A stretch of 64,000 bases of DNA, taken from the NCBI GenBank assembly GCA_015232315.1, contig JADFZZ010000004.1, forward strand, positions 239,414 through 303,413, read 5' to 3'. Each line of letters starts with the position of its first letter. Positions within the stretch are counted from its first letter, which is position 1. The notes below the pieces were generated by a model that had not been told where the DNA came from, made no database searches, and was given only the letters and a program-made list of their open reading frames with translations. This document shows positions 1 through 64,000 of the stretch, piece by piece. A program made the position numbers and the translations under genes. The stretch comes from SAR324 cluster bacterium (lineage in GTDB: Bacteria > SAR324 > NAC60-12).

Positions 1-473
1 TCGATCAGTCTGTCATCCTCAAGCGGTGTCACCAGAAGTCCGGCGTCAATCTCATCATTGGTGACCAACTTGATAATATCTTCTGTTTTGTACTCATTGA
101 TTCGCAGATCAATCTGAGGATACTTTCTGGAAAAATCGCCTATAAACAGAGGAATCAAATAGGCCGCGACGGTGGGAATGACAGCCAGTTCAAACTTCCC
201 ACTGGGCTCGAGGGCTTTCTGATCAACAATTGTTTGCAATTTTCTGTGTTCTTGAATGATGATTCTTGCCTGTTTGAGGATTGCTTTACCGACTTCCGTG
301 GTCAATATGGGTTTTTTGGAGCGGTCAAAAATGACAACCTCCAGTTCTTCCTCGAGTTTCTGTATCTGTGCGGAAAGGGAAGGCTGAGAGACGTGGCACT
401 CCTGAGCAGCCTTCCCGAAATGCCGTTCTTTTTCAACAGCCAGTAAATATTCAAGTTGCGTGATGGTCAGCAT
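1..473 (-). CDS. oxyR: LysR-family regulator, OxyR-like (3' end outside window)
   Basis: The minus-strand frame opens at ATG 473 and runs off the window edge, giving the first 157 residues. The N-terminus is a typical LysR helix-turn-helix (LTITQLEYLLAVEKERHFGK, then ECHVSQPSLSAQIQKLEEEL), followed by the linker helix and the start of the substrate-binding-like domain. This head is characteristic of OxyR and its close relatives, which sense peroxide through a cysteine pair and activate ahpC-type genes. That cysteine pair lies beyond the window edge and cannot be checked. The ahpF and ahpC genes directly upstream on the same strand support a peroxide-response role. A generic LysR regulator remains possible. 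Confidence 0.85.
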   Translation of the reverse strand, partial: MLTITQLEYLLAVEKERHFGKAAQECHVSQPSLSAQIQKLEEELEVVIFDRSKKPILTTEVGKAILKQARIIIQEHRKLQTIVDQKALEPSGKFELAVIPTVAAYLIPLFIGDFSRKYPQIDLRINEYKTEDIIKLVTNDEIDAGLLVTPLEDDRLI

Positions 474-506
474 CTTCGTGACTTCTCATGTTCTAATGGG
501 TTTGCA

Positions 507-534
507 GTAGAGACGCGCGATCGCACGTCTCTAC
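507..534. repeat. perfect palindromic repeat with GCGATCGC core
   Basis: GTAGAGACG (507-515) and CGTCTCTAC (526-534) form a perfect 9-bp stem around a loop that contains GCGATCGC. It lies between ahpF and the oxyR-like gene. No U-tract follows on either strand, so it is not a classic terminator, though it could act as a processing or pause hairpin. Similar GTAGAGACG palindromes are known as dispersed repeats in cyanobacteria; that link is only by resemblance. Confidence 0.6.
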
Positions 535-587
535 AAGTATTTGGCAGGATTTATTTGGAAAATTTAAAGGTTATCTTTTTTACATTC

Positions 588-2138
588 CTAAGAAACGAGA
601 AGTTGTTCTTCAAAGGCGGTTAAAGCCGCTTTGGCACCTTCTCCCATGCTGATGATGATCTGCTTGAAGGGGACCGTGCTCACATCACCAGCCGCATAAA
701 TCCCTTTGACATTGGTCCGGCACTTGTTATCAATGATTATTTCTCCAAAACGGTTTGTTTCAACGATGTCTTTGACAACAGCGCTGTTGGGCAAAAGACC
801 GATCTGAACAAAAACTCCATCCAGGTCTTTTTGGTGCACTTCATTGGTTGCCCTGTCTTTATAGGCCAAACCCACCACCTTTTCGCCATTCCCCACAACT
901 TCGGTTGTCTGCGCGTTCTTAATGATCGACACATTCTTCATGGACTCCAGCTTGTCGACCAGGACCCGATCAGCCTTCAATTCAGGTAAAAACTCAAACA
1001 GCGTGACGGATTTGACCATGCCCGCCAGGTCGATGGCCGCCTCTACTCCGGAGTTACCACCGCCAATGACCGCAATGTCTTTTCCTTTATAGTAGGGACC
1101 ATCGCAGTGTGGACAAAAGGCAACGCCGCGTCCAATATATTGTTTTTCTCCTGGAATATTCAACTCTCGCCACTTTGCTCCTGTTGCCACAATGATTGCT
1201 TTGGTCGTTAAGAATTCACCACTGTTCAATTCCAGATGTTTCACAGAATCATTTTTGATATGATCCACCCGCCGGTGTTCTAATACCTTGATGTCATATT
1301 CCGCAATATGTTTAGCGAGTTTGTCAGACAATTCAGGGCCCTCGGTGTAGGGCACAGAAATGAGATTTTCAATGCCCTTGGTGTCTTTCACCTGCCCGCC
1401 GATTCTTTCCGCCACAATCACGGTTTTCAATCCTTTTCTGGCCGAATAGATCGCGGCCGAAGCTCCAGCCGGACCGCCCCCGAGAATGGCCACATCGAAC
1501 AGTCCCAAATCCACAGGTTCCTGTTTGATCGATTCATCACGGCCGAAATGTTCCTCCAGTTTGCTCAACAACTGAGGCAGATCAGATTTTCCAGAGTGAA
1601 CCAACGAATCACCATCCATCACACAGGGAACCCCCTGAATGCCCAGCGATTCAATTTCGTCCTGAAAAAACGCCCCATCCACCATCTCATGGGTGAAATC
1701 CTGGTGGAAGATCGCCATGATATTCAAGGATTGAACGACTTCAGGACAATTTTCACAGGAAAGCGAGATGTAAGTCTTTAGCTTGATCGGGCCTTTCAGG
1801 CTTTGAATGCGTTTGACAATGCCATCATCGGGAAGTTTCCCTTTTTTATCCACATTCAGTATGGACAATATCAGGGACGTAAACTCATGCCCACCGGGAA
1901 TTCCACTGAACTTGATTCCAGAACTTTTATTTTCATGAACGATTTCAAAAAATGGCGTTTTGGATTCCACACTGGAAGAAACAGCATGAATGTGTTCCGA
2001 GGTTGAAGCGACCTGTTCCAGCATTTCAATGAGTTCTGTTTGCTTCGCATGATTACTCCTGGCATAAACCAGTTCTACACGACCATTGAGTTTATCAAAA
2101 ACAGATTTCAATTGTTCGATGATATCATTTTCCAGCAT
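588..2138 (-). CDS. ahpF: alkyl hydroperoxide reductase subunit F (NADH:peroxiredoxin reductase)
   Basis: AhpF passes electrons from NADH through FAD and two disulfide centres to the peroxiredoxin AhpC. The 516-residue protein has the family length. It carries an N-terminal thioredoxin-fold region with the redox motif CENC (Cys128/Cys131), an FAD-binding GGGPAG (about 220-225), the thioredoxin-reductase motif CPHC (Cys342/Cys345) and an NADH-binding GGGNSG (about 359-364). Spacing closely matches E. coli AhpF. The ATG at 2138 was chosen over an upstream one at 2201 because GGAGG sits 4 bases before it and the protein then starts like known AhpF. ahpC lies upstream on the same strand, separated by a terminator and a small repeat element, so the two may be transcribed separately. 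Confidence 0.96.
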
Positions 2139-2188
2139 AGTACCTCCAATCTGGAGTGTTAAAACTTGAATAAAGTTAAACGGACAAA

Positions 2189-2318
2189 CAGGGCTGTTCA
2201 CTTCTTCTGATGTTGAGCGTCAACCGGGGTAGGCGGGAATTACAGACCTCGCCAATTCAAAAAATCGTATGTTTGACGGGCACGTAGTCCCGTCCTACCG
2301 GAGAACTGAACAGCCCTG
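2189..2318. mobile_element. small MITE-like element with 12-bp terminal inverted repeats
   Basis: CAGGGCTGTTCA (2189-2200) is matched by its exact complement TGAACAGCCCTG (2307-2318). Inside are further complementary arms (2224-2238 with 2288-2301) and a hairpin GACGGG/CCCGTC (2275-2294). GGACAAA directly abuts the left end (2182-2188) and recurs 3 bases beyond the right end (2322-2328), a possible target duplication. There is no coding capacity. It lies in the ahpF leader, about 50 bases before its start, so it may affect that gene's transcription or mRNA. Confidence 0.55.
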
Positions 2319-2346
2319 AAAGGACAAAGGAAAAAGGACAAGACAT

Positions 2347-2380
2347 CCTTTCACCTTTCACCTTTCACCTTTCACCTTTC
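2347..2380. repeat. tandem 7-bp repeat, about five copies
   Basis: The unit CCTTTCA is repeated four full times plus six bases. It lies just beyond the terminator that follows ahpC. No coding role is apparent; length variation by slippage is plausible. Confidence 0.8.
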
Positions 2381-2381
2381 G

Positions 2382-2404
2382 AAAAAAGTGGGGGCAGTGC
2401 CCCC
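2382..2404 (-). terminator. rho-independent terminator after ahpC
   Basis: Read on the minus strand, GGGGGC, a 3-base loop and GCCCCC are followed by AC and a run of six T. It begins 16 bases after the ahpC stop codon and would largely separate ahpC transcription from ahpF. Confidence 0.85.
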
Positions 2405-2419
2405 GAAAAATATTTAAAC

Positions 2420-2986
2420 TTAAATTTTGCCGACCAAGTTGAGTCCGGGTTTTAAAGTCGCGCCGCCTTCTTGCCACTTGGCTGGACATACTTCATTGGG
2501 ATGGGCGGCAATATATTGAGCAGCTTTCACTTTTCTCAACAATTCCTCAGCATTTCTGCCGATTCCGTTGTCGTTGACTTCTGCCAGTTTGATCTGACCT
2601 TCAGGATTGACCAAAAAGGTTCCTCGATAAGCTAACCCAGCTTCTTCGATATACACGCCAAAAGCTCTGGAGAGATGTCCGGTCGGGTCCGCCAGCATAG
2701 GATAATTGATTTTTTTGATCGTTTCGGAAGCGTCATGCCACGCTTTGTGGGTGAAGTGAGTGTCAGTGCTGACAGAATAAACTTCAACGCCCATTTTTTT
2801 GAATTCACCATATTTGTCGGCCATGTCGCCCAGTTCGGTGGGGCATACAAAGGTGAAATCGGCAGGATAGAAGAAAAAAATCGACCACTTGCCTTTCAGG
2901 TCGTTGCCTGTGACTTCTTTGAAGGCATCGTTGTGATATGCCTGAACCTTAAAATCCACAACTTTTGAATTGATGATCGTTTCCAT
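2420..2986 (-). CDS. ahpC: alkyl hydroperoxide reductase subunit C (2-Cys peroxiredoxin)
   Basis: AhpC reduces hydrogen peroxide, organic peroxides and peroxynitrite in the cytoplasm and is regenerated by AhpF. The 188-residue product has the peroxidatic Cys48 in DFTFVCPTEL and the resolving Cys167 in EVCPAKW, the spacing of typical AhpC1 proteins. The start ATG at 2986 has AAGGAGA a few bases upstream. The gene is first in a peroxide-defence group with ahpF and an oxyR-like gene on the same strand. A candidate OxyR operator lies about 150 bp upstream and a strong terminator follows the gene. Confidence 0.97.
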   Translation of the reverse strand: METIINSKVVDFKVQAYHNDAFKEVTGNDLKGKWSIFFFYPADFTFVCPTELGDMADKYGEFKKMGVEVYSVSTDTHFTHKAWHDASETIKKINYPMLADPTGHLSRAFGVYIEEAGLAYRGTFLVNPEGQIKLAEVNDNGIGRNAEELLRKVKAAQYIAAHPNEVCPAKWQEGGATLKPGLNLVGKI

Positions 2987-3134
2987 AGTGTCTCCTTATT
3001 GAGATTGTCTGAATTAATAAATGAGTTTCTAAAAACCTTAAAACCCTCACAACGCAACAACAGCCAAACAGGCTTTAAGCGTAAGCAGTTTTAATGTCTG
3101 GGTATATCCTCTCAAATTTCCTGATAGAAGTACA

Positions 3135-3170
3135 ATATTAAAAATCTATCTACCGATAGTTTATTTCTAT
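3135..3170. promoter_or_regulatory. candidate OxyR operator upstream of ahpC
   Basis: The sequence holds four tetranucleotides arranged ATAT-N7-CTAT-N6-ATAG-N7-CTAT (plus-strand reading). This closely follows the known OxyR pattern ATAG-N7-CTAT-N7-ATAG-N7-CTAT, apart from one base in one element and a central spacer of six rather than seven. It is 149-184 bases upstream of the ahpC start, and an OxyR-like regulator is encoded nearby. Binding is inferred. Confidence 0.45.
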
Positions 3171-3409
3171 TATGGAATAAAAAAGTCACCCCAAGGAGCG
3201 GCAGTTGATGATGAATCGCTTCGCATTGTCTATCATATGTTGCTCTATGGTTTTTTCCGTGATTTTGGTAAAAACACAGTAAACGCAGTCCTTTCGCTTA
3301 TTTTTGAGACTGTTTTTGAATTAAACACAATTTCCGATTTTGATTGCAACATCAGAAAATTAGTTTCAGGCTTCTTCTTTTACCCTTCATTGGAACAAAG
3401 GAGCAAGCG

Positions 3410-3704
3410 ATGGAATCCCGACGTATTGAAAGAGTAGATGAAATTCCCTTAGGGCTCGTGCAAGAATAAGATTTACACTATGGTGTCGTCAGGAGGGATC
3501 TCGTCCCATATCCCCTGTGGACATGATCAGGACTGAATCTCTCAAACTATAAAGGTTATTTACGCACGAGCCCTTAACTGGATTCAGGAAAAAACAGGGA
3601 TTCAGTTCGCTTCCAAAGTTCGTTCTTCACAAGGGTTGATTGTGCATGTTTTTGGAAAAATCGCTGCTGCGATGCTCCTGTTAGCAAATATTTGCAACCC
3701 CTAA
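3410..3704 (+). pseudogene. transposase fragment, disrupted by a nested element
   Basis: An ATG at 3410 with AAGGAG upstream opens MESRRIERVDEIPL, which resembles the start of a transposase family whose N-terminus reads like 'ERVDDIPLLL'. The frame is broken after 14 codons by the element at 3452-3573. Beyond it, an open stretch in another frame (WIQEKTGIQFASKV, ending with TAA at 3702-3704) looks like a transposase C-terminal scrap. The two pieces do not rejoin in frame once the insert is removed, so there is also an internal deletion. Family assignment is tentative. Confidence 0.5.
3452..3573. mobile_element. nested 122-bp element with inverted ends
   Basis: GGGCTCGTGC (3452-3461) and GCACGAGCCC (3564-3573) are perfect 10-bp inverted ends, and the similarity extends inward imperfectly (CAAGAATAA versus CGTAAATAA). 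The element is flanked by TTA on both sides (3449-3451 and 3574-3576), consistent with a 3-bp target duplication. It interrupts the transposase fragment, so it inserted later. No coding capacity. Confidence 0.65.
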
Positions 3705-3820
3705 TTCGCATTACAAATCTCACAGGACGTTTACCTGGTTCATAACGAACCAAAGACCGCTCCTTCTTGACGATTCAAAATCAAATTCATAATGGGTCCT
3801 AAAAATAAGCGAAAGGACTG

Positions 3821-3952
3821 GTTCAGCCGTCTGCTATCAGTTTTCAGGAATTCTCAAGACCTGGAAGCCAAACGATATTTTCTGATATTGAGTCATAATG
3901 CTTCTGAGGCGCATAAACACTGAAAGCTGAATACTGAACGCTGAACGCTTAC
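3821..3952. repeat. dispersed repeat, copy A (related to 57728-57844)
   Basis: This stretch aligns with the element at 57728-57844 with about ten differences over the shared 104 bases. It also carries a 21-base insertion near its right end (AGCTGAATACTGAACGCTGAA). The right end CGCTTAC is conserved, whereas the left inverted end is degraded where it meets the IS remnant. It is non-coding and appears to be an old copy of a small mobile element. Confidence 0.75.
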
Positions 3953-3978
3953 ATAAACACTTTAATCAATACAAACCT

Positions 3979-4701
3979 ATGGTTGAACCCACTGAAACAC
4001 AACCTGTCATAAATTGTCCCGTCTGCCATTCTGCTGATATACAAATCATTGTACTCAAAGGGGAACAAGAGACCTGCTTTGTCCAATTGCAATGTGTCCA
4101 ATGTTTGACTTCCGACTTTATACAGGTTGATCGCCCGGAAAAAGACCATGATTGGCTTTTAAGGGAATTGCCCTCACTGCAAAAAGAATGGGACGAATGG
4201 GAAAAAATCAAAAAGCTGTATCTTTATCAACAGGAACTAAAAAAACGTGGCTTGGATTATAAAATGATTTTGCTGGCGGGGAGTCTTTTTCTTGTTCTGA
4301 CTTTTTACCTCAGTGATTCCGCTCATTTGTTGGGCGTTTGGAAAAACCCGATGGAGTTTCGCCAACAAATTGTTAATGAGTATGTGATCAAACTCAGAAC
4401 CCTTCCTTGTTTTGATCAAGGTATGAAAAACGTCATGTTGAGAGTTCCAGCGTTATACACCGGGGAGGACGTGATGCACCATCAATCAATTCAGTATGGT
4501 GAAGCCGGAATTTATCTGGGGCAGGAAATCATAAAAATATATCGCTCCAATTTCTGGTTTTATGGTTCTCCCAAAAAATCAATGCTCATTGAGACCTTGA
4601 TTCATGAATTTTTGCATCGTGCAAAACCCTATTGGGGCCATCAACCTGTTTTTTATGAGAAACTCAATAAAATGTTATATTGCGCTCTAAAACATTGGTG
4701 A
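3979..4701 (+). CDS. membrane protein with zinc ribbon and HExxH metalloprotease-like domain
   Basis: The 240-residue protein begins with a zinc-ribbon-like pair (CPVC at 13-16, CVQC at 39-42), then a charged helical stretch. One transmembrane segment follows (about 96-112), then a C-terminal domain with HEFLH at 209-213 and a GH at 220-221. HExxH followed by a nearby histidine is the zinc signature of gluzincin/SprT-like metallopeptidases, so I infer a membrane-anchored zinc peptidase, but no named family was recognised. It stands alone on the plus strand between two mobile elements. The ATG at 3979 has no strong ribosome-binding site, and the start could be different. Confidence 0.7.
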   Translation: MVEPTETQPVINCPVCHSADIQIIVLKGEQETCFVQLQCVQCLTSDFIQVDRPEKDHDWLLRELPSLQKEWDEWEKIKKLYLYQQELKKRGLDYKMILLAGSLFLVLTFYLSDSAHLLGVWKNPMEFRQQIVNEYVIKLRTLPCFDQGMKNVMLRVPALYTGEDVMHHQSIQYGEAGIYLGQEIIKIYRSNFWFYGSPKKSMLIETLIHEFLHRAKPYWGHQPVFYEKLNKMLYCALKHW

Positions 4702-4759
4702 ATTGTCCGGCATCTTTTATTTCGACGAAAGAGAGATTCTGCGGACGCCCTGTATGGCC

Positions 4760-4914
4760 AATGTCGTCAACTTAAGGCGTTCCTCGCCGAGAAATCCCCC
4801 TTTTCAAAGGGGGCATGGGGGATTTAACGCTCAGAATTACATCCCCCGAACCCACTTGAACCAAGGGGGAATTAATACTCAGCACCATTCAGAATGCTTA
4901 AGTTGATGACATTG
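4760..4914. mobile_element. 155-bp MITE with 11-bp target-site duplication
   Basis: The left end AATGTCGTCAACTTAAG (from 4760) and the complement of the right end AATGTCATCAACTTAAG match at 16 of 17 bases. CCTGTATGGCC occurs immediately before the element (4749-4759) and again immediately after it (4915-4925), as expected for an 11-bp target duplication. An internal hairpin-forming CCCCCTTTTCAAAGGGGG lies at about 4796-4813. There is no transposase, so it must have been mobilised in trans. The long duplication is in the range known for IS4-type transposases, which is only a suggestion. Confidence 0.8.
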
Positions 4915-5035
4915 CCTGTATGGCCCATGCCAAATCTTTGACATCGGCAGACAGAATCCTCACGGTTCTGACTGCCGGATAGGGTTGAAATAATTAGATG
5001 GAAACAATTGGAACACATGTATCATGCGCAAAAGC

Positions 5036-7267
5036 CTACTTGGGTGCGCCAGCATCAATCCATGCGGCTACCCTGGCTAGTTTAGCATCATCCAGATATG
5101 GTCCACCTAATGGCATTTGAGGTGTCGCTTTTCCAGTAATTCTTTTATACATATAACTATCTGCGCTTTTTCCCGGAGCAATGATTTTATCGCCAGTAGT
5201 ACTGGTTTTTCCATTGGTCACAATGGTATCATATTGATCCGCTTCCCATGACAAACCAGCCGCTGGTGAAGTTTTTCCATGACAGCTTGTACAGACCTTA
5301 AGGATTTCACTCTGGATTGTGGTCCAGGTGTCTTTGGCAGTGCTTGTTGATGTACTGCCGGAACTGGTACTGGTTGAAGTGCTGCTTGAACTGGTACTGG
5401 TTGCGGTTTTTGGCGCACCAGCATCAATCCATGATTTGATTTTATCAATGGTTGTTTGTTCCAGATAAGGTCCACCAAGCGGCATTCTACTTCCGCTTAT
5501 GGTGGGTTCTCCTGTTAATTTCTGATACAAATAACTGTTGGCACTGTCACTGGGCTTAATCAGGAGAACACCGGATGAACCTTTTTTACCATTGGTCACA
5601 ATGGCGTCATATTGATCTTTCTGCCATGACAAACCTGCGGCAGGTGATGCGCCACCGTGACAGGTCACACATTTAGTTTGCAACACATCCGCCTGAATAG
5701 AATCCCAGGAAGCTGATGGCGCACTGGTGCTGCCACCCTTACTGCTGCCGACTCCAGCACCATCATCAATCCATTGTCCGATCAGGGATATAAATGTTTC
5801 GTCCAGTACAACTCCAAGTCCTGGCATACGGCTACCCTTGATTTGAGCATTTCCGGTAATTTTCAGATATAAATAACTTTTTTCCTTGCTTCCGGGTTCC
5901 ACCAGTTTGAGGGAGGTCACTTCTGAACTTAATTTTCCACTGGTAACAATGGCGTCATATTGATCCGCCTCCCAGGATAATCCGGCATAGGAGAACACGC
6001 TGTTGTGACAGATCACACAGTAGTTTTCAAAAACAGCACTTTGAATGAAATCCCAGTTGGGTTCCATCGGCCCCGGAGCGCCCACATCAATCCATTGTTT
6101 AATCAGAGCGATATCATTGTCACTCAATGGACCGCCCATCGCAGGCATTTGTACGCCCTTGATATTGGCGTCTCCTGTAATTTTCATATAGATGTAACTT
6201 CCATCACTGTTTCCAGGATTTACAATTGGAATTCTGGTGGAACTCAGTCGTTTGTTCACAACAACGTTTGTGTACTGATCCGCTTCCAGAGACATGCCAC
6301 CCATCGGAAATTCACCACTATGGCAAATCACGCAATATTTCGCGAAAATATTGGCCTGAACATATTCCCAGGTAGCTTCCCTGGATGAATCAGAACCGGA
6401 TGTTGATGTTCCAGAATCAGAGCTTGAAGAGTCATCAGCCGTCTTGTTGGTCGTAGATTTTTCCAGAGCGCCATCATCAATCCATTTGGCAACCATCTTC
6501 AGTGTCTCATCATCGAGAATTTCTCCTGTGGCAGGCATCCTGCTTCCAGAAATGCGTGAGTCACCGGAAATCTTCATATAAAAATAACTGTCTTTGCTGT
6601 TTTTGGGATCAATGATTTTAAATGTATTTTCTGAGTTCATTTTCCCATTTGTTACAATCGTCGCATATTCACTATCAGCCCATGAAAGACCTGCTGTCGC
6701 ATTGGCTTCATTGTGACACTGAACGCATTTTTTCTGCAAAAGATTTTCCTGAAGATACGCCCAGTCGACCTCAACTTCCCCGCTTTCTGTTTCTGATTCC
6801 ACAGCGGTTTCACCTTCGGCGACTTCTAAGGCACCAGCATCAATCCAGGCACCGATAATATCAATGCTGCCTTGAGCCAGTTGACCACCTAACGGCATTT
6901 GAGCGCCAACGATATTGGCATTGTTGGTTATTTTCATGTATGCGTAGCTTTTGCTTTTATCGCCCGGTTCAATGATTTTGAATTCAGGATTGCCCTGGCT
7001 CATTTTCCCATCGGTTACAATTTCCTTATATTTACCAGCCTCCCATGACAACCCCGCCGCAGGAGATCCGCCAGAATGGCATGTTGTACATTTCTGGGAA
7101 AGAATATCAGCCTGGATTGATTTCCAGCTTGGTCCAGAACTGCTTTTTTTCTTACCCTCAGTTTCGGCGCAACCATAAAGACTCAGAATGACGGTTGCCA
7201 TAACAAACAACGCGAACAAGGAATTCAATGTTTGATTTTTTACGGAATGGAAACTTATAGTAGTCAT
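5036..7267 (-). CDS. lipoprotein with six cytochrome c-type haem-binding repeats
   Basis: The protein (743 residues from ATG 7267) starts with a lipoprotein signal ending ILSLYGC (lipidated Cys33). It then has six repeats of roughly 105 residues. Each has the pattern W..IQ, a CxxCH haem motif (CTTCH, CVQCH, CVICH, CVICH, CVTCH, CTSCH), GLSWEADQYD..IVTNGK, SYLYMKITG, a RMPLGG-type motif that could supply the distal Met ligand, and WIDAGA. Ser/Thr-rich linkers separate the last repeats. It is therefore likely a six-haem electron carrier on the outer face of a membrane. The ATG at 7267 was preferred to upstream starts because AAGGATGG precedes it and the signal peptide then begins normally. It follows the dihaem cytochrome gene by 13 bases. 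A four-repeat relative lies at 59312-60886. Confidence 0.85.
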   Translation of the reverse strand: MTTISFHSVKNQTLNSLFALFVMATVILSLYGCAETEGKKKSSSGPSWKSIQADILSQKCTTCHSGGSPAAGLSWEAGKYKEIVTDGKMSQGNPEFKIIEPGDKSKSYAYMKITNNANIVGAQMPLGGQLAQGSIDIIGAWIDAGALEVAEGETAVESETESGEVEVDWAYLQENLLQKKCVQCHNEANATAGLSWADSEYATIVTNGKMNSENTFKIIDPKNSKDSYFYMKISGDSRISGSRMPATGEILDDETLKMVAKWIDDGALEKSTTNKTADDSSSSDSGTSTSGSDSSREATWEYVQANIFAKYCVICHSGEFPMGGMSLEADQYTNVVVNKRLSSTRIPIVNPGNSDGSYIYMKITGDANIKGVQMPAMGGPLSDNDIALIKQWIDVGAPGPMEPNWDFIQSAVFENYCVICHNSVFSYAGLSWEADQYDAIVTSGKLSSEVTSLKLVEPGSKEKSYLYLKITGNAQIKGSRMPGLGVVLDETFISLIGQWIDDGAGVGSSKGGSTSAPSASWDSIQADVLQTKCVTCHGGASPAAGLSWQKDQYDAIVTNGKKGSSGVLLIKPSDSANSYLYQKLTGEPTISGSRMPLGGPYLEQTTIDKIKSWIDAGAPKTATSTSSSSTSTSTSSGSTSTSTAKDTWTTIQSEILKVCTSCHGKTSPAAGLSWEADQYDTIVTNGKTSTTGDKIIAPGKSADSYMYKRITGKATPQMPLGGPYLDDAKLARVAAWIDAGAPK

Positions 7268-7280
7268 ATCAGCCATCCTT

Positions 7281-8294
7281 TTATTTATAGTATTGATCAT
7301 AAACTTTCCCGGTAGGTTCTTCCTGAAAAACCGTATAGTTGAAACCTTTACGGTTATCACCTAAAGAAAGAACATAGTCTACCAGATGCCATCGTTCTTC
7401 TTCAGTGGTCTGGTCAATGAATGTTGGCATGAAGGTTCCATTTAATCCTGTTGTGATTGAGCGGTATAGGTCTCTGGGGGTTGAACCGCTTTTGTAATAA
7501 CCTTTGGTGAAATCCCAAGGTTTGGTTTCCATATAATAAGCAGCGATACCATCGCCTTCCCCAGTTTCACCGTGACACAAATAACAGCCCTTTTCGTTGT
7601 AAAGAATTTTCCCTAATCCAGGATTTTTACCTCTGCCTGAAGAAGGCCTTGTTTTGGGAATAGTCACGAGATTTGTTCCTTCAGGTTTTAATTCAGGATC
7701 GTTAAACTTGTGTGAAAATGATTTGATATACTGAATCACCGCCATTCTTTTTTGTTTGGAAATGATATTCCCAAATGGAACCATTTCAGATCCGGAAACT
7801 CCGTCTCTGATCGTACGGTCCAGATCTTCATCAGTCGGCATGGTGCCATGAAGAGTGGATCTCCAGCGAAACTCACCTTTGGTAAAATCACGTGGCGCCG
7901 GATCAAGCCTTTTTCCGCCATGTCCCTTACCATCGCCATTAATTCCGTGACAGCTTTTGCAGGCTGACAAATATATTTGTCGACCAAGGATCAGTTGTGC
8001 ATCAGAACTTGAACTCATCACTGATTGGGAATTCTGTTTGTTTTGAATTTGTGTCAGGTCCTCCTTCAAAGACTGAATTTCCTGTTTCAATTCCTCAATC
8101 TCAGCGATATTCGATTGATTCACCTTCTGAGATTGAGCCATTTGCTGTAACTCAACAATCTGCTGTTTCAGAATCAATAGTTCATTGTCCAGAGAATCTG
8201 AAGGCATCACGGACGGTTCTTGTGCTAATGCCGGAAACATAAAAACTCCCAGACACAAGTTAACACTGATCAATAATTTCAAACAATTTTTCAT
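7281..8294 (-). CDS. periplasmic dihaem cytochrome c with N-terminal coiled coil
   Basis: The 337-residue protein has a signal peptide cleaved near PALAQ (about residue 25) and a Gln/Glu/Lys-rich coiled coil (about 36-90). Two cytochrome c domains follow with CKSCH (112-116) and CYLCH (237-241). After each haem motif comes a similar stretch (PAPRDFTKGEFRWRST and KPWDFTKGYYKSGST), showing an internal duplication. Later methionines (MVPFG, FMPTF) are candidate axial ligands. It is first in a two-gene unit with the six-haem lipoprotein and has a near-consensus sigma54 promoter just upstream. An electron-transfer role is clear from the motifs, but partners are unknown. Confidence 0.85.
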   Translation of the reverse strand: MKNCLKLLISVNLCLGVFMFPALAQEPSVMPSDSLDNELLILKQQIVELQQMAQSQKVNQSNIAEIEELKQEIQSLKEDLTQIQNKQNSQSVMSSSSDAQLILGRQIYLSACKSCHGINGDGKGHGGKRLDPAPRDFTKGEFRWRSTLHGTMPTDEDLDRTIRDGVSGSEMVPFGNIISKQKRMAVIQYIKSFSHKFNDPELKPEGTNLVTIPKTRPSSGRGKNPGLGKILYNEKGCYLCHGETGEGDGIAAYYMETKPWDFTKGYYKSGSTPRDLYRSITTGLNGTFMPTFIDQTTEEERWHLVDYVLSLGDNRKGFNYTVFQEEPTGKVYDQYYK

Positions 8295-8332
8295 GTCTAC
8301 TCCTGATCATTAAAGGTTATACCCCCGCTTTC

Positions 8333-8348
8333 TGCACTGTTTGTGCCA
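8333..8348 (-). promoter_or_regulatory. sigma54 (-24/-12) promoter for the cytochrome unit
   Basis: Read on the minus strand, TGGCAC-N5-GTGCA differs from the consensus TGGCAC-N5-TTGCA by one base, and the invariant GG and GC are exactly 10 bases apart. It would start transcription near 8321, about 27 bases before the cytochrome start codon. A sigma54-dependent activator is encoded in the adjoining gene at 8642-10036. Confidence 0.7.
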
Positions 8349-8477
8349 GTGACTGAATCTGATTTTTGTCAAAAAGGTTTTCTCAGGCAGGAGGATGGCA
8401 AAATACTATTTTGCCGGAATATCATTGGAAAATAATGGATTGAGTGAAGTCATCCATGAAAAACAGGAGGATTGAAA

Positions 8478-8645
8478 ATGGGGGAACGCTGCCAAAAAAC
8501 AGGAAAGATGAATGTGATTGCCGATAAACAGTCATGTCCATGGATGCTTGCTATTGAAATGACCCACAATTCAACAGTCTGCGACTATGACGATATTTCG
8601 GCGTGCATGACGAAAGTACGGCAATTGAAATTGAAGTGGATTTAG
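8478..8645 (+). CDS. small cysteine-containing protein, 55 residues
   Basis: The frame starts at ATG 8478 with a strong ribosome-binding site (CAGGAGGATTGAAA just before it) and ends at TAG 8643-8645. It overlaps the end of the convergent sigma54-regulator gene by four bases. The peptide has four cysteines (residues 5, 20, 36, 44) and no signal peptide or membrane segment. No family was recognised. The good ribosome-binding site is the main support, and chance is possible at this length. Confidence 0.45.
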   Translation: MGERCQKTGKMNVIADKQSCPWMLAIEMTHNSTVCDYDDISACMTKVRQLKLKWI

Positions 8646-10036
8646 TCTTTTTTGTTACGTCCGATTATTTTGCTTTGAAACGTCGTTCTGGGCAAATTGA
8701 GTAAATCAGCGGCTTGAGACTGGACACCACCAGCTTTTGTCAATCCCCAGTCAATGAGAGTATCCTCAAATTGCTGGATCATTTCCTTGAAGACGATTTC
8801 CTCGCAGTTTTCCAGATGTAATGTAAACAAGGATGCGCCCACATGATTCTCCTTATGAATATCATGCAGATACTCGGGAAGATGATCGGGGAGAATTTCA
8901 GGTCCATTGCTGAGAACAAAGGCTGTTTCCATAGCCCTTCGCAGTTCCCGGACATTCCCAGGCCATGCGTATTTTTTCATAATATCACAGGTTTCAGGGG
9001 GCATCGTCTTGGTGGGCAGTTTGTCACGACTGGCCAGAACATGGAGAAAGTTCTGCGCCAGAATCAGCACATCATTTCCTCTGTCTTTGAGAGGCGGGAG
9101 TCTAATTTCAAGACCTCTGAGGCGATAGAAAACATCTTCACGGAAAACTCCTTCTTTTACCGCTTCCCCCAAATCACGTTTTGTCGTGGCAATCACCCGG
9201 ACATCAACCGGAATTTCCTCAACGCCTCCCACGCGTTGGATATAGCCTTCCTGCAGGACTCGCAGGAGTTTGACCTGAATATCCATAGGCAGATCATCCA
9301 CATCATCCAGCAGGATTGTTCCCCCGCTGGCTCTTTCAAAACTGCCCTTTCTTTTTTGGAGTGCTCCTGTGAAAGAACCTTTTTCATGACCGAATAACTC
9401 GCTTTCCGCCAATTCTTTGGGAATGGCACCGCAGGCGACCGCGACAAAAGGATGGTCGCCTCGGCCACTTTTCTGATGAAGCGCTCGTGAGACCATTTCC
9501 TTGCCAGTTCCTGTTCTTCCAGTGATCAAGACAGGAACCATGTTGTGGGCGAAGGTCTGGATACGTTCATAAACATTTTTCATCTGGGGAGAATCCCCAA
9601 TCAAGCCGCAAAATGTTTGTGATTCCTTGAGTACGGCTCTTAATTCGGTAACTTCACGACGTGTACTCCGGATCTCCTGCAATTTTTTGATACGGATGGA
9701 CAATTCTTCATAACGGAAGGGCTTGGTCAAAAAATCAGCGGCTCCATCCTGCATGGCTTTTACCGCTGTTCCAACGGTACCAAACGCGGTGATCAGTATA
9801 ACATCCACTTCAGGATATCCTTCTTTTATTTTTTGCAGGAGTTCCAGACCATCGATATTGGGCATCCGGATATCGCTCACGACAATGTCCCAAGGGTCTT
9901 TTTCCAGCAGTTCCAGCACTTTAAAACCATTATCCACGGCCTCACTGATGAAACCTTCATCACGAAGTTGCTGCATGGTGGCAATCCGACTGATTTTTTC
10001 GTCATCAACCACAATAATTTTCATTGGTTCAACCAT
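8642..10036 (-). CDS. NtrC-family sigma54-dependent response regulator
   Basis: A cytoplasmic transcription activator of 464 residues. The receiver domain (about 5-120) has phospho-acceptor Asp55 and Lys105. The AAA+ domain has a Walker A GRTGTGKE (173-180) and the sigma54-contacting loop as GSFTGA (220-225). The C-terminus has a Fis-type helix-turn-helix (QAADLLNLPRTTFQSKI). The start at 10036 follows GAGGAGG by nine bases and overlaps the end of the upstream kinase gene by 8 bp, so translation is probably coupled and the kinase is the likely phosphodonor. A sigma54 promoter lies 3' of this gene, in front of the cytochrome genes, which are therefore the best target candidates. Confidence 0.93.
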   Translation of the reverse strand: MVEPMKIIVVDDEKISRIATMQQLRDEGFISEAVDNGFKVLELLEKDPWDIVVSDIRMPNIDGLELLQKIKEGYPEVDVILITAFGTVGTAVKAMQDGAADFLTKPFRYEELSIRIKKLQEIRSTRREVTELRAVLKESQTFCGLIGDSPQMKNVYERIQTFAHNMVPVLITGRTGTGKEMVSRALHQKSGRGDHPFVAVACGAIPKELAESELFGHEKGSFTGALQKRKGSFERASGGTILLDDVDDLPMDIQVKLLRVLQEGYIQRVGGVEEIPVDVRVIATTKRDLGEAVKEGVFREDVFYRLRGLEIRLPPLKDRGNDVLILAQNFLHVLASRDKLPTKTMPPETCDIMKKYAWPGNVRELRRAMETAFVLSNGPEILPDHLPEYLHDIHKENHVGASLFTLHLENCEEIVFKEMIQQFEDTLIDWGLTKAGGVQSQAADLLNLPRTTFQSKIIGRNKKD

Positions 10037-12794
10037 TTTGAAACACCTCCTCATAAGTGTTGTCAAACCGGGCCGGGAGAAACATACGAATGGTAACGCC
10101 CTTCCCTTGAATACTTTCCAGAGTCATTTCTCCGCCATGATCTTCAACAATCCGCTTTGTGATTGCCAGTCCCAGACCTGTTCCCTCACCCACGGGTTTG
10201 GTTGTAAAAAATGGATCAAGAACTTTTGACAGGTATTCTGTGGGAATACCTACTCCCGTGTCTGTGATTTTAATAACAATGCCATCTGAAGGGGTACTGA
10301 TTGACAGAACCTCGATGTTAATTTCCCCCCCCCGAGAACAGGCATCAATAGAATTGTTGACCAGATTGATGATCGCTTCCGCCAAATGATCCGCATCCAG
10401 CATCATATCCGGGACAGGATCAAGTCTGGTATGTATTTTGACCTTAAAATCTCTTGCCCTGACTTCCACAAATTTAAGAACATCCTTAATCAGCAAGTCC
10501 AGATTTGTCAGGGTTTTATTGAGAGGGGCATTCCTGGCTAATCTCAGCAACCTTCCGGCAATACGTCCAATCCGTTCCAGTGCTTCAATAATAAGATCCA
10601 TCATTTCATAATAGCCGGAATCCAGGGTGGTCTTCTTTTTTAATAATTCGGCGCAGTTGATTGCCCCATGAACCGGGTTTCTGATACTATGGGCCACTCC
10701 GGCGGAAATTTCACCAACACGAGCCAGTTGTTCCCTTGAAACCGATATTCGCTCCTGTTCAAGTCGGACAATGGCCATTGCCAAAACGTTACTGACAGAT
10801 TGAAGAAAAAAACCATCACTGTCACTGAAACGGCAAAATCGTTGAGTATGAATGACCAGGACACCAAAATGACCATGGGATTTTTGCAGGGAAACACTCA
10901 TTCCGCAGTTAAATCCGTGCTCATAAAATATGGGCGGAATTTTGAATTTGGGTTCCTGATACTCTGCGTCAATAATGACAGGTTCAATCGCATTACAAGT
11001 CACATCCAGCAACCCTCCGGGAGTGTTATCTAATTTTATCAGATCGGTAACCCCATCATTCTGCCACCCTCTAACCGCCTTAAAAATATAGGCGTTGTCT
11101 GAAGGTTGAAATTCCAGAAACGAACAATATTCCGTGTTGAGTGTTTTTGAAACAATATTCATGGCATCATCCAACAACGTCATGAAATTTCTGGTCGTGA
11201 GAGCTTTCTGACTCAGTTCCATCAACGCGCTCTGTTGTTTTACCCGGATATTGCGCTCGTCTTCAGCCTGTTTTCTCTCGGTGATATCCCGGTAAATCCC
11301 TGTAAAAAACGACTTTTGTTCCCGGACATATTCACCGAATGATATTTCCATTGGAAACGGAATTCCATCTTTGCGCAATCCGTCAAATTCCCAGACGCTC
11401 CAGACAGGGTTACTCTTACCGGAATGAATATAACGTTTAATGGTTTCCAGATGAAATGAACGCATGTTTTCAGGCACAAGCATTTCAATGTTTTTGCCTA
11501 TCATTTCAAAAATATGGTATCCGAAAATTTTTTCTGAGGCCCTGTTTGCATAAAATATTTTGCCATATTCATCAATAGTGATCAGGCCATCACTCGCGCC
11601 TTCCGCGACAAGACGATACCTTGACTCACTTTCTTTGAGGGCACGTTCTGTTTTTACAATAGATTCCAGCATTTGCTTCATGGCGATTAGAAGTATTCCG
11701 GTTTCATCCCTTGACGCTTCTGGAAATACCACGTTTCTTTGTCCGCTGGAAATTTCATTGGCGATATCAACCAACGCGTTAAGAGGTTGTGTAATGCCCG
11801 TGACAGAAAGATAAAAGAAGATCAATGTCAGTGTAATACCGGAAACAACAATGGTCGCGTATGTGAAAAACACAACCTGATTCTGGTTGTTCAGATTGTG
11901 AGTTTTTTCCTGCAAATCCTCAACGATCACATTCTCAACATTTTTCAAAAGATCAATTTTTCTGGACGCTACAACCCACCATTTCAAAGGATCGATCGTG
12001 ATATTTTCGAATCTTTTTTCAAATGAAAATTTTCTCATATTCTCAAGGTCATCCACATAAGAACCTTTGAGAGTTGAATGATAAACACTGATCATGGATG
12101 GGGGAACCAATGACAGAAAATTATTGATAAAAATATTTTGCGCGACAATCGATGAAATGAACTGTTCATACATTCCTTTTCCAAAACTTTTCTGGCTGAA
12201 GGTATTGCTGAGAGTTGCCCGTTCAATTCCAGCGTTTTCCTTGGCTTGCATAAAATTCACATAGGCGATGAGCATGTTTGACAGTTCTGAATTATTAATG
12301 AGTCGAGGTAAATATCCAACAATAACAAAAATAGAGTGATTGAGCTGGGTATAATACTGGATTTCCTCCATCGCGGAAATATTGAGTTTGAGAACATCAT
12401 CTCTGATCGAATCCCTTTTTTTCAAAACATCAGAAAATTCATCCAGTTTGGATTGAATTGTGCCTTCAATGAAATTTGTATCCAGAGTGTCTAAATATTT
12501 TTCCAATCTAGTGATTTCATCATCAGTAACCGGTCGTTGCTGTTGTAATTGCTTCAGAAAATCTTTACCGGAACTGCCGATATACCCGGCAGACATACCA
12601 CGCTCTTTCTGAATTTCATGAACTACGGCACTTAATCTGATGGCAAGGCCAATCAACTTTTCAAGACGGTTCATATTTCTCGCAAGTTGAACTTGTTCAA
12701 TAGTTTCGTTTACTGTGAAATAGATCAATCCCAACAAAGGGATTAATACCATTAGCACCAGTTTTGAACCGATCTTGAGATCTTTGATTGACAT
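10029..12794 (-). CDS. membrane sensor histidine kinase with NIT, HAMP, PAS and GAF domains
   Basis: The 921-residue kinase has a transmembrane segment (about 10-28), then an extracytoplasmic helical domain with [16 protein letters not shown] (59-74). That is the signature of the nitrate/nitrite-sensing NIT domain. A second membrane segment (306-329), HAMP, PAS (about 390-510), GAF (about 530-675) and the kinase core follow. The phospho-acceptor is His702 in [13 protein letters not shown], and the ATP-binding domain has TDTGVGI and GTGLGLAI. The 3' end overlaps the sigma54 regulator gene, a cognate pair. The H-box closely resembles that of the kinase at 55489-57726. Ligand identity (nitrate or nitrite) is inferred only from the domain family. 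Confidence 0.9.
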
Positions 12795-12882
12795 GGTCTA
12801 TCCAGATAAATAATCGACAGGAGTTGTCACTCAGATTGATAATGAATGCCACAAAGTCAGGAAGGTTTGAAATAGCTTTACC

Positions 12883-12898
12883 TGCAATAGGGATACCA
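12883..12898 (-). promoter_or_regulatory. possible sigma54 promoter for the kinase-regulator operon
   Basis: Minus-strand TGGTAT-N5-TTGCA has the invariant GG and GC exactly 10 bases apart and a consensus -12 element; the -24 element differs at two positions. It lies about 90 bases upstream of the kinase start and could provide autoregulation. No other strong motif was seen in this spacer. Confidence 0.4.
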
Positions 12899-12981
12899 AT
12901 AAGCTGGGGGAAACTGGATTATCCATTTGCATGGCGGTGTTCAGGTTGGTTATCCTGGCGGGAGTGAATGGTATCGTTTAA

Positions 12982-13012
12982 TTGAAACATGACTGGGACT
13001 TTCATGTTTCAA
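12982..13012 (-). terminator. hairpin overlapping the stop codon of the cyclase-PilZ gene
   Basis: TTGAAACATGA (12982-12992) and TCATGTTTCAA (13002-13012) form a perfect 11-bp stem with a 9-base loop, including the TGA stop of the minus-strand gene. On that strand it is followed by TTAAACG, a weak U-tract. It is probably the transcript end for the cyclase gene. Confidence 0.55.
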
Positions 13013-15180
13013 TTTGTGATAATGCTACCATATGAAGACGGTTTCATAGTATGGCTCATGCCGCTGGATAGTCTCCATAGTTCCTGCTGAAGTTGTTTTT
13101 CCTGATCGGATGTGAGCATGATAAATTCTACCCCGATCTGATAATGAACAGGTTCATCTATCGTTGTGATTCGTCTTGTCCAGGTCACCTGTCCCGTCAG
13201 GTTGATTGCATGAACATTCTCATCATCGCCAACGGTATGTTGAGAAAAATCGATAACAAGATCAATGATGCTTCCTACCTGAAAATCATAACAGGAACTC
13301 ATTTTAATACCCACAGGTGAAATATCCAGTGATTCCTCCTGAATTGTTTCCTGAAGGGAATACAAGGACACGGAAAGCGGTAACTGCAAATCAAATCTGG
13401 GTGCTCTTCTCCGTTTGATCTGTGAGAGGTGATAGTGTGTGTTCTGAATAACACCGTCCCATGTGTTTGTATGGGGCGGGTACTTGATAAAATAATTACA
13501 CCGCTGAATATATTCTGATGTCAGATAATCTTCCACATAGATGGACTGACATTTCTGAAAAATTTCCTTGGCTTCCTGAAAATTTCTTTCACGATATAAA
13601 ATGATACCAGTGTGAAGATCCGCCAATGTTTTAATTTTCTTTTCTACGATTTCCGGAGAATTCGAATCAAAAACCTCATAAATTGTTACGGGTGTTTCAC
13701 GGCCATGAACTTTCACACGATCCACTTCCCGGATAAGGTATGCTTCCTGATTGATTTCCTGATATGTTGATTCACTGATCAGGATATCCGCTTTATAGGT
13801 TTTTGTGAGTGATTCCAGTCTGGCCGCCAGATTGACAGGGTCGCCGATGACTGTGGAATCCATGCGGTTTCGTGTTCCAACCAAACCCACTTTGACAACA
13901 CCTGTATTGATACCAATGCCAACACGAATGTTTTGAGCGAAAGGAACACGCTGGTTAAAACTGTTCAATTCGCGCTGCATCTTGATCGCTGCCTGAAGCG
14001 CATATTCAGCGGAACTTGTTCCATCAAACAATGCCAATATTCCATCACCAATGAATTTATCAATGAATCCACGATTCTCTGTGATGACAGGTTCCATCAC
14101 AGAAAGATATTCATTCAAAAAACGAAAATTTTCTTCAACATTCATTTTTTCAGAAATGCTGGTGTAAGAACGTATATCGGAAAAAATCAGTGTCATTTTT
14201 TCTTCAACAGATTTTACTTCTAACGCGTTATCCAGGCTTGATCCAATTTTTTGCAGGAATTGCTGAGGCACAAATCGTTGAAAGGTTTGTGTCATTTCCG
14301 CGATTTTTTCTGTTTCAGCCAACTGAATTTTTGTTACTTTCAATTGTTCATAAGCCTCTTGCAGTTGTGAACGGGATCGTTCCAGCATCTGAAACAATCT
14401 CACTTTGGACAGCGTAAATCTGAGCAATACACTAATCAACACAAATACCACAGGAAAAGTAATAAAAATCAAAGTGTTTCTTAAATTAATGGCGGGAATC
14501 TCAAATTCCCTGTCTTGCATTAAAAATGTCAGATGCCAGTCAACCTCAGGCAACGATAACACAAACGCGTATCCTTTTTTGAGGATTAAACCTTGTTCCT
14601 CTCCGGAATAATGATGAATTTTTCCTTTTTCCAGATTCAACAATTCATCGACAATCAATTGTCCCGTGGACTGATTGATTAACCATTGAAGTGATTTTCC
14701 TTTCAATGCCCCCATCGAATCAAATACAATCGTGCGTTGGTTATTGTTTTTGCTGGCATCATCACCAGTAAAAATAAAAAAAGACATATCATGTTCTGTT
14801 TTATCAAAATACATTTTTTCCAGACTGGACAAAATCTGGGTGGTGTCCGTTTTATAAATGAACTTACTGTTTTTTCCCAAAAAGAACTGTTCTTCCTGAA
14901 AACTGATAATTTTATCCTGGATCATGATCTGAATCATTTGGGCATGAGACATTGCGGCTTTTAAACTTGTCTCCCTGAAATGATCGGTAACAGTCAGCAT
15001 TCCATACCAAAATGTGCAACCCAGAATGAATATTGAAATCAGGAACACGAACAGTGTTTTGTTCAACATGTTCATTGCTGGAATCAAGTGCGTGAAATAT
15101 GAAATCCCGTGACGAATCATTGTCAGCGGTTCCTGGGAAAATTTGTGGACTGGATGATGAGGCAGCATTTTCAATTCCAT
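13009..15180 (-). CDS. membrane adenylate/guanylate cyclase with Cache-like sensor and C-terminal PilZ domain
   Basis: The 723-residue protein has two membrane segments (about 41-60 and 236-258) enclosing a periplasmic sensor region. A coiled linker follows, then a class III cyclase domain with metal-binding Asp335 (IFSDIRSY) and Asp379 (FIDKFIGDG). Lys375 and Thr443 are in the base-selecting positions, and Asn450/Arg454 (VNLAAR) are in the transition-state positions. These fit an adenylate cyclase. The C-terminal 130 residues are a PilZ domain with RRRAPR at 590-595 and DISPVG at 619-624, both c-di-GMP-binding motifs. The protein could thus make cAMP under control of c-di-GMP. The start is uncertain because several Met codons occur in the first 40 residues. 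Confidence 0.88.
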   Translation of the reverse strand: MELKMLPHHPVHKFSQEPLTMIRHGISYFTHLIPAMNMLNKTLFVFLISIFILGCTFWYGMLTVTDHFRETSLKAAMSHAQMIQIMIQDKIISFQEEQFFLGKNSKFIYKTDTTQILSSLEKMYFDKTEHDMSFFIFTGDDASKNNNQRTIVFDSMGALKGKSLQWLINQSTGQLIVDELLNLEKGKIHHYSGEEQGLILKKGYAFVLSLPEVDWHLTFLMQDREFEIPAINLRNTLIFITFPVVFVLISVLLRFTLSKVRLFQMLERSRSQLQEAYEQLKVTKIQLAETEKIAEMTQTFQRFVPQQFLQKIGSSLDNALEVKSVEEKMTLIFSDIRSYTSISEKMNVEENFRFLNEYLSVMEPVITENRGFIDKFIGDGILALFDGTSSAEYALQAAIKMQRELNSFNQRVPFAQNIRVGIGINTGVVKVGLVGTRNRMDSTVIGDPVNLAARLESLTKTYKADILISESTYQEINQEAYLIREVDRVKVHGRETPVTIYEVFDSNSPEIVEKKIKTLADLHTGIILYRERNFQEAKEIFQKCQSIYVEDYLTSEYIQRCNYFIKYPPHTNTWDGVIQNTHYHLSQIKRRRAPRFDLQLPLSVSLYSLQETIQEESLDISPVGIKMSSCYDFQVGSIIDLVIDFSQHTVGDDENVHAINLTGQVTWTRRITTIDEPVHYQIGVEFIMLTSDQEKQLQQELWRLSSGMSHTMKPSSYGSIITN

Positions 15181-15394
15181 AGGACTCTTGATGCAAGTAG
15201 TTTATACAGAGACTTCTATTCATGGTCCCAATCTCATGATTGCTAATCTACTTTCTGCAATGTGTGTACCGTTTATTTCTGATCTGTTTATCTGTTGATT
15301 TCTGAACTCGATAGCCCAGAAACAGCTTGTGCGGAGATTTTGTTTAAGTGCTTTTTTTAGGATTAAAGCAATTTTCTGAGAGTGCGGTTACCTT

Positions 15395-15420
15395 AAACTC
15401 GGCATTAAAGCCGAGTTTTC
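15395..15420. terminator. hairpin terminator between convergent or tandem units
   Basis: AAACTCGGC (15395-15403) and GCCGAGTTT (15410-15418) form a perfect 9-bp stem with a 6-base loop. It lies 13 bases after the stop of the minus-strand gene at 15431-16687. T-rich sequence follows on the plus side (TTTTCGTCTTT) and a short TTT on the minus side. Confidence 0.7.
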
Positions 15421-15430
15421 GTCTTTGCGG

Positions 15431-16687
15431 TTACCAGATTTTGTAATAGAGCATCCATTGATCAATTTTTTCGATCAATTCACGAATTTTGGGGAGATTT
15501 GATGGGGAGTTGAAAAGAATGCTGTAGCAGTAATTGAGATTACCGGCCAACCAGGGTCGTGGTAATTTAATCGCAAGTAATCTGGTACTTGACTCAATGA
15601 AATAAAGCAGGGATGACACATATTCAATCATCATCAGCGGTTGAACCGAAGTTTTTAATCCCTGGGTTTCTGAAATTTTCAAGGCCATTCCATAATTGTG
15701 ATTAGCTAACTTGAATTGATCCTTGATGCTGTTTCTCCAGTTATCGTTTGCATTCCCCAACCTGAACTGCTGAATCATGAAAGTCATCTCACAAGTATGA
15801 ACTTTACCCAGCAGATAATAGCCCATAGGATTGTCCGTATCCATTTTAATAGCTGTTTCAAGCAACTCAATAGCGGTATTTTTCAAAAACAACTGATATC
15901 TCAGTAATGAACTGATTATATGGATGTGATTACAGAATTGAGCTTGCCCGGTGTCCTTGCCCATACTTTTCTCAAAACTTCTGACATCGGTGACATTGAA
16001 CTCACCCTTGAATCTGCATTTAGGCGAAATGACAGCCCTGTTGGTATGTTCCAGAAAAATTTTAATCAATCGGAGATTTTCTGTGATCTGGTTGAAGTCT
16101 CTTGGCGACAAGACATTCGCTTTCTGGCCAAATTCCAATGGATCATACCTTGAAAATATTTTGCGCCAGCGTTCCTGTAATTTAAGCAGATAAAGTTTCT
16201 GGCACCATATCGTGAGGTCAATACCCTCCATGGAAAAAATTCCAAATGAGTGTGCCACTGAAATATGAACAAGAAGACTTCTGGCGGCTTCCAGAGTAAG
16301 GTTTTTTTCACTTTGATACAGGGTTGCAACCAGGTCCACTCTGGCTTTGTAATCCATGGGGTTCAGTTTTAGTGCTTCAATCAGGGCCATTACCTTTTTA
16401 GAAGGATGGAACTTCAGAATATCTTCTCCGATCACACGATCACGAATGGTTTTTTTTGTAAATATGGACATTGCCTTGTCCAGAACTGATCGTTGACTCC
16501 ACTCTATAATTTCTTTCCGCAACGATTCAATGTCTTCGGCAACACCTTTAATCATGGTGAGCAGGCTGTAAGATTCACCCTGAACAACGTGAAATTTTAA
16601 TTTATCCTTACTGGTGTTGAAACTTTTTTGGAGGTGAGATGCGTTCAAAAGTGTTTTTGTCGCATGGACTGGTAATGGCTTCGACAT
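15431..16687 (-). CDS. uncharacterised helical, TPR-like protein
   Basis: The 418-residue product has no signal peptide or membrane segment and no recognised catalytic motif. It looks helical throughout, with repeat-like stretches such as LNPMDYKARVDLVATLYQ and TDNPMGYYLLGKVH that resemble tetratricopeptide repeats. That would suggest a protein-interaction role in the cytoplasm. The start ATG at 16687 has a ribosome-binding site (GGAGGGATT). It stands alone between a terminator and a spacer, near second-messenger genes. No family was recognised. Confidence 0.7.
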   Translation of the reverse strand: MSKPLPVHATKTLLNASHLQKSFNTSKDKLKFHVVQGESYSLLTMIKGVAEDIESLRKEIIEWSQRSVLDKAMSIFTKKTIRDRVIGEDILKFHPSKKVMALIEALKLNPMDYKARVDLVATLYQSEKNLTLEAARSLLVHISVAHSFGIFSMEGIDLTIWCQKLYLLKLQERWRKIFSRYDPLEFGQKANVLSPRDFNQITENLRLIKIFLEHTNRAVISPKCRFKGEFNVTDVRSFEKSMGKDTGQAQFCNHIHIISSLLRYQLFLKNTAIELLETAIKMDTDNPMGYYLLGKVHTCEMTFMIQQFRLGNANDNWRNSIKDQFKLANHNYGMALKISETQGLKTSVQPLMMIEYVSSLLYFIESSTRLLAIKLPRPWLAGNLNYCYSILFNSPSNLPKIRELIEKIDQWMLYYKIW

Positions 16688-17077
16688 AATCCCTCCAATG
16701 TATTTGTAAGCAATTCCTTTTCAATTATGACCGCTACCAACAGATTGGTGTCCCGTTGTTAGGGTCGTCAATGTGACGCATGATACCATCTGCAAAAAAA
16801 AGGCCACAAAAAATACAAAAACAAGTATCTGAAATTACTTAATTTTTTATATAAATGGAGTATCACGCCCGAATTCGCTGTCGAGATTTCGGTGTATGAG
16901 TTTTTGTAAGGCATACCCGTAATTTTGATTTCGAGTCGTATGCGCAGCAGGAGTTAGGTACTGTATCGTGGTTTAGAGGAGGGTCGTCAAAACCGGAAAA
17001 TCCTGAACAATATCGTGAATTTCCCTGAAAGGGGAACTACAGGAACTCTTCAGGAATGCTATTTTCCGGGAGATATT
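16688..17077. other. 390-bp spacer without a gene
   Basis: No open frame with a credible start was seen. The stretch has a short dyad (CGTCA-ATG-TGACG, near 16770) and an A-rich part at 16795-16830. It should hold the promoter of the minus-strand gene ending at 15431, but no clear -35/-10 or -24/-12 pair was found. Confidence 0.5.
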
Positions 17078-17857
17078 TCAGGATTCTTCCTGTAAGAGCG
17101 TTTTTTTAACAGTAGATAGCAACGTACTGATTTCAATTGGTTTGCTGAGAACTTGATCCGCGCCAATTACTTTGGCGGCCTCCATAACACCGGCCGCATA
17201 GGATTTCCCGGATGTCGCTATAATTCTGGTCTCAGGAGAAATCTTTATGATTTCAGGAATAACCGTTAATCCACCGCCTTCCGGCATGACCATATCAATA
17301 ATAATTAAGTCGTATGTTTTTTCTTGAATCATATCTAAGGCCATCTCACAATCCAGTGTGACATCGACGCCATACCCTTCTCCTGTCAACACATTCTGAA
17401 ACAGATTTACAATAGCCTTTTCATCATCAACTATCAGGATTTGCGCAGGTTGAGAGGTTTTCTCCTCATCCACAATTATAGGTGTTTGATTTTGTTCAAT
17501 GCTTGGGAATAGTTGGTTAATCGCGGATAACAGTCTTGGTATTTCCACTGGTTTGGTGAGTGTCAGATCAGCGCCTCTGACGATCGCGGCTTCCAGCACC
17601 CCTCCGCTGTAGGCTTTCCCGGACATGGCCAACACCTTGATAGTTGGATCAAGCTTTTTGATTTCCGGGATAGTCACCAGGCCGCCTTGCCCAGGCATGA
17701 CCATGTCCATAATGATCAGATCATAATGTTGCTTACAGGCCAGTTTGAATCCCTCTTCACCATTAACCGCAGTATCAACTGTGTAGCCCTCTTCTTCAAG
17801 CGCAACCTTAAATAACAGTCGAATAGCCCGTTCATCGTCCATTAACAATATTTTCAT
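17078..17857 (-). CDS. tandem double receiver protein
   Basis: The 259-residue protein is two CheY-like receiver domains in a row and nothing else. The first (about 1-118) has Asp-Asp at 7-8, phospho-acceptor Asp51 and Lys102. The second (about 138-258) has Asp-Asp at 144-145, phospho-acceptor Asp188 and the conserved KP near residue 240. The domains are alike (both end in ..SGK.Y..GV.EAA...GAD), pointing to an internal duplication. There is no output domain, so it probably relays or buffers phosphate or controls a partner by contact. AGAGGTG precedes the ATG at 17857. No kinase is adjacent. Confidence 0.9.
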   Translation of the reverse strand: MKILLMDDERAIRLLFKVALEEEGYTVDTAVNGEEGFKLACKQHYDLIIMDMVMPGQGGLVTIPEIKKLDPTIKVLAMSGKAYSGGVLEAAIVRGADLTLTKPVEIPRLLSAINQLFPSIEQNQTPIIVDEEKTSQPAQILIVDDEKAIVNLFQNVLTGEGYGVDVTLDCEMALDMIQEKTYDLIIIDMVMPEGGGLTVIPEIIKISPETRIIATSGKSYAAGVMEAAKVIGADQVLSKPIEISTLLSTVKKTLLQEES

Positions 17858-18089
17858 GTCACCTCTTGTTTGTTAAATTCAGGATTTTTCTAATCTGCAT
17901 AACATATGCGGAAAACAGCCGTCATTGTAAAATAAAAAATCAATCATCAGAAAAGTGATGGTCGTCCATCATTCAGCGATGCCGATTATTCGGCCTGACA
18001 GCCCGAATGTCGGCAGCTTGTTATGATGACACGGACTCAATCAGGATGTCTCTTGCCCTGCCTGGAACACCACAAAATACTGCCAGCGT

Positions 18090-18104
18090 TGGAATCCTTT
18101 TTGC
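18090..18104 (+). promoter_or_regulatory. possible sigma54 promoter for the 874-residue cNMP protein
   Basis: TGGAAT-N5-TTGC has the GG-N10-GC spacing and a consensus -12, but the -24 differs from TGGCAC at two positions. It is about 140 bases before the gene at 18247 and upstream of two short leader frames. Confidence 0.3.
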
Positions 18105-18173
18105 GCATTACACAAACACCAGTTAGGTATAGGTGTTGCAGAAAAGACTCAACGTCTTTGAGGAGGGTTTAAC

Positions 18174-18206
18174 ATGACAAAATTTTTATTACCCGGATTG
18201 AGGTAA
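18174..18206 (+). CDS. possible 10-residue leader peptide
   Basis: A very strong ribosome-binding site (GAGGAGGG) precedes ATG 18174, which opens MTKFLLPGLR followed by TAA. A second short frame (18213-18257, 14 residues) ends across the start codon of the large gene at 18247. Together they could couple or regulate its translation. This is inference from layout only. Confidence 0.3.
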   Translation: MTKFLLPGLR

Positions 18207-18246
18207 TAAATAATGTCTGAAATGATCTCACTAATAGGGAGTCACC

Positions 18247-20871
18247 ATGTATGCTGAATCAGTTTTGGAAAAAGATATGAATTCGTTATCCATGCCACTG
18301 ATGCAAAACCGGAAAAATCATTTCTTCACCCTGTCGACTCTTGACAGTGAATTGGAATCATCTGTGGTGACATTACTCTATTCATTTCCGTTGTCCCGAA
18401 CCTGTCTGGAAAATCTCGACTCCGACATGATCAAACATCTGGAAGTTGGTTTTTTCACTCCCGGTTACACCATTCTACATCAGGGAGATTCGGGGAAAGA
18501 CTTGTTTCTGTTATGTCAGGGAAAAGTGGATGTGATCGTGGATGATCAACGGGTGGTTCAGATGGAAGGGCCTGTGTTTCTGGGAGAAAAGGCTCTTGTT
18601 ATGCGAGATTCAACCAGGCAGGCAACCATTGAGGTCATTGAGGAACAAGCCTTACTCATTAAAATACCGATGGGGAAATATCTGAAAGATGTAAAATCCA
18701 AAGATGCCGCTGACAGTGATTACTTGCGTGAGTTTGTATTTTTCAAAAAACTTTTTATTGAAATCCAGCAACGATTGTTTGAACATAGTGCTATTCAGAA
18801 AAAACTTTGGGATGAAGTCAATATCAATCTGTCCCTTTCAAACAGTTTGGTTATTGCCAACTGTCTGGATCAAAAAAAGGAACTTAACTGGAATAAAGAT
18901 CTTTGGAACTCCATTTTTCGCTACGTCAACAAAGAATTGAAAATCACATGGCCTGAAAGAATCCCATTCAACAAAGACACCCTGAGAGATATCCTGTGGT
19001 TGGTTCTTGAAAAAAAAATCACTCAAACAGATAAAGAATCCACGGCTAACTTTATCACAAGAAAGAATGGTGTCTGGAAAACATGGATGACACAGATCAG
19101 TCATCATGTAATCCAGCAGTTACCCATGTCGGAATGGCCCGTTCATTTGAACGATTTTGAATTGTTCAATCCTGAAAATTACCACAAGGACATACTCAAA
19201 ATTCTGCAACAAGTTGAATCCAAATTTGCGAACAACACATTTTCTGAAGAACAATATCAAATGGATCATTTTTTTAGAAAAGGAGAACACACCCATGAAT
19301 TTGATATTGAAGAATATCTGAAATATTTTGAAACTTCTTTTCAGACGAAACATCCATTCAGAACCAAAGCCTGCATTTCACGTCATCTGGCAATTGTCGC
19401 GGCTGAATGTGAAAATATGTTCAATCATTCTCTGGTTGAAATGAGACAATTTCTGAGTTCTGTAAAAAAACAGTTTTCCATTTCAGCCAGTACAAGAGAC
19501 AGGGAAAACTATGCGAAAATCCAACTTCAAAAAGATATAGAAGTCCTCTTGAACGCATTCACGGGGGTTGAAAAACGGTTTATGAGAACAGCAGATCACA
19601 ATTTTAAGATTCGGGTAAGCTCAGGCACCGCACCAACGTTGAATTCCTTGATGCATTCCCTCGCTCTCAAACAGGGGCGGGAAAAAGTGCTGAAATGCTT
19701 TTATCAGATTCTGGATATTCTGCACATGGTGCGACCCAATATCCCGACTTCATTCTATGCGGATAATATTTTTCTCTGCAAAGGTGAGACAAATGAATAT
19801 GTCCCCTTTAGCGAATTGACCCGATATTACTGGATTCCCTTGTCTGAAGGAATGTGTCTGGATAGCGGTGATTTCCAATTGAATAACATCCCTACAGGAA
19901 CCGTGCTGGGTGGGCCGGTCTGGGGACGGCTTGCAGCCAATGAAAGTACGATATCCTTAAAAATGCCCGAATCAGAGGATATGACAAATAGAGGAAAGGC
20001 ATATCTGTCACTTGTGATTCCTGTTACAGCATTCCCCTGGGAACAGGAATTGTTGCCATCCACGGATCAGTTCAATAGTCAGTGTGTGCCGTTGATGCAA
20101 TGGATGCTGACTCTTCAGATAGACTCAATCGCCTATCTGGCACAAAACAGAAACAGCATTTATGAAAATCTGACAGAAATTCAACATCATGAAAAAATGG
20201 AAAAACAAATTCGTATTTTTGAATCCACATCGACGATGTTGACTCCCGATGAAAAGAAACGCATAGAAGGCTATTTACTCAATACCCTGGGAATTTCCAT
20301 GAATTCCGGAATTTCATGGTATTCCAACCAATTATCAAAAACTATTTACAAAAGCATCCTCAGACAGATTCAAAAAGCAAATCCGTCACTGTCACCGGAA
20401 CTCCAAAACAACAAGGCATATACTCATTGGCGAGTCGTGTTGAGTGATATTGTCAATGAATTGTCTCAAATAAAAACTCATGCGGAGTCTCCGTCCGGAC
20501 CTGCGCCAGTATGGGATATTATTACAGGAGAATTCCATTCCGTATTAGAAACCTATGTGGGGTCCGTTCCTGAAGTTATTGAAATGGTTCATGACAAAAT
20601 CACCATTGATCTTACCTCCATCCTGAGGGTACAAAAAGACCATGAGATTAAAACAAAAATTATGCTGTTCAAACTGCTGAGTTCTATTTTAGAAACTCAT
20701 AATGTTAAAACATTGGAAGAACTAAAATCATACACCCAGGCGATCAATAAGGGACATTCACAAAAAAACTTTTCCTCCATTGAGGATATCCGTCATGCTT
20801 TCATTAATGAAAACATCAATAACTTTAGTATTTTATTGGATAGGAACTTGACCAGACACATGGTTTCCTGA
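18247..20871 (+). CDS. large protein with N-terminal cyclic-nucleotide-binding domain
   Basis: The 874-residue product has a cNMP-binding fold at about residues 55-150 (FFTPGYTILHQGDSGKDLFL, then GPVFLGEKAL), of the CRP/PKA regulatory type. The remaining 700 residues look helical with no helix-turn-helix, kinase, cyclase or membrane segment that I can recognise. It is therefore a candidate cytoplasmic cAMP (or other cNMP) effector of unknown output. A weak GGGAG ribosome-binding site lies before ATG 18247. Neighbouring genes encode a cyclase-PilZ protein, another cNMP-binding protein and GGDEF proteins, so a second-messenger role is likely. The key Arg of the phosphate-binding cassette is not obvious (EKALVMRDSTRQAT). 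Confidence 0.75.
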   Translation: MYAESVLEKDMNSLSMPLMQNRKNHFFTLSTLDSELESSVVTLLYSFPLSRTCLENLDSDMIKHLEVGFFTPGYTILHQGDSGKDLFLLCQGKVDVIVDDQRVVQMEGPVFLGEKALVMRDSTRQATIEVIEEQALLIKIPMGKYLKDVKSKDAADSDYLREFVFFKKLFIEIQQRLFEHSAIQKKLWDEVNINLSLSNSLVIANCLDQKKELNWNKDLWNSIFRYVNKELKITWPERIPFNKDTLRDILWLVLEKKITQTDKESTANFITRKNGVWKTWMTQISHHVIQQLPMSEWPVHLNDFELFNPENYHKDILKILQQVESKFANNTFSEEQYQMDHFFRKGEHTHEFDIEEYLKYFETSFQTKHPFRTKACISRHLAIVAAECENMFNHSLVEMRQFLSSVKKQFSISASTRDRENYAKIQLQKDIEVLLNAFTGVEKRFMRTADHNFKIRVSSGTAPTLNSLMHSLALKQGREKVLKCFYQILDILHMVRPNIPTSFYADNIFLCKGETNEYVPFSELTRYYWIPLSEGMCLDSGDFQLNNIPTGTVLGGPVWGRLAANESTISLKMPESEDMTNRGKAYLSLVIPVTAFPWEQELLPSTDQFNSQCVPLMQWMLTLQIDSIAYLAQNRNSIYENLTEIQHHEKMEKQIRIFESTSTMLTPDEKKRIEGYLLNTLGISMNSGISWYSNQLSKTIYKSILRQIQKANPSLSPELQNNKAYTHWRVVLSDIVNELSQIKTHAESPSGPAPVWDIITGEFHSVLETYVGSVPEVIEMVHDKITIDLTSILRVQKDHEIKTKIMLFKLLSSILETHNVKTLEELKSYTQAINKGHSQKNFSSIEDIRHAFINENINNFSILLDRNLTRHMVS

Positions 20872-20974
20872 ATTCGTTTTTCAAAATACATGAGACTTGA
20901 TACCACATGAATTATGGTATGACTTTTGAAGAGTTATAAGCATGAGGAGATTCTTTTTATTATCAGGAGGTCTC

Positions 20975-21142
20975 ATGCCACAAAATATTCAACAACAGTT
21001 TTTATTGGATCAAGTTTCTGAAATTAATCGCTATCTGGCATTCTTTCACTTTGAAGACAGAGAAAAAGCGGTTCTGCGATGGATTGAACTCTATGCGCCG
21101 AGTTTTCGTAAATTCTGGATGAACACACATCTTGCCTGCTAG
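20975..21142 (+). CDS. small hypothetical protein, 55 residues
   Basis: ATG 20975 has a strong ribosome-binding site (CAGGAGGTCTC). The peptide is helical and charged (REKAVLRWIELYAPSFRKFW), with no signal or membrane segment, and a rho-independent terminator follows. An upstream in-frame ATG at 20942 is less likely. The strong translation signals and own terminator argue for a real gene of unknown function, possibly cotranscribed with the large cNMP protein 100 bases upstream. Confidence 0.6.
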   Translation: MPQNIQQQFLLDQVSEINRYLAFFHFEDREKAVLRWIELYAPSFRKFWMNTHLAC

Positions 21143-21177
21143 ATCCGGATCTCCGGAATCCCACATATACAATTTAT

Positions 21178-21206
21178 GTCCGGTTAGAGAACCGGACACC
21201 CTTTTG
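21178..21206 (+). terminator. rho-independent terminator
   Basis: GTCCGGTT (21178-21185) and AACCGGAC (21190-21197) form a perfect 8-bp stem with a 4-base loop, followed by ACCCTTTTG. It begins 36 bases after the stop of the 55-residue gene. Confidence 0.75.
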
Positions 21207-21599
21207 TCACGCATTCCTTCCACAATTGGCTCTTCCAAAGCTTGTTCCCGTTTATCAAAACGAAAAGGGGTCGAATGTTCCTTAGGGACTTTCTAAACGG
21301 GACGTAGGGCACGAGCTAACTTTTACAACTTATTATTTTGTTGTCCGTTAGACAGAATAGTGTTGCTACGAAAAATGGGCATTCAGCCGATTTTTCGTCA
21401 ACCCATCTGGTCATAATTATTTGGTTTTTAAGGTAACGTGAGTTCGTAGTGAAGAATTTATCGTAGCCTTTTCTTACTGAATTCACGTTTTACAAGTTCA
21501 AAAATAAACGACAGGTCTGCGGTATTGCAAGGTGGCATCCTCATTGCAGAAGGGTATGGAAAGAAGTTTATGATTCAACTCCATACGACAGGAGAGGTT
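21207..21599. other. spacer with two inverted repeats, no gene
   Basis: CCCGTTTA (21247-21254) pairs with TAAACGGG (21294-21301), and AACGTGAGTTC (21435-21445) pairs with GAATTCACGTT (21479-21489) with one mismatch. These may be ends of decayed small elements. No coding frame with a start signal was seen. The promoter of the gene at 21600 should lie here. Confidence 0.45.
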
Positions 21600-22526
21600 A
21601 TGCAGAGTCCATTGCCCTTAAAAGTTTTGCTGGTTACTAACAATAAGGATTCACGCAGCATGGTTCAGGACACGTTGACAAAATTGAACGTGTGTAATGT
21701 CCATCATGCCGAAACCCCGCAAAAAGGTATTGATCTCCTGAATCAGCATTCAATTTATGATTTATCCATTGTTGATGAATTCAATCTTGGTGGCAACGCT
21801 CTGATCAAAGCCTGGGTTCATCGCCCACATCTGCGAAATATTCCCATGATTTTGATGACGGAGGAAGTTTCTTTGTTCAAGTTGCAGATGTACCGTCGCA
21901 ATTACATTCGTCATGTGCTGATCAAACCCTTTGATTCTTCCACTTTTTTTCAGAAATTTGAAAATGTCCTTCGTCTTGGTGAACATTTTTCACCGGAATA
22001 TATCAATAAAATCAGGAAAATCGATTTTTTCAGCCACTTCAAGTTATGTGATCTATACCAGATTCTTGAAACAGGATTTATCAAGGAGTTTCAGGCGGGC
22101 AGCACCTTGATTCATGAATCAGGCAAAGTGAACAAATTTGGTGTAATCCTGAAAGGTGAAGCCGGGATTTACAGAACGGACAAAGAGGGGAATTCCACTG
22201 AAGTGAGTACCCTTAAAAAAGGGGATTTTCTGGGTGAAACGAATCTGTTGTCTTCAGAACATTCATCAACACGGATTGTTGCTCATACCAATTCGATTGT
22301 ATTCATGATGCCTAATTACGCGTTTCAATTGTTTCCTGAAAAACTTCGAGATCAATTTTATCAGCTCATAATCTTGAATTTGACGAAAAAACTGCGTTAT
22401 ATGACAGATGTCGCATGTGAAGAAAAAAATAAGGTCTTTCAAAATTACAGATCTCAACCAACCCCTCCACCATTTAGTGATACATGGGGTGCCCACACTA
22501 CAGGGTTTGTTCCCTCCTATTTTTGA
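21600..22526 (+). CDS. receiver-like domain fused to a cyclic-nucleotide-binding domain
   Basis: Residues 1-125 of this 308-residue protein have the shape of a receiver domain: a central Asp in LSIVDEFNLGG, Thr in ILMTEE and Lys in LIKPF. The N-terminal acidic pair is replaced by Asn-Asn (LLVTNNKDS), so normal Mg-dependent phosphorylation is doubtful. Residues about 165-280 form a cNMP-binding domain (LIHESGKVNKFGVILKGEAG, then KKGDFLGETNLL). There is no DNA-binding domain. The start at 21600 was chosen for the AGGAG just upstream. It is a likely second cNMP effector in this neighbourhood; partners are unknown. Confidence 0.8.
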   Translation: MQSPLPLKVLLVTNNKDSRSMVQDTLTKLNVCNVHHAETPQKGIDLLNQHSIYDLSIVDEFNLGGNALIKAWVHRPHLRNIPMILMTEEVSLFKLQMYRRNYIRHVLIKPFDSSTFFQKFENVLRLGEHFSPEYINKIRKIDFFSHFKLCDLYQILETGFIKEFQAGSTLIHESGKVNKFGVILKGEAGIYRTDKEGNSTEVSTLKKGDFLGETNLLSSEHSSTRIVAHTNSIVFMMPNYAFQLFPEKLRDQFYQLIILNLTKKLRYMTDVACEEKNKVFQNYRSQPTPPPFSDTWGAHTTGFVPSYF

Positions 22527-22687
22527 ATAAACCGGAGTTAATGACTTTATCTCCATTCATACATGAGAGACATCGCTATTATTAAACTTTGTCATTTCTG
22601 CCTGTTTTTGCACTCATTGTGCATACGATTCCGGCAATGTTTAATATTCTTGATTCAAGCGTTTCTGACATTGAAAATGGAGATCTC

Positions 22688-24601
22688 ATGCCCGTTAAAA
22701 TTTCCTGGTTAACCCGATTTATTAATTTTGTAACGTTTATAAATCAGCCCATCAAACAACGCTTCATATCTTTTTTCTTTGCTATCATCTTCTGGTTTAT
22801 TGTCATTTCCGTGATCAGTATTTTCTCCCTGGTACATGTCAAAGGGTTGGTCGACGAAGTGATTGTTGACACCATTCCTCATGAAATGGTCGCACAGAAA
22901 ATCATTCGAAAACTTCAGGCGGTTAACATCAATGTCATTGAATTGATTGGAACTGATGAACTGGAGATTGCCAACAAAGCCATCAGTCTGGCTGATATTC
23001 GATTGAGTGATATCAATACTTATGTGATGACGTTGAGGAATGGCGGGTTTCTGAATGATTATACCCGTGACACCGGAGAGTTGGTTGAAACACTGTTTAT
23101 TAAAGTGGTGTCAACTGATCAGAAAGACCAGCAGTTTATACAGGATTTCTCTCACCTGTTTAGTAGTATTGAAGACAATTATCAACAACTTGTTTCTCTT
23201 AAAACAGACGCGATAGAAACTCATAACCCCGGTCTGATAGAACCGCTGAAACGTTTAAGTCGGGAATTATCGGAACAGTTGACAAAAGCCATCTCCCTTT
23301 CCAACCAGTATTCGGCTGAACATTCAACAATTTATGGTATGAACGGTGAGAAAATTAACGAATTCACATTTCTGGCGTTATTTGTGCTGGGGGTTGCGTT
23401 GACAGTCACCACCATGCTGCTCATATTTTTAATTTCTTCCACTTCCCGAGCCATCGTAAATCCACTCAATGCCATCGTAGATCAGATCAAATTGTTGAAT
23501 GAGGGGGTCGTTGATCTCAGTCGAAGTCAGCAACTGGATATTTATCTTAAAGATGAAATTGGTATGCTGGCCCATGAACTGAATGGACTCATCACTTCAA
23601 TACACGGAATGAACAGTTTCAAGAAAGTGATTGAAGCTGATGAAAGCCTGACAGATGTCTACTCCCGACTTGGGAAATCCTTTGAAGAACTGGGTTTACC
23701 TGATTATATCATATATGAAGTCCTTGATAGTAAATTAATCCCTGTCGGTCAGGAGTTTACCGGAAAAGTGGAAATTAATTGTAATGAAGATATTTTGAGC
23801 AACTGTGATTTATGCAGAGCCAAACGCACCAGTAATGTCATTTCATCCTTTGATTATCCCCAGATCTGTAAACAATTCAGAATGGAAGTCAAAATGGAAC
23901 ATATCTGCGTTCCTATGATTATTGGAAGCAGCACTGGTGGCGTCATCCAGTTTTTACTCCCTCAAAATCAGGAATATAATCGTTCGGAAGTGGATCGGAA
24001 AATTTTCAGAGCCAAAAATTACATCACTGAATCCATTCATGTGATTGAGGCCAAGCGGTTGATGAATACCCTGAAAGATTCGGCGATCAAGGATACCTTG
24101 ACGGGATTGTACAATCGGAGGCTTCTTCAGGAATCAGGAGATTCCATCGTTTCAGGTGTACTGAGACGCAAGAAAACACTGGGATTGCTGATGGTCGATC
24201 TGGATTATTTCAAACAGGTGAATGATACCTATGGGCACGATGTAGGGGATCAGGTTTTGTCCACGCTGGCAGTTGTCCTTAAATCAAGTGTGCGCACTTC
24301 AGATATTGTCATCCGGTTTGGCGGAGAGGAATTTCTGATCATTTTGATGGATGTTGAAGATGGTGAATCTCTAAAAATCGCTGAAAAAATCCGGTCAAAC
24401 ATTGAAAAAATGGAAGTCAAGGTACATGACGGTGTTCTGAAAAAAACTGGAAGTATCGGTTTGAGTGAGTTTCCTAAAGATACGGATGGATTCTGGCAAG
24501 CCATCAAATATGCTGATATTTCCCTGTATTTTGCCAAGGAAAGTGGGCGGAACAGGGTGATACGATTCGATCAAAGCATGTGGAAAGGGCAAGAGTTTTG
24601 A
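22688..24601 (+). CDS. membrane diguanylate cyclase (HAMP, Cys-rich domain, GGDEF)
   Basis: This 637-residue protein makes c-di-GMP. It has membrane segments at about 26-49 and 225-248 bracketing a helical periplasmic sensor, then HAMP. A GAF-sized domain with regularly placed cysteines follows (C..D, CDLCRAKRT, PQICKQF, HICVPM). The C-terminal GGDEF domain has DLDYFKQVNDTYGHD, an intact GGEEF active site (545-549) and an inhibitory RxxD (RTSD) five residues before it. The start at 22688 has GGAG 6-9 bases upstream; an upstream TTG is less likely. The next gene, 37 bases downstream, encodes a paralogue with the same layout but a degenerate GGDEF, so the two probably form an operon. Confidence 0.88.
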   Translation: MPVKISWLTRFINFVTFINQPIKQRFISFFFAIIFWFIVISVISIFSLVHVKGLVDEVIVDTIPHEMVAQKIIRKLQAVNINVIELIGTDELEIANKAISLADIRLSDINTYVMTLRNGGFLNDYTRDTGELVETLFIKVVSTDQKDQQFIQDFSHLFSSIEDNYQQLVSLKTDAIETHNPGLIEPLKRLSRELSEQLTKAISLSNQYSAEHSTIYGMNGEKINEFTFLALFVLGVALTVTTMLLIFLISSTSRAIVNPLNAIVDQIKLLNEGVVDLSRSQQLDIYLKDEIGMLAHELNGLITSIHGMNSFKKVIEADESLTDVYSRLGKSFEELGLPDYIIYEVLDSKLIPVGQEFTGKVEINCNEDILSNCDLCRAKRTSNVISSFDYPQICKQFRMEVKMEHICVPMIIGSSTGGVIQFLLPQNQEYNRSEVDRKIFRAKNYITESIHVIEAKRLMNTLKDSAIKDTLTGLYNRRLLQESGDSIVSGVLRRKKTLGLLMVDLDYFKQVNDTYGHDVGDQVLSTLAVVLKSSVRTSDIVIRFGGEEFLIILMDVEDGESLKIAEKIRSNIEKMEVKVHDGVLKKTGSIGLSEFPKDTDGFWQAIKYADISLYFAKESGRNRVIRFDQSMWKGQEF

Positions 24602-24638
24602 GCAGTCTTGATTAATTCTGTCCGGAGATGACACGACA

Positions 24639-26885
24639 ATGAACCTCAGAATCAAACTGCTACTCAGTATAACCCTGGTTATTTCCATTATCATCAGTGG
24701 TCTCATTTATATCGCGGTTCACTATGCCCAGGAATCCGTATTAAACCAGATTACGGAACAGTTTCGAACCACGCATGAATTGATTCAGGAATTACAGACG
24801 AGAGAGTTTGAAAAACTGATCAATATCCTGAGAATTGTCGCGACCTCCCCCAGAATTAAAATTGTGGCCTCAACTCAGGGGATGGACCATGCCACCATTC
24901 TTTATTCTCTTGAAGAAATGCTGGAGGTGGTGGAGTCTGATTTGCTGATGTTGCTTGATACCTCAGGAAGGGTGTTGGCAAACACCATCGAACCGGAATC
25001 CTTCGGCGAGGATTTATCCAAAGTTCATTTGATCCATCAAGTGCTTCAGGGTGATGATGATATATGGGATCTGTGGATCATTCATGATGAACTTTATCTC
25101 ATGGCTTCACAGCATATTCACCTTAATAGTGGCGAAACGACTGCCATTATTCTATCCGGCAAAAAAATTAATAACAGTTTTGCAATTTCTCTCTCCAAAC
25201 TTCTGAAAACCAAAGTTGCCTTTATTTTGGCACCGTCTTCCATTATCGCGTCCTCCACCATCAAGCCTGATCTTTTTGACAGTGCTACCACGGCATGGGT
25301 GATTGATGAGCAGATTCGAACAAAACAGGAACTTTCTCACCTCATTTCTATCAACGATATTGATCTGGACAATGTTTCATCCACAAAGAAAGTGTACTTT
25401 GATGGTGAAAATCATTTGTATGCGGTGTCTCTATTGGCAAATAACTCTGGAGAACGTCTGGGAAGTATTGTTGTTCTGCAAAACCTGGATAAAAAATTAC
25501 AAGGTTATTATCAAATTCGTAAGACTCTTGCGTTGGTTGGGTTGATAGCCATTGCCTGTGCGGGATTTGTGTTATGGCTTATCACCCGACCCATTTTAAA
25601 AATGATTGGAAGCGTGGTTGGGAAAATGAAGGAGATCGCCAAAGGTGAAGCCATCCTGACCAAACGAATTGATATCGAGAGTAATGATGAAATCGGGCAT
25701 ATGGTGTTCTGGTTTAATGAAATCATCCACAATATCCAGTCTCTCTCCTTTTTTAAGAGAACTATTGAAGAAGATGAAACTCTTCTCGATATCTATTTTC
25801 GTTTGGGAAAAATTTTCAAAAAGATGGAAATCGAGGACTTCACCATCTATGACACTACCAAGTTTCTGATACCGGTATATCCATTCAGGTTTCCGGATGA
25901 ACCATTGTATTGCAAGAAGGAAATTTTGAATCAGTCGTCTTTATGCTGGGCCAAACGAACAGGACGGAGGATGAACTCCGTGGATTTTCCAGGAATCTGT
26001 ACGCAATTCTGTGCTGACCGTGGAAAAGAAGCGGTTTGTGTTCCCCTGAATATGAGCGGTAACATCAGAACTGTGATTCAGTTTCTCTTTGATGCCTCAG
26101 ACAAAAAAGCAAAATCGGTGTTGGAAGACAAAATCAACAAGATCAGCCAGTTTATTCGTGAGGCTATTCCAGCCATGGATTCCAGACAGCATCTTGACAA
26201 GGATATTGAACACGGACTCCGAGACCAGATCACCGATCTGTATAACATGGCGTTTTTGCAGGAACATTTTGATACAATCATGGCAGGGGTTGCCAAAAGA
26301 AATATCAATCTCGGGATTATTGTCGGGGAGATTGATAATTTGAATTTAATTCTAAGAGTTTGTGGGAAATATGACAGGGATGCCCTCCTCTTTGAATATT
26401 CCAAAATTCTGAAGGCTAATATTAAGCAGTCCGATCTGCCGATTCGAATCGGTGACAAGGAATTCTTTCTGGTTCTATTCAATATCAAAGATGAAGAGCA
26501 GTTGTATCAAATCGCCGAACGTATCCGGGTTAGAATCAAAGGTTACAAGGGAAATATCCCTCTGGAGGAAGTTTCTCCTGTCACCATCAGCCTTGGATTG
26601 AGCATGTTCCCCGCGGATAATCCTGATTTCTGGCAAGTCAAAAATCAGGCGAACAAAGCTTTTAATCGTGCGAGTGAATTTATGGACAAGGTTATCTGCT
26701 TTTCACAAATGTCCTTAAAAGACACCGCACCTTTAAGTGAGCCGTCCAATGAACATCTGACACACAAGGAAATCACGGACGATTCTGAGAACGAGGCTTT
26801 AACCCAGGAATCAACGGCCCTCATCGTGGTTGATTCGCCTGTCGAGGAAGTTTCTGTTTCAGACAAAAAAGACTCAGAAACTTAG
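24639..26885 (+). CDS. membrane sensor with degenerate GGDEF domain
   Basis: The 748-residue protein has two membrane segments (about 5-27 and 291-313), a large periplasmic Cache-like region, HAMP and the same Cys-rich domain as its neighbour (CKKEIL, LCWAKRT, PGICTQFC, AVCVPL). A GGDEF-like domain follows in which the active-site motif is IGDKEF (604-609). The metal and base contacts are changed as well (VGEIDNLNLIL in place of DLDYFKQVND). It is therefore very unlikely to make c-di-GMP and may be a receptor or regulatory partner of the active protein encoded just upstream. The C-terminus carries an acidic, Ser/Thr-rich tail of about 60 residues. Confidence 0.85.
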   Translation: MNLRIKLLLSITLVISIIISGLIYIAVHYAQESVLNQITEQFRTTHELIQELQTREFEKLINILRIVATSPRIKIVASTQGMDHATILYSLEEMLEVVESDLLMLLDTSGRVLANTIEPESFGEDLSKVHLIHQVLQGDDDIWDLWIIHDELYLMASQHIHLNSGETTAIILSGKKINNSFAISLSKLLKTKVAFILAPSSIIASSTIKPDLFDSATTAWVIDEQIRTKQELSHLISINDIDLDNVSSTKKVYFDGENHLYAVSLLANNSGERLGSIVVLQNLDKKLQGYYQIRKTLALVGLIAIACAGFVLWLITRPILKMIGSVVGKMKEIAKGEAILTKRIDIESNDEIGHMVFWFNEIIHNIQSLSFFKRTIEEDETLLDIYFRLGKIFKKMEIEDFTIYDTTKFLIPVYPFRFPDEPLYCKKEILNQSSLCWAKRTGRRMNSVDFPGICTQFCADRGKEAVCVPLNMSGNIRTVIQFLFDASDKKAKSVLEDKINKISQFIREAIPAMDSRQHLDKDIEHGLRDQITDLYNMAFLQEHFDTIMAGVAKRNINLGIIVGEIDNLNLILRVCGKYDRDALLFEYSKILKANIKQSDLPIRIGDKEFFLVLFNIKDEEQLYQIAERIRVRIKGYKGNIPLEEVSPVTISLGLSMFPADNPDFWQVKNQANKAFNRASEFMDKVICFSQMSLKDTAPLSEPSNEHLTHKEITDDSENEALTQESTALIVVDSPVEEVSVSDKKDSET

Positions 26886-26966
26886 AATCTTCAGACAGCA
26901 ATTCGCTCACGTCCCTTTCTAAAACCCACATCATAATTCCTACGACCTGTTGCATAAGAATGAACC

Positions 26967-28151
26967 ATGAAGAGATACATGAAATTGTTGATAGGTGCTG
27001 GTTTTGGAGTTTTGTTTTTAGTGGTAGCGGGAATTTTCTATTTGTTGGACACACCCGTTGAAAACAGCATGGAATTGAATTCAGTCAAAACAACGATTCG
27101 GAAAACACAGGAAACAGTCTCTCCCAACAAAGAATACACTCCGCTCTTGGAGGAAGAGGATACACAGAGAGAACCTGACAGGGCAACTCCTCAAAAAAAT
27201 GATTTTGTGGTTCAGGCAATAAAGGAACTCAATTCGGATCAGCCCGATTCTGAAGCAAAAGACACCTTGAAAAAAATCAGTGAAAATTATAGCCAGATGG
27301 CAAGATTCCCTTCCTATTCTCAACCCATCTCGTCAGACCAACTGGACTTAATGGAACCGAACCGGTTTCAGTCCGCCAGTCGCCAAATCGGTTCCCATTA
27401 TAGAGTACAGGTAAAATTAAGTTCCTATAAATTGATTCAGGGTGATTCTGTGACACCTGTGATTGACATATACTCCAAAGGTTATCCAATCCCGGCGGTA
27501 ACAGTTTCTGTAAAAATCATGACGAACCAGCAACAGGAACTTAAAGAGATTCCTGTTGAATTGGCAGAAGAAGTGCCTGATGAACGAAAAATTTATCATG
27601 GTAGATTCACTCCCACTGAAGCCGAATATTTAAACTGGCCCAACGAACTCATTCTTTCGGTTCTTGTGAACATAGACGGAGAAAAACCTTATCCCCTGAT
27701 AGAAATGTTTGAGTATGTCAATCCAGTGGCCACCCTTTCTCCCGGAATAAAAAAAATTCAGGTGGAAGGTTCCCATCTGGTGATTCCTGTTCAGGTACAT
27801 CCCAAAGAAGCAGGGTTTTATCATCTTTCAGGTGTTTTATATGCCGAAGATGGCCAACCGCTTCTCCACTTGACTGGTAAACATGAAGTTAATACCGCTG
27901 GAGGCGATGTTGAGTTCAAGGCGCATATCAGCGCACTCAAGGCATCAGGAACCGAAGGACCTTATTATTTGCAGGTGACAGGATTGCAAAAATTGAGAAA
28001 TACCATGGAGGAGGATAATAAAGAGGGTTCTCCCAGAATGGAAAAAATTTTGATTCCAAAAATAGAATTTTATCAATATACGGAGGAGCCGTTTGAGGGC
28101 GATCCGATCATGCTGAAGAAGGCTCAGATGTTACAGACTCTATCTCAATAA
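26967..28151 (+). CDS. membrane-anchored extracytoplasmic protein of unknown function
   Basis: The 394-residue product begins with a single N-terminal membrane anchor (about residues 6-27). A polar, Lys/Glu-rich stretch follows, then a region (about 140-330) rich in beta-type segments (VQVKLSSYKLIQGDSVTPVI, LILSVLVNIDG) that look like immunoglobulin-like domains. No enzyme motif was seen. It follows the degenerate GGDEF gene by 81 bases and may be in the same transcript. The start has a poor ribosome-binding site, so the position is not certain. Function unknown. Confidence 0.7.
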   Translation: MKRYMKLLIGAGFGVLFLVVAGIFYLLDTPVENSMELNSVKTTIRKTQETVSPNKEYTPLLEEEDTQREPDRATPQKNDFVVQAIKELNSDQPDSEAKDTLKKISENYSQMARFPSYSQPISSDQLDLMEPNRFQSASRQIGSHYRVQVKLSSYKLIQGDSVTPVIDIYSKGYPIPAVTVSVKIMTNQQQELKEIPVELAEEVPDERKIYHGRFTPTEAEYLNWPNELILSVLVNIDGEKPYPLIEMFEYVNPVATLSPGIKKIQVEGSHLVIPVQVHPKEAGFYHLSGVLYAEDGQPLLHLTGKHEVNTAGGDVEFKAHISALKASGTEGPYYLQVTGLQKLRNTMEEDNKEGSPRMEKILIPKIEFYQYTEEPFEGDPIMLKKAQMLQTLSQ

Positions 28152-28180
28152 TCGGAAAGACTGTCACTGTTTGTATAAAA

Positions 28181-28209
28181 CCGGTTCCCACTAATTGAAG
28201 GGGAACCGG
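28181..28209. terminator. hairpin between convergent genes
   Basis: CCGGTTCCC (28181-28189) and GGGAACCGG (28201-28209) form a perfect 9-bp stem. It lies in the 78-bp gap between convergent genes ending at 28151 and 28230. No strong U-tract flanks it, but its position suggests a bidirectional terminator. Confidence 0.6.
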
Positions 28210-28229
28210 AAGTCTAGTCTCAGGTAACT

Positions 28230-29621
28230 TTAGAAAGACAGATGTTTCTTGACCAGTTCCAGAACAGTTAACTGATCATCTGAAATTTCTCTGAAATCAT
28301 TCCCCACCCAATCAGACCATGCGGTGTCATCAATAGTTAAAGAATATCGTTGAGCCGTGGTGTAGTTATCATTGCTATGACCATAATAAAGCAGGACTTC
28401 CTTTGCTGAAGCATTCTCGGAATGAACCAGATTAAAATGGGTACCTTCAGACATGATCCATGGATAATGGTAGGCATAAACACCCGTAGGACCCGTAGCG
28501 ACATCATCATAATAGTAACTGCTATAGGTTTTACAGGTTCCCAGCCAATTTCGCTCAAGACAATCGCGTTTATAATTGTAGCGACCGCCTTTTGTCAGAT
28601 TCGCGGAAAGCTTCAGAACAATTTTGGAAGAGCAGCTTTCAATCCCCTCAATGGTCACGTCTCCACATGATGAATGCAGAGGAACCACAGAATCATTGGT
28701 TCCAGGCAGGAATTGCGCGGATAGTTTTTCAGACAGACTGTTAGCACCTGTCCCTGCAACCATTAATGTCGGCGTATATGTTAAACTGGCTTGATTGAGC
28801 GAACGGGCCACATTAGGGACCAGATCATTCAGGATTCCAAGAGATCCTCCACGGGCACCACATTCAACCCCTTTAAATAACCAGTTCATCACCTCACCAG
28901 GTAATGCGGCACAGGCACCAAAAGCAAAATCCTTGGCCAGACTTGCCAACTCGGAACCACCTGTGGCAGAAGCCAGATTCACATTGAGGATTGTGTTATA
29001 ATAGATTTCTGAAAAGTCCGTGGGTGTCCCGTATGATTTTTTAGACTCTGCAAGAAGATAATCCATCACCAGTCCGCCTGTAGAGTGAGAAACCGCGATA
29101 CAGGGACGACTCACACAGACATCCTGCGCTCTCAACTGGTCAATCATGGATTTGAGAACACCATTCCTCAGACGGTCCGCGGAACTCCACACAATGGAAA
29201 CAATTTTTTTACCACCACTGGACGTGGTACTCTGAACTCTTGGATTTCCACCTAAAAGTGTTTTGATATCCGCAAAGGATTGATAATCTCGATCGGTATC
29301 CAGATAGGAACCTGTCTGTCCATACCAATAACGTTTATAATTCAGTTCGCCCCATTGGGGCATGCTTCCATCAAAAAACACGGATTGATCCATGCCCGGC
29401 ACCAGAATCACATCGATGGTGGTCAGCAGGCGTCCCTGAAAAGTTCCTGAATAACGTGACTGATTTTCAGTGGAATTGGTATTCTGTTCAATACTTTTTT
29501 CGCTGATGATTTCATTGGGATTATCTCTTTCGGAGATGTTTCCATCTTCGAAAGGAGCACAAGAGATCAGGCCAAATCCCAATAGGAGGGCGGCAAGACC
29601 TGAATAAAAATTTGATTTCAT
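28230..29621 (-). CDS. lipase-like alpha/beta-hydrolase lipoprotein
   Basis: The 463-residue protein has a lipoprotein signal (LLLGFGLISC, lipidated Cys21). The hydrolase core has VILVPGMDQS (an oxyanion-region-like start) and the nucleophile elbow SHSTGG with Ser180. Candidate acid and histidine partners lie toward the C-terminus (PGTNDSVVPLHS around residue 315, SEGTHFNLVHSE around residue 400). This is the layout of extracellular lipases/esterases of the LCAT or PGAP1 type. It would act on the cell surface or in the periplasm on an unknown ester. A 325-bp repeat lies directly upstream. Confidence 0.8.
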   Translation of the reverse strand: MKSNFYSGLAALLLGFGLISCAPFEDGNISERDNPNEIISEKSIEQNTNSTENQSRYSGTFQGRLLTTIDVILVPGMDQSVFFDGSMPQWGELNYKRYWYGQTGSYLDTDRDYQSFADIKTLLGGNPRVQSTTSSGGKKIVSIVWSSADRLRNGVLKSMIDQLRAQDVCVSRPCIAVSHSTGGLVMDYLLAESKKSYGTPTDFSEIYYNTILNVNLASATGGSELASLAKDFAFGACAALPGEVMNWLFKGVECGARGGSLGILNDLVPNVARSLNQASLTYTPTLMVAGTGANSLSEKLSAQFLPGTNDSVVPLHSSCGDVTIEGIESCSSKIVLKLSANLTKGGRYNYKRDCLERNWLGTCKTYSSYYYDDVATGPTGVYAYHYPWIMSEGTHFNLVHSENASAKEVLLYYGHSNDNYTTAQRYSLTIDDTAWSDWVGNDFREISDDQLTVLELVKKHLSF

Positions 29622-29672
29622 AAAATCCTGTTAAAAAGGTTATGGTTTGTAAAAAACATGGCTCATTCGCTC

Positions 29673-29997
29673 TCATCACACTGATCTATGTCCATGAATA
29701 GATCATGTGTGCTGGTTACAAAATAGCATGTTCTTTTACAATCCGTACTGCGTCACAACAAACTTGACGAAATTAAATACTGCAATAGAAGCGCCATTTT
29801 GAAATTCAATGAATTTCAATTGGTTACAATCAATATCCGCTTCAGATGTTAACGATGATAGCCGAAAAATCGTCTGGTTTTTATGGAATAAGGTCTGAGT
29901 TTTGAGTTCAGGTGATGTCGGAAATCTCAATTTTTCAAGGGATTCATGGCGTGCCGTGAATTCGGCTATATAAAATTGAAAATGCTGATTTTTCGGC
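29673..29997. repeat. 325-bp direct repeat, copy 1
   Basis: This stretch aligns end to end with 30629-30954 with almost no net length change and is clearly diverged. Shared blocks include TCATCACACTGA at the left and AATCCGTACT. An inverted pair, GCCGAAAAATC (29861-29871) and GATTTTTCGGC (29987-29997), is kept at nearly the same spacing in both copies. On the minus strand both copies keep a similar reading frame (LEKLRFPTSPELK here, LEELSLPTLPEFK in copy 2). The repeat may therefore be a decayed small gene or an element that once coded. It lies just upstream of the lipase gene start. Confidence 0.7.
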
Positions 29998-30208
29998 GGG
30001 ATTTATATTCCACAAGGTCATATTCGAGCATTATGGGGGGATTTAGGATGGTTTAACCACTACCGGTGGCATGCCTCTGGTACTTGAATGAGCACCAGCG
30101 GTCGGTATCAATCTGAAAACTTTAGTTCGTAAAGATCCCTCACGTTGTTCTGGATGACAGCGGGCTGACCGTTCTAACTTGGGTTGGTTTATTGAATTGG
30201 AAATTAGT

Positions 30209-30568
30209 CTAGTCATCGGAGGGTTCCTCGTCTCCTTTTCTGTATTTAGGGGCTGTTTTTGGATAATAATTTATGTCCCAGATTTGCTCCCCTTTCTCGA
30301 AATTAGATTGCTCTCTGGAAACCTTTTTAAAAAAATCACACTTTTGGCAGTTATCGATTTTTTGGGCGTAGCTTCCTCTTACTTTGCCGCCACAAAGGGT
30401 GCCAACAACTGACCAGCAGATCCTCCCACCATTTTTTCCGTCATTTATGCCATGCCCAAGATAAATGGTTGATGCGGGACATTCTCCAAGTTCATCAACC
30501 TTTTTTCCGCCTCTTTCTCTGCCACATTGAAAGTGTTGCCAGCAGTTGATCTTGTAAGATTCTTCCAT
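30209..30568 (-). CDS. two-CW domain protein
   Basis: The 119-residue protein has the paired motifs of the small 'two-CW' family: NCWQHFQCGRERGG near the start, then NGGRICWSVVGTLCGG in the middle and DNCQKCDFF. Its Cys spacing suggests metal or Fe-S binding in the cytoplasm, but no function is established for the family that I can state. AAAGGA lies upstream of the ATG at 30568. A longer paralogue is at 49819-50421. One 325-bp repeat is just upstream of this gene and its twin just upstream of the lipase gene. Confidence 0.8.
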   Translation of the reverse strand: MEESYKINCWQHFQCGRERGGKKVDELGECPASTIYLGHGINDGKNGGRICWSVVGTLCGGKVRGSYAQKIDNCQKCDFFKKVSREQSNFEKGEQIWDINYYPKTAPKYRKGDEEPSDD

Positions 30569-30628
30569 TTTTCCTTTGATTTTTTGCTAATGATTTCATT
30601 GGTTATCGGGAACAGGGCTTCTTCACAA

Positions 30629-30954
30629 TCATCACACTGAGCTTTGTCACCGGAGACAAAGCATGTGTGCCGTTCACAAAACAGCCTGATTTCTCATAAT
30701 CCGTACTACACCACAATAAATTTGACGACTAAATCTGCAATATAAGAGCCATTTTTAAAACACACTAAATTTCATATAGTTACAGTTAGCAGCCCATTTA
30801 ACGGTTAGCGCGATCTGCCGAAAAATCAGCCATTTATCATGGGATAACGCCTCTTTTTTGAATTCCGGTAACGTCGGAAGGCTCAATTCCTCAAGGCCGT
30901 TCTGGCATGCCGTGACTTTGGCTATTTAAAATTGAAAGGGATGATTTTTCGGCA
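30629..30954. repeat. 325-bp direct repeat, copy 2
   Basis: This is the partner of 29673-29997. The inverted pair GCCGAAAAATC (30817-30827) and GATTTTTCGGC (30944-30954) is conserved. The shared minus-strand reading frame is interrupted here by stops and at least one frameshift (ending ..CNYMKFSVF then stop). It sits about 60 bases upstream of the two-CW gene. Confidence 0.7.
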
Positions 30955-31006
30955 GAATTTCACATTGATTTTTCGGATGTTCTTTTTTTCGACAAGATAA
31001 CTGTCA

Positions 31007-34000
31007 TCATTTTTCTGTCAGCCGTTCAGAGCCATTCCAGCTTTCATCAGGAGGTTCCTGTTGATATTTAACGCAACGTGCCAAATAGTTCTGAGAAACA
31101 ATGTCTTCAGGAAACACGTTCAAACATTCCTCAAACAGCCGCCGGGCTTCGTTCCATTTCCTGGAAAGATAGAGCTTTAGTCCTTCCCGGTATGGTTTCA
31201 GGATTCTTGTTTTCTTCTCCCGAAGGGTGTTTTCATTGGCATTGAATATCTCATAAATGGTAATGGATTGTTCTTTTCCAAGAACCTTTACAAGGTCGAG
31301 TTCCCGCCAAAGAAGCCCTTCCTCATGTTGAACAAAATTCCACGTCTGGTCAGAAATAATGATTTGTGCGTGATACTTTTTAGTCAATCCTTCCAGTCGG
31401 GATGCTAAATTCACGGTATCCCCCAAGACAGTAGAATCCATGCGATCCTGAGCACCTACAGTTCCAATAATGACCGGGCCGCTATGAATTCCAATTCCCG
31501 TCGCGACGGGCGGAATTCCCAGTATTTGGCGTTGCTGATTGTAGGCCGTCAATACGTCCTGCATGCCGATGGCCGCCTTTACGGCTGAAATAGCTTCCAC
31601 GGCGTCATTCTGACCGGGAAAATCAAACAAGGCCATGATGGCGTCGCCAATGAACTTATCAATGAATCCATTATTTTCGTGGATGGGGATCGTCATTTTT
31701 TTGAAATAGTCATTGAGAAAATTCAGCAATTCCTGTGGCGACATCATTTCAGAGAGAGACGTGAAACCCCGGATATCTGAAAACAGAATGGTAATGGTTT
31801 CATGCTCCGCTTTGCCCAATTCAATATTTTCAATCCCCTCGCTTGCGATTCTTCGAAGAAACTGATTGGGGACGAATTTTTTAAAGGTAACAAGGAATGC
31901 TTCTTCTTTTTTAAGGAGTTCCTTCAGACTTTCGATGGAGTTCTGAAGTTGCAGGTGAAGATTGATCCGACTCAACAATTCAGCTTTATGAAAAGGTTTG
32001 GTCAGATAGTCGTTGGCACCACTGTCGAACCCTTTGACCAGATCACTGACCTGATTTTTGGCGGTGAGCATCAGAATGGGGAGTTGAGCGGGCGGGTGGT
32101 TCTGACGGAGTTTGAGCGCCACTTCATACCCATTCATACGTGGCATCATCAAATCAAGCAGAACAAGATCCGGATGTTCACTATGAAAAAGTTCGAGGGC
32201 TTCAAAACCATCCTGTGCAGTCAAAACCCGATAATTGTTTAATTGCAGATGATTTTGCAAAACCTTGATATTGATTGGTTCATCATCCACGACCAGAATG
32301 GTTTTCGCTTTGAGTTTATTGTCCTGTTGATTTTCCAGAGGCATTAATTCATTCAACGAGAGTGAATGATCATCCTGCTCCCACGAATTAAAACGGATGT
32401 GTGCCTGTTTTGCATGAAGACTCTGTTGATCTGCGGCTTTTGCCGGAAGGGAGAGATCTTCCGCATAAACGGGTAAATCAAACCAAAAGATTGAGCCTTG
32501 ACCGGGCGTACTATCCACCAGGATTTTCCCGCCATGCGCTTCCACCAGTTTTCGCGTGATGCTAAGTCCCAGACCTGTCCCGCCATATTCTCTGGAGGTC
32601 GAACCATCGGCCTGTTCAAATACCTCAAAGATGCGTTCCTGTTGGTCTGACTGTATTCCGATTCCAGTATCAGAAACCGAGAGCCAAATGCGTGATTCCT
32701 GCTGTTCAGCCTTGAGCAGAATTTCTCCCTGATGCGTAAATTTGATGGCATTCCCGATCAGATTCATAAAAATTTGCTGTAGCCGATTTTCATCCGCATA
32801 AACAAAGGGCAGTGTGTCAGGAATCTCCGTGCGCAGGATAATCTGTTTTTTACCTAGCAACGTAGAGGCGATTTTCAAAACCACTTCCGTAATACTTTTC
32901 AGATCCACAGGACGGAATTGCAGTTGCAGTTCATGATTTTTCATTTTGGAAAAATCCAGAATGTCATTGACCAGGTTGGCCAGACGTTTCCCGCTCTGAA
33001 TAATGAGTTCCAGATTCTCGGAAGTGGCTTTGGAAAGTTTTCCAGTGGCGCCATCCACCAGCGATTCCGCCAACCCGATAATTCCGTTGAGGGGCGTTCT
33101 CAATTCATGAGACGTATTGGCCAAAAACTCATCTTTAAGCTTGTCCACCCGTTTCAGATTTTCCACGGACTGATGTTCGGCTTTCAGCACTTCCTGCTGG
33201 GCTTCCAACAGTTTTTGCTGGGCGACAAAACGTTCCTTTTTCATCGTATTAACGCGATCGGCCAATCCAAAGGAGAGAAATATCACCTCAAGGGCTGAGC
33301 CAATATGGGGTCCATAATTGGTTATGAACATCATGGGGAGTATACCGAAACTCCTCAGAGCGGAGGCTAAACCGCCCAACAGGAACAGTGAAAAGGAGAG
33401 AAGAAAAAAACGTGCGGGACGACTTCCCTTGAGAACGGCCAGGAATGAAACCCAAAGGATGATCACATAGGAGTTCATTGCGCTTAATACCACCAGACTA
33501 CCACTGGTGACTGTATTGACAAAGAGGGAAAGAGGCATCAGTCCTGCTAAAATAACGGATAAAAAAATCAGTAGCTTATCCCATCCGTGTAATATTTTTG
33601 CCGAGTCCACAAAGCTACGGAAAAAACTGATTCCCCAAAAACCCGTAAAAGCCAGAAAGAAGGGCAGACTCTTGTTGGTCCAGGAAGGAGAGTCCGGCCA
33701 TAAATAGCGATAGGCCAGACCATTATAAACCATTTGATAAAGAAGCAATCCGGCAGTATGGAGCACATAATACAAATAACTCCGATCACGAATTACTGTA
33801 AAAAGAAACAGATTATAAATCAGCATGACCAGGATCATTCCATAATAAAGTCCCAATCCGGAATGTTCCTCAGTGGAATTTTCCAGAAAGGTTTCTGGAT
33901 TCCACAACTTGAAACTCATTTGCATGGAACTCTCCGATTTGACCCGGATATAGAGTGTTTGAACATGCTGAGAAGGCAAAGACAACGGGAAGATAATATT

Positions 34001-34471
34001 TCGATGTTTAACATCGCGTTGCTCAAAAGGATACTGATCGCCAGCGGTATATTTCAGAAATGTTCCATCTACCTGCTGAATAAAAAGACTGACATGATCA
34101 ATAATCGGGAAGGCCTGTTCAAGATACCACATGGTGCTTGATGGCAGAGGATTCAAAACCTGAAGGTATGCCCAATACACGGAATGTGTATTCCCGAAAT
34201 TTGGAGCATCCAGGGAACCACTTTGAAAACTTGATGAAAATTCGGAACTGGAAACCTGTTCAATAGTCAGTTGTCCATCCACATCTTCCAGAAATTCCAT
34301 ATGTTTTCCCAGTGGATATACTCCCTGGGACGGGTTGAGTAACAGGGGGGTCGCGGCATAAATCAGGATAGGGTTCATGAGGATCAAGACACAAAAAAAC
34401 GAGATCATCCTCCTTATTTCTTGAAACCTGTTCAACAGGGTATTCCTGATATAAATGTAACGACGAAGCAT
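31007..34471 (-). CDS. 7TMR hybrid histidine kinase with receiver and adenylate cyclase output
   Basis: The order in this 1154-residue protein is: a signal/membrane segment; a 7TMR-DISM extracellular domain (about 45-200) and seven-helix membrane domain (about 205-405); HisKA with His455 in SHELRTPLNG; an ATPase domain with NLIGNAIKF and GTGLGLSI; a receiver (about 723-840, Asp773); and a class III cyclase domain (about 890-1080). The cyclase has metal Asp899 and Asp943, Lys939 (FIDKFIGDA) and DSTVLGDTVNLASR, fitting adenylate cyclase. Kinase, receiver and cyclase in one chain suggest phosphorylation-controlled cAMP production. It is last in a minus-strand chemosensory cluster with no CheY, 86 bases after the Cache gene, so it may be the output. 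The start could also be Met22. Confidence 0.9.
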   Translation of the reverse strand: MLRRYIYIRNTLLNRFQEIRRMISFFCVLILMNPILIYAATPLLLNPSQGVYPLGKHMEFLEDVDGQLTIEQVSSSEFSSSFQSGSLDAPNFGNTHSVYWAYLQVLNPLPSSTMWYLEQAFPIIDHVSLFIQQVDGTFLKYTAGDQYPFEQRDVKHRNIIFPLSLPSQHVQTLYIRVKSESSMQMSFKLWNPETFLENSTEEHSGLGLYYGMILVMLIYNLFLFTVIRDRSYLYYVLHTAGLLLYQMVYNGLAYRYLWPDSPSWTNKSLPFFLAFTGFWGISFFRSFVDSAKILHGWDKLLIFLSVILAGLMPLSLFVNTVTSGSLVVLSAMNSYVIILWVSFLAVLKGSRPARFFLLSFSLFLLGGLASALRSFGILPMMFITNYGPHIGSALEVIFLSFGLADRVNTMKKERFVAQQKLLEAQQEVLKAEHQSVENLKRVDKLKDEFLANTSHELRTPLNGIIGLAESLVDGATGKLSKATSENLELIIQSGKRLANLVNDILDFSKMKNHELQLQFRPVDLKSITEVVLKIASTLLGKKQIILRTEIPDTLPFVYADENRLQQIFMNLIGNAIKFTHQGEILLKAEQQESRIWLSVSDTGIGIQSDQQERIFEVFEQADGSTSREYGGTGLGLSITRKLVEAHGGKILVDSTPGQGSIFWFDLPVYAEDLSLPAKAADQQSLHAKQAHIRFNSWEQDDHSLSLNELMPLENQQDNKLKAKTILVVDDEPINIKVLQNHLQLNNYRVLTAQDGFEALELFHSEHPDLVLLDLMMPRMNGYEVALKLRQNHPPAQLPILMLTAKNQVSDLVKGFDSGANDYLTKPFHKAELLSRINLHLQLQNSIESLKELLKKEEAFLVTFKKFVPNQFLRRIASEGIENIELGKAEHETITILFSDIRGFTSLSEMMSPQELLNFLNDYFKKMTIPIHENNGFIDKFIGDAIMALFDFPGQNDAVEAISAVKAAIGMQDVLTAYNQQRQILGIPPVATGIGIHSGPVIIGTVGAQDRMDSTVLGDTVNLASRLEGLTKKYHAQIIISDQTWNFVQHEEGLLWRELDLVKVLGKEQSITIYEIFNANENTLREKKTRILKPYREGLKLYLSRKWNEARRLFEECLNVFPEDIVSQNYLARCVKYQQEPPDESWNGSERLTEK

Positions 34472-34556
34472 ATTCAGAGGATAAACGAAGGAGTCAAAAA
34501 TGACAGGATTCCATAAAACCAGATCTGATAAAGTTGTTTGAATGGGACTGGATGTA

Positions 34557-35438
34557 CTAAGGACATGAGACCAGGATGATTGAAATTTTTAATTGATGAT
34601 GGGGAGCTGAAACAAACAGACATTGTTTGTTATCAAGGGGGATTTGTTCCTTCAATTTTTTTCCGGCCAGAATAGCGGATTTCCATTTTATAAATTCCGA
34701 ATAAATGGGGGAGAAGTATTGTTTGGGGTCCTCTTGTGCTGATTCGGAAAGATCATGTTTCAGTTGGAGCGATATTGTTTTGACTGAATCAGCGAGTACC
34801 AGACCTGTATCATCCATTACAATCAATCTTTTGTTTTCGAGAAATGTGAGCAACTGATCGATGTATTCTCCCAGATATCTTTCATAGTGCAGGAATGCGG
34901 GGATGCTGCCATTTGAAAGAACCACAGGTGTCGAATAGGCGACAACCCAACGGTGAGAGTCGTGAGATATATAGGCACTCTGAATACGTACTTCCTGATC
35001 CTTGAGTTTGAATGATGGTTCATAAAAAGGATTATCGCCTTCCTCCAGGGATAATTCGTCATTGGTCGCGATTTTATTTCCTGAAATTCTCATAATTTCG
35101 GGAGTAATGACTTTCCCATCAGGCAGTGTGACTGGTCTGCTTATCAGACACATTTCATCCATGTTGAATCTGGAATGAGTGTATAAACTTAGTTTTTGAA
35201 TGCTCGCCAACGCCTGTTTTCTTTTCGGGGGATCGTTTTCATATTCAAAATATTCTTCAAAACCGGAATCATTGCGTACGGTAAGTAACTCATTCGCATA
35301 ACGCAGGTGAATTCGGTCAAGAGTGCGCATCTTTTTATCGAGCATTGTTTCAAGCGCTTCATATGAATTAGCAAAAGCATAAGCCGGGAATAGACAGAAT
35401 CCTGCCAATACATATTTTATGAAGCGTTTCTTAAACAT
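34557..35438 (-). CDS. secreted stand-alone Cache-type sensor protein
   Basis: The 293-residue product has an N-terminal signal sequence (KYVLAGFCLFPAYAFA, cleavage near residue 23) and no other membrane segment, so it should be periplasmic. The rest resembles the sensor part of the chemoreceptor encoded at 45449-47572. Both have FYEPSFKLKDQEV / FFEPSFNLKNEEV and a following WVVAYSTPVVLSNGS / WVFAYTTPIILDDGS, which is the double-Cache ligand-binding fold. It may bind a small ligand and present it to, or compete with, the cluster's receptors. It lies between the CheA-like gene and the hybrid kinase-cyclase on the same strand. Confidence 0.78.
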   Translation of the reverse strand: MFKKRFIKYVLAGFCLFPAYAFANSYEALETMLDKKMRTLDRIHLRYANELLTVRNDSGFEEYFEYENDPPKRKQALASIQKLSLYTHSRFNMDEMCLISRPVTLPDGKVITPEIMRISGNKIATNDELSLEEGDNPFYEPSFKLKDQEVRIQSAYISHDSHRWVVAYSTPVVLSNGSIPAFLHYERYLGEYIDQLLTFLENKRLIVMDDTGLVLADSVKTISLQLKHDLSESAQEDPKQYFSPIYSEFIKWKSAILAGKKLKEQIPLDNKQCLFVSAPHHQLKISIILVSCP

Positions 35439-35502
35439 TATACACCATTGGGTTAAAGGTTTCTGCAGCTTAAAGAGAAGGGATCACAACTTGGGTTAAA
35501 TG

Positions 35503-37779
35503 CTAGTCCTGCAAATATCGCGTCAGTTCGGCCACATCCAAAACAAGCGATACACCGCCATGTCCCATGATCGCGCCTCCGGCAATGCCCCGGTGTTTCA
35601 AGTGGTCTCCCATTTTGTCAATTTGCAGGTCTTTCACGACTACCTGTGCTTTTCCCAGCAAACAATCAACCATCAACGCAAATTGATGGTGTCGGTATTC
35701 CACCACAATCAAAATCGATTCTTCCGGTTTTATACATTGAGAAGATGTGTCAAAAATTTCATAAAGACGTACAACTCGTAACATGTGATTGTTGTAGCGT
35801 ATGACTTCTTTGTGATTTGCTGTAAACACCTGCCCTGATTTCGGCTGAAAGGCTGTTTTCATAAATTCCATTGGCAGAATGTATTCCTCATTCCCCACTT
35901 TGGTATTGATGCCTTCAATAATCAGGAAACTACTGGACGCCGGCATCCTGATATGAAAGGTGGTGCCCTTTTCAGGGGTTGTCTCTACGAAAAAATAGCC
36001 ATTGGCCGATTCAATCAGTTGTTTTATCTGACTCAACCCCATGTCGGGCAAAGAGTCTGTCAATGTTGAGGACTCCGTAAAAAATCCTGATAATAAAAGA
36101 CAGTTTTGCAGTTCTTCTTCAGTGTAGCGATCCAGTTCCGCAGAGGGAACCAGTTCCGTTTCCAGAACACGGTGTTTAATCTCAGCCATTGAGATTCCGT
36201 TTCCATCATCTGAAATCCGGAAATGCACCCAGTCATCTTCATCAGAAAAAGCTTCAATCTGCACACTTCCTTTGAGCAACTTGCCTTTGCTTCTGCGTTC
36301 CATCGGTGATTCAATGCCATATTCCACCGCATGGGCTACAAGATAGAACAGGGGTCGTTCCAACAAATCATGAATACTCTTGTCAATTCTGATTTGACCT
36401 CCACGAATCGCCACATCGATCTGTTTTCCCAATTTATCAGCAACACTGCGCGCGAATCCGGGCAACTTGATAAAAAGGCCTTCCATCGGAATCAGTCTGA
36501 TTTTCAGCAGACTAGAGATCATTTTCTGGGAAAGGAGATTGAAAGTCTGGTTTGCCTGTTTGAACCGTTCATGAAGTTCTCTTTCCACGTCAGTCTTGCT
36601 CATGGCATTACTGACATATTGAAACATGTCTGAAACAACAACCAGTTCACCCACAAAATGCATAAACCCATCGATTTCTTCTTCCGCGACACGCATCGTT
36701 TTATGTTCTGTCTGAGTGCCGGTGATGGAATGCCCCTTCAAAACGCCTGATTGGGATGAAACATTAGAAAAATGAGCCAGTGCCGGCTGGAAAATATTCT
36801 TCAATTCCGTCCTGAACTCAGGGACAAATTTTTGAACACCTGACACCACCTGATCCAGTTTGAGTTCCAGAATCCGAATGATATTCAGTGCTTCACCTGA
36901 AATTTTCGGTTTTACGCACACAACCGCGTCTTTCATTCGTTGCGCGGTACTGACAGGTAAAAATTCTTCTGAGGGACGAAACAGAATATCACGGATCGTG
37001 CTGATTTCACCTGAAACATCGATATCCTTAAAGAAAAAATCAGCGGATTTTCGAAAATTGGATGTTCTGGATGCGGATTGCGAAACAATATTCAATCGAA
37101 TGATATTATTATGCAGAATTTTGAAATCCCGATGATTCTTTGTGCTTTCTGGAATCCCTGACTCAAACTCATGAAAAGATTGGATGAAGTTTGGCGCTGT
37201 TTTTTCCAGGCTATCGGTCACCAGAATTCCCAGATGCCGTGCCTGTGCCTCAAGTTTTTGAAACGCGTTAGAACCTTTGACAGATTCAGGCAAGTGGGCG
37301 GTCAGAGCATTGAACGCATTGAAAGAAATGAAGGCTTCCTCTCTCAATCCTCGTTTCTGTTGGCTGAGTTGATCAATCTTGAGCAAAAGTTGATTGAATG
37401 ATTCCGTATCACGAACTTCGATACGTTCATGTTTGAATGTTTCCGCGATATGTTTGAGTCCATTCAATCCACTGATGAGCGTTGAAATCACCATGGAAGA
37501 CGCTGGAATTTCCTGCTTTGAAATCATTTGCAGAATAGTGCCCGTTGAGTGAGCCAACTTCTGAAAAAAAACGAGTTGAAAAAATCCGGCCGCATCTCTC
37601 ATTGAAAAAAAGGAATCAAGAATTTTCCCCAATATTTCTATGTCTGAATCATACTTTTCAAATTCCAGAAGAAGATTTCCCAACTGATTCAGATTTTCAG
37701 CGGAATCCTCCAGAAATTCAAGCAGACTTTGAAGATCTATAGTGATGTCGGTTGAGGATGTCGGTTGTTCAGATATCAA
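35503..37779 (-). CDS. CheA-like protein with lost catalytic residues
   Basis: The 758-residue protein follows CheA in length and order: an HPt-like N-terminus, P3 dimerisation helices (about 365-430), a P4 ATPase-like domain (about 440-605) and a P5 CheW-like domain. Key residues are gone. The HPt site that reads FHSLKG in CheA is FFSMRD here (Phe58 where His is expected). The ATPase N-box RNAIDHG is AHAVEYG (482-488), and the GRGVGMD glycine-rich box is LPDMGLS. The first glycine box (SDDGNGIS) is kept. I infer a pseudokinase scaffold or regulator within the receptor array. Translation seems to start at a TTG (37779) with GAGGAC upstream, 12 bases after cheB. Confidence 0.85.
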   Translation of the reverse strand: MISEQPTSSTDITIDLQSLLEFLEDSAENLNQLGNLLLEFEKYDSDIEILGKILDSFFSMRDAAGFFQLVFFQKLAHSTGTILQMISKQEIPASSMVISTLISGLNGLKHIAETFKHERIEVRDTESFNQLLLKIDQLSQQKRGLREEAFISFNAFNALTAHLPESVKGSNAFQKLEAQARHLGILVTDSLEKTAPNFIQSFHEFESGIPESTKNHRDFKILHNNIIRLNIVSQSASRTSNFRKSADFFFKDIDVSGEISTIRDILFRPSEEFLPVSTAQRMKDAVVCVKPKISGEALNIIRILELKLDQVVSGVQKFVPEFRTELKNIFQPALAHFSNVSSQSGVLKGHSITGTQTEHKTMRVAEEEIDGFMHFVGELVVVSDMFQYVSNAMSKTDVERELHERFKQANQTFNLLSQKMISSLLKIRLIPMEGLFIKLPGFARSVADKLGKQIDVAIRGGQIRIDKSIHDLLERPLFYLVAHAVEYGIESPMERRSKGKLLKGSVQIEAFSDEDDWVHFRISDDGNGISMAEIKHRVLETELVPSAELDRYTEEELQNCLLLSGFFTESSTLTDSLPDMGLSQIKQLIESANGYFFVETTPEKGTTFHIRMPASSSFLIIEGINTKVGNEEYILPMEFMKTAFQPKSGQVFTANHKEVIRYNNHMLRVVRLYEIFDTSSQCIKPEESILIVVEYRHHQFALMVDCLLGKAQVVVKDLQIDKMGDHLKHRGIAGGAIMGHGGVSLVLDVAELTRYLQD

Positions 37780-37791
37780 ATTGTCCTCATT

Positions 37792-38820
37792 TCATAAAAA
37801 TGAAACCAGTTTATGAGGAATGTTATCCAGCGAAATCAGAAATTCAGCCCCCCCTGATTTGTAAGCTTCACAAGGCATGCCAAAAACCACGCAGGATTTT
37901 TCATCCTGAGCCATGGTGCGAGCACCCGCACGACGCATGGACAGCATTCCCGCCGCACCATCATTGCCCATTCCGGTCAGGATAATACCAATCGCATTGG
38001 CTCCGGCAAAACGGGCCACAGAATCAAAAAGTACATCCACAGAAGGGCAATGACCACTCACTTTCTCTCCAGGTTCACAATGGACCAGATAGACCCCTCC
38101 TGAGCGTTTTACAGTCATCTGCAAATTACCTGGCGCAAGCAAAGCCTGTCCCGGCATGATCCTGTCTCCATGTTTGGCTTCCTTGACTTTAATCGCGCAT
38201 TGTTCATTGAGACGTTCCGCATAGGTTTGTGTGAATCCCGGGGGCATATGCTGCACAATCACGATTCCGGGCAAGGTGGCTGGCAACTGGGTCAGAATCC
38301 TGGAAATTGCCTGCACCCCGCCTGTGGAAGCGCCAATGGCAATCACTTTATCAGTGGAAGTACTCAGGGCTGTGTCCATGCGTACTTTGGCAGGTGTCGG
38401 AGTGCGCTGCTTCCAGTGACTGACATCTGTCATTGAGGCCTGTTTTACTTTTTGGCGAATGTCCTCCAGCATGATTTCCAACCCACGAGCCACATCAGAG
38501 CTGGGTTTTGTCACAAAATCCACCGCACCGGCTTCCAAAGCCTCCATGGTGATGCGTTTCCCTTTTTCGGTCAAGGCACTGACCACCACCACCGGCAGAG
38601 GATACTGAGGCATCATATACCGCAAAAACTGCACGCCATCCATGCGTGGCATTTCAATATCCAGTGTGAGCACATCCGGACGAAGTTTTGCGATTTTTTC
38701 TCTGGCGACATAAGGATCAGGAGCAGACCCCACCACCTGAATTTCCGGATCACGCGCAAGTCCTTCACTTAAAATATCACGCACCAGCGCTGAATCATCA
38801 ATGACAAGTACCTTGATCAT
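37792..38820 (-). CDS. cheB: chemoreceptor methylesterase/deamidase CheB
   Basis: CheB removes methyl groups from receptor glutamates, resetting sensitivity. The 342-residue protein has a receiver (phospho-acceptor Asp54, Lys105) and a methylesterase domain. The catalytic Ser165 lies in GASTGG, His191 in VQHMPPGFT, and the catalytic Asp in LTGMGNDGAAG near residue 287. It is 37 bases after cheR and 12 bases before the CheA-like gene, clearly in one operon. Confidence 0.96.
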   Translation of the reverse strand: MIKVLVIDDSALVRDILSEGLARDPEIQVVGSAPDPYVAREKIAKLRPDVLTLDIEMPRMDGVQFLRYMMPQYPLPVVVVSALTEKGKRITMEALEAGAVDFVTKPSSDVARGLEIMLEDIRQKVKQASMTDVSHWKQRTPTPAKVRMDTALSTSTDKVIAIGASTGGVQAISRILTQLPATLPGIVIVQHMPPGFTQTYAERLNEQCAIKVKEAKHGDRIMPGQALLAPGNLQMTVKRSGGVYLVHCEPGEKVSGHCPSVDVLFDSVARFAGANAIGIILTGMGNDGAAGMLSMRRAGARTMAQDEKSCVVFGMPCEAYKSGGAEFLISLDNIPHKLVSFL

Positions 38821-38857
38821 AATACTTTCCCTGGTTTTTGTTTAATTTGAGAAAAAA

Positions 38858-39682
38858 TTATCGTGGAATTTTCTGATAAATCGCGGGGGCAACATACCGA
38901 TAGGGGCATTTGTCCTTGTCCAGATTTTCTGTTTGTCCGATGAACAGAAAACCATAGTCCTCTGTAACCTCATAAAAACGCTGTACCAATGCTGTGATTG
39001 TCGCACGATCGAAGTAAATCATGACATTCCGGCAAAAAATGGCATAAAATTTAGATTTAAACACAAATTTGGGGCGGATCAGATTATAGTTGCTGAAGTG
39101 AATCAGTTGTTTCAGTTGAGGACGAACTTGCCATTTTGTTTTATCCAATGCCTGAAAATAGTTTGTTTTATATATCGGGGGAACATTTTTCATCCGGTCG
39201 CCGGTATAGATCCCCTTATGCGCTTCCTGGAGTTTTTCACTATCAATGTCTGTTGCCAGAATACCAATGTCCCATCTTGGTGTGGTTTTTGCCAAAAATT
39301 CTTTCAACAACATTGCCAGCGTATAGGCTTCTTCTCCTGAAGAACAGGCGGCGGACCATATATGCAGATCATTGGTGTCTTCAGTAATATCCCGTGATTT
39401 TTTTTGAGGCAGAACATGATTCATCAGATAATCAAAATGCTCGTGTTCTCTGAAAAAATAACTGTAATTGGTTGTGATCTGGTTGATGAATTGTTGTAAG
39501 CGCTTTCCCTCAGTGTCAGCACGCAGCCAGGCGTGATATTCACCAAAATCCTTGAGTCCCAATGATTGCACCAGGAATTGAAGACGATTGGATAAAAGTG
39601 ATTTTTTATCCTCAGTCAGATAAATTCCACACTTTTCATAAGCCAATTGGGCGATTTGCTGGAAATGCTGGTCATTCATCAT
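38858..39682 (-). CDS. cheR: chemoreceptor methyltransferase CheR
   Basis: CheR methylates receptor glutamates with S-adenosylmethionine. The 274-residue product has the N-terminal helical domain, then the methyltransferase core with IWSAACSSGEEAYTLAML (SAM-binding), ILATDIDSEKL and IFCRNVMIYFD (the conserved CRN.liYF motif). Length and motifs are standard. It lies between a chemoreceptor gene and cheB on the same strand. Confidence 0.96.
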   Translation of the reverse strand: MMNDQHFQQIAQLAYEKCGIYLTEDKKSLLSNRLQFLVQSLGLKDFGEYHAWLRADTEGKRLQQFINQITTNYSYFFREHEHFDYLMNHVLPQKKSRDITEDTNDLHIWSAACSSGEEAYTLAMLLKEFLAKTTPRWDIGILATDIDSEKLQEAHKGIYTGDRMKNVPPIYKTNYFQALDKTKWQVRPQLKQLIHFSNYNLIRPKFVFKSKFYAIFCRNVMIYFDRATITALVQRFYEVTEDYGFLFIGQTENLDKDKCPYRYVAPAIYQKIPR

Positions 39683-39832
39683 AGAGTAAATCAGGTGTAA
39701 CTGTTTCAGTTAAAAGAAGAGGCCAGGTGTAGCGTTCAGGCTCTATGGTCATGCCCCTGTTGTTGATGAATTCACCGCGTTATTATTTTTAGAGCATTTG
39801 TGATTCATAGAGCCTGTCAACCGTACAGAAAA

Positions 39833-41680
39833 TTAGAATTTCCCAGTGTCCTCATCCCCGAACGAAATAAGATCTTCGCCACTCACTTCATCAGAATGTT
39901 TGTGTTTGTGTTCCACGTGAGGGGTGGAATAAACTGCTTTTTTGATATGCGGAGCATGGGTGATCTGATGACTTTTGCGCATCGGCAGGGTTTTGGTCTG
40001 TGCGGGAGGAGGATTCATGACACTGTTTTTCAGTTGAAAACGGAAGACCAGCTCTTTGAGATGCTGGGATTGGCCTGTTAATTCCTCACTGGCCGCCGCT
40101 GTTTGTTCTGCGACCTGAGCGTTTTGCTGAACCACCTGGTTCAGTTGGTTCAGGCCCGTATTGATTTCACGAACGCCACGTGCCTGTTCATTGCTGGCGG
40201 TTGCGATTTCATTCACCAGATCTGTCACTTTGGTGGAGGAGTTGACAATCTCTTTCAGGGAAGAGGCGGTTTCATCCGCCATTTTCGCGCCGGATTCAAC
40301 TTTTTTTACTGAATCATTGATCATGACAGTGGTTTCCTTAGCCGCCTGAGCACTGCGTTGAGCCAGATTTCGGACTTCTTCCGCGACAACAGCGAAACCC
40401 TTTCCATGCACACCGGCACGTGCGGCTTCGACCGCCGCGTTGATTGCCAACACATTGGTCTGAAACGCGATTTCGTCAATGGTTTTGATGATGTGGGCAA
40501 TGTTGGTGGAGGAATTATTGATTTCTTTCATGGCTTCCAGCATTTTTTGCATCTGACGATCACCCTGTTCCGCGCGACGTCTGGCGTCTATCGCGATCTG
40601 ATTTGCCTGATTCGCGTTTTCAGCGTTGGATTTGGTTTGGGAGTTCATTTCTTCCATGGAAGAAGAAATCTGTTCCAGTGACGCGGATTGTTCAGTGGCT
40701 CCCTGAGAAATAATCTGACTGGATTCTGAGACCTGATGGGCTCCAATGGATAATTGATCCGCAGAGGTGATCACCTGGTGGAGTGTTTCATTAAGGCTTG
40801 TAGTCATTTCCTGAATAGCGATCCCCAGAACATCCTTATCTGAAGCCAATTGTGTTTCAGCGCTCAAATCCCCTTTGGCAATGCGTTGAGCCACTTTGGT
40901 TTTGGCGCTGATGGCATCGACCATGTGCTGGAAGGATCGTCCCAAATCGCCAAATTCATCTTTGCGGACAGTATCCACCTCAATCTGTAATTCACCATTT
41001 GAGAGGGTTTCTGAACCTTTTTTGATGGCGGAAATCGCTCCAAGAATCGTGCGTGATAAAAAAAACATGATAACCACACCTAGCGCAAAAGCAAAAACGC
41101 CAGCACTGAGCAAAGTAATTTTAATGGTGTGGATCGAACTTGAAATCAGTTCCATGTTGAGCGTGGCTTCGTCAGACTGTTCTGTTTTTAACTGAACCAC
41201 TTTTTGTTTGATCGAGGCGGCATCCGCATCAAATGTTTCCATAATGTGGTTCCCCGCGTCTAAGCCCTGATTGATATAGGCCGCTGTCATTTTTTTCCCG
41301 CTTTCATAGAACTGGTCAAAGGCCTGTGCCATGGCTTCCATGTTCTTTAACTGTGGCAGATTATTTTCTTTGGAATACATTTCACGAAATTGGGAGAGCC
41401 TTCGTTTGAAATTCTGGGCCGCAACCTCAGCATCTCTCAGTCCATCTTTATTATGACTGGCTGATACGTCTGTAAGCCACTGCTGGACGTTTGTTACATT
41501 AGTGTCCATCTCTCCGGCGAGTAGTGCAAAGGGCACACTTTCATGCTTGACCCTGGAGGATAATTGTTCAACTTCATTAAGCATCCACAGACCACCCAGA
41601 CCCGCAATTCCGAACAGCGCGACAATCGCAAAAAAACTCACACTCAATTGTAAAGAAATTTTCATATTTTTGAATGACAT
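39833..41680 (-). CDS. methyl-accepting chemotaxis protein (four-helix-bundle type sensor)
   Basis: The 615-residue receptor starts at ATG 41680 with GGAGG five bases upstream (an ATG at 41743 has no such signal). It has membrane segments near residues 10-32 and 185-208, a helical periplasmic domain, HAMP, and a long cytoplasmic signalling domain. Its hairpin tip is [27 protein letters not shown] (quoted with gaps in function: the central part [18 protein letters not shown] contacts CheA/CheW). The C-terminal tail is His/Pro-rich and lacks a CheR-docking pentapeptide. It lies between cheW and cheR. Confidence 0.94.
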
Positions 41681-41750
41681 TGGAACCTCCGAATATAAGT
41701 TAAAAGAACAGGCGAGTTTGAAAGGGAGACGTTGGCTTACCATTTGTTGA

Positions 41751-42278
41751 TCACGCCACGGAACCCATTTTTTCCAGGATCTGGATTTCTTCAGGAATCA
41801 GAAGATTATCCACATTGATCAGGATATAGACCTGATCTTTGGTTTTCCCCATACCGGCAATAAAACGGCTTTGCCCTGAATTCTCCAGATCAGGAGCCGG
41901 GTCAATTTCGGTTTTTGGAATACTCACAACACCCGACACAGTATCCGTAATCAGTCCGGTCATAACGCCCCTGATACTGACGACCACAAAGCAGGTCCGG
42001 TCATTGTATTCAATTTCATCCATCCGAAAGCGTAACCGCAGATCAATGACCGGAATCACTTTTCCCCGGAGATTGATCACACCTTTGGTATAAGCGGGCA
42101 TATGTGGAACTTTGGTAATGCGTGTGTTGGTATTCCGGATGACAACTTCAAGCACATGATGAATATCAATGCCATACAAACTTTCTCCCAGTGGGAAACT
42201 AAGGTATTTACTGTCGGTTTCATCTACGTCATCGTTTTCCTGATTCAGCAATGAATCATCCATCTGTCCTTCGTCCAT
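41751..42278 (-). CDS. cheW: chemotaxis coupling protein CheW
   Basis: CheW links receptors to CheA. The 175-residue protein consists of an acidic N-terminal extension (about 25 residues) and one CheW domain with [33 protein letters not shown] and the C-terminal [15 protein letters not shown] lies five bases before the ATG at 42278. It sits between cheA and a chemoreceptor gene in the same operon. Confidence 0.95.
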
Positions 42279-42342
42279 ATTCCTCCATTATTGTTTTATA
42301 ATTCCAAGACGCCTCAGAAAATCGTGGTTTTTTCTCCAGCCA

Positions 42343-44901
42343 TCAGTTGCTGGAATGACTTCCCATGCTTGACATATCCAGAATCAACCCTACCTGCCCA
42401 TCACCAAGAATCGTACAACCCGCAAGATAGGGAATTTCTGTCATTGATGGTGGTAAGGTTTTTACTACAATTTGCTGCTGTCCGACAATGGCGTCCACAA
42501 ACAAACAAAACGCGCGTTCAGATGATTCAATCACGAGCAACATTCCTCCGGTCAAATCCTGAATCCCGGTTTCTATCTGATACAAACGATGCAGTCGGAT
42601 AACAGGCAATAACCGGTTTCGGATTCTAAGCATCTCTGATCCGTCTGGTGTAAGAAAGATATTCGCAGCCTTGGGTTGCAGGGATTCCTTGATGGAAATG
42701 GTGGGTAACACATAGGACACCTCGCCCACATTCACCAGCAAGCCGTCAATAATACTCAGTGTCAGTGGCACTTTTAAGGTGAAGAGGGTGCCCTTGCCTT
42801 GCTGGGTCGCGATATGAATACTGCCACGTAATTTTTCAATGTTCTTCTTGACAACATCCATTCCCACACCACGTCCTGAAAACGCGGTAACTTCTGTGTT
42901 TGTGGAAAAACCGGGTTCCAGAATCATCTTCCATAGTTCATGATCAGGCAGATTGGCATCCGGCCCAATCAGATTCTGTTCACGGGCTTTTGCCAGGATT
43001 TTTTCCCGGTTCAGTCCCTTCCCATCATCCTGAATGGTGATCCAAAGTTCATTTCCCACATAGCGAGCTTCCAGAACAATGATGCCCTTATCCGGTTTTT
43101 TGGCTGTTTTCCGGCCTTCCTTGTCTTCAATACCATGATCAATGGCATTACGAATGAGATGCAACAACGGATCGCTTACCTGTTCAATCAGGCTTTTATC
43201 AACTTCAGTTTCTTCTCCCTTCAATACCAGTTCTACCTGTTTATTGAGTTTTTTGGACGCGTCATGCACAACCCGAATCATTTTGCGGAACACGCTGGCC
43301 ACAGGGATCATTCTCAGTGACATGGCTATTTCCTGAAGTTCACGCATATTGCGATGCATCTGGCCTGATACGGATTTCAGTTCTTGTGTGTCGATATAAT
43401 CCTTATCAAGACGTTGCGCCATCATGGAGTCTGATATGACCAACTCCCCCACCAGATCAATCAGATGATCCAGTTTATCCAGACTCACCCGAATATCAGA
43501 AAGTTGTGGGGTGCCTGCCGGAACATCCGTTTTAGCGGCTGGCGTTGAGGTCGCGGATTTTGCCTTTTCTATTGCGGGAGTCGCGGGTATCTGGGGCTGA
43601 GGAACTGGTTTGGATGCATTCTGAGAAGAAGCCGGTGTCGTGACAGAAACTGCTGTTGGTGATGCGGGAATTTGAACAGACGGGATCTCCTTGGCTTTTT
43701 TATTGGCGGGAATCAGCTTATCCAGAAGATTCATGCATTGTTCAAACTTGTTTGTATCTATTTCCTGTCCTGAGGCAATTGCTCCGGATCCATCACGCAA
43801 AACATCAATTGTTTCCAATACAGGATTCATCACATCACTGTTGATGGACAGCGTTCCATCCTGTAACATCTCCAGCACACTTTCAGCCTTGTGGCTGAGA
43901 CGTTCAACATGCGCCATCCCCAGAAATCCGGCATTGCCTTTGATGGTGTGAAAACTGCGTTTTGCGGAATTCAGGAATTCCCCTTTATCGACATCCTCTC
44001 CCAGTTTATCCAGAACCAGAAACACACCTTCGATGGTTTCCAGATGTTCAAGAATATCACTGATGAACAGTTGTATCCGCTCAGGATTTTGTACGGAGCC
44101 TGTTGAAAGTGTTGCCGGTTTTGTTATTTCAGTCGGAGACTGTACATCGGCCTTTTTCGGATCTGGTTTTATATCTGGTGACGCTGTGGATTTTGCGGGT
44201 GGAAGTGAATCCTGAGGTGGCAGATCAAACAGGGACAAGGGATCCAATTCAACATACAAATTTTCAGACGCGACATGAGGCTCCGAAGCCGGTTCCATTT
44301 TTAAAGTCGCATAGCGTTTCAGTTCATAGAGAATCAGGGTTGCTTCTTCTACGATATTTTCACTTTCAAACAGTGGTAGATATTTACTCATCAAACTTTC
44401 CAGCAGACTGCCCCCTTGGGAAAGAACTTCCTGGATGGAGAGAGTCGGTTTCCATTCTTCATGCTTTACAGGTTGAGTGATTTCGCCCTTCTGGGAAAGC
44501 TCAATCATGATATCCAGAGCGTCCAGATGCTGGCTGATCTCAGGTTCAAAAGCCCGGTCATTTCCTGTTGATTCTACATGATTGAGCAGGTTGTTGACCA
44601 GGTCACAGCTTTTTACCAGAATTTCTGAAAACCCATATTGCCATTTGTCAGGATTCACCCTGACTTCCTGCAACAGGGTTTCTGTTCGATGGGTGAGTTT
44701 TTCAATGTTGTGAAATCCCAGGAAGCCGGCACTTCCCTTCAGACTGTGGAACGGACGGAAAATCAGATTGATGATGTCCTGAAGCTCGTGAGCATCTGAA
44801 ATTCCTTCCATATGAATCAATGCGGGTTCCACCGTTTCAATGGTTTCCTGACTTTCGGTGACAAAGTCTATGATCAGTTGCTGATCTTCATTGAATGTCA
44901 T
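42343..44901 (-). CDS. cheA: chemotaxis histidine kinase CheA with two HPt domains
   Basis: The 852-residue kinase has two phosphotransfer domains, with His52 in RPFHSLKG and His318 in RSFHTIKG. A Pro/Ala/Thr-rich linker follows, then the P3 dimerisation helices, a P4 ATPase with intact N-box (LIRNAIDHGIED), DDGKGLN and SGRGVGMD, and the P5 CheW-like domain. Typical CheA has one HPt, so the second is a duplication, as seen in Pil/Chp-like systems. The ATG at 44901 (GAGGAC upstream) overlaps the preceding gene by 14 bases, giving translational coupling; an upstream TTG is possible. A CheY target is not encoded in the window. Confidence 0.95.
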   Translation of the reverse strand: MTFNEDQQLIIDFVTESQETIETVEPALIHMEGISDAHELQDIINLIFRPFHSLKGSAGFLGFHNIEKLTHRTETLLQEVRVNPDKWQYGFSEILVKSCDLVNNLLNHVESTGNDRAFEPEISQHLDALDIMIELSQKGEITQPVKHEEWKPTLSIQEVLSQGGSLLESLMSKYLPLFESENIVEEATLILYELKRYATLKMEPASEPHVASENLYVELDPLSLFDLPPQDSLPPAKSTASPDIKPDPKKADVQSPTEITKPATLSTGSVQNPERIQLFISDILEHLETIEGVFLVLDKLGEDVDKGEFLNSAKRSFHTIKGNAGFLGMAHVERLSHKAESVLEMLQDGTLSINSDVMNPVLETIDVLRDGSGAIASGQEIDTNKFEQCMNLLDKLIPANKKAKEIPSVQIPASPTAVSVTTPASSQNASKPVPQPQIPATPAIEKAKSATSTPAAKTDVPAGTPQLSDIRVSLDKLDHLIDLVGELVISDSMMAQRLDKDYIDTQELKSVSGQMHRNMRELQEIAMSLRMIPVASVFRKMIRVVHDASKKLNKQVELVLKGEETEVDKSLIEQVSDPLLHLIRNAIDHGIEDKEGRKTAKKPDKGIIVLEARYVGNELWITIQDDGKGLNREKILAKAREQNLIGPDANLPDHELWKMILEPGFSTNTEVTAFSGRGVGMDVVKKNIEKLRGSIHIATQQGKGTLFTLKVPLTLSIIDGLLVNVGEVSYVLPTISIKESLQPKAANIFLTPDGSEMLRIRNRLLPVIRLHRLYQIETGIQDLTGGMLLVIESSERAFCLFVDAIVGQQQIVVKTLPPSMTEIPYLAGCTILGDGQVGLILDMSSMGSHSSN

Positions 44902-45445
44902 TCCTTGTCCTCGCAATAAGGTTAGACAAGGCTTTCAGGCTTTCTTCCCTGTTTTTCCCGGCATATCGTGTTAAAAATTTTTCCATGAGGTGTTTCAGGC
45001 TGTTGATCACATCGTTCAGATTGATCAGATCAAGCGCGTTCAACTCAGGGCGCAAATAGCAGTTGGCGATGATCAGCATGCCTTCAACCTGGTGCATGGC
45101 GTCCAATGTCAAGGGGTTGTCCTTCCAACCGGGTTCAGTGATAAAATCACGAATTTCCGTACAGAGGAAACTCACGATGGTGGGGCCTTTCCATGCGCCA
45201 ATAAAACGTAAAAGTTCATCCAGACGGTAACTTATTTTCGTGACATGTTGCTGAACCTTTATTTTCTGTGCCCAGTCCGCTCCTGATTCCCGCATGCTAT
45301 GGCACAGATACATCCAGGAATGTTCCAGGTCATTCATGTGATAGGTGAGTTCCTGCAGCAAAACGGTTTCAGCGTTAAGGCCGCGCTCTATTTCAAATCG
45401 ATAACCTGCCTTGTTGCTCAGAATGACATCAGAAAAACTCGGCAT
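44888..45445 (-). CDS. uncharacterised protein in the chemosensory operon
   Basis: The 185-residue, mostly helical protein has no signal peptide, membrane segment or recognised motif. Several His, Cys and Trp residues lie in the first half (HMNDLEHSWMYLCHSMRE). It is placed three bases after the chemoreceptor gene and overlaps cheA by 14 bases, so it is made together with them. It might be an adaptor or phosphatase-like helper, but nothing in the sequence shows that. GGGAG precedes the ATG at 45445. Confidence 0.8.
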   Translation of the reverse strand: MPSFSDVILSNKAGYRFEIERGLNAETVLLQELTYHMNDLEHSWMYLCHSMRESGADWAQKIKVQQHVTKISYRLDELLRFIGAWKGPTIVSFLCTEIRDFITEPGWKDNPLTLDAMHQVEGMLIIANCYLRPELNALDLINLNDVINSLKHLMEKFLTRYAGKNREESLKALSNLIARTRNDIQ

Positions 45446-45448
45446 ATT

Positions 45449-47572
45449 TTACACTCCCTTGATCAACGCATGAGACGATTGTTTGAGTCTGAATCGAGTT
45501 AAAATCTGCTTGAGTTGATGCACCGATTCATCAAGATCGGCTGCTGCTGCGGCACTTTCTTCAACGATCACAGAATTGTTGCTGGTCGTGTGTTCAATCT
45601 GATTGAGACCAAGGTTAATCTGCTTCACTCCCGCGGCTTGCTCCTTACTTGCCACAGAAACTTCCGCCATCAGATCACTCATTTTTGAAACCCCCTGAAC
45701 AATCTCTTCCAGAGATTTTGCTGTTTCCTGAACAATTTCAATCCCCTGACGCACTTTTTTATTTGAATCATCAATCAGATTTGTGGACTCTCGCGCAGCT
45801 TGAGCACTACGTCCCGCCAGATCACGAACTTCATCGGCTACGACAGCAAAACCTTTGCCAAAACGTCCGGCACGCGCGGCTTCCACCGCCGCATTCAACG
45901 CCAGAATGTTGGTATGGAAGGAGATTTCATCAATCACTCTGATAATCTGGGAGATGTTGGAACTTGCCTGGTCAATTTCATCCATGGAGTGAATCATGGT
46001 TCGCATGCTGGCATCACCCCTGTCTGCTGCTTTTCTGACTGAAACACCCAACTGGTTGGCCCAATTCAGATTCTCGGAATTCTGTTGAATCTGATGCAGG
46101 ATGGTCGTGCTTGACGCACCAATTTCCTTGACCGCGCTGGCTTGTTCCGTGGCCCCCATTGACAACCGTTGACTGTCTTCAGCAACGGTCCGGGATAATT
46201 CCGCGATGGTCTCGGCAATATCAATCACCTCATGCATGGTACTGTTCAGATTCACATTCATGGTCTGCAACGCTTTTCCTAAAACATCCTGTGGTGATGA
46301 AAGCAACGCCTCTGAAGAAAAATCGCCATGACTGATTGTTTCAGCCAATTTTACTTTTATTTTCAGGGACTCCAGCATTTTTTTTGTCGCGCCTAACAAT
46401 TGTCCCACTTCATCCTTAGGAAATTCTGCTGGCAGAACAACATCCAGTTTTCCGGTCGAGACTTGTTCCAGTACGGTTGTAAGCTGAACCAGTGGTTGCG
46501 TGATTTTTTGAGAAATCCACAAAATAACCAGTGTCGCGACCACCAGCATTCCCAGCAACATTAGCAGGATGGCAATTTTAAGTTCACTCAGCGAAACACT
46601 TCCTTCGAGTAACATCTCATACGGTTTGATCTGCGCGACACTCCAGCCAAACGTAGGCAGAGGTTGATATACCACATAATAGGTGATTCCATTTTCTGAA
46701 TAGGTCCCTTTCCCGATTTTTCCGGATTTCATATCAACAAGAATATTCCTGAAGTCAGAATTTTTGCTGATCGAATCCACCGAAGGAAAATAATCTTCGA
46801 TTTTATGTTCATCATCAACAGTTGTTCCAGGATTCAGATCAATGGAAATATCTTGATGGCTGTCGGCGATGATCCTGTTTTCAGGGTCCAGTACAAAAGT
46901 TCTTTCGGGTGTGTCGTGTCCAATAATTTCCTGAAAAAAGGCCACAGGAATTTCAAAATGAAAAAAGGCGGGTTTGGAGCCATCATCCAGGATAATAGGG
47001 GTGGTATAAGCAAACACCCATTTTTTATAGTCCGCGGACATATACGGATAGGCGATATGAACTTCTTCATTTTTTAAATTAAAACTCGGTTCAAAAAAAG
47101 GTGCCTCATTTTCTTCACTGGAAAAATCATCATCCGGGGCGATTTCACGGAGAGTCAGACGTGAATGCTCCTGACCAGTCCGGTCAATCAAACAGGTTTC
47201 AACGACTGGAAAACGACTCTGGATATACATAATCCATGCGTCCAGTTTGTTTTTTAAAGCACGTTGAGCTTCAGTGAACTGAATCACCTGATTACCATCC
47301 TGTTCCTCATACCTGTTTCCAGCCCTGGTTTCAGGAAGATCAAAATACTCCTTGAATACAGGATATTGCACTGTCAGCACCAGGTCACTCTTCGCTTTAT
47401 CGTGGAACACCTTGAGTTGGGATTCTTTCTGACGCAAATCATTCTCCATTGTGCGTAACGCATTGGCAATGATGGCGTTCTCTGTGATTTTGAATTCAAT
47501 AAGGACACTGCCTCCCAATGTGAGACAGAGCAATCCAAGAAACGCGGTCAAAAATTTATATTTGATCTTCAT
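45449..47572 (-). CDS. methyl-accepting chemotaxis protein with double-Cache sensor
   Basis: The 707-residue receptor has a membrane segment (about 8-28) and a large periplasmic double-Cache domain with PFFEPSFNLKNEEVHIAYPY and WVFAYTTPIILDDG. A second membrane segment (about 330-352), HAMP and the cytoplasmic signalling domain follow, with EISFHTNILALNAAVEAA at the tip. The sensor resembles the secreted Cache protein encoded at 34557-35438. It is the first gene of the chemosensory operon, and the spacer upstream (47573-47889) should hold the operon promoter. Confidence 0.95.
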   Translation of the reverse strand: MKIKYKFLTAFLGLLCLTLGGSVLIEFKITENAIIANALRTMENDLRQKESQLKVFHDKAKSDLVLTVQYPVFKEYFDLPETRAGNRYEEQDGNQVIQFTEAQRALKNKLDAWIMYIQSRFPVVETCLIDRTGQEHSRLTLREIAPDDDFSSEENEAPFFEPSFNLKNEEVHIAYPYMSADYKKWVFAYTTPIILDDGSKPAFFHFEIPVAFFQEIIGHDTPERTFVLDPENRIIADSHQDISIDLNPGTTVDDEHKIEDYFPSVDSISKNSDFRNILVDMKSGKIGKGTYSENGITYYVVYQPLPTFGWSVAQIKPYEMLLEGSVSLSELKIAILLMLLGMLVVATLVILWISQKITQPLVQLTTVLEQVSTGKLDVVLPAEFPKDEVGQLLGATKKMLESLKIKVKLAETISHGDFSSEALLSSPQDVLGKALQTMNVNLNSTMHEVIDIAETIAELSRTVAEDSQRLSMGATEQASAVKEIGASSTTILHQIQQNSENLNWANQLGVSVRKAADRGDASMRTMIHSMDEIDQASSNISQIIRVIDEISFHTNILALNAAVEAARAGRFGKGFAVVADEVRDLAGRSAQAARESTNLIDDSNKKVRQGIEIVQETAKSLEEIVQGVSKMSDLMAEVSVASKEQAAGVKQINLGLNQIEHTTSNNSVIVEESAAAAADLDESVHQLKQILTRFRLKQSSHALIKGV

Positions 47573-47889
47573 TTTTCCTCATAAAATGTTACTTGAAGAG
47601 AAAACAGGAATCCCTAAAAAAACAATCAACTATTATTCCTGCATGTCCAGATTTTTTCAGAGAGGGGGATTTACTTTTAAAAATTGCTTAACAATTTTTT
47701 ATCAGGGCGTGTCTCTCCTGTAGCACACCAACTCCGTTTGCTCAATGATTTTTCCTGATTGGCCTGTTTAACTTTGGTAATCATGCAACAGAACCGGAGA
47801 GAGGGGGATCCTGGGTGTTCATTAATCTCTCCGAAGAAAGGAAAAGAGGGTAACGTAATAGAAATAATTGAGGAGTAGTTACAAAGACC
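47573..47889. other. 317-bp spacer before the chemosensory operon
   Basis: It contains CGGAGAGA (47795-47802) paired with TCTCTCCG (47826-47833), a perfect 8-bp stem downstream of the cupredoxin gene, possibly that operon's transcript end. No sigma54 or clear -35/-10 pair was identified, and no gene is seen. Confidence 0.5.
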
Positions 47890-48546
47890 TTAATAATTCA
47901 GTTTATCCTTTTTTTCACGTCCTTTGCGGGTGGGAATTTTGCTTGACGGGGTGTCTTTACTGAATTGAAATTCACGGGGACCGGTAATGGTATTTCCCTG
48001 AATGTTGATTTTATCAATTTGAGGAGGGGTTGTTGTCAAATTATGGCGAACCTCGACCTGATAAACACCATCCGGAACATTCTTGATGCTGAAATTATAT
48101 TGTTCATCCAGATAGGTGTAAAATGGGGTGTTGACGACCCAGACAGCCATATACATGTTTTGGTGGATGTTGCAAAATACCTCCACAACACCCACTTCAT
48201 TGAATTTTACAATCGGTTCATCACCTTCATCCAGCAATCCCAGATCAAATCGCCTGATTTTGCTCATGGACCAGGCATTATGTTTTACCTCATCGTCATT
48301 TGAAAAATTGACGGAACTGCCCTGGGGGACAATCAGTAATGGCGGACGAAATATTTTCCCTTTCTGGGATATGGCAATGGATTGCGGTGTGACAGATGTA
48401 TTTTTTTCTGGAACTAAAACAATGCCAAAATCCTGATAGGCATATTCTGTTATGATCTTTCCAGTGTAATCCGCGGCATACAAAGATGTGAATATTCCGG
48501 CCTGTAATAACGCAATTGTCAGAAATATTTTAATATTCATCCGCAT
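47890..48546 (-). CDS. periplasmic cupredoxin-like protein
   Basis: The 218-residue protein has a signal peptide (cleaved near SLYA, residue 24) and a cupredoxin-like fold. The full type 1 copper ligand set is visible: His89 (DEVKHNAWS) and Cys125, His128 and Met131 in VFCNIHQNM. After the copper site comes a short beta-rich segment (IKNVPDGVYQVEVRHN) like the domains seen in methylamine-utilisation-type proteins. A Lys-rich tail ends the protein. It starts one base after the previous gene ends, so the two are cotranslated. It likely carries electrons in the periplasm. Confidence 0.82.
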   Translation of the reverse strand: MRMNIKIFLTIALLQAGIFTSLYAADYTGKIITEYAYQDFGIVLVPEKNTSVTPQSIAISQKGKIFRPPLLIVPQGSSVNFSNDDEVKHNAWSMSKIRRFDLGLLDEGDEPIVKFNEVGVVEVFCNIHQNMYMAVWVVNTPFYTYLDEQYNFSIKNVPDGVYQVEVRHNLTTTPPQIDKINIQGNTITGPREFQFSKDTPSSKIPTRKGREKKDKLNY

Positions 48547-48547
48547 A

Positions 48548-49012
48548 TCATTTTATTGTATTGGGGTTAATGACAATCTGAACCTTTCCTCTCATTTCTT
48601 CATGTCCGGGAAGGTAACATGTGATATCAAAATTAGATCCGGGTTTTTTTGGTGTGAAATACCATTCAATATGGTTATCAGGAAATATAATGAACTTGCA
48701 AACTGAACCTTCAAACATTTCCGCAACAGGGTATTTCTCAAAGTCAAGAACGACAATTTTGTGAGTTGTTACAGAATCCTCCATATATTTTGAACAAAAA
48801 ACATGCTTCAGTCTGCCGGAATTTTTCATGACAAGTTTATAAAGTTTTTCTGTTTCAAAAACGAGAAGATCAGGACTGTACACAAATTCATTATCCGTCG
48901 TGCTGACACTGAGATCAACAGGGATAGCATTCATATAATCGATTTTTTCAGAGGCTTCGATTCCGGGATGTATCAAAAATATTAAAACAATTAATCCAAA
49001 AATATATTTCAT
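48548..49012 (-). CDS. small periplasmic cupredoxin-like protein
   Basis: The 154-residue protein has a signal peptide (to about residue 20). It has a cupredoxin core with His70 (RLKHVF) and Cys132, His137 and Met140 in TCYLPGHEEM, a classical type 1 copper loop. It is homologous to the next upstream protein (49176-49694): both share FET.K.YKLV..N.., KH.F, and WYF.P.K.G...D..C. It is followed without a gap by the larger cupredoxin gene. A role as periplasmic electron shuttle or copper carrier is inferred. Confidence 0.82.
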   Translation of the reverse strand: MKYIFGLIVLIFLIHPGIEASEKIDYMNAIPVDLSVSTTDNEFVYSPDLLVFETEKLYKLVMKNSGRLKHVFCSKYMEDSVTTHKIVVLDFEKYPVAEMFEGSVCKFIIFPDNHIEWYFTPKKPGSNFDITCYLPGHEEMRGKVQIVINPNTIK

Positions 49013-49175
49013 CTCATCCTCTTCAAGAATACGATTGTATGAATAGACTGAATTGTTGTTACATCAATCTGCAAAAACTTATGGATTAATATGCGAGAGC
49101 GAATCTCCTGCCGGTTGAAGTATTCCAGGTCATAGGAATAACAGGCAGGAGACGCGGGAGGAGTTTTTAAATTTT

Positions 49176-49694
49176 TTAATACACTTCGTATGACATGGTC
49201 ATACCAAGATCCGCATGAGATTTGCCGACATTTTTCCCATCACTTTCCGTAATGTGGCAGTGGACATCGTTTCCTTTGCCGGTTTTAACCGGAACAAAAT
49301 ACCAATCCGTTTTGGTCATAGGTGCGATTTCTATTTCAGTGACATTTCCTTTTACCTCGGCGGCCCATCCATCCATGACCTCCAACCCTTTGAACACGTG
49401 AACTTTCCGGGTAAAAACCAACCGGGCAAGACTGTAGGATGTGAAATAATGTTTTTGTTTACTTTTATTCAATAAAACCAGTTTATAGGCTTTACCTGTT
49501 TCAAACTTCAAAAGTTTGGGGTTCTCACAATCAATACAGTTGAAAACATAATCACCCTTCTCATTGCTGATTTCAACCGTGATTTTATTGATATCTGTTT
49601 CAGTCAAATCGCCTTTTGCCCACAGGTTCTGCCCCAGAATGATCAGAAAAAACATTGCTAAAGATATTTTGAAATAAATATTCAGGGCCTTCAT
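49176..49694 (-). CDS. cupredoxin-like protein with enlarged copper loop
   Basis: The 172-residue protein has a signal peptide (cleaved near NLWA, residue 26) and the same fold as the 154-residue neighbour. The loop is unusual: Cys146 is followed directly by His147, and the next candidate ligands are His160 and Met165. The usual short Cys-to-His-to-Met spacing is thus stretched by about eight residues. His82 (KQKHYF) would be the other ligand. A further pair, Cys53/Cys56 (CIDC), is in the N-terminal part. It may bind copper differently or have lost the type 1 site. It is first in a three-gene cupredoxin row. Confidence 0.72.
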   Translation of the reverse strand: MKALNIYFKISLAMFFLIILGQNLWAKGDLTETDINKITVEISNEKGDYVFNCIDCENPKLLKFETGKAYKLVLLNKSKQKHYFTSYSLARLVFTRKVHVFKGLEVMDGWAAEVKGNVTEIEIAPMTKTDWYFVPVKTGKGNDVHCHITESDGKNVGKSHADLGMTMSYEVY

Positions 49695-49818
49695 AGATTC
49701 TCACTTGTTAAGGTTAATGTTATTTAAAAATTAATGGAAAAACTGCATTTTTATCTGCAAAAATCTGTCCAAATATTTTTCGCATATAATAATTATTGAA
49801 GATCACGAGAAACAGGCA

Positions 49819-50421
49819 TCATTGGAGAGTGCTTTGTTCTGTCTCAGGTTCTTCAAAAAAAAGATCTTCGCATTCAATCTCCTGACTACAACGGTTCTCA
49901 ACCTGATATTTGAAATGTTCATAGTCTTCGAGTACCAGATCAGGATGTTCACCGTTGAACAGTCGAAGTTGCAAATTACCACAATTAACAGCTTCATTCG
50001 TATCATTCCTCAAGGTACTCCAGCATTGTTCATCCATGTCATTGTGAATTTTCATAAAAACTCTCTTTGCTTCAGATGAGAGCGAATTAGTACTTTGGGA
50101 GGGGGCCAGATATTCAGGTGAGTATAATCTTGAAAAAACCTCGCGCGTATTCCGATAATTGTGGCCTTCTTCATTCATCACCTGCTGATAGACTTTGCAG
50201 CGGATACAATGAGCTATTTTTTCAGAAAAAGGGTCAATGTTACGTCCACGACATCTGGAGTCAGCAATTGCCCAGCATGCCCGCCCCCCGTTTTTACCTC
50301 CATTTATGCCATTCGTTGTTGTGGTCAGCGGGATAGGGCAGGGTTCCCTGTGAGACAGTCGTCCCCCCGGTTCTCGACCACATTGTTTGATTTCCCAACA
50401 ATTCATTTTTATGGAAGACAT
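49819..50421 (-). CDS. two-CW domain protein, long form
   Basis: The first 90 residues match the protein at 30209-30568: NCWEIKQCGREPGG, then NGGKNGGRACWAIADSRC and CIRCKVYQQV. A further 110 acidic residues lack a recognised domain. GGAGC precedes ATG 50421. The Cys-rich part suggests metal binding. It lies between the cytochrome c4-like gene and the cupredoxin genes on the same strand, so a link to redox biology is possible but not shown. Confidence 0.75.
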   Translation of the reverse strand: MSSIKMNCWEIKQCGREPGGRLSHREPCPIPLTTTTNGINGGKNGGRACWAIADSRCRGRNIDPFSEKIAHCIRCKVYQQVMNEEGHNYRNTREVFSRLYSPEYLAPSQSTNSLSSEAKRVFMKIHNDMDEQCWSTLRNDTNEAVNCGNLQLRLFNGEHPDLVLEDYEHFKYQVENRCSQEIECEDLFFEEPETEQSTLQ

Positions 50422-51042
50422 AAGAGCTCCATTTTATGGGGTGATGGTTGATTTGAATTTCATTTGATGGGCTTGATCACGTTTTAGAACAATGACCTGT
50501 TTGTCATGTATCAGGACTAACGTTTATCACATGAATAACGTAAAGATGATAACCTGAATGAGAATTCTTTTTTTATGTTGGTTGATGATACTCCATTTAA
50601 AAAATTTTTATAAACAACACCCTTACTTCTGCAAACACGATACCAATTCAGTGCCAATTTCGTAACCAGGCATGTGTTTGGGGAATATTAGAAAATAACC
50701 AGGAGCAATTTGCCTGTGCGTTACCTTCCTTGATTCACCTGCTCTTTCAGGCTCACCTCTGGTACGCACACGCGATGTCATCAGCTTCTGGATTTTGAAT
50801 GTTACTGTATTTCCTTCCACTTTGGTTCAAGGAGGTTCGGAGGAATGTAATTCTGATCGTTGGATTCCCCATACCGACTTTGTAAAAGGGACTTCTTGGG
50901 GAAGAATTCATTGAGTTGAGATATTGTGGAACACAGGAGAGATACGAACAGGTTGTTAGTATTATTTCGCTTAACCCGAATTAAAAAAGGAAGGGAATGC
51001 CGGGAATGGATAATCCAGATTCCCGGTAAAGGAGACATGTAA
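50422..51042. other. 620-bp spacer without a confident gene
   Basis: Apart from the terminator of the cytochrome gene near 51000, no frame here has a proper start signal. The longest (50623-50820, minus, GTG start) lacks a ribosome-binding site and is rich in Arg and Glu without a recognisable pattern. The promoter of the two-CW gene should lie near 50430-50600. Confidence 0.5.
50982..51026 (-). terminator. terminator after the dihaem cytochrome
   Basis: CCGGGAAT (51000-51007) and ATTCCCGG (51019-51026) form a perfect 8-bp stem, with an inner GGAT/ATCC pair. On the minus strand it is followed after about 12 bases by TTTTTT. It lies 17 bases after the cytochrome stop codon. Confidence 0.65.
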
Positions 51043-51672
51043 TTATTTCAGTGTATTGACATAGCTTGCGACATTGATGAGTTCCTGTTCACTGGCAAGT
51101 GCCTGTGACATTGGACGCATTTGCGCTCCAGTGGAATCCTGTGGATGAGCACCTCGAATTCCTGCTCTGAAATTCTGAAGCTGGCGAACGACATACCAGT
51201 CATGCTGTCCTGTCAGTCGTGGGGCGTTTACTGCCTGATTTCCTTCACCATTCGGTCCGTGGCAACCTGCGCACAGCGCGAATTTGGCTTTACCGCCAGC
51301 AATATCACCTTTCACTGTTGCTGGAGAATCAGCGGGAACCAGCGAAGAAATATAAGCGGCGACATCATTGACAGCCTGATCATTGGCCAATGTCATTGCC
51401 ATGGGGCGCATTTGAGCACCATAAGTGTCCTGAGCATGAGCGCCTCGAATGCCAGCCTTGAAATTGTTCAATTGCCGAACGACATACCATTCTTCCTGTC
51501 CAGCAAGAGCGGGTGCATTTAACGCTGTATTTCCAGCCGCTTTATCGCCATGACAGCCAACGCATACCGCATAAAGAGTTTTTCCCGCATTGGGGTTGCC
51601 CGCGGCCATAACACTGGTTCCAACAGAAATGACTGACAAAAGTGTCAATCCTGTGATGATGATTTTTTTCAT
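51043..51672 (-). CDS. periplasmic dihaem cytochrome c (c4-like)
   Basis: The 209-residue protein has a signal peptide (cleaved near VMAAG, residue 24) and two similar cytochrome c domains with CVGCH (37-41) and CAGCH (134-138). Each is followed by the same pattern, NAP.L.GQ..WYVVRQL.NF.AGIRGAH..D..GAQMRPM. The Met of AQMRPM is the likely axial ligand. This duplicated layout is that of cytochrome c4, an electron donor to terminal oxidases or other periplasmic partners. A perfect palindrome sits about 42 bases upstream and a terminator follows. The cupredoxin cluster and the haem-barrel protein are its neighbours. Confidence 0.92.
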   Translation of the reverse strand: MKKIIITGLTLLSVISVGTSVMAAGNPNAGKTLYAVCVGCHGDKAAGNTALNAPALAGQEEWYVVRQLNNFKAGIRGAHAQDTYGAQMRPMAMTLANDQAVNDVAAYISSLVPADSPATVKGDIAGGKAKFALCAGCHGPNGEGNQAVNAPRLTGQHDWYVVRQLQNFRAGIRGAHPQDSTGAQMRPMSQALASEQELINVASYVNTLK

Positions 51673-51713
51673 TGAGAATTCTCCTAAAAAAATGATTGCA
51701 GTTTAACAATAAT

Positions 51714-51731
51714 ATCCTGATTACTCAGGAT
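51714..51731. promoter_or_regulatory. operator-like palindrome upstream of the dihaem cytochrome
   Basis: ATCCTGA (51714-51720) and TCAGGAT (51725-51731) are perfect inverted 7-mers with a 4-base centre. The dyad lies 42-59 bases before the start codon of the cytochrome gene on the minus strand, where a repressor or activator site would be expected. The binding protein is unknown. Confidence 0.4.
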
Positions 51732-51862
51732 TACACAGCGGGAAGATGAAAACTGTTCTATTGGAAAAACAGATGTTCAGGTTCCCTATAAACTTTTCCA
51801 GGCCTTTTTAGCCGGAAAAAGTCTAATTTCTAAAAAATGGAATTCAAAGGAATAAAATATTG

Positions 51863-53017
51863 TCAGAAAATTAGATGCAGTTCTGTGAACAATAGTTTGA
51901 GATTAGCCGCGGTGTTTTCAGAAGGCCCGCTATAGTTGCGATATCCCGTGCGTATCTGGAAGAATTGGGTCAGAAATGGTTCATAAGCAATGCTCATTCG
52001 GGCTTCAGTGTCGTCTTCTTCATTAATATTCGGATCATGAAAATCATAAGTCAGCTTTAGATTCGCGCCTTTATACAGCATCACATTCAATTCCAGAAAA
52101 CCTACCTGTTTTTCCAGTTTTGGAGAGCCATCCTGATCTTCCTCAATTTTGTCAACTTGTGCCAGACCCGTCAACCGGCCCGCATTGAATCCGGCGAAAA
52201 TGTTCATGACATGTTTGGAAGATTCAGATTTTTTAACAGATTGTGAAAATCCGATCATTCCGGGTTCTCCAATCATATATCCATAAAAACTGGTTTGCTT
52301 GTCAATTTCCGTTCCACCATTGGTTACGGCGAGACTGAAAGAAAAGGGTCCCGGTTCCACACCAACTTCAAAACCTTCATCCGATAACCCGTAAGTGAAT
52401 CCTGAAACGGCGCGAACATAGGCGTCATCATCCTGTAACCTGAAACCGGAAGGTAAAAACATACGTCCGACTTTCAGATACGCGTCATATTCTGTTCCAC
52501 GAAACATCGCGAAGTTTTCACGGATGTTGGCAACATCCGACTGATCAACATAGAGAAACGCCTGATCAGGAATAAAATCTATCCGGTAATACAGTAATGT
52601 TTTGCTTAATTTAAAACCGTGAGTCTTATCCTGCCCAGGTTCTTCAAGATATCTAAGTTCTGCACGGATATCACCCCCGATAGAGAAAAAATCATTCACA
52701 TTCCCGTTATACAAGTTTTGTTGGGGCGGTATTTCTTCAGGTTGCTCTTCTTTCTTCTTTTTCTGAGCGGAACTTAATTCTTCCTCAACAGGCTCGGTCT
52801 GATCTCCGGGAGAAGCCCATTGAACAAAATATTGAGGCAATCGGGTCTGAACATAAATATTGCCGAAATCGGTTCTTTTGCCGCCACCGGTGATGTTGAC
52901 ATGGCATTTGGAACATTTATAACCTTCTCTGATGGCGATATAGGGTTCAGCCCACAAGATGCTACAAAAATAGATGTTAACAGCACTGATAATCAGGAGA
53001 GAGACCTTCAGTTTCAT
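51863..53017 (-). CDS. outer-membrane barrel protein with N-terminal haem c motif
   Basis: The 384-residue protein has a signal peptide (cleaved near ILWA, residue 23). Close to the mature N-terminus is a single CSKCH haem motif (35-39) in REGYKCSKCHVNITGGG. A charged, Lys/Glu/Pro-rich linker follows (about 70-105), then about 270 residues of alternating beta-strands ending in Phe (HLIF), typical of an outer-membrane barrel. A haem domain fused to a porin is the architecture of Cyc2-type proteins, which move electrons across the outer membrane. The sequence around the haem differs from classic Cyc2, so I propose a related but distinct family. It lies next to periplasmic cytochrome and cupredoxin genes. 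Confidence 0.75.
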   Translation of the reverse strand: MKLKVSLLIISAVNIYFCSILWAEPYIAIREGYKCSKCHVNITGGGKRTDFGNIYVQTRLPQYFVQWASPGDQTEPVEEELSSAQKKKKEEQPEEIPPQQNLYNGNVNDFFSIGGDIRAELRYLEEPGQDKTHGFKLSKTLLYYRIDFIPDQAFLYVDQSDVANIRENFAMFRGTEYDAYLKVGRMFLPSGFRLQDDDAYVRAVSGFTYGLSDEGFEVGVEPGPFSFSLAVTNGGTEIDKQTSFYGYMIGEPGMIGFSQSVKKSESSKHVMNIFAGFNAGRLTGLAQVDKIEEDQDGSPKLEKQVGFLELNVMLYKGANLKLTYDFHDPNINEEDDTEARMSIAYEPFLTQFFQIRTGYRNYSGPSENTAANLKLLFTELHLIF

Positions 53018-53037
53018 TCTTTACCTCATAAAAATAG

Positions 53038-54009
53038 TTATCTCAGTTCCATGGTATTCCATGCACTCATTTCCTTATTTTCAAGACTCTGATACTGGAT
53101 CATCAATCTGGAAATGAAATCATCCAGAATTTGCAATGGAAGACGGTCAAGTATTTGGCGCTCCGCATCAATAACGCCCCTGGAATCAAACGTTCGAAGA
53201 TCGCGCAGATCTGCGCTGAGGCCCGTGGATATGTGTGTCAAAGGCCTGTATTCTTCATAAAGATCTGCTTTGAGACTGCTCATAACGGGGATTGACGATT
53301 TGTTCAACCGGTCTTTAGTGCGTGTCACATCTCTAAGCCAATATTTAAAATATTCATTTCGATAGGCCAGATACAAAGGCAGTCCCTGGTGCCCCAGCAT
53401 CACATGAATTAAATCCGAATATTGATTCATGATTTGATGATAGGGTTTGCTATTATCATGAAACAACAAATCTGTTTTGTGAAAACTCAGCATTGACAGA
53501 TTCCTGGGGGAAAGCTTTCGATTGGAATACTGTGGGAGGTTGGGTGGAATTAATTGAATTATCAGATGATTTAACGCATCCAACATGGATTTTAACGCAT
53601 TTCCAACTTGTTGATGCATCTGTTCTGAAACAAAAATGTGCGGAGTTTGTGTCAGTTGTTCAACCGCAAGATTGGTAGAACTGATTTTTTTCAATAATTT
53701 ACGAAACGTTTGCTCCTTATGTTGTGTTCCTCCTTTAAACAATTTTTTGATAAAATCCAGAAAACCCGTTACTGTTGAAAAAAACGAATATTGATGCGCG
53801 ACGACTCTTCTGGCATCGTCTGACATGGATTGAAAAGATTCATCCAATTTTCTGCAAAGCTGGATTGAAGCGTTACTGCTTTCTGTATCCAGTCCTATCC
53901 CTGTTTTCTGGATAGACTGAATCACTTCATGAATCTTCCCGGAAGATGGAAGGTCACGTGTTTTGGAAACAGGATGGCTTTCAGTGGTAAATCTAAGATT
54001 TTGAAGCAT
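53038..54009 (-). CDS. uncharacterised soluble protein upstream of the haem-barrel gene
   Basis: The 323-residue protein has no signal peptide or membrane segment and appears helical. No catalytic motif or family was recognised. It precedes the haem-barrel gene by 20 bases on the same strand, so they are probably cotranscribed. The ATG at 54009 was chosen over a GTG at 54018 because it is the stronger codon; the ribosome-binding site is weak either way. It could be an assembly or regulatory partner, which is only inferred from position. Confidence 0.7.
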   Translation of the reverse strand: MLQNLRFTTESHPVSKTRDLPSSGKIHEVIQSIQKTGIGLDTESSNASIQLCRKLDESFQSMSDDARRVVAHQYSFFSTVTGFLDFIKKLFKGGTQHKEQTFRKLLKKISSTNLAVEQLTQTPHIFVSEQMHQQVGNALKSMLDALNHLIIQLIPPNLPQYSNRKLSPRNLSMLSFHKTDLLFHDNSKPYHQIMNQYSDLIHVMLGHQGLPLYLAYRNEYFKYWLRDVTRTKDRLNKSSIPVMSSLKADLYEEYRPLTHISTGLSADLRDLRTFDSRGVIDAERQILDRLPLQILDDFISRLMIQYQSLENKEMSAWNTMELR

Positions 54010-54411
54010 ATCACGCACTCAGCTTATTAAATACTAATTCAATATAATCATGATTTTATGTATGGATGGCATTAATCTGCAACAAAAATGCCATGATTTT
54101 TTTAATGACATCATGCCATGTTTGAGAATTATGAGGGAAACATAAACGCCGAAAAATCGGCTTTAACCATTACAGGCGGATGTCCTGAAGATTGGCGGGC
54201 GGGGTTTCAATATGAAAAACCGGATGTCAGCCGAAAAACCGGCACAATAGACGACTTGTCGGCGATAATGAAGAATTATGCTCTGAAAGTGCCTGTTCCG
54301 CAGGCATAAAAGTAAATATTTGTCCTCAAGCTATCTCATGCGAGAGATAAATATCTCAATATTTCTACAAGTTAAAAACAGACTCCATTTTTAAGGTCAG
54401 GTAATTGCAGT

Positions 54412-54624
54412 AAAAATAGTAGTTGTTTCATAACTCGACAGTGGTAAGTTCTCAGCTTTCAGTTCTCAGTTTTTTAACCGATTGAAATTATTTTTATTTT
54501 TATATAAGCATAAAACTTTCTTTGAAAGTTAGATATTTATAAAACTTTTAATTTCAATGATTTACTAAAAGCTGATAGCTGATAACTTACAACTCTTGAG
54601 TTTCATAAGACAACTACTATTTTT
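54412..54624. mobile_element. 213-bp near-palindromic element (long inverted repeats)
   Basis: The two halves are complementary almost throughout. AAAAATAGTAGTTGT (from 54412) pairs with ACAACTACTATTTTT (to 54624). GTAAGTT.TCAGCT and AGCTGATAACTTAC continue the match. ATTGAAATTA (54481-54490) pairs with TAATTTCAAT, and the centre is AACTTTC-TTT-GAAAGTT (54514-54530). It is non-coding and would form a very long hairpin. It lies 60 bases before the FKBP-type gene. The AGCTATCAG/AGCTGATAG-like words also occur in the element at 57728. No clear target duplication was seen. Confidence 0.75.
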
Positions 54625-54683
54625 CTAAAAAGCAGCGATTGATGATATTCTGTAAAGTGCCTTATCCTTATTGGAGCGTGATT

Positions 54684-55442
54684 ATGAATACAAAATTGAA
54701 TATTTTAGTTTTAACGCTATTGGGTAGTCTAATAATTGGTTGTGAACAAAAAAATGGCGAAACAGCATTGACACTGTCAGATTTACAATCAGATAAAGAT
54801 AAATTGAGCTACAGTTTGGGCTATACCATTGGTGACAGTTATAACCGTCAAAAAATGGATGTTTCCTTGAATATCGTCATTCAAGGCATCAAAGATGGAC
54901 AGAACGGTGCCTCCCTGATGCCACCGCGAGAAATTCAGCAAACTATCCAGAATTACTATTTGAATAAGTCAAAAGATTCGGCTCAAACTGCCCTCGCTCC
55001 CCAAAACGCCTTCAATACTAAAGATCTTCGTGAAAAAAATCTGAAGGAAGGTCAGGCTTATCTCGAAAGCAACAAAACAAAAGAAGGGGTTGTCGTATTG
55101 CCCAATGGTCTGCAATATCTGGAATTGAGACAGGGAACAGGAGAATCACCCTCCGCGACAGATCAGATCACAGTTCATTATCAGGGACAATTGCTCAATG
55201 GAAAAATAATTGACTCCTCCTATCAAAGAGGAACACCATTGAAAATGAGACTGGATCAGGGCATTGAAGGTTGGCAAGCAGGACTCAAGTTGATGAAAGC
55301 CGGAGCCAAATGGAGATTATTTATTCCTTCTGCTCTGGCCTATGGTGAAAAAGGTATTGGGCATGGGAATATGATTGAACCCAATTCCACACTGATCTTC
55401 GATATTGAATTGATCTCGGTTGATAAAAATGAAAACCATTAA
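54684..55442 (+). CDS. FKBP-type peptidyl-prolyl isomerase lipoprotein
   Basis: The 252-residue product has a lipoprotein signal (LLGSLIIGC, lipidated Cys20) and an FkpA-type N-terminal dimerisation domain (LSYSLGYTIGDSY onward). The C-terminal FKBP domain has VHYQGQLLNGKIIDSSYQRG, MKAGAKWRLFIPSALAYGEKG and LIFDIELISV. It catalyses prolyl isomerisation and chaperones proteins outside the cytoplasm. ATG 54684 has GGAG upstream and gives a proper signal; an in-frame ATG at 54639 does not. It is followed after 46 bases by a kinase gene. Confidence 0.93.
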   Translation: MNTKLNILVLTLLGSLIIGCEQKNGETALTLSDLQSDKDKLSYSLGYTIGDSYNRQKMDVSLNIVIQGIKDGQNGASLMPPREIQQTIQNYYLNKSKDSAQTALAPQNAFNTKDLREKNLKEGQAYLESNKTKEGVVVLPNGLQYLELRQGTGESPSATDQITVHYQGQLLNGKIIDSSYQRGTPLKMRLDQGIEGWQAGLKLMKAGAKWRLFIPSALAYGEKGIGHGNMIEPNSTLIFDIELISVDKNENH

Positions 55443-55488
55443 AACAATATCGTCTACCTGAAATAAATTTTGGTATAAAGCAGGACTT

Positions 55489-57726
55489 ATGAAAAATCTG
55501 ACTGTTATTCAGAAATTTTCACTGTTATTTTTGGTGACCCTGATTCTGTTTGGGATTCTGTCGATCGGGGTGCTCAACTATGTGGTTGAAACCAATATGG
55601 TCAGACATGCTCAATTTGCTTTGGCCAGGTCCATTTCCCTGCACATCAAGACAGAATTTCGCAAGGAAGAGTTGTTTCTGAATGGTGGTTCTACTTCAGA
55701 AAAAATCTCGATAAAGATGAAACATTTCATGCTTGATCATAATGTGGATCGAGTGAAAGTCTGGAGTCGTGACAGTGTCATTCTCTGGTCAGATCAGTCT
55801 GATTTGATCGGACAGGCTTTTCCGGATAACGATGAACTTGAGGAAGCACTGGCGGGAGAGATTGTTGCTGAAATGAAGCATCCGGAAAAAACTGAACATG
55901 TCCATGAAACAGAATATGTGAAAATCATCGAATTGTATGTCCCGATACAATTTGACTCAATAAATGTCGATTTTGTTTTTGAAGTCTATCAGGATGTCGG
56001 TTATTTGTTTGATGAAATCGCGTTGACTCAAAAAATTATATGGTCCTCAATCATTGTCGGTTTTTCAATCATTTATATGATTTTTTTCCCATTGATGTGG
56101 CAAACTTCAAAACGACTCCGTCAACAAACGGAGCAGATTGTCAAATCAGAACAAAAATACCGTAGTCTGTTTGAACTTGGAGGTGATGCGGTCATTATCA
56201 GCCAGCTTTCCGGCAAAATCATCGAAACCAATCAAGTGTGTTCCCAACTGTTGGGATACTCTCATGAAGAGCTTTCCGTCATGAATATTTTCGATTTAAT
56301 CGACGAAAAAAAACGTGCTGAGTATCAAAATAAAATTAAAGATATCGTCGCAAACCAACCGTTGATCCAGGAACACCGTTTTTCAGGAAAAGCCGGAGAA
56401 ATACTGGATGTGGAAATCAGCAGTCACCTGATTGAGCATGAGGAACAGAAGGTATTACAGAGCTTTATTCGAGATATCCGGGAACGTAAAAACGCTGAAA
56501 ACACCGCAAAAATGTATATGCGCCAGCAATCGCTGATCGCGACACTTGGCGGGGAAGCTCTTTCTGGCACAAAACCTGATGACCTTATTTCAATGGCGAC
56601 CAAATATGTTTTAACTGGACTTGATGTGGATTGTTGCTGGGTTCTAAGGCCACATCCCGTGGATAATGAAACTTTTCGGATGTCTGTCGGTGCTGGTTTC
56701 GTCTGCTCAAAAAATGAGTTGATACATGTGCAGAACTCCATGGCGCAATACACGCTGAAAGAAAAAACTGTCGTTATTTCAGACAATATCCAGACAGACC
56801 CCCGCTTTAATACAAATTCCACGTTGTGTCATAAAATGATTGGGGGCATCAGTGTTCCTATTTATGGAAGGGAGAATAATCCTTATGGGGTGTTGTGTGT
56901 ATGCACAGGAAACCCCAATCGAAAATTCACCGAATTTGATACATTTTTCGTGTTTTCGGTCGCAAACCTTCTGGCTACGGCTATCGCCAGAAAACAGGCT
57001 GAAAATGATAGTCTCATGAATGAAAGAATCGCATCCTACCATGAGCGACAGTCAAGAATCGGTGTGATTGTGGCAGGGGTGGCTCATACCATGCGCAATC
57101 CCGTGCATGGAGCGATCAATTGTCTCGATATTCTGAAGCGGAGACTGAATGGCGAGGATCAGGATTCACAGGAAATTTTTGAAATGGTCATTGAAGCTCT
57201 GGATCGTATAGAAAGAATCACTCAGCGTCTGCTACTGTTCTCTCGAGAATCAGTTACAGAGAAATCCATGATAAACATTGTCGATAATGTAGAAGATGTT
57301 CTGGCTTCAGGCCTCCAGAAAGACGCTACACAAAAACAGATCCTCATTCATATTGAGTCTCCAGAAGTGCCCTCAGTGTACCTTGACCCCAAATATTTCA
57401 AGGAGATTCTCCATCATTTGCTGGAAAACGCGGTCGAAGCCTGCCTGGAAGGTGACAAAATTCATATCCGGTTTGCGTTGGATCTAAACAAAAATCTCTT
57501 CACTATTTTTGTAGAAGACACGGGAAAAGGTATCTCACCAGAGGATCTATCCAAGGTCACGGAACCTTTCTATACTACAAAATCCATTGCGGATGGTAGT
57601 GGTTTGGGGTTGGCCATTGTTCAGCAAATAGTTGAAGAACAGGGAGGCACACTGAATATTCAGAGTATTTTAGGTGAAGGGACAACCGTGATAGTGGTTA
57701 TTCCTGTTTCTTTTGATAAAAATTAA
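55489..57726 (+). CDS. membrane sensor histidine kinase with PAS and GAF domains
   Basis: The 745-residue kinase has membrane segments (about 9-31 and 184-203) around a periplasmic sensor. PAS (about 222-335) and GAF (about 360-500) domains follow, with a cysteine pair at 382-383 and further cysteines at 406, 447, 470 and 472. The kinase core has His533 in AGVAHTMRNPVHG, ENAVEACL, EDTGKGIS and GSGLGLAI. The H-box is very like that of the nitrate/nitrite-type kinase at 10029-12794, so the two are paralogues. No response regulator is adjacent. Its stop codon lies within the 8-bp target duplication of the element that follows. Confidence 0.9.
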   Translation: MKNLTVIQKFSLLFLVTLILFGILSIGVLNYVVETNMVRHAQFALARSISLHIKTEFRKEELFLNGGSTSEKISIKMKHFMLDHNVDRVKVWSRDSVILWSDQSDLIGQAFPDNDELEEALAGEIVAEMKHPEKTEHVHETEYVKIIELYVPIQFDSINVDFVFEVYQDVGYLFDEIALTQKIIWSSIIVGFSIIYMIFFPLMWQTSKRLRQQTEQIVKSEQKYRSLFELGGDAVIISQLSGKIIETNQVCSQLLGYSHEELSVMNIFDLIDEKKRAEYQNKIKDIVANQPLIQEHRFSGKAGEILDVEISSHLIEHEEQKVLQSFIRDIRERKNAENTAKMYMRQQSLIATLGGEALSGTKPDDLISMATKYVLTGLDVDCCWVLRPHPVDNETFRMSVGAGFVCSKNELIHVQNSMAQYTLKEKTVVISDNIQTDPRFNTNSTLCHKMIGGISVPIYGRENNPYGVLCVCTGNPNRKFTEFDTFFVFSVANLLATAIARKQAENDSLMNERIASYHERQSRIGVIVAGVAHTMRNPVHGAINCLDILKRRLNGEDQDSQEIFEMVIEALDRIERITQRLLLFSRESVTEKSMINIVDNVEDVLASGLQKDATQKQILIHIESPEVPSVYLDPKYFKEILHHLLENAVEACLEGDKIHIRFALDLNKNLFTIFVEDTGKGISPEDLSKVTEPFYTTKSIADGSGLGLAIVQQIVEEQGGTLNIQSILGEGTTVIVVIPVSFDKN

Positions 57727-57727
57727 A

Positions 57728-57844
57728 GTAAGCGTTCAGTCGTCAGCTATCAGTTTTCAATAATTCTCAAGGCATGGCAACCAAACGATATTTTCTGCTA
57801 TGGAGTCATAATGCTTCTGAAGCGCATAAACACTGAACGCTTAC
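57728..57844. mobile_element. 117-bp MITE with 13-bp inverted ends and 8-bp target duplication
   Basis: GTAAGCGTTCAGT (57728-57740) and ACTGAACGCTTAC (57832-57844) are perfect inverted ends. AAATTAAA flanks both sides (57720-57727 and 57845-57852), a perfect 8-bp target duplication. The left copy includes the stop codon of the kinase gene, which remains intact. A decayed relative is at 3821-3952. There is no coding content, so it depends on a transposase elsewhere. Confidence 0.85.
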
Positions 57845-57902
57845 AAATTAAATGTTGGTTCCATAAAGTGTCAATTCCGCTCCACAACTTGAAAAAGGGA
57901 TT

Positions 57903-59027
57903 ATGTATCAGGAAGAACAACTCAGAAGTTTTGGTGATATCGTCATGAGATTGATCCGTCGGGAAAATCTTTCTCGTCAAGAAGCCCGTGAAGGTTGGAT
58001 GCATATCATCCAGAACACACAACCTGACCTGCAACAGGGAGCTTTCATGGCGGCTCTTGTTGCCAAAGGGGAGACGTTTGAGGAAGTTGCGGGAAGTTGG
58101 GATGCCATTTATGAATTTGATACCAACAAAGTCGATCTGAGTCATATTGATCCATTGGTTGAAAATTGCGGAACCGGAATGGATACACTGAAAACGTTCA
58201 ATATCAGCACAGGGGCTTCTATCATTGCGGCGGCTAATGGTGTTTCCATGGCAAAGCATGGAGCCAGATCCATTACATCCAAATGCGGCACGGTTGATGT
58301 TCTGGAACATCTGGGCGTTGATGTTGAATGTGATCTCAATTGTGTCAAACACAGCATTGAACAGGCCGGGATAGGCATTTTCAACGGTATGAGCGCCAAA
58401 GTCCACCCCTCGGCATTAGGACGGATTCTGTCCCAGATCCGTTTTGGTTCGACGCTTAATATCTCTGGTTCTCTCGCTCATCCTGCCAACCCCCGTTATG
58501 CGCTTCGCGGAGTGTTTTCTCCTACAATTCTGAATCATACCATTGAAACCATGAGAGAGATCGGATACAGAAAAGCCATGGTCGTTTACGGATGGAATGA
58601 CAAAAAAACCAAGGGTATAGACGAAATCTCGACTTTTGGAATCACAGAAGTTCGTGAACTTCATGAAAATGGAGCCATAGAATCCTATGAAATCACTCCG
58701 GAAGATTTTGGTATCAAACGACCTTCGTTTGACAAGATCGCATCCACCGGAACAGTGATCGGGGATGCGCAGGAATTATTAAAAACACTGCTGGGGCGAG
58801 CCAGTAACGCAAAACGCAATATTATGTGCCTGAACGCGGCTCCAATCATATATATCGCTGGAAAAGCCAAAGATCTCAAACAGGGGTATCAAATGGCACA
58901 GGAAACTCTGGCAAGAGGACTTGCTGTTGAAAAACTTCAGGAATGGGTATTGACCCAGACCAGAAATCGCATGAAAAGCGAAGAACAATTCCATGCAACC
59001 CTGGGTGAGATTCAGATCCCGATGTAA
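57903..59027 (+). CDS. trpD: anthranilate phosphoribosyltransferase family protein (TrpD-like)
   Basis: The 374-residue product has the family's N-terminal helical domain and the phosphoribosyl pyrophosphate loop CGTGMDTLKTFNIST (89-103, usual GTGGD..TFNIST). KHGARSITSKCGTVDVLE (118-135, usual KHGNRS.SSK.GSADVLE) and HPSALGRILSQIRFGSTLNI follow, with GIDEIS and PEDFG later. Canonical TrpD joins PRPP and anthranilate in tryptophan synthesis. The Asn of KHGNR is Ala and one Gly of GTGGD is Met here. No other trp gene is nearby, so a different aromatic substrate (a TrpD2-like role) is possible. It stands alone after a MITE. Confidence 0.8.
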   Translation: MYQEEQLRSFGDIVMRLIRRENLSRQEAREGWMHIIQNTQPDLQQGAFMAALVAKGETFEEVAGSWDAIYEFDTNKVDLSHIDPLVENCGTGMDTLKTFNISTGASIIAAANGVSMAKHGARSITSKCGTVDVLEHLGVDVECDLNCVKHSIEQAGIGIFNGMSAKVHPSALGRILSQIRFGSTLNISGSLAHPANPRYALRGVFSPTILNHTIETMREIGYRKAMVVYGWNDKKTKGIDEISTFGITEVRELHENGAIESYEITPEDFGIKRPSFDKIASTGTVIGDAQELLKTLLGRASNAKRNIMCLNAAPIIYIAGKAKDLKQGYQMAQETLARGLAVEKLQEWVLTQTRNRMKSEEQFHATLGEIQIPM

Positions 59028-59056
59028 AGCATATCTCGCCACGATTCCATCAAAAT

Positions 59057-59081
59057 GGGATATTGCGCTGATCAATATCCC
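59057..59081. terminator. hairpin after the TrpD-family gene
   Basis: GGGATATTG (59057-59065) and CAATATCCC (59073-59081) make a perfect 9-bp stem with a 7-base loop, 30 bases after the stop codon. No U-tract follows closely, so terminator function is uncertain. Confidence 0.45.
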
Positions 59082-59311
59082 GATGGATCAATCCTCATTT
59101 TATCCTGTATTTCTGACGAAATCCCGGTGACAACTGACGAAATCTCGTCATCCCCCAAGGAGTACAACCGCAAGATTTACTAACATAGTGAATAATTAAA
59201 CACTTGTTTTTGTTGTGTAATAATTTTTGTTTCAGTGTAGCACGGATAAGGCATGAGGCGTGAAGGAGGAATATCAGACTTTGTAACCAATTAAACATTC
59301 GAGAGGTGATC

Positions 59312-60886
59312 ATGAAAACAGATATCAAACTATTCCTGGTTATTCTGATAATGATTATTTCAGTGGTTTCATGTTCTGATATCGAAGGAACAGGCATGAA
59401 GAAAAACTCAAAAAGTGCCACAACAGGGATGGAAACCACTACGACAGAAACCAATATTGAGACAACAAAGGATAAGGAACCTATCAGCGGAATATCATGG
59501 GAAAAAATATATGCGGCGTTTCTTTCAAAAAACTGTGTGAGTTGTCACAATGACGCATCACCAGCATCAGGTCTTTCATGGACTCTGGAAAGTTATGACG
59601 CGATCGTGACTGCTCAGCGGAAAAGCTCAACCACGGAAGACCTGATTGTAAAACCTTTTGATCCGGAAAACAGTTTTGTCATTAAAAAACTCAAAGGTCT
59701 GGATGGTGTTTCAAGGATGCCTCTTGGTGGTCCTTATCTGGAAGAGGTGGCAATTCAATACTTTGAAATGTGGATTGCTGACGGCGCCTTGAGAGAATCA
59801 GCGCTTCCCACGGAATTACAGGCAGAGGATACACCATTGAGTGATGAAACCGCCGCTGGCGTAGTGGCTCCATCCATAGCCGCGGAACCTACTTGGGATT
59901 ACATTACAAAATATGTGTTGGGACCGGGTTGTCAGATGTGTCATTCTAACAGTTTCAATTACAAAAACCTATCCTGGTCTGCTGATCGATATGATGACAT
60001 TGTGGCCAGAGGAAGAAGAAGCTCGGAAGTCTCAGAATTAAAAATTGTCGAGCCTTTCAATAAAGATAAAAGTTATTTGTATCTCAAGCTGATCGGCAGC
60101 GACATCAAGGGTAGTAAAATGCCCGGATTGGGAATTGCGCTGCCCGGCAGTGAAATCGAAAACATCGGCAAATGGATTGATAACGGCGCTTTGCCTTCTG
60201 TGGAATATGTTTCATGGGATGCCATTGAACAATCCATTCTACGCAATAACTGCTCTGGATGCCATAATAAGAATCTGAAAAATGGAGACCTGAATCTCGA
60301 CTTTAACAGTTATAAAGAAATTGTGACCAATGGAAAGAAAAGTTCTTCAGGAATAAAAATTGTTGAAGTTGGAAACAAGGAACAGAGTATGTTGTATAAA
60401 AAAATTAAAGGTGAAGCAGGGAAACGCATGCCTTTGGGGTCGGCCTTGTCAGATGAAAGCATCAATCTGATAGGTACATGGATTGATAATGGCGCGAAAA
60501 AACTGAAAGTAACGGATTCATCCGGATCGCTTTCTGGTATTGAAATCCCGAAAGATGTGGAAGCAACAATAGAAATCAATTCTCAATTGTTCGTATGGAG
60601 TGATATTCAAAAAGAAATATTTCAAAAACGTTGTGTTGTTTGTCATAACGCGACAACACCTGCCTCAAAGCTGAGTTGGACGGCAGATCAATATGAAACA
60701 GTGCTTTATAAACAAAGTGCTACGGGCGAACTTTTGATCAAGCGTGGAGATGGTATCTCGAGTTACCTTGTTAAAAAACTCAAAGGCATGGGGTCTGGAA
60801 ACCGGATGCCATTAGGAGGACCCTATTTAACTGAAGACGAACTCAATAAGATCGTTCTTTGGATTGATAGCGGTGCCAACGAATAA
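59312..60886 (+). CDS. lipoprotein with four cytochrome c-type haem-binding repeats
   Basis: The 524-residue protein has a lipoprotein signal (MIISVVSC) and a Thr/Lys-rich linker. Four repeats follow with CVSCH, CQMCH, CSGCH and CVVCH, each with the GLSW..D.YD.IV..G, SYL..K..G, MPLGG and WID.GA elements seen in the six-repeat protein at 5036-7267. Each repeat probably binds one haem c with Met from the MPLGG-type motif (MPGLG in repeat 2) as second ligand. It is an extracytoplasmic electron carrier by inference. ATG 59312 has AGAGG upstream. A clear terminator follows. No partner genes are adjacent. Confidence 0.85.
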   Translation: MKTDIKLFLVILIMIISVVSCSDIEGTGMKKNSKSATTGMETTTTETNIETTKDKEPISGISWEKIYAAFLSKNCVSCHNDASPASGLSWTLESYDAIVTAQRKSSTTEDLIVKPFDPENSFVIKKLKGLDGVSRMPLGGPYLEEVAIQYFEMWIADGALRESALPTELQAEDTPLSDETAAGVVAPSIAAEPTWDYITKYVLGPGCQMCHSNSFNYKNLSWSADRYDDIVARGRRSSEVSELKIVEPFNKDKSYLYLKLIGSDIKGSKMPGLGIALPGSEIENIGKWIDNGALPSVEYVSWDAIEQSILRNNCSGCHNKNLKNGDLNLDFNSYKEIVTNGKKSSSGIKIVEVGNKEQSMLYKKIKGEAGKRMPLGSALSDESINLIGTWIDNGAKKLKVTDSSGSLSGIEIPKDVEATIEINSQLFVWSDIQKEIFQKRCVVCHNATTPASKLSWTADQYETVLYKQSATGELLIKRGDGISSYLVKKLKGMGSGNRMPLGGPYLTEDELNKIVLWIDSGANE

Positions 60887-60901
60887 ACATGAATTCATCT
60901 T

Positions 60902-60933
60902 CAGGGATGATTCTATTATCATCCCTGTTTCTC
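60902..60933 (+). terminator. rho-independent terminator after the four-haem lipoprotein
   Basis: CAGGGATGAT (60902-60911) and ATCATCCCTG (60918-60927) form a perfect 10-bp stem with a 6-base loop, followed by TTTCTC. It lies 15 bases after the stop codon. Confidence 0.85.
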
Positions 60934-61081
60934 ACATATCGTCAATACCTGACATGCCTTTATTTCCCCTAAATTCCCCAAAAAATACCAGGATCGAATT
61001 ATCTATAGTTCTCCAGAAAAATATCCAGCAAGTATTCCCCCTTTTTCTAAAGTGATTCAGGTGGATGTTGCCGAATAATTT

Positions 61082-61294
61082 TTATGGAATACGATAAAAC
61101 CCTGTCTGAACAAACTCTGAAAGAGCCCTTGACTCATCCAAAGGTAATTTATCGTGTCGAGATCTTGGAATCAGTCGAAACCCATGGATTTCTTGTTTTC
61201 GATTCAAAATGACACATTTGCTTTTTTGATAAACTGACCAAAATTTTGATTTATCCTCACGAAGCAAAATATATCCTTGATTATCCATATCCAT
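61082..61294 (-). CDS. possible small protein, 70 residues
   Basis: A minus-strand frame opens at ATG 61294 and gives a charged 70-residue peptide (GYILLREDKSKFWSVYQKSK in its first half) with balanced composition. The ribosome-binding site is poor and no family was recognised. It occupies a 550-bp spacer that otherwise has no gene, which is the main reason to list it. Confidence 0.3.
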   Translation of the reverse strand: MDMDNQGYILLREDKSKFWSVYQKSKCVILNRKQEIHGFRLIPRSRHDKLPLDESRALSEFVQTGFYRIP

Positions 61295-61441
61295 TTTTTT
61301 TAACTATCAGGATAACCATCTCAATGAATTCAAAGGCTACCCACTTAACCGGGACAATATTTATTTAATTTGGGATTTTCGATAAGTCAGTTGTTGATTT
61401 TGAGGAAAGCATGGTTTTACCAGATTGCAATCAAGTTGAGT

Positions 61442-63346
61442 ATGATATTTAAAAAATTAAACTTTATAAGTGCTAAGGAATTTGTGACACCCAGGTATTC
61501 ATTCCTGGTGATTGTCGGAACCACCTTTCTGGCTGAGGCTCTGGTCATGATCATGTTCAGATTCTGGCCGCCAGCACCCTGGATGGAAGTCTTCATTGAC
61601 GCATGTATTCTATCAATAGTAATGTGGGGGTGTCTTCATTATTTCCTTATCAGACCTCTTGATAATCATCTCATCCATTATAAAAATCTGGTTGAACAAC
61701 TGAGCAAGCGTGACGCATTGGCCAGATCCCTGGATTATACCGGTGACGGGTTGATGATCACAGATCTGAATGAAATAATTATTTACGCGAATCCATCCCT
61801 TGAATCCATGACCGGTTACAGCGCACAGGAATTACTTGGAAAAACATCCCGCATGCTCAACAGTGATCGGCAAAATACTGAAATCTATCAGGATCTCCTG
61901 AAAACGGTTTCAGGTGGCCAATGCTGGAGGAATGAAACGATATCCCAACGGAAAAATGGTTCTCGATTTTATGCGGATGTCACTGTTTCACCTGTGTTCA
62001 ATCAGTCGGGGGATATCACACATTTTTCCACCATCATGCGGGATGTTACGGAAAAACATGAAATGGAAGCCCGTCTGCTTGCAGCTCAGAAGTTGGAAGT
62101 TATTGGTATCCTTTCTGCTGGAGTGGCTCATAATTTCAACAATCTGCTGAATATCATTGCCGGTGCCATTGCTATCATGTCAGAGGAACCCAACCATTCC
62201 GAACGTGATGTAAAAATGCTGGATCTCGTCCAGAAAACGGTGACACGTGGATCCAGACTGGTTAAACAGATCATGGTATTAGGCGGTACAACAAAAAATT
62301 TGATGGTGATCAACCTGTCAGAATACCTGCGACAGGAAGCTGACAGGCTCAGCATGATCATTCCAAAATCAGTTCAATTGAAAGTCAATATCCAGACCGA
62401 AAACATTTTTATCAAAATGGATTCCGGGCAAATTTCTGAAATTCTGCTGAATCTTTGCCTTAACGCTGTTCATGCCATGGACACAACAGGAGGAACGCTT
62501 GAAATTATTCTCCAGGGCATGCCGCAAACCAGTCAGGATTTTGGTGATAACGATCCTGCCTGGAAATACGGTCAACTCCAATGCGCGCGTTTGAGTTTGA
62601 GTGATACCGGATGCGGAATACCTCCTGAAACGCTAAATAGAATTTTTGAGCCTTTTTTTACCACAAAAGAAACCGGGAATGGCTCTGGTCTGGGGCTTTC
62701 GGTCGTTCAGGGACTGATCGAGGCTAATAAAGGACAAATCTCTGTCAGCAGCGAGGTTGGTAAGGGAACCACGTTTGACCTTTATTTTCCTACGACCAGT
62801 GAACTTCCTTTGAAAAATATGGAGCGTTCAGAAGACATGGTAAGATCGCCTATCCTTACAGCCATACAGGCCCAGTCATTGTTTGAGAATAAAACTGTGG
62901 CTCCTTCAGATGTTTTATCAATGGAATCTTCACATCAATCCCCTGAAACGGTGTTGGGAATTGAGCAGATCCATCCTGAAAAACGCTACGTACTGATAGC
63001 GGAGGATGAACCCGTTCTCATCGAAATATATAAAGCTATGCTGAAAAAAAAAGGAGTTCCTGTGATCGTGTGTGGAGACGGAGAGAAAGCGTTTCAAACC
63101 TGGAAGGATAATCCCGAGAAATTTTCCCTGGTTATTACGGATTATGCCATGCCCAACATGAATGGTGCCCAACTGGCAATAAACCTTCATCAACATGCGC
63201 CGGATCTGCCTATTCTCATGGTTACAGGCTATGGTGACGCATTCAGTCAAAAAGAACTGGATGCTTGGGGAATCCGTGAATGTTTGTCCAAACCCGTCAA
63301 TTTTAAAATGCTCATTGATCTGATTCGTCAATATCAGGAGCAATAA
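61442..63346 (+). CDS. membrane hybrid histidine kinase with PAS and C-terminal receiver
   Basis: From ATG 61442 the protein has 634 residues: two membrane segments (about 20-40 and 50-70) with a very short external loop, and a PAS domain (about 95-205, GYSAQELLGKTSRMLNS). The kinase core has His230 in GVAHNFNNLLN, LNLCLNAVHAM, SDTGCGIP and GSGLGLSV. A receiver follows (about 515-632) with phospho-acceptor Asp567 (ITDYAMPNMNG) and SKPV. The near lack of an external domain suggests sensing within the membrane or through PAS. The start is uncertain; an upstream TTG would add 24 residues. No regulator partner is adjacent. Confidence 0.88.
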   Translation: MIFKKLNFISAKEFVTPRYSFLVIVGTTFLAEALVMIMFRFWPPAPWMEVFIDACILSIVMWGCLHYFLIRPLDNHLIHYKNLVEQLSKRDALARSLDYTGDGLMITDLNEIIIYANPSLESMTGYSAQELLGKTSRMLNSDRQNTEIYQDLLKTVSGGQCWRNETISQRKNGSRFYADVTVSPVFNQSGDITHFSTIMRDVTEKHEMEARLLAAQKLEVIGILSAGVAHNFNNLLNIIAGAIAIMSEEPNHSERDVKMLDLVQKTVTRGSRLVKQIMVLGGTTKNLMVINLSEYLRQEADRLSMIIPKSVQLKVNIQTENIFIKMDSGQISEILLNLCLNAVHAMDTTGGTLEIILQGMPQTSQDFGDNDPAWKYGQLQCARLSLSDTGCGIPPETLNRIFEPFFTTKETGNGSGLGLSVVQGLIEANKGQISVSSEVGKGTTFDLYFPTTSELPLKNMERSEDMVRSPILTAIQAQSLFENKTVAPSDVLSMESSHQSPETVLGIEQIHPEKRYVLIAEDEPVLIEIYKAMLKKKGVPVIVCGDGEKAFQTWKDNPEKFSLVITDYAMPNMNGAQLAINLHQHAPDLPILMVTGYGDAFSQKELDAWGIRECLSKPVNFKMLIDLIRQYQEQ

Positions 63347-63857
63347 GGTCCATCGACACAGTGTTCCATAAATCTGGGTTCATAAATCAATTATATGAAC
63401 CATACGATCCTTCAAACAATACACTTGAATCAATTTTTAGATTTTCCTCGCCGAAATTTCGTCCAGATCTGCCGGTTAATAGGCAGCCTCCAGTTTCATC
63501 ATTCCCCTTATTTATTGTCATCTGAAAACATAAAAAGTACGACTTGTTTCTCAAGCAGGCTTTTGCCTGTTTGAGCCATGATCCATGCAGTTTGCAGAGA
63601 CTCAAAGACAACGGCATTAAGGATCGTTGATGAGTGTTTTTAACCCTGTGATGCAAGCTCATAAATCACAATAAATCTATTGAAAAATTATCTGGAATTA
63701 TCTGGAATTTTTATAAAAATTAAAATTAATTACTGATTAATATCAGCATGTTATTCATGTGTTTTTTTTAATTTAAAAAAGTGGCCAGCTAGTTGCAGAA
63801 AGGTATCCGAAACCAAAATCATGGTGATTTAGGAATAAACCTAACTTTAGGAGGAAT
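63347..63857. other. 510-bp AT-rich spacer without a confident gene
   Basis: A hairpin-forming stretch AGCAGGC-TTTT-GCCTG lies near 63555-63570. The part at 63670-63780 is very AT-rich and is a good place for the promoter of the gene at 63858. A 91-residue minus-strand frame (63387-63662) has no start signal and was not accepted. Confidence 0.5.
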
Positions 63858-64000
63858 ATGAGAGTGATAACCTTTATGAAATGGCTATCAATGATTGTCA
63901 TGGCAAGTATGCTGTTTGCGGCTTGCAGTGAGTTGAATCCAACAGATAAAAATTCAGCACAAAGTGAAAATAAAATAACAGCGGCTGTCGAAAAATCCGC
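63858..64000 (+). CDS. lipoprotein, N-terminal part (3' end outside window)
   Basis: ATG 63858 follows a strong ribosome-binding site (TTAGGAGGAAT). The 47 visible residues begin with a lipoprotein signal (MIVMASMLFAAC, lipidated Cys at residue 23), then a polar Ser/Asn/Lys-rich stretch. The start is similar in style to the haem-repeat lipoproteins in this window, but no functional domain is reached before the edge. Confidence 0.8.
   Translation, partial: MRVITFMKWLSMIVMASMLFAACSELNPTDKNSAQSENKITAAVEKS

Follow-up and report, generated by a model that had tools for sequence, protein, structure and literature searches.

One reading frame in a 64,000-nucleotide stretch of DNA from a SAR324 cluster bacterium (hereafter the window) joins a single haem-binding motif to a predicted outer-membrane barrel, and this raises the question whether its product belongs to Cyc2 and, if not, which role it might play. 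Cyc2 serves as marker gene when microbial Fe(II) oxidation is surveyed, and its motif is required in published screens. The family of this protein, called haem-porin here, and a sister clade from Marinimicrobia both fail this motif, and no Pfam or NCBIfam model covers them. Carriers of such motif-failing haem-porins include, among others, SAR324, Marinimicrobia, Myxococcota and Fibrobacterota. The genes of the window that are discussed below are listed in Table 1.

Table 1. Haem-porin gene and redox-related or adjoining genes of the window.
Feature	Position	Strand	Characteristics
Haem-porin	51863..53017	(-)	Signal peptide, monohaem plug CSKCH aa 35-39, charged linker ~aa 62-100, predicted 16-stranded barrel
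326-aa protein	53038..54018	(-)	Directly upstream of haem-porin, 20-bp gap; position taken by c1 in relatives
c4-like dihaem cytochrome c, likely periplasmic electron carrier	51043..51672	(-)	PF00034 E 1.4e-26, two CxxCH
Two-CW domain protein	49819..50421	(-)	Between c4 and cupredoxin genes; NCBIfam NF045718 E 5.9e-25
Cupredoxin-like, candidate ligands H82, C146, H160	49176..49694	(-)	Weak ExtJ and Cupredoxin_1 match
Cupredoxin-like, type-1 copper ligand pattern	48548..49012	(-)	Alignment with L025 homologue
Cupredoxin, family c3	47890..48546	(-)	H89, C125, H128 invariant; closest relative adjoins Cyc2 gene
Dihaem cytochrome c, family c2	7281..8294	(-)	47% identity to the L008 c2, operonic with haem-porin
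Six tandem c1 haem domains	5036..7360	(-)	Partner family of haem-porin
Lipoprotein, four tandem c1 haem domains	59306..60886	(+)	Partner family of haem-porin

Sequence and Predicted Structure of the Haem-Porin

The reading frame starts with ATG, encodes 384 amino acids and contains AEPYIAIREGYKCSKCHVNITGGGKRTDFG. Its single CxxCH lies about 12 residues past a typical signal peptide. Searches against Pfam, NCBIfam and the sequences of the PDB gave no match for this protein and nothing consistent for the other members of the family. An AlphaFold2 model was obtained with an alignment of 24 sequences as input (mean pLDDT 83, pTM 0.79). In it, the haem motif is surrounded by short helices, a charged linker of low confidence follows and then come strands up to the last residues; 16 strands lie within residues 111-383, most of them at pLDDT >88. 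Compared with the PDB by Foldseek, the model is closest to the 16-stranded general porins 5mdq, 1e54 and 2fgq (best E 3.6e-12), and it has the antiparallel barrel and the terminal aromatic residue of this fold (F/Y in the family alignment).

The original prediction had read a Cyc2-type plan from the sequence, namely one CxxCH near the mature N-terminus followed by a barrel, and had named barrel prediction and structure modelling as the check. With the motif at residues 35-39, the 16 strands of the modelled barrel and the porins found by Foldseek, this plan is borne out. Since a barrel is combined with a signal peptide, the protein is probably located in the outer membrane, and a haem would be attached at its CxxCH. 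A second invariant His or Met, which could provide the axial sixth haem ligand, was not found across the 24-member family alignment. Promoter and terminator scans gave background level only.

Distribution and Conservation of the Family

A scan of species genomes revealed 29 haem-porin loci, all of them from uncultured or draft genomes. According to their record titles they belong to Lambdaproteobacteria (SAR324), Neomarinimicrobiota, Bacteroidetes, Calditrichaeota, Planctomycetota, Myxococcota, Fibrobacteres, Gemmatimonadota, Nitrospirae, Desulfobacterota-type Deltaproteobacteria and one Gammaproteobacterium. On the basis of its sequences, this is a previously unnamed and undescribed family of about ten bacterial phyla, and no literature on it in SAR324 or Marinimicrobia was found. 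A 2026 paper on Methylobacter reports an MtrAB-type complex and hence does not concern the haem-porin family. Within the set of 58 genomes around the host, the family is confined to three, and the host itself has one copy.

The 24 aligned members share a strongly conserved haem segment as well as the invariant charged or polar barrel residues R118, R166, K182, E217, D289 and N319. The CxxCH is invariant in 24/24 family members and in 23 members of the sister clade, and therefore it is not a chance occurrence.

Relation to Cyc2

The family profile matches 70 of 245 Marinimicrobia genomes, and many of these matches represent a bridging subfamily with the motif AIPRFAVQNGxSCxxCHVNPTGxGLRNxYG, most members of which score with both the haem-porin and the Cyc2 profile. 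For comparison, Cyc2-type proteins were retrieved with a 37-aa query from the consensus of the Cyc2 haem region, in genomes carrying the haem-porin family. Against these proteins, which are Cyc2 by motif and length and not by assay, the profile-profile comparison of the haem-porin family gave a probability of 98.5% (E 3.8e-15, 317 columns), the haem segments alone 96.3% (E 1.6e-9) and the barrels alone 95.0% (E 3.9e-8), the E-values being those of single comparisons. Reversed or shuffled control profiles stayed at about 0.1%, and the haem segments of unrelated cytochromes reached 57-75% over only 10-14 columns. Porin_O_P (PF07396), which served as control in view of the likeness between Cyc2 models and phosphate porins, obtained an hhalign probability of about 4%, by which a Porin_O_P identity of the haem-porin is ruled out. 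The likeness to Cyc2 that had been suspected earlier thus takes the form of a remote homology, seen against negative controls and linked by a bridging subfamily.

The published motifs of Cyc2 are AXPXFAR[Q/K][T/Y] upstream of the CxxCH (PMC8406198) and PXL downstream of it. The upstream motif is present in 0/24 haem-porin members, which keep only A-x-P and a later A, and the downstream motif likewise in 0/24, with TGGG in its place; in the bridging proteins the motifs are missing as well (23/23). All 24 haem-porin members contain GxxCxxCHx[ND]xxG. The more relaxed CHx[NDS]xxG with a GxxC before it is found in these 24 and in the 23 bridging proteins, and its CH-side pattern in no Cyc2. In a maximum-likelihood tree of 59 proteins, 12 of them Cyc2, the haem-porin family, the bridging clade and Cyc2 each form one branch at 100% support, and the protein of the window groups with the SAR324 copies. 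Furthermore, a 10-sequence Cyc2 profile has no match in the host genome, the link being visible only by profile-profile comparison.

With Cyc2 (Keffer et al., 2021; PMC8406198) the haem-porin has in common the signal peptide, a short N-terminal plug with one CxxCH, a 16-stranded barrel and a C-terminal aromatic residue, and the remote homology extends across plug and barrel. The single CxxCH near the N-terminus and the fused barrel with at least 365 aa, as expected of Cyc2, are present in its 384 aa. In contrast to Cyc2, it carries EPYxAxRxGxKCSxCHVNxTGGGKR without the two published motifs, falls into a separate clade and pairs with a haem protein, c1, that the examined Cyc2 loci lack. Because the motif, clade and profile tests all fail, the haem-porin is not filed as Cyc2; judged by sequence, it represents a sister family. 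The suggestion that the deviating haem context marks a separate family agrees with the loss of both motifs in 24/24 members and with the fully resolved clades. Co-occurrence of Cyc2 was counted as 6/26 for family-bearing genomes (counting haem-bearing Cyc2 matches only) and as 4/58 for relatives, two counts that are suggestive only, as they rest on two different queries.

The c1 Partner and the Gene Neighbourhoods

Partner families were defined by clustering the neighbourhoods of the haem-porin loci and by a domain model. What is new here is the near-constant c1 neighbour of the haem-porin. A c1-domain gene lies directly beside it on the same strand in 27/28 loci (25 upstream, 2 downstream), the sole locus without it being cut by a contig end, and beside the bridging-clade porin in 18/22 loci. 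It is found beside Cyc2 in 0/12 loci and beside Porin_O_P in 0/17 loci (in stretches spanning at least about 3 kb). The c1 model was built from haem-porin neighbours, so that the haem-porin and bridging counts are not blind, whereas the Cyc2 and Porin_O_P controls are.

The c1 protein has an unusual haem domain and is usually a lipoprotein. In many members a lipobox precedes a CAGDGxxLD-like segment, and there is one C-x(n)-CH. Here, both Cys and the His are kept and the spacing varies, with n=2 in 26 cases, 3 in 8, 1 in 4, 4 in 4 and 5 in 1 (variants are found, for example, at L013:9207-9998, L020:8955-9917 and L012:2902-3375). This variation possibly reflects an unusual haem attachment or a loss of haem. 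The Planctomycete cytochrome C domain PSCyt1 (PF07635) matches the c1 domain in the tandem proteins of the window, whereas the scanned single-domain c1 proteins next to the haem-porin gave no or sub-threshold Pfam matches and have spacings of 1 to 5.

Dihaem c2 genes, located upstream, are present in most haem-porin loci, and cupredoxin and aa3 oxidase genes are often found as well. In the Marinimicrobia loci L013 and L014 the genes run as c2, c1, porin, c6, cupredoxin, Rrf2, CoxB, CoxA, CoxC, CtaA and CtaB, and L033 as well as L016 from Calditrichota contain much of this gene set. On a single contig, L022 (Marinimicrobia) combines a cupredoxin, Cyc2, a histidine-kinase-like gene, a regulator, an EB_dh protein, c2, c1 and the haem-porin. 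These arrangements resemble the rus operon of Acidithiobacillus, cyc2-cyc1-cup-coxBACD-rus-ctaTBA (PMC10654088), in that the Marinimicrobia and Calditrichota loci join a haem-porin, a dihaem cytochrome, a cupredoxin, an aa3 oxidase and genes of haem A/O synthesis. In contrast to the rus operon, the porin and the cytochrome are of other families, c1 is added and the cupredoxin is extended by a further C-terminal domain. In the window the corresponding genes are scattered, and none of the adjacent genes is a cox gene.

Two further types of neighbourhood were observed. The clusters of L031, L018 and L032 lie in an unusual oxidase environment, next to a cytochrome bd-like oxidase that is accompanied by EB_dh-domain cytochromes and by Usp, radical SAM and PCP_red-domain proteins. 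The bridging haem-porins of Marinimicrobia (AIPRFAV...CHVNPTGxGLRN; L087-L108, L120-L129) usually have a c1-type protein in the flank, and the porin is followed by a dihaem protein of about 125 aa resembling the cytochrome subunit of the photosynthetic reaction centre.

Redox Genes of the Window and the Host Genome

In the 326-aa protein that occupies the c1 position of the relatives, neither a c1 domain nor a CxxCH was found. The c1 and c2 genes of the window are not adjacent to the haem-porin, and the c2 gene together with the six-domain c1 gene lies 44 kb away. A search of the whole 5.25-Mb host genome gave 14 c1 matches, all on the contig of the window at 244,452-306,579. They belong to four genes with arrays of 6, 4, 2 and 2 domains, within 62 kb around the sole haem-porin, the two adjacent two-domain proteins lying just past the end of the window (L148:1272-4586, host contig). 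Such a concentration of every c1 gene and the only haem-porin in 62 kb out of 5.25 Mb argues that their products still work together.

Other redox genes near the haem-porin had been noted before. The c4-like cytochrome at 51043-51672 was confirmed by two Cytochrom_C stretches. For the three cupredoxin-like proteins the alignments keep the type-1 copper ligands H...C...H, but their Pfam matches are weak or absent. They had been proposed as part of a periplasmic relay, and the cupredoxin at 47890 is closest to the one directly before the Cyc2 gene in L022 (E 3.7e-29); the main partner, the c1 haem protein, had been missed, and the dihaem cytochrome and both tandem-haem proteins of Table 1 had been left out of the list.

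The host genome encodes aa3-type and cbb3-type oxidases. RuBisCO was not found in it, and thus lithoautotrophy is not supported by that route. Elsewhere in the host, a multihaem island (L130, 45000-64900) contains a decahaem MtrC-like, a 12-haem and several 4-6-haem cytochromes together with NrfD and FeS subunits.

The Two-Haem Variant

The porins of L009, L011 and L027, which belong to the same subclade as the haem-porin of the window, contain a second CxxCH. An AlphaFold2 model of the L009 protein displays 16 strands; residues 131-135, which form the second motif, belong to the loop that joins strands 1 and 2 (residues 116-141) and is modelled at low confidence. In porin topology this loop is extracellular. 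Downstream of the porin, all three loci have a gene with ten CxxCH, in L009 with OmcA/MtrC-like domains. The second CxxCH in loop 1 and the downstream decahaem gene suggest that this variant has haems at both barrel mouths.

The proposed task, passage of electrons across the outer membrane, is shared with MtrCAB, MtoAB and PioAB, and three relatives pair with OmcA/MtrC-like decahaems. The architecture differs, however, as the Mtr barrel has 26 strands (PMC8406198) and sheathes a separate decahaem. With 16 strands and a fused haem of its own, the haem-porin is ruled out as an MtrAB-type porin-cytochrome complex.

Proposed Function and Alternative Readings

From the computed family, fold and haem motif, the remote Cyc2 homology with its profile match and bridging clade, the c1 pairing and the association with c2 cytochromes, cupredoxins and Cox oxidases, we infer that the haem-porin transfers electrons. 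On this evidence from sequence and modelling, a role as conduit is held with good confidence, and the explanation as a whole, in which the haem-porin would be the outer-membrane element of a Cyc2-like electron conduit, can be called probable. The single c-type haem in the short N-terminal domain would plug the 16-stranded barrel from the periplasm. Electrons that arrive through the barrel or at it would reduce this plug haem and would then pass to the c1 haem lipoproteins, for the window the tandem arrays of 6, 4, 2 and 2, and from c1 via soluble dihaem cytochromes (c2, c4) and type-1 copper proteins to a terminal oxidase. Given that there is a conduit, the inward direction, from an external donor, possibly Fe(II), to O2, is favoured with some reserve because of the Cyc2 homology, the oxidase clusters and the aa3 and cbb3 oxidases of the host. 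Counted against this explanation are the missing RuBisCO, the decahaem pairing within the same subclade together with the decahaem/NrfD island of the host, and the non-adjacent c1 and c2 genes of the window.

Alternatively, respiratory electrons might leave the cell through the same conduit: c2/c4 and c1 would deliver them to the plug haem, and multihaem cytochromes on the outside would take them up, with minerals, humics or partner cells as the final recipients. This is allowed by the decahaem OmcA/MtrC-like gene that follows the porin in L009, L011 and L027, by their second CxxCH in loop 1 and by the decahaem MtrC-like/NrfD/FeS island of the host. We nevertheless regard export as rather unlikely, as an inward flow is indicated by the Cyc2 homology and by clusters that include aa3 oxidase genes or Cyc2 itself, and the haem-porin of the window lacks a second haem and a decahaem neighbour. 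It is improbable that the protein is a divergent Cyc2 with the same Fe(II) oxidase function. Here, the full-length profile match and the common layout, strand number and plug position would fit, but both motifs are missing in 24/24 members, which have GxxCxxCHx[ND]xxG instead, the clade is separate at 100% support, the Cyc2 profile matches nothing in the host genome and the near-obligate c1 partner is missing from Cyc2 loci. Still less probable is a solute porin or redox sensor in which the haem gates or senses and does not conduct. The many sensor and chemotaxis genes of the window and the sensor-kinase relatives of a window protein in the L022 and L031 clusters would be in line with it, yet the near-universal pairing with electron-transfer proteins, in several loci with terminal oxidases, would be left unexplained. 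Finally, an incidental CxxCH that carries no haem is hardly credible, since C, C, H and the flanking residues are invariant in 47 proteins of two clades, signal-peptide proteins operonic with cytochromes.

Beyond the Cyc2-like conduit as such, these loci might represent a new conduit class, a near-obligate combination of haem-plugged 16-stranded porin and haem lipoprotein in about ten phyla and mostly Cyc2-less genomes, including a two-haem variant from which electrons pass straight to a surface decahaem cytochrome; we put this forward tentatively, at somewhat less than even chances. If the haem-porins are electron-conducting, the range of ocean and subsurface organisms with a capacity for electron exchange with metals or minerals would widen, and the haem lipoprotein partner would provide a way to approach how a single-haem porin hands its electron onward.

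By eye, the window is also densely filled with chemotaxis, histidine kinase, cyclase and GGDEF genes, which lie among the redox genes at 8642-48000 and 55489-63346 and possibly serve redox or energy taxis.
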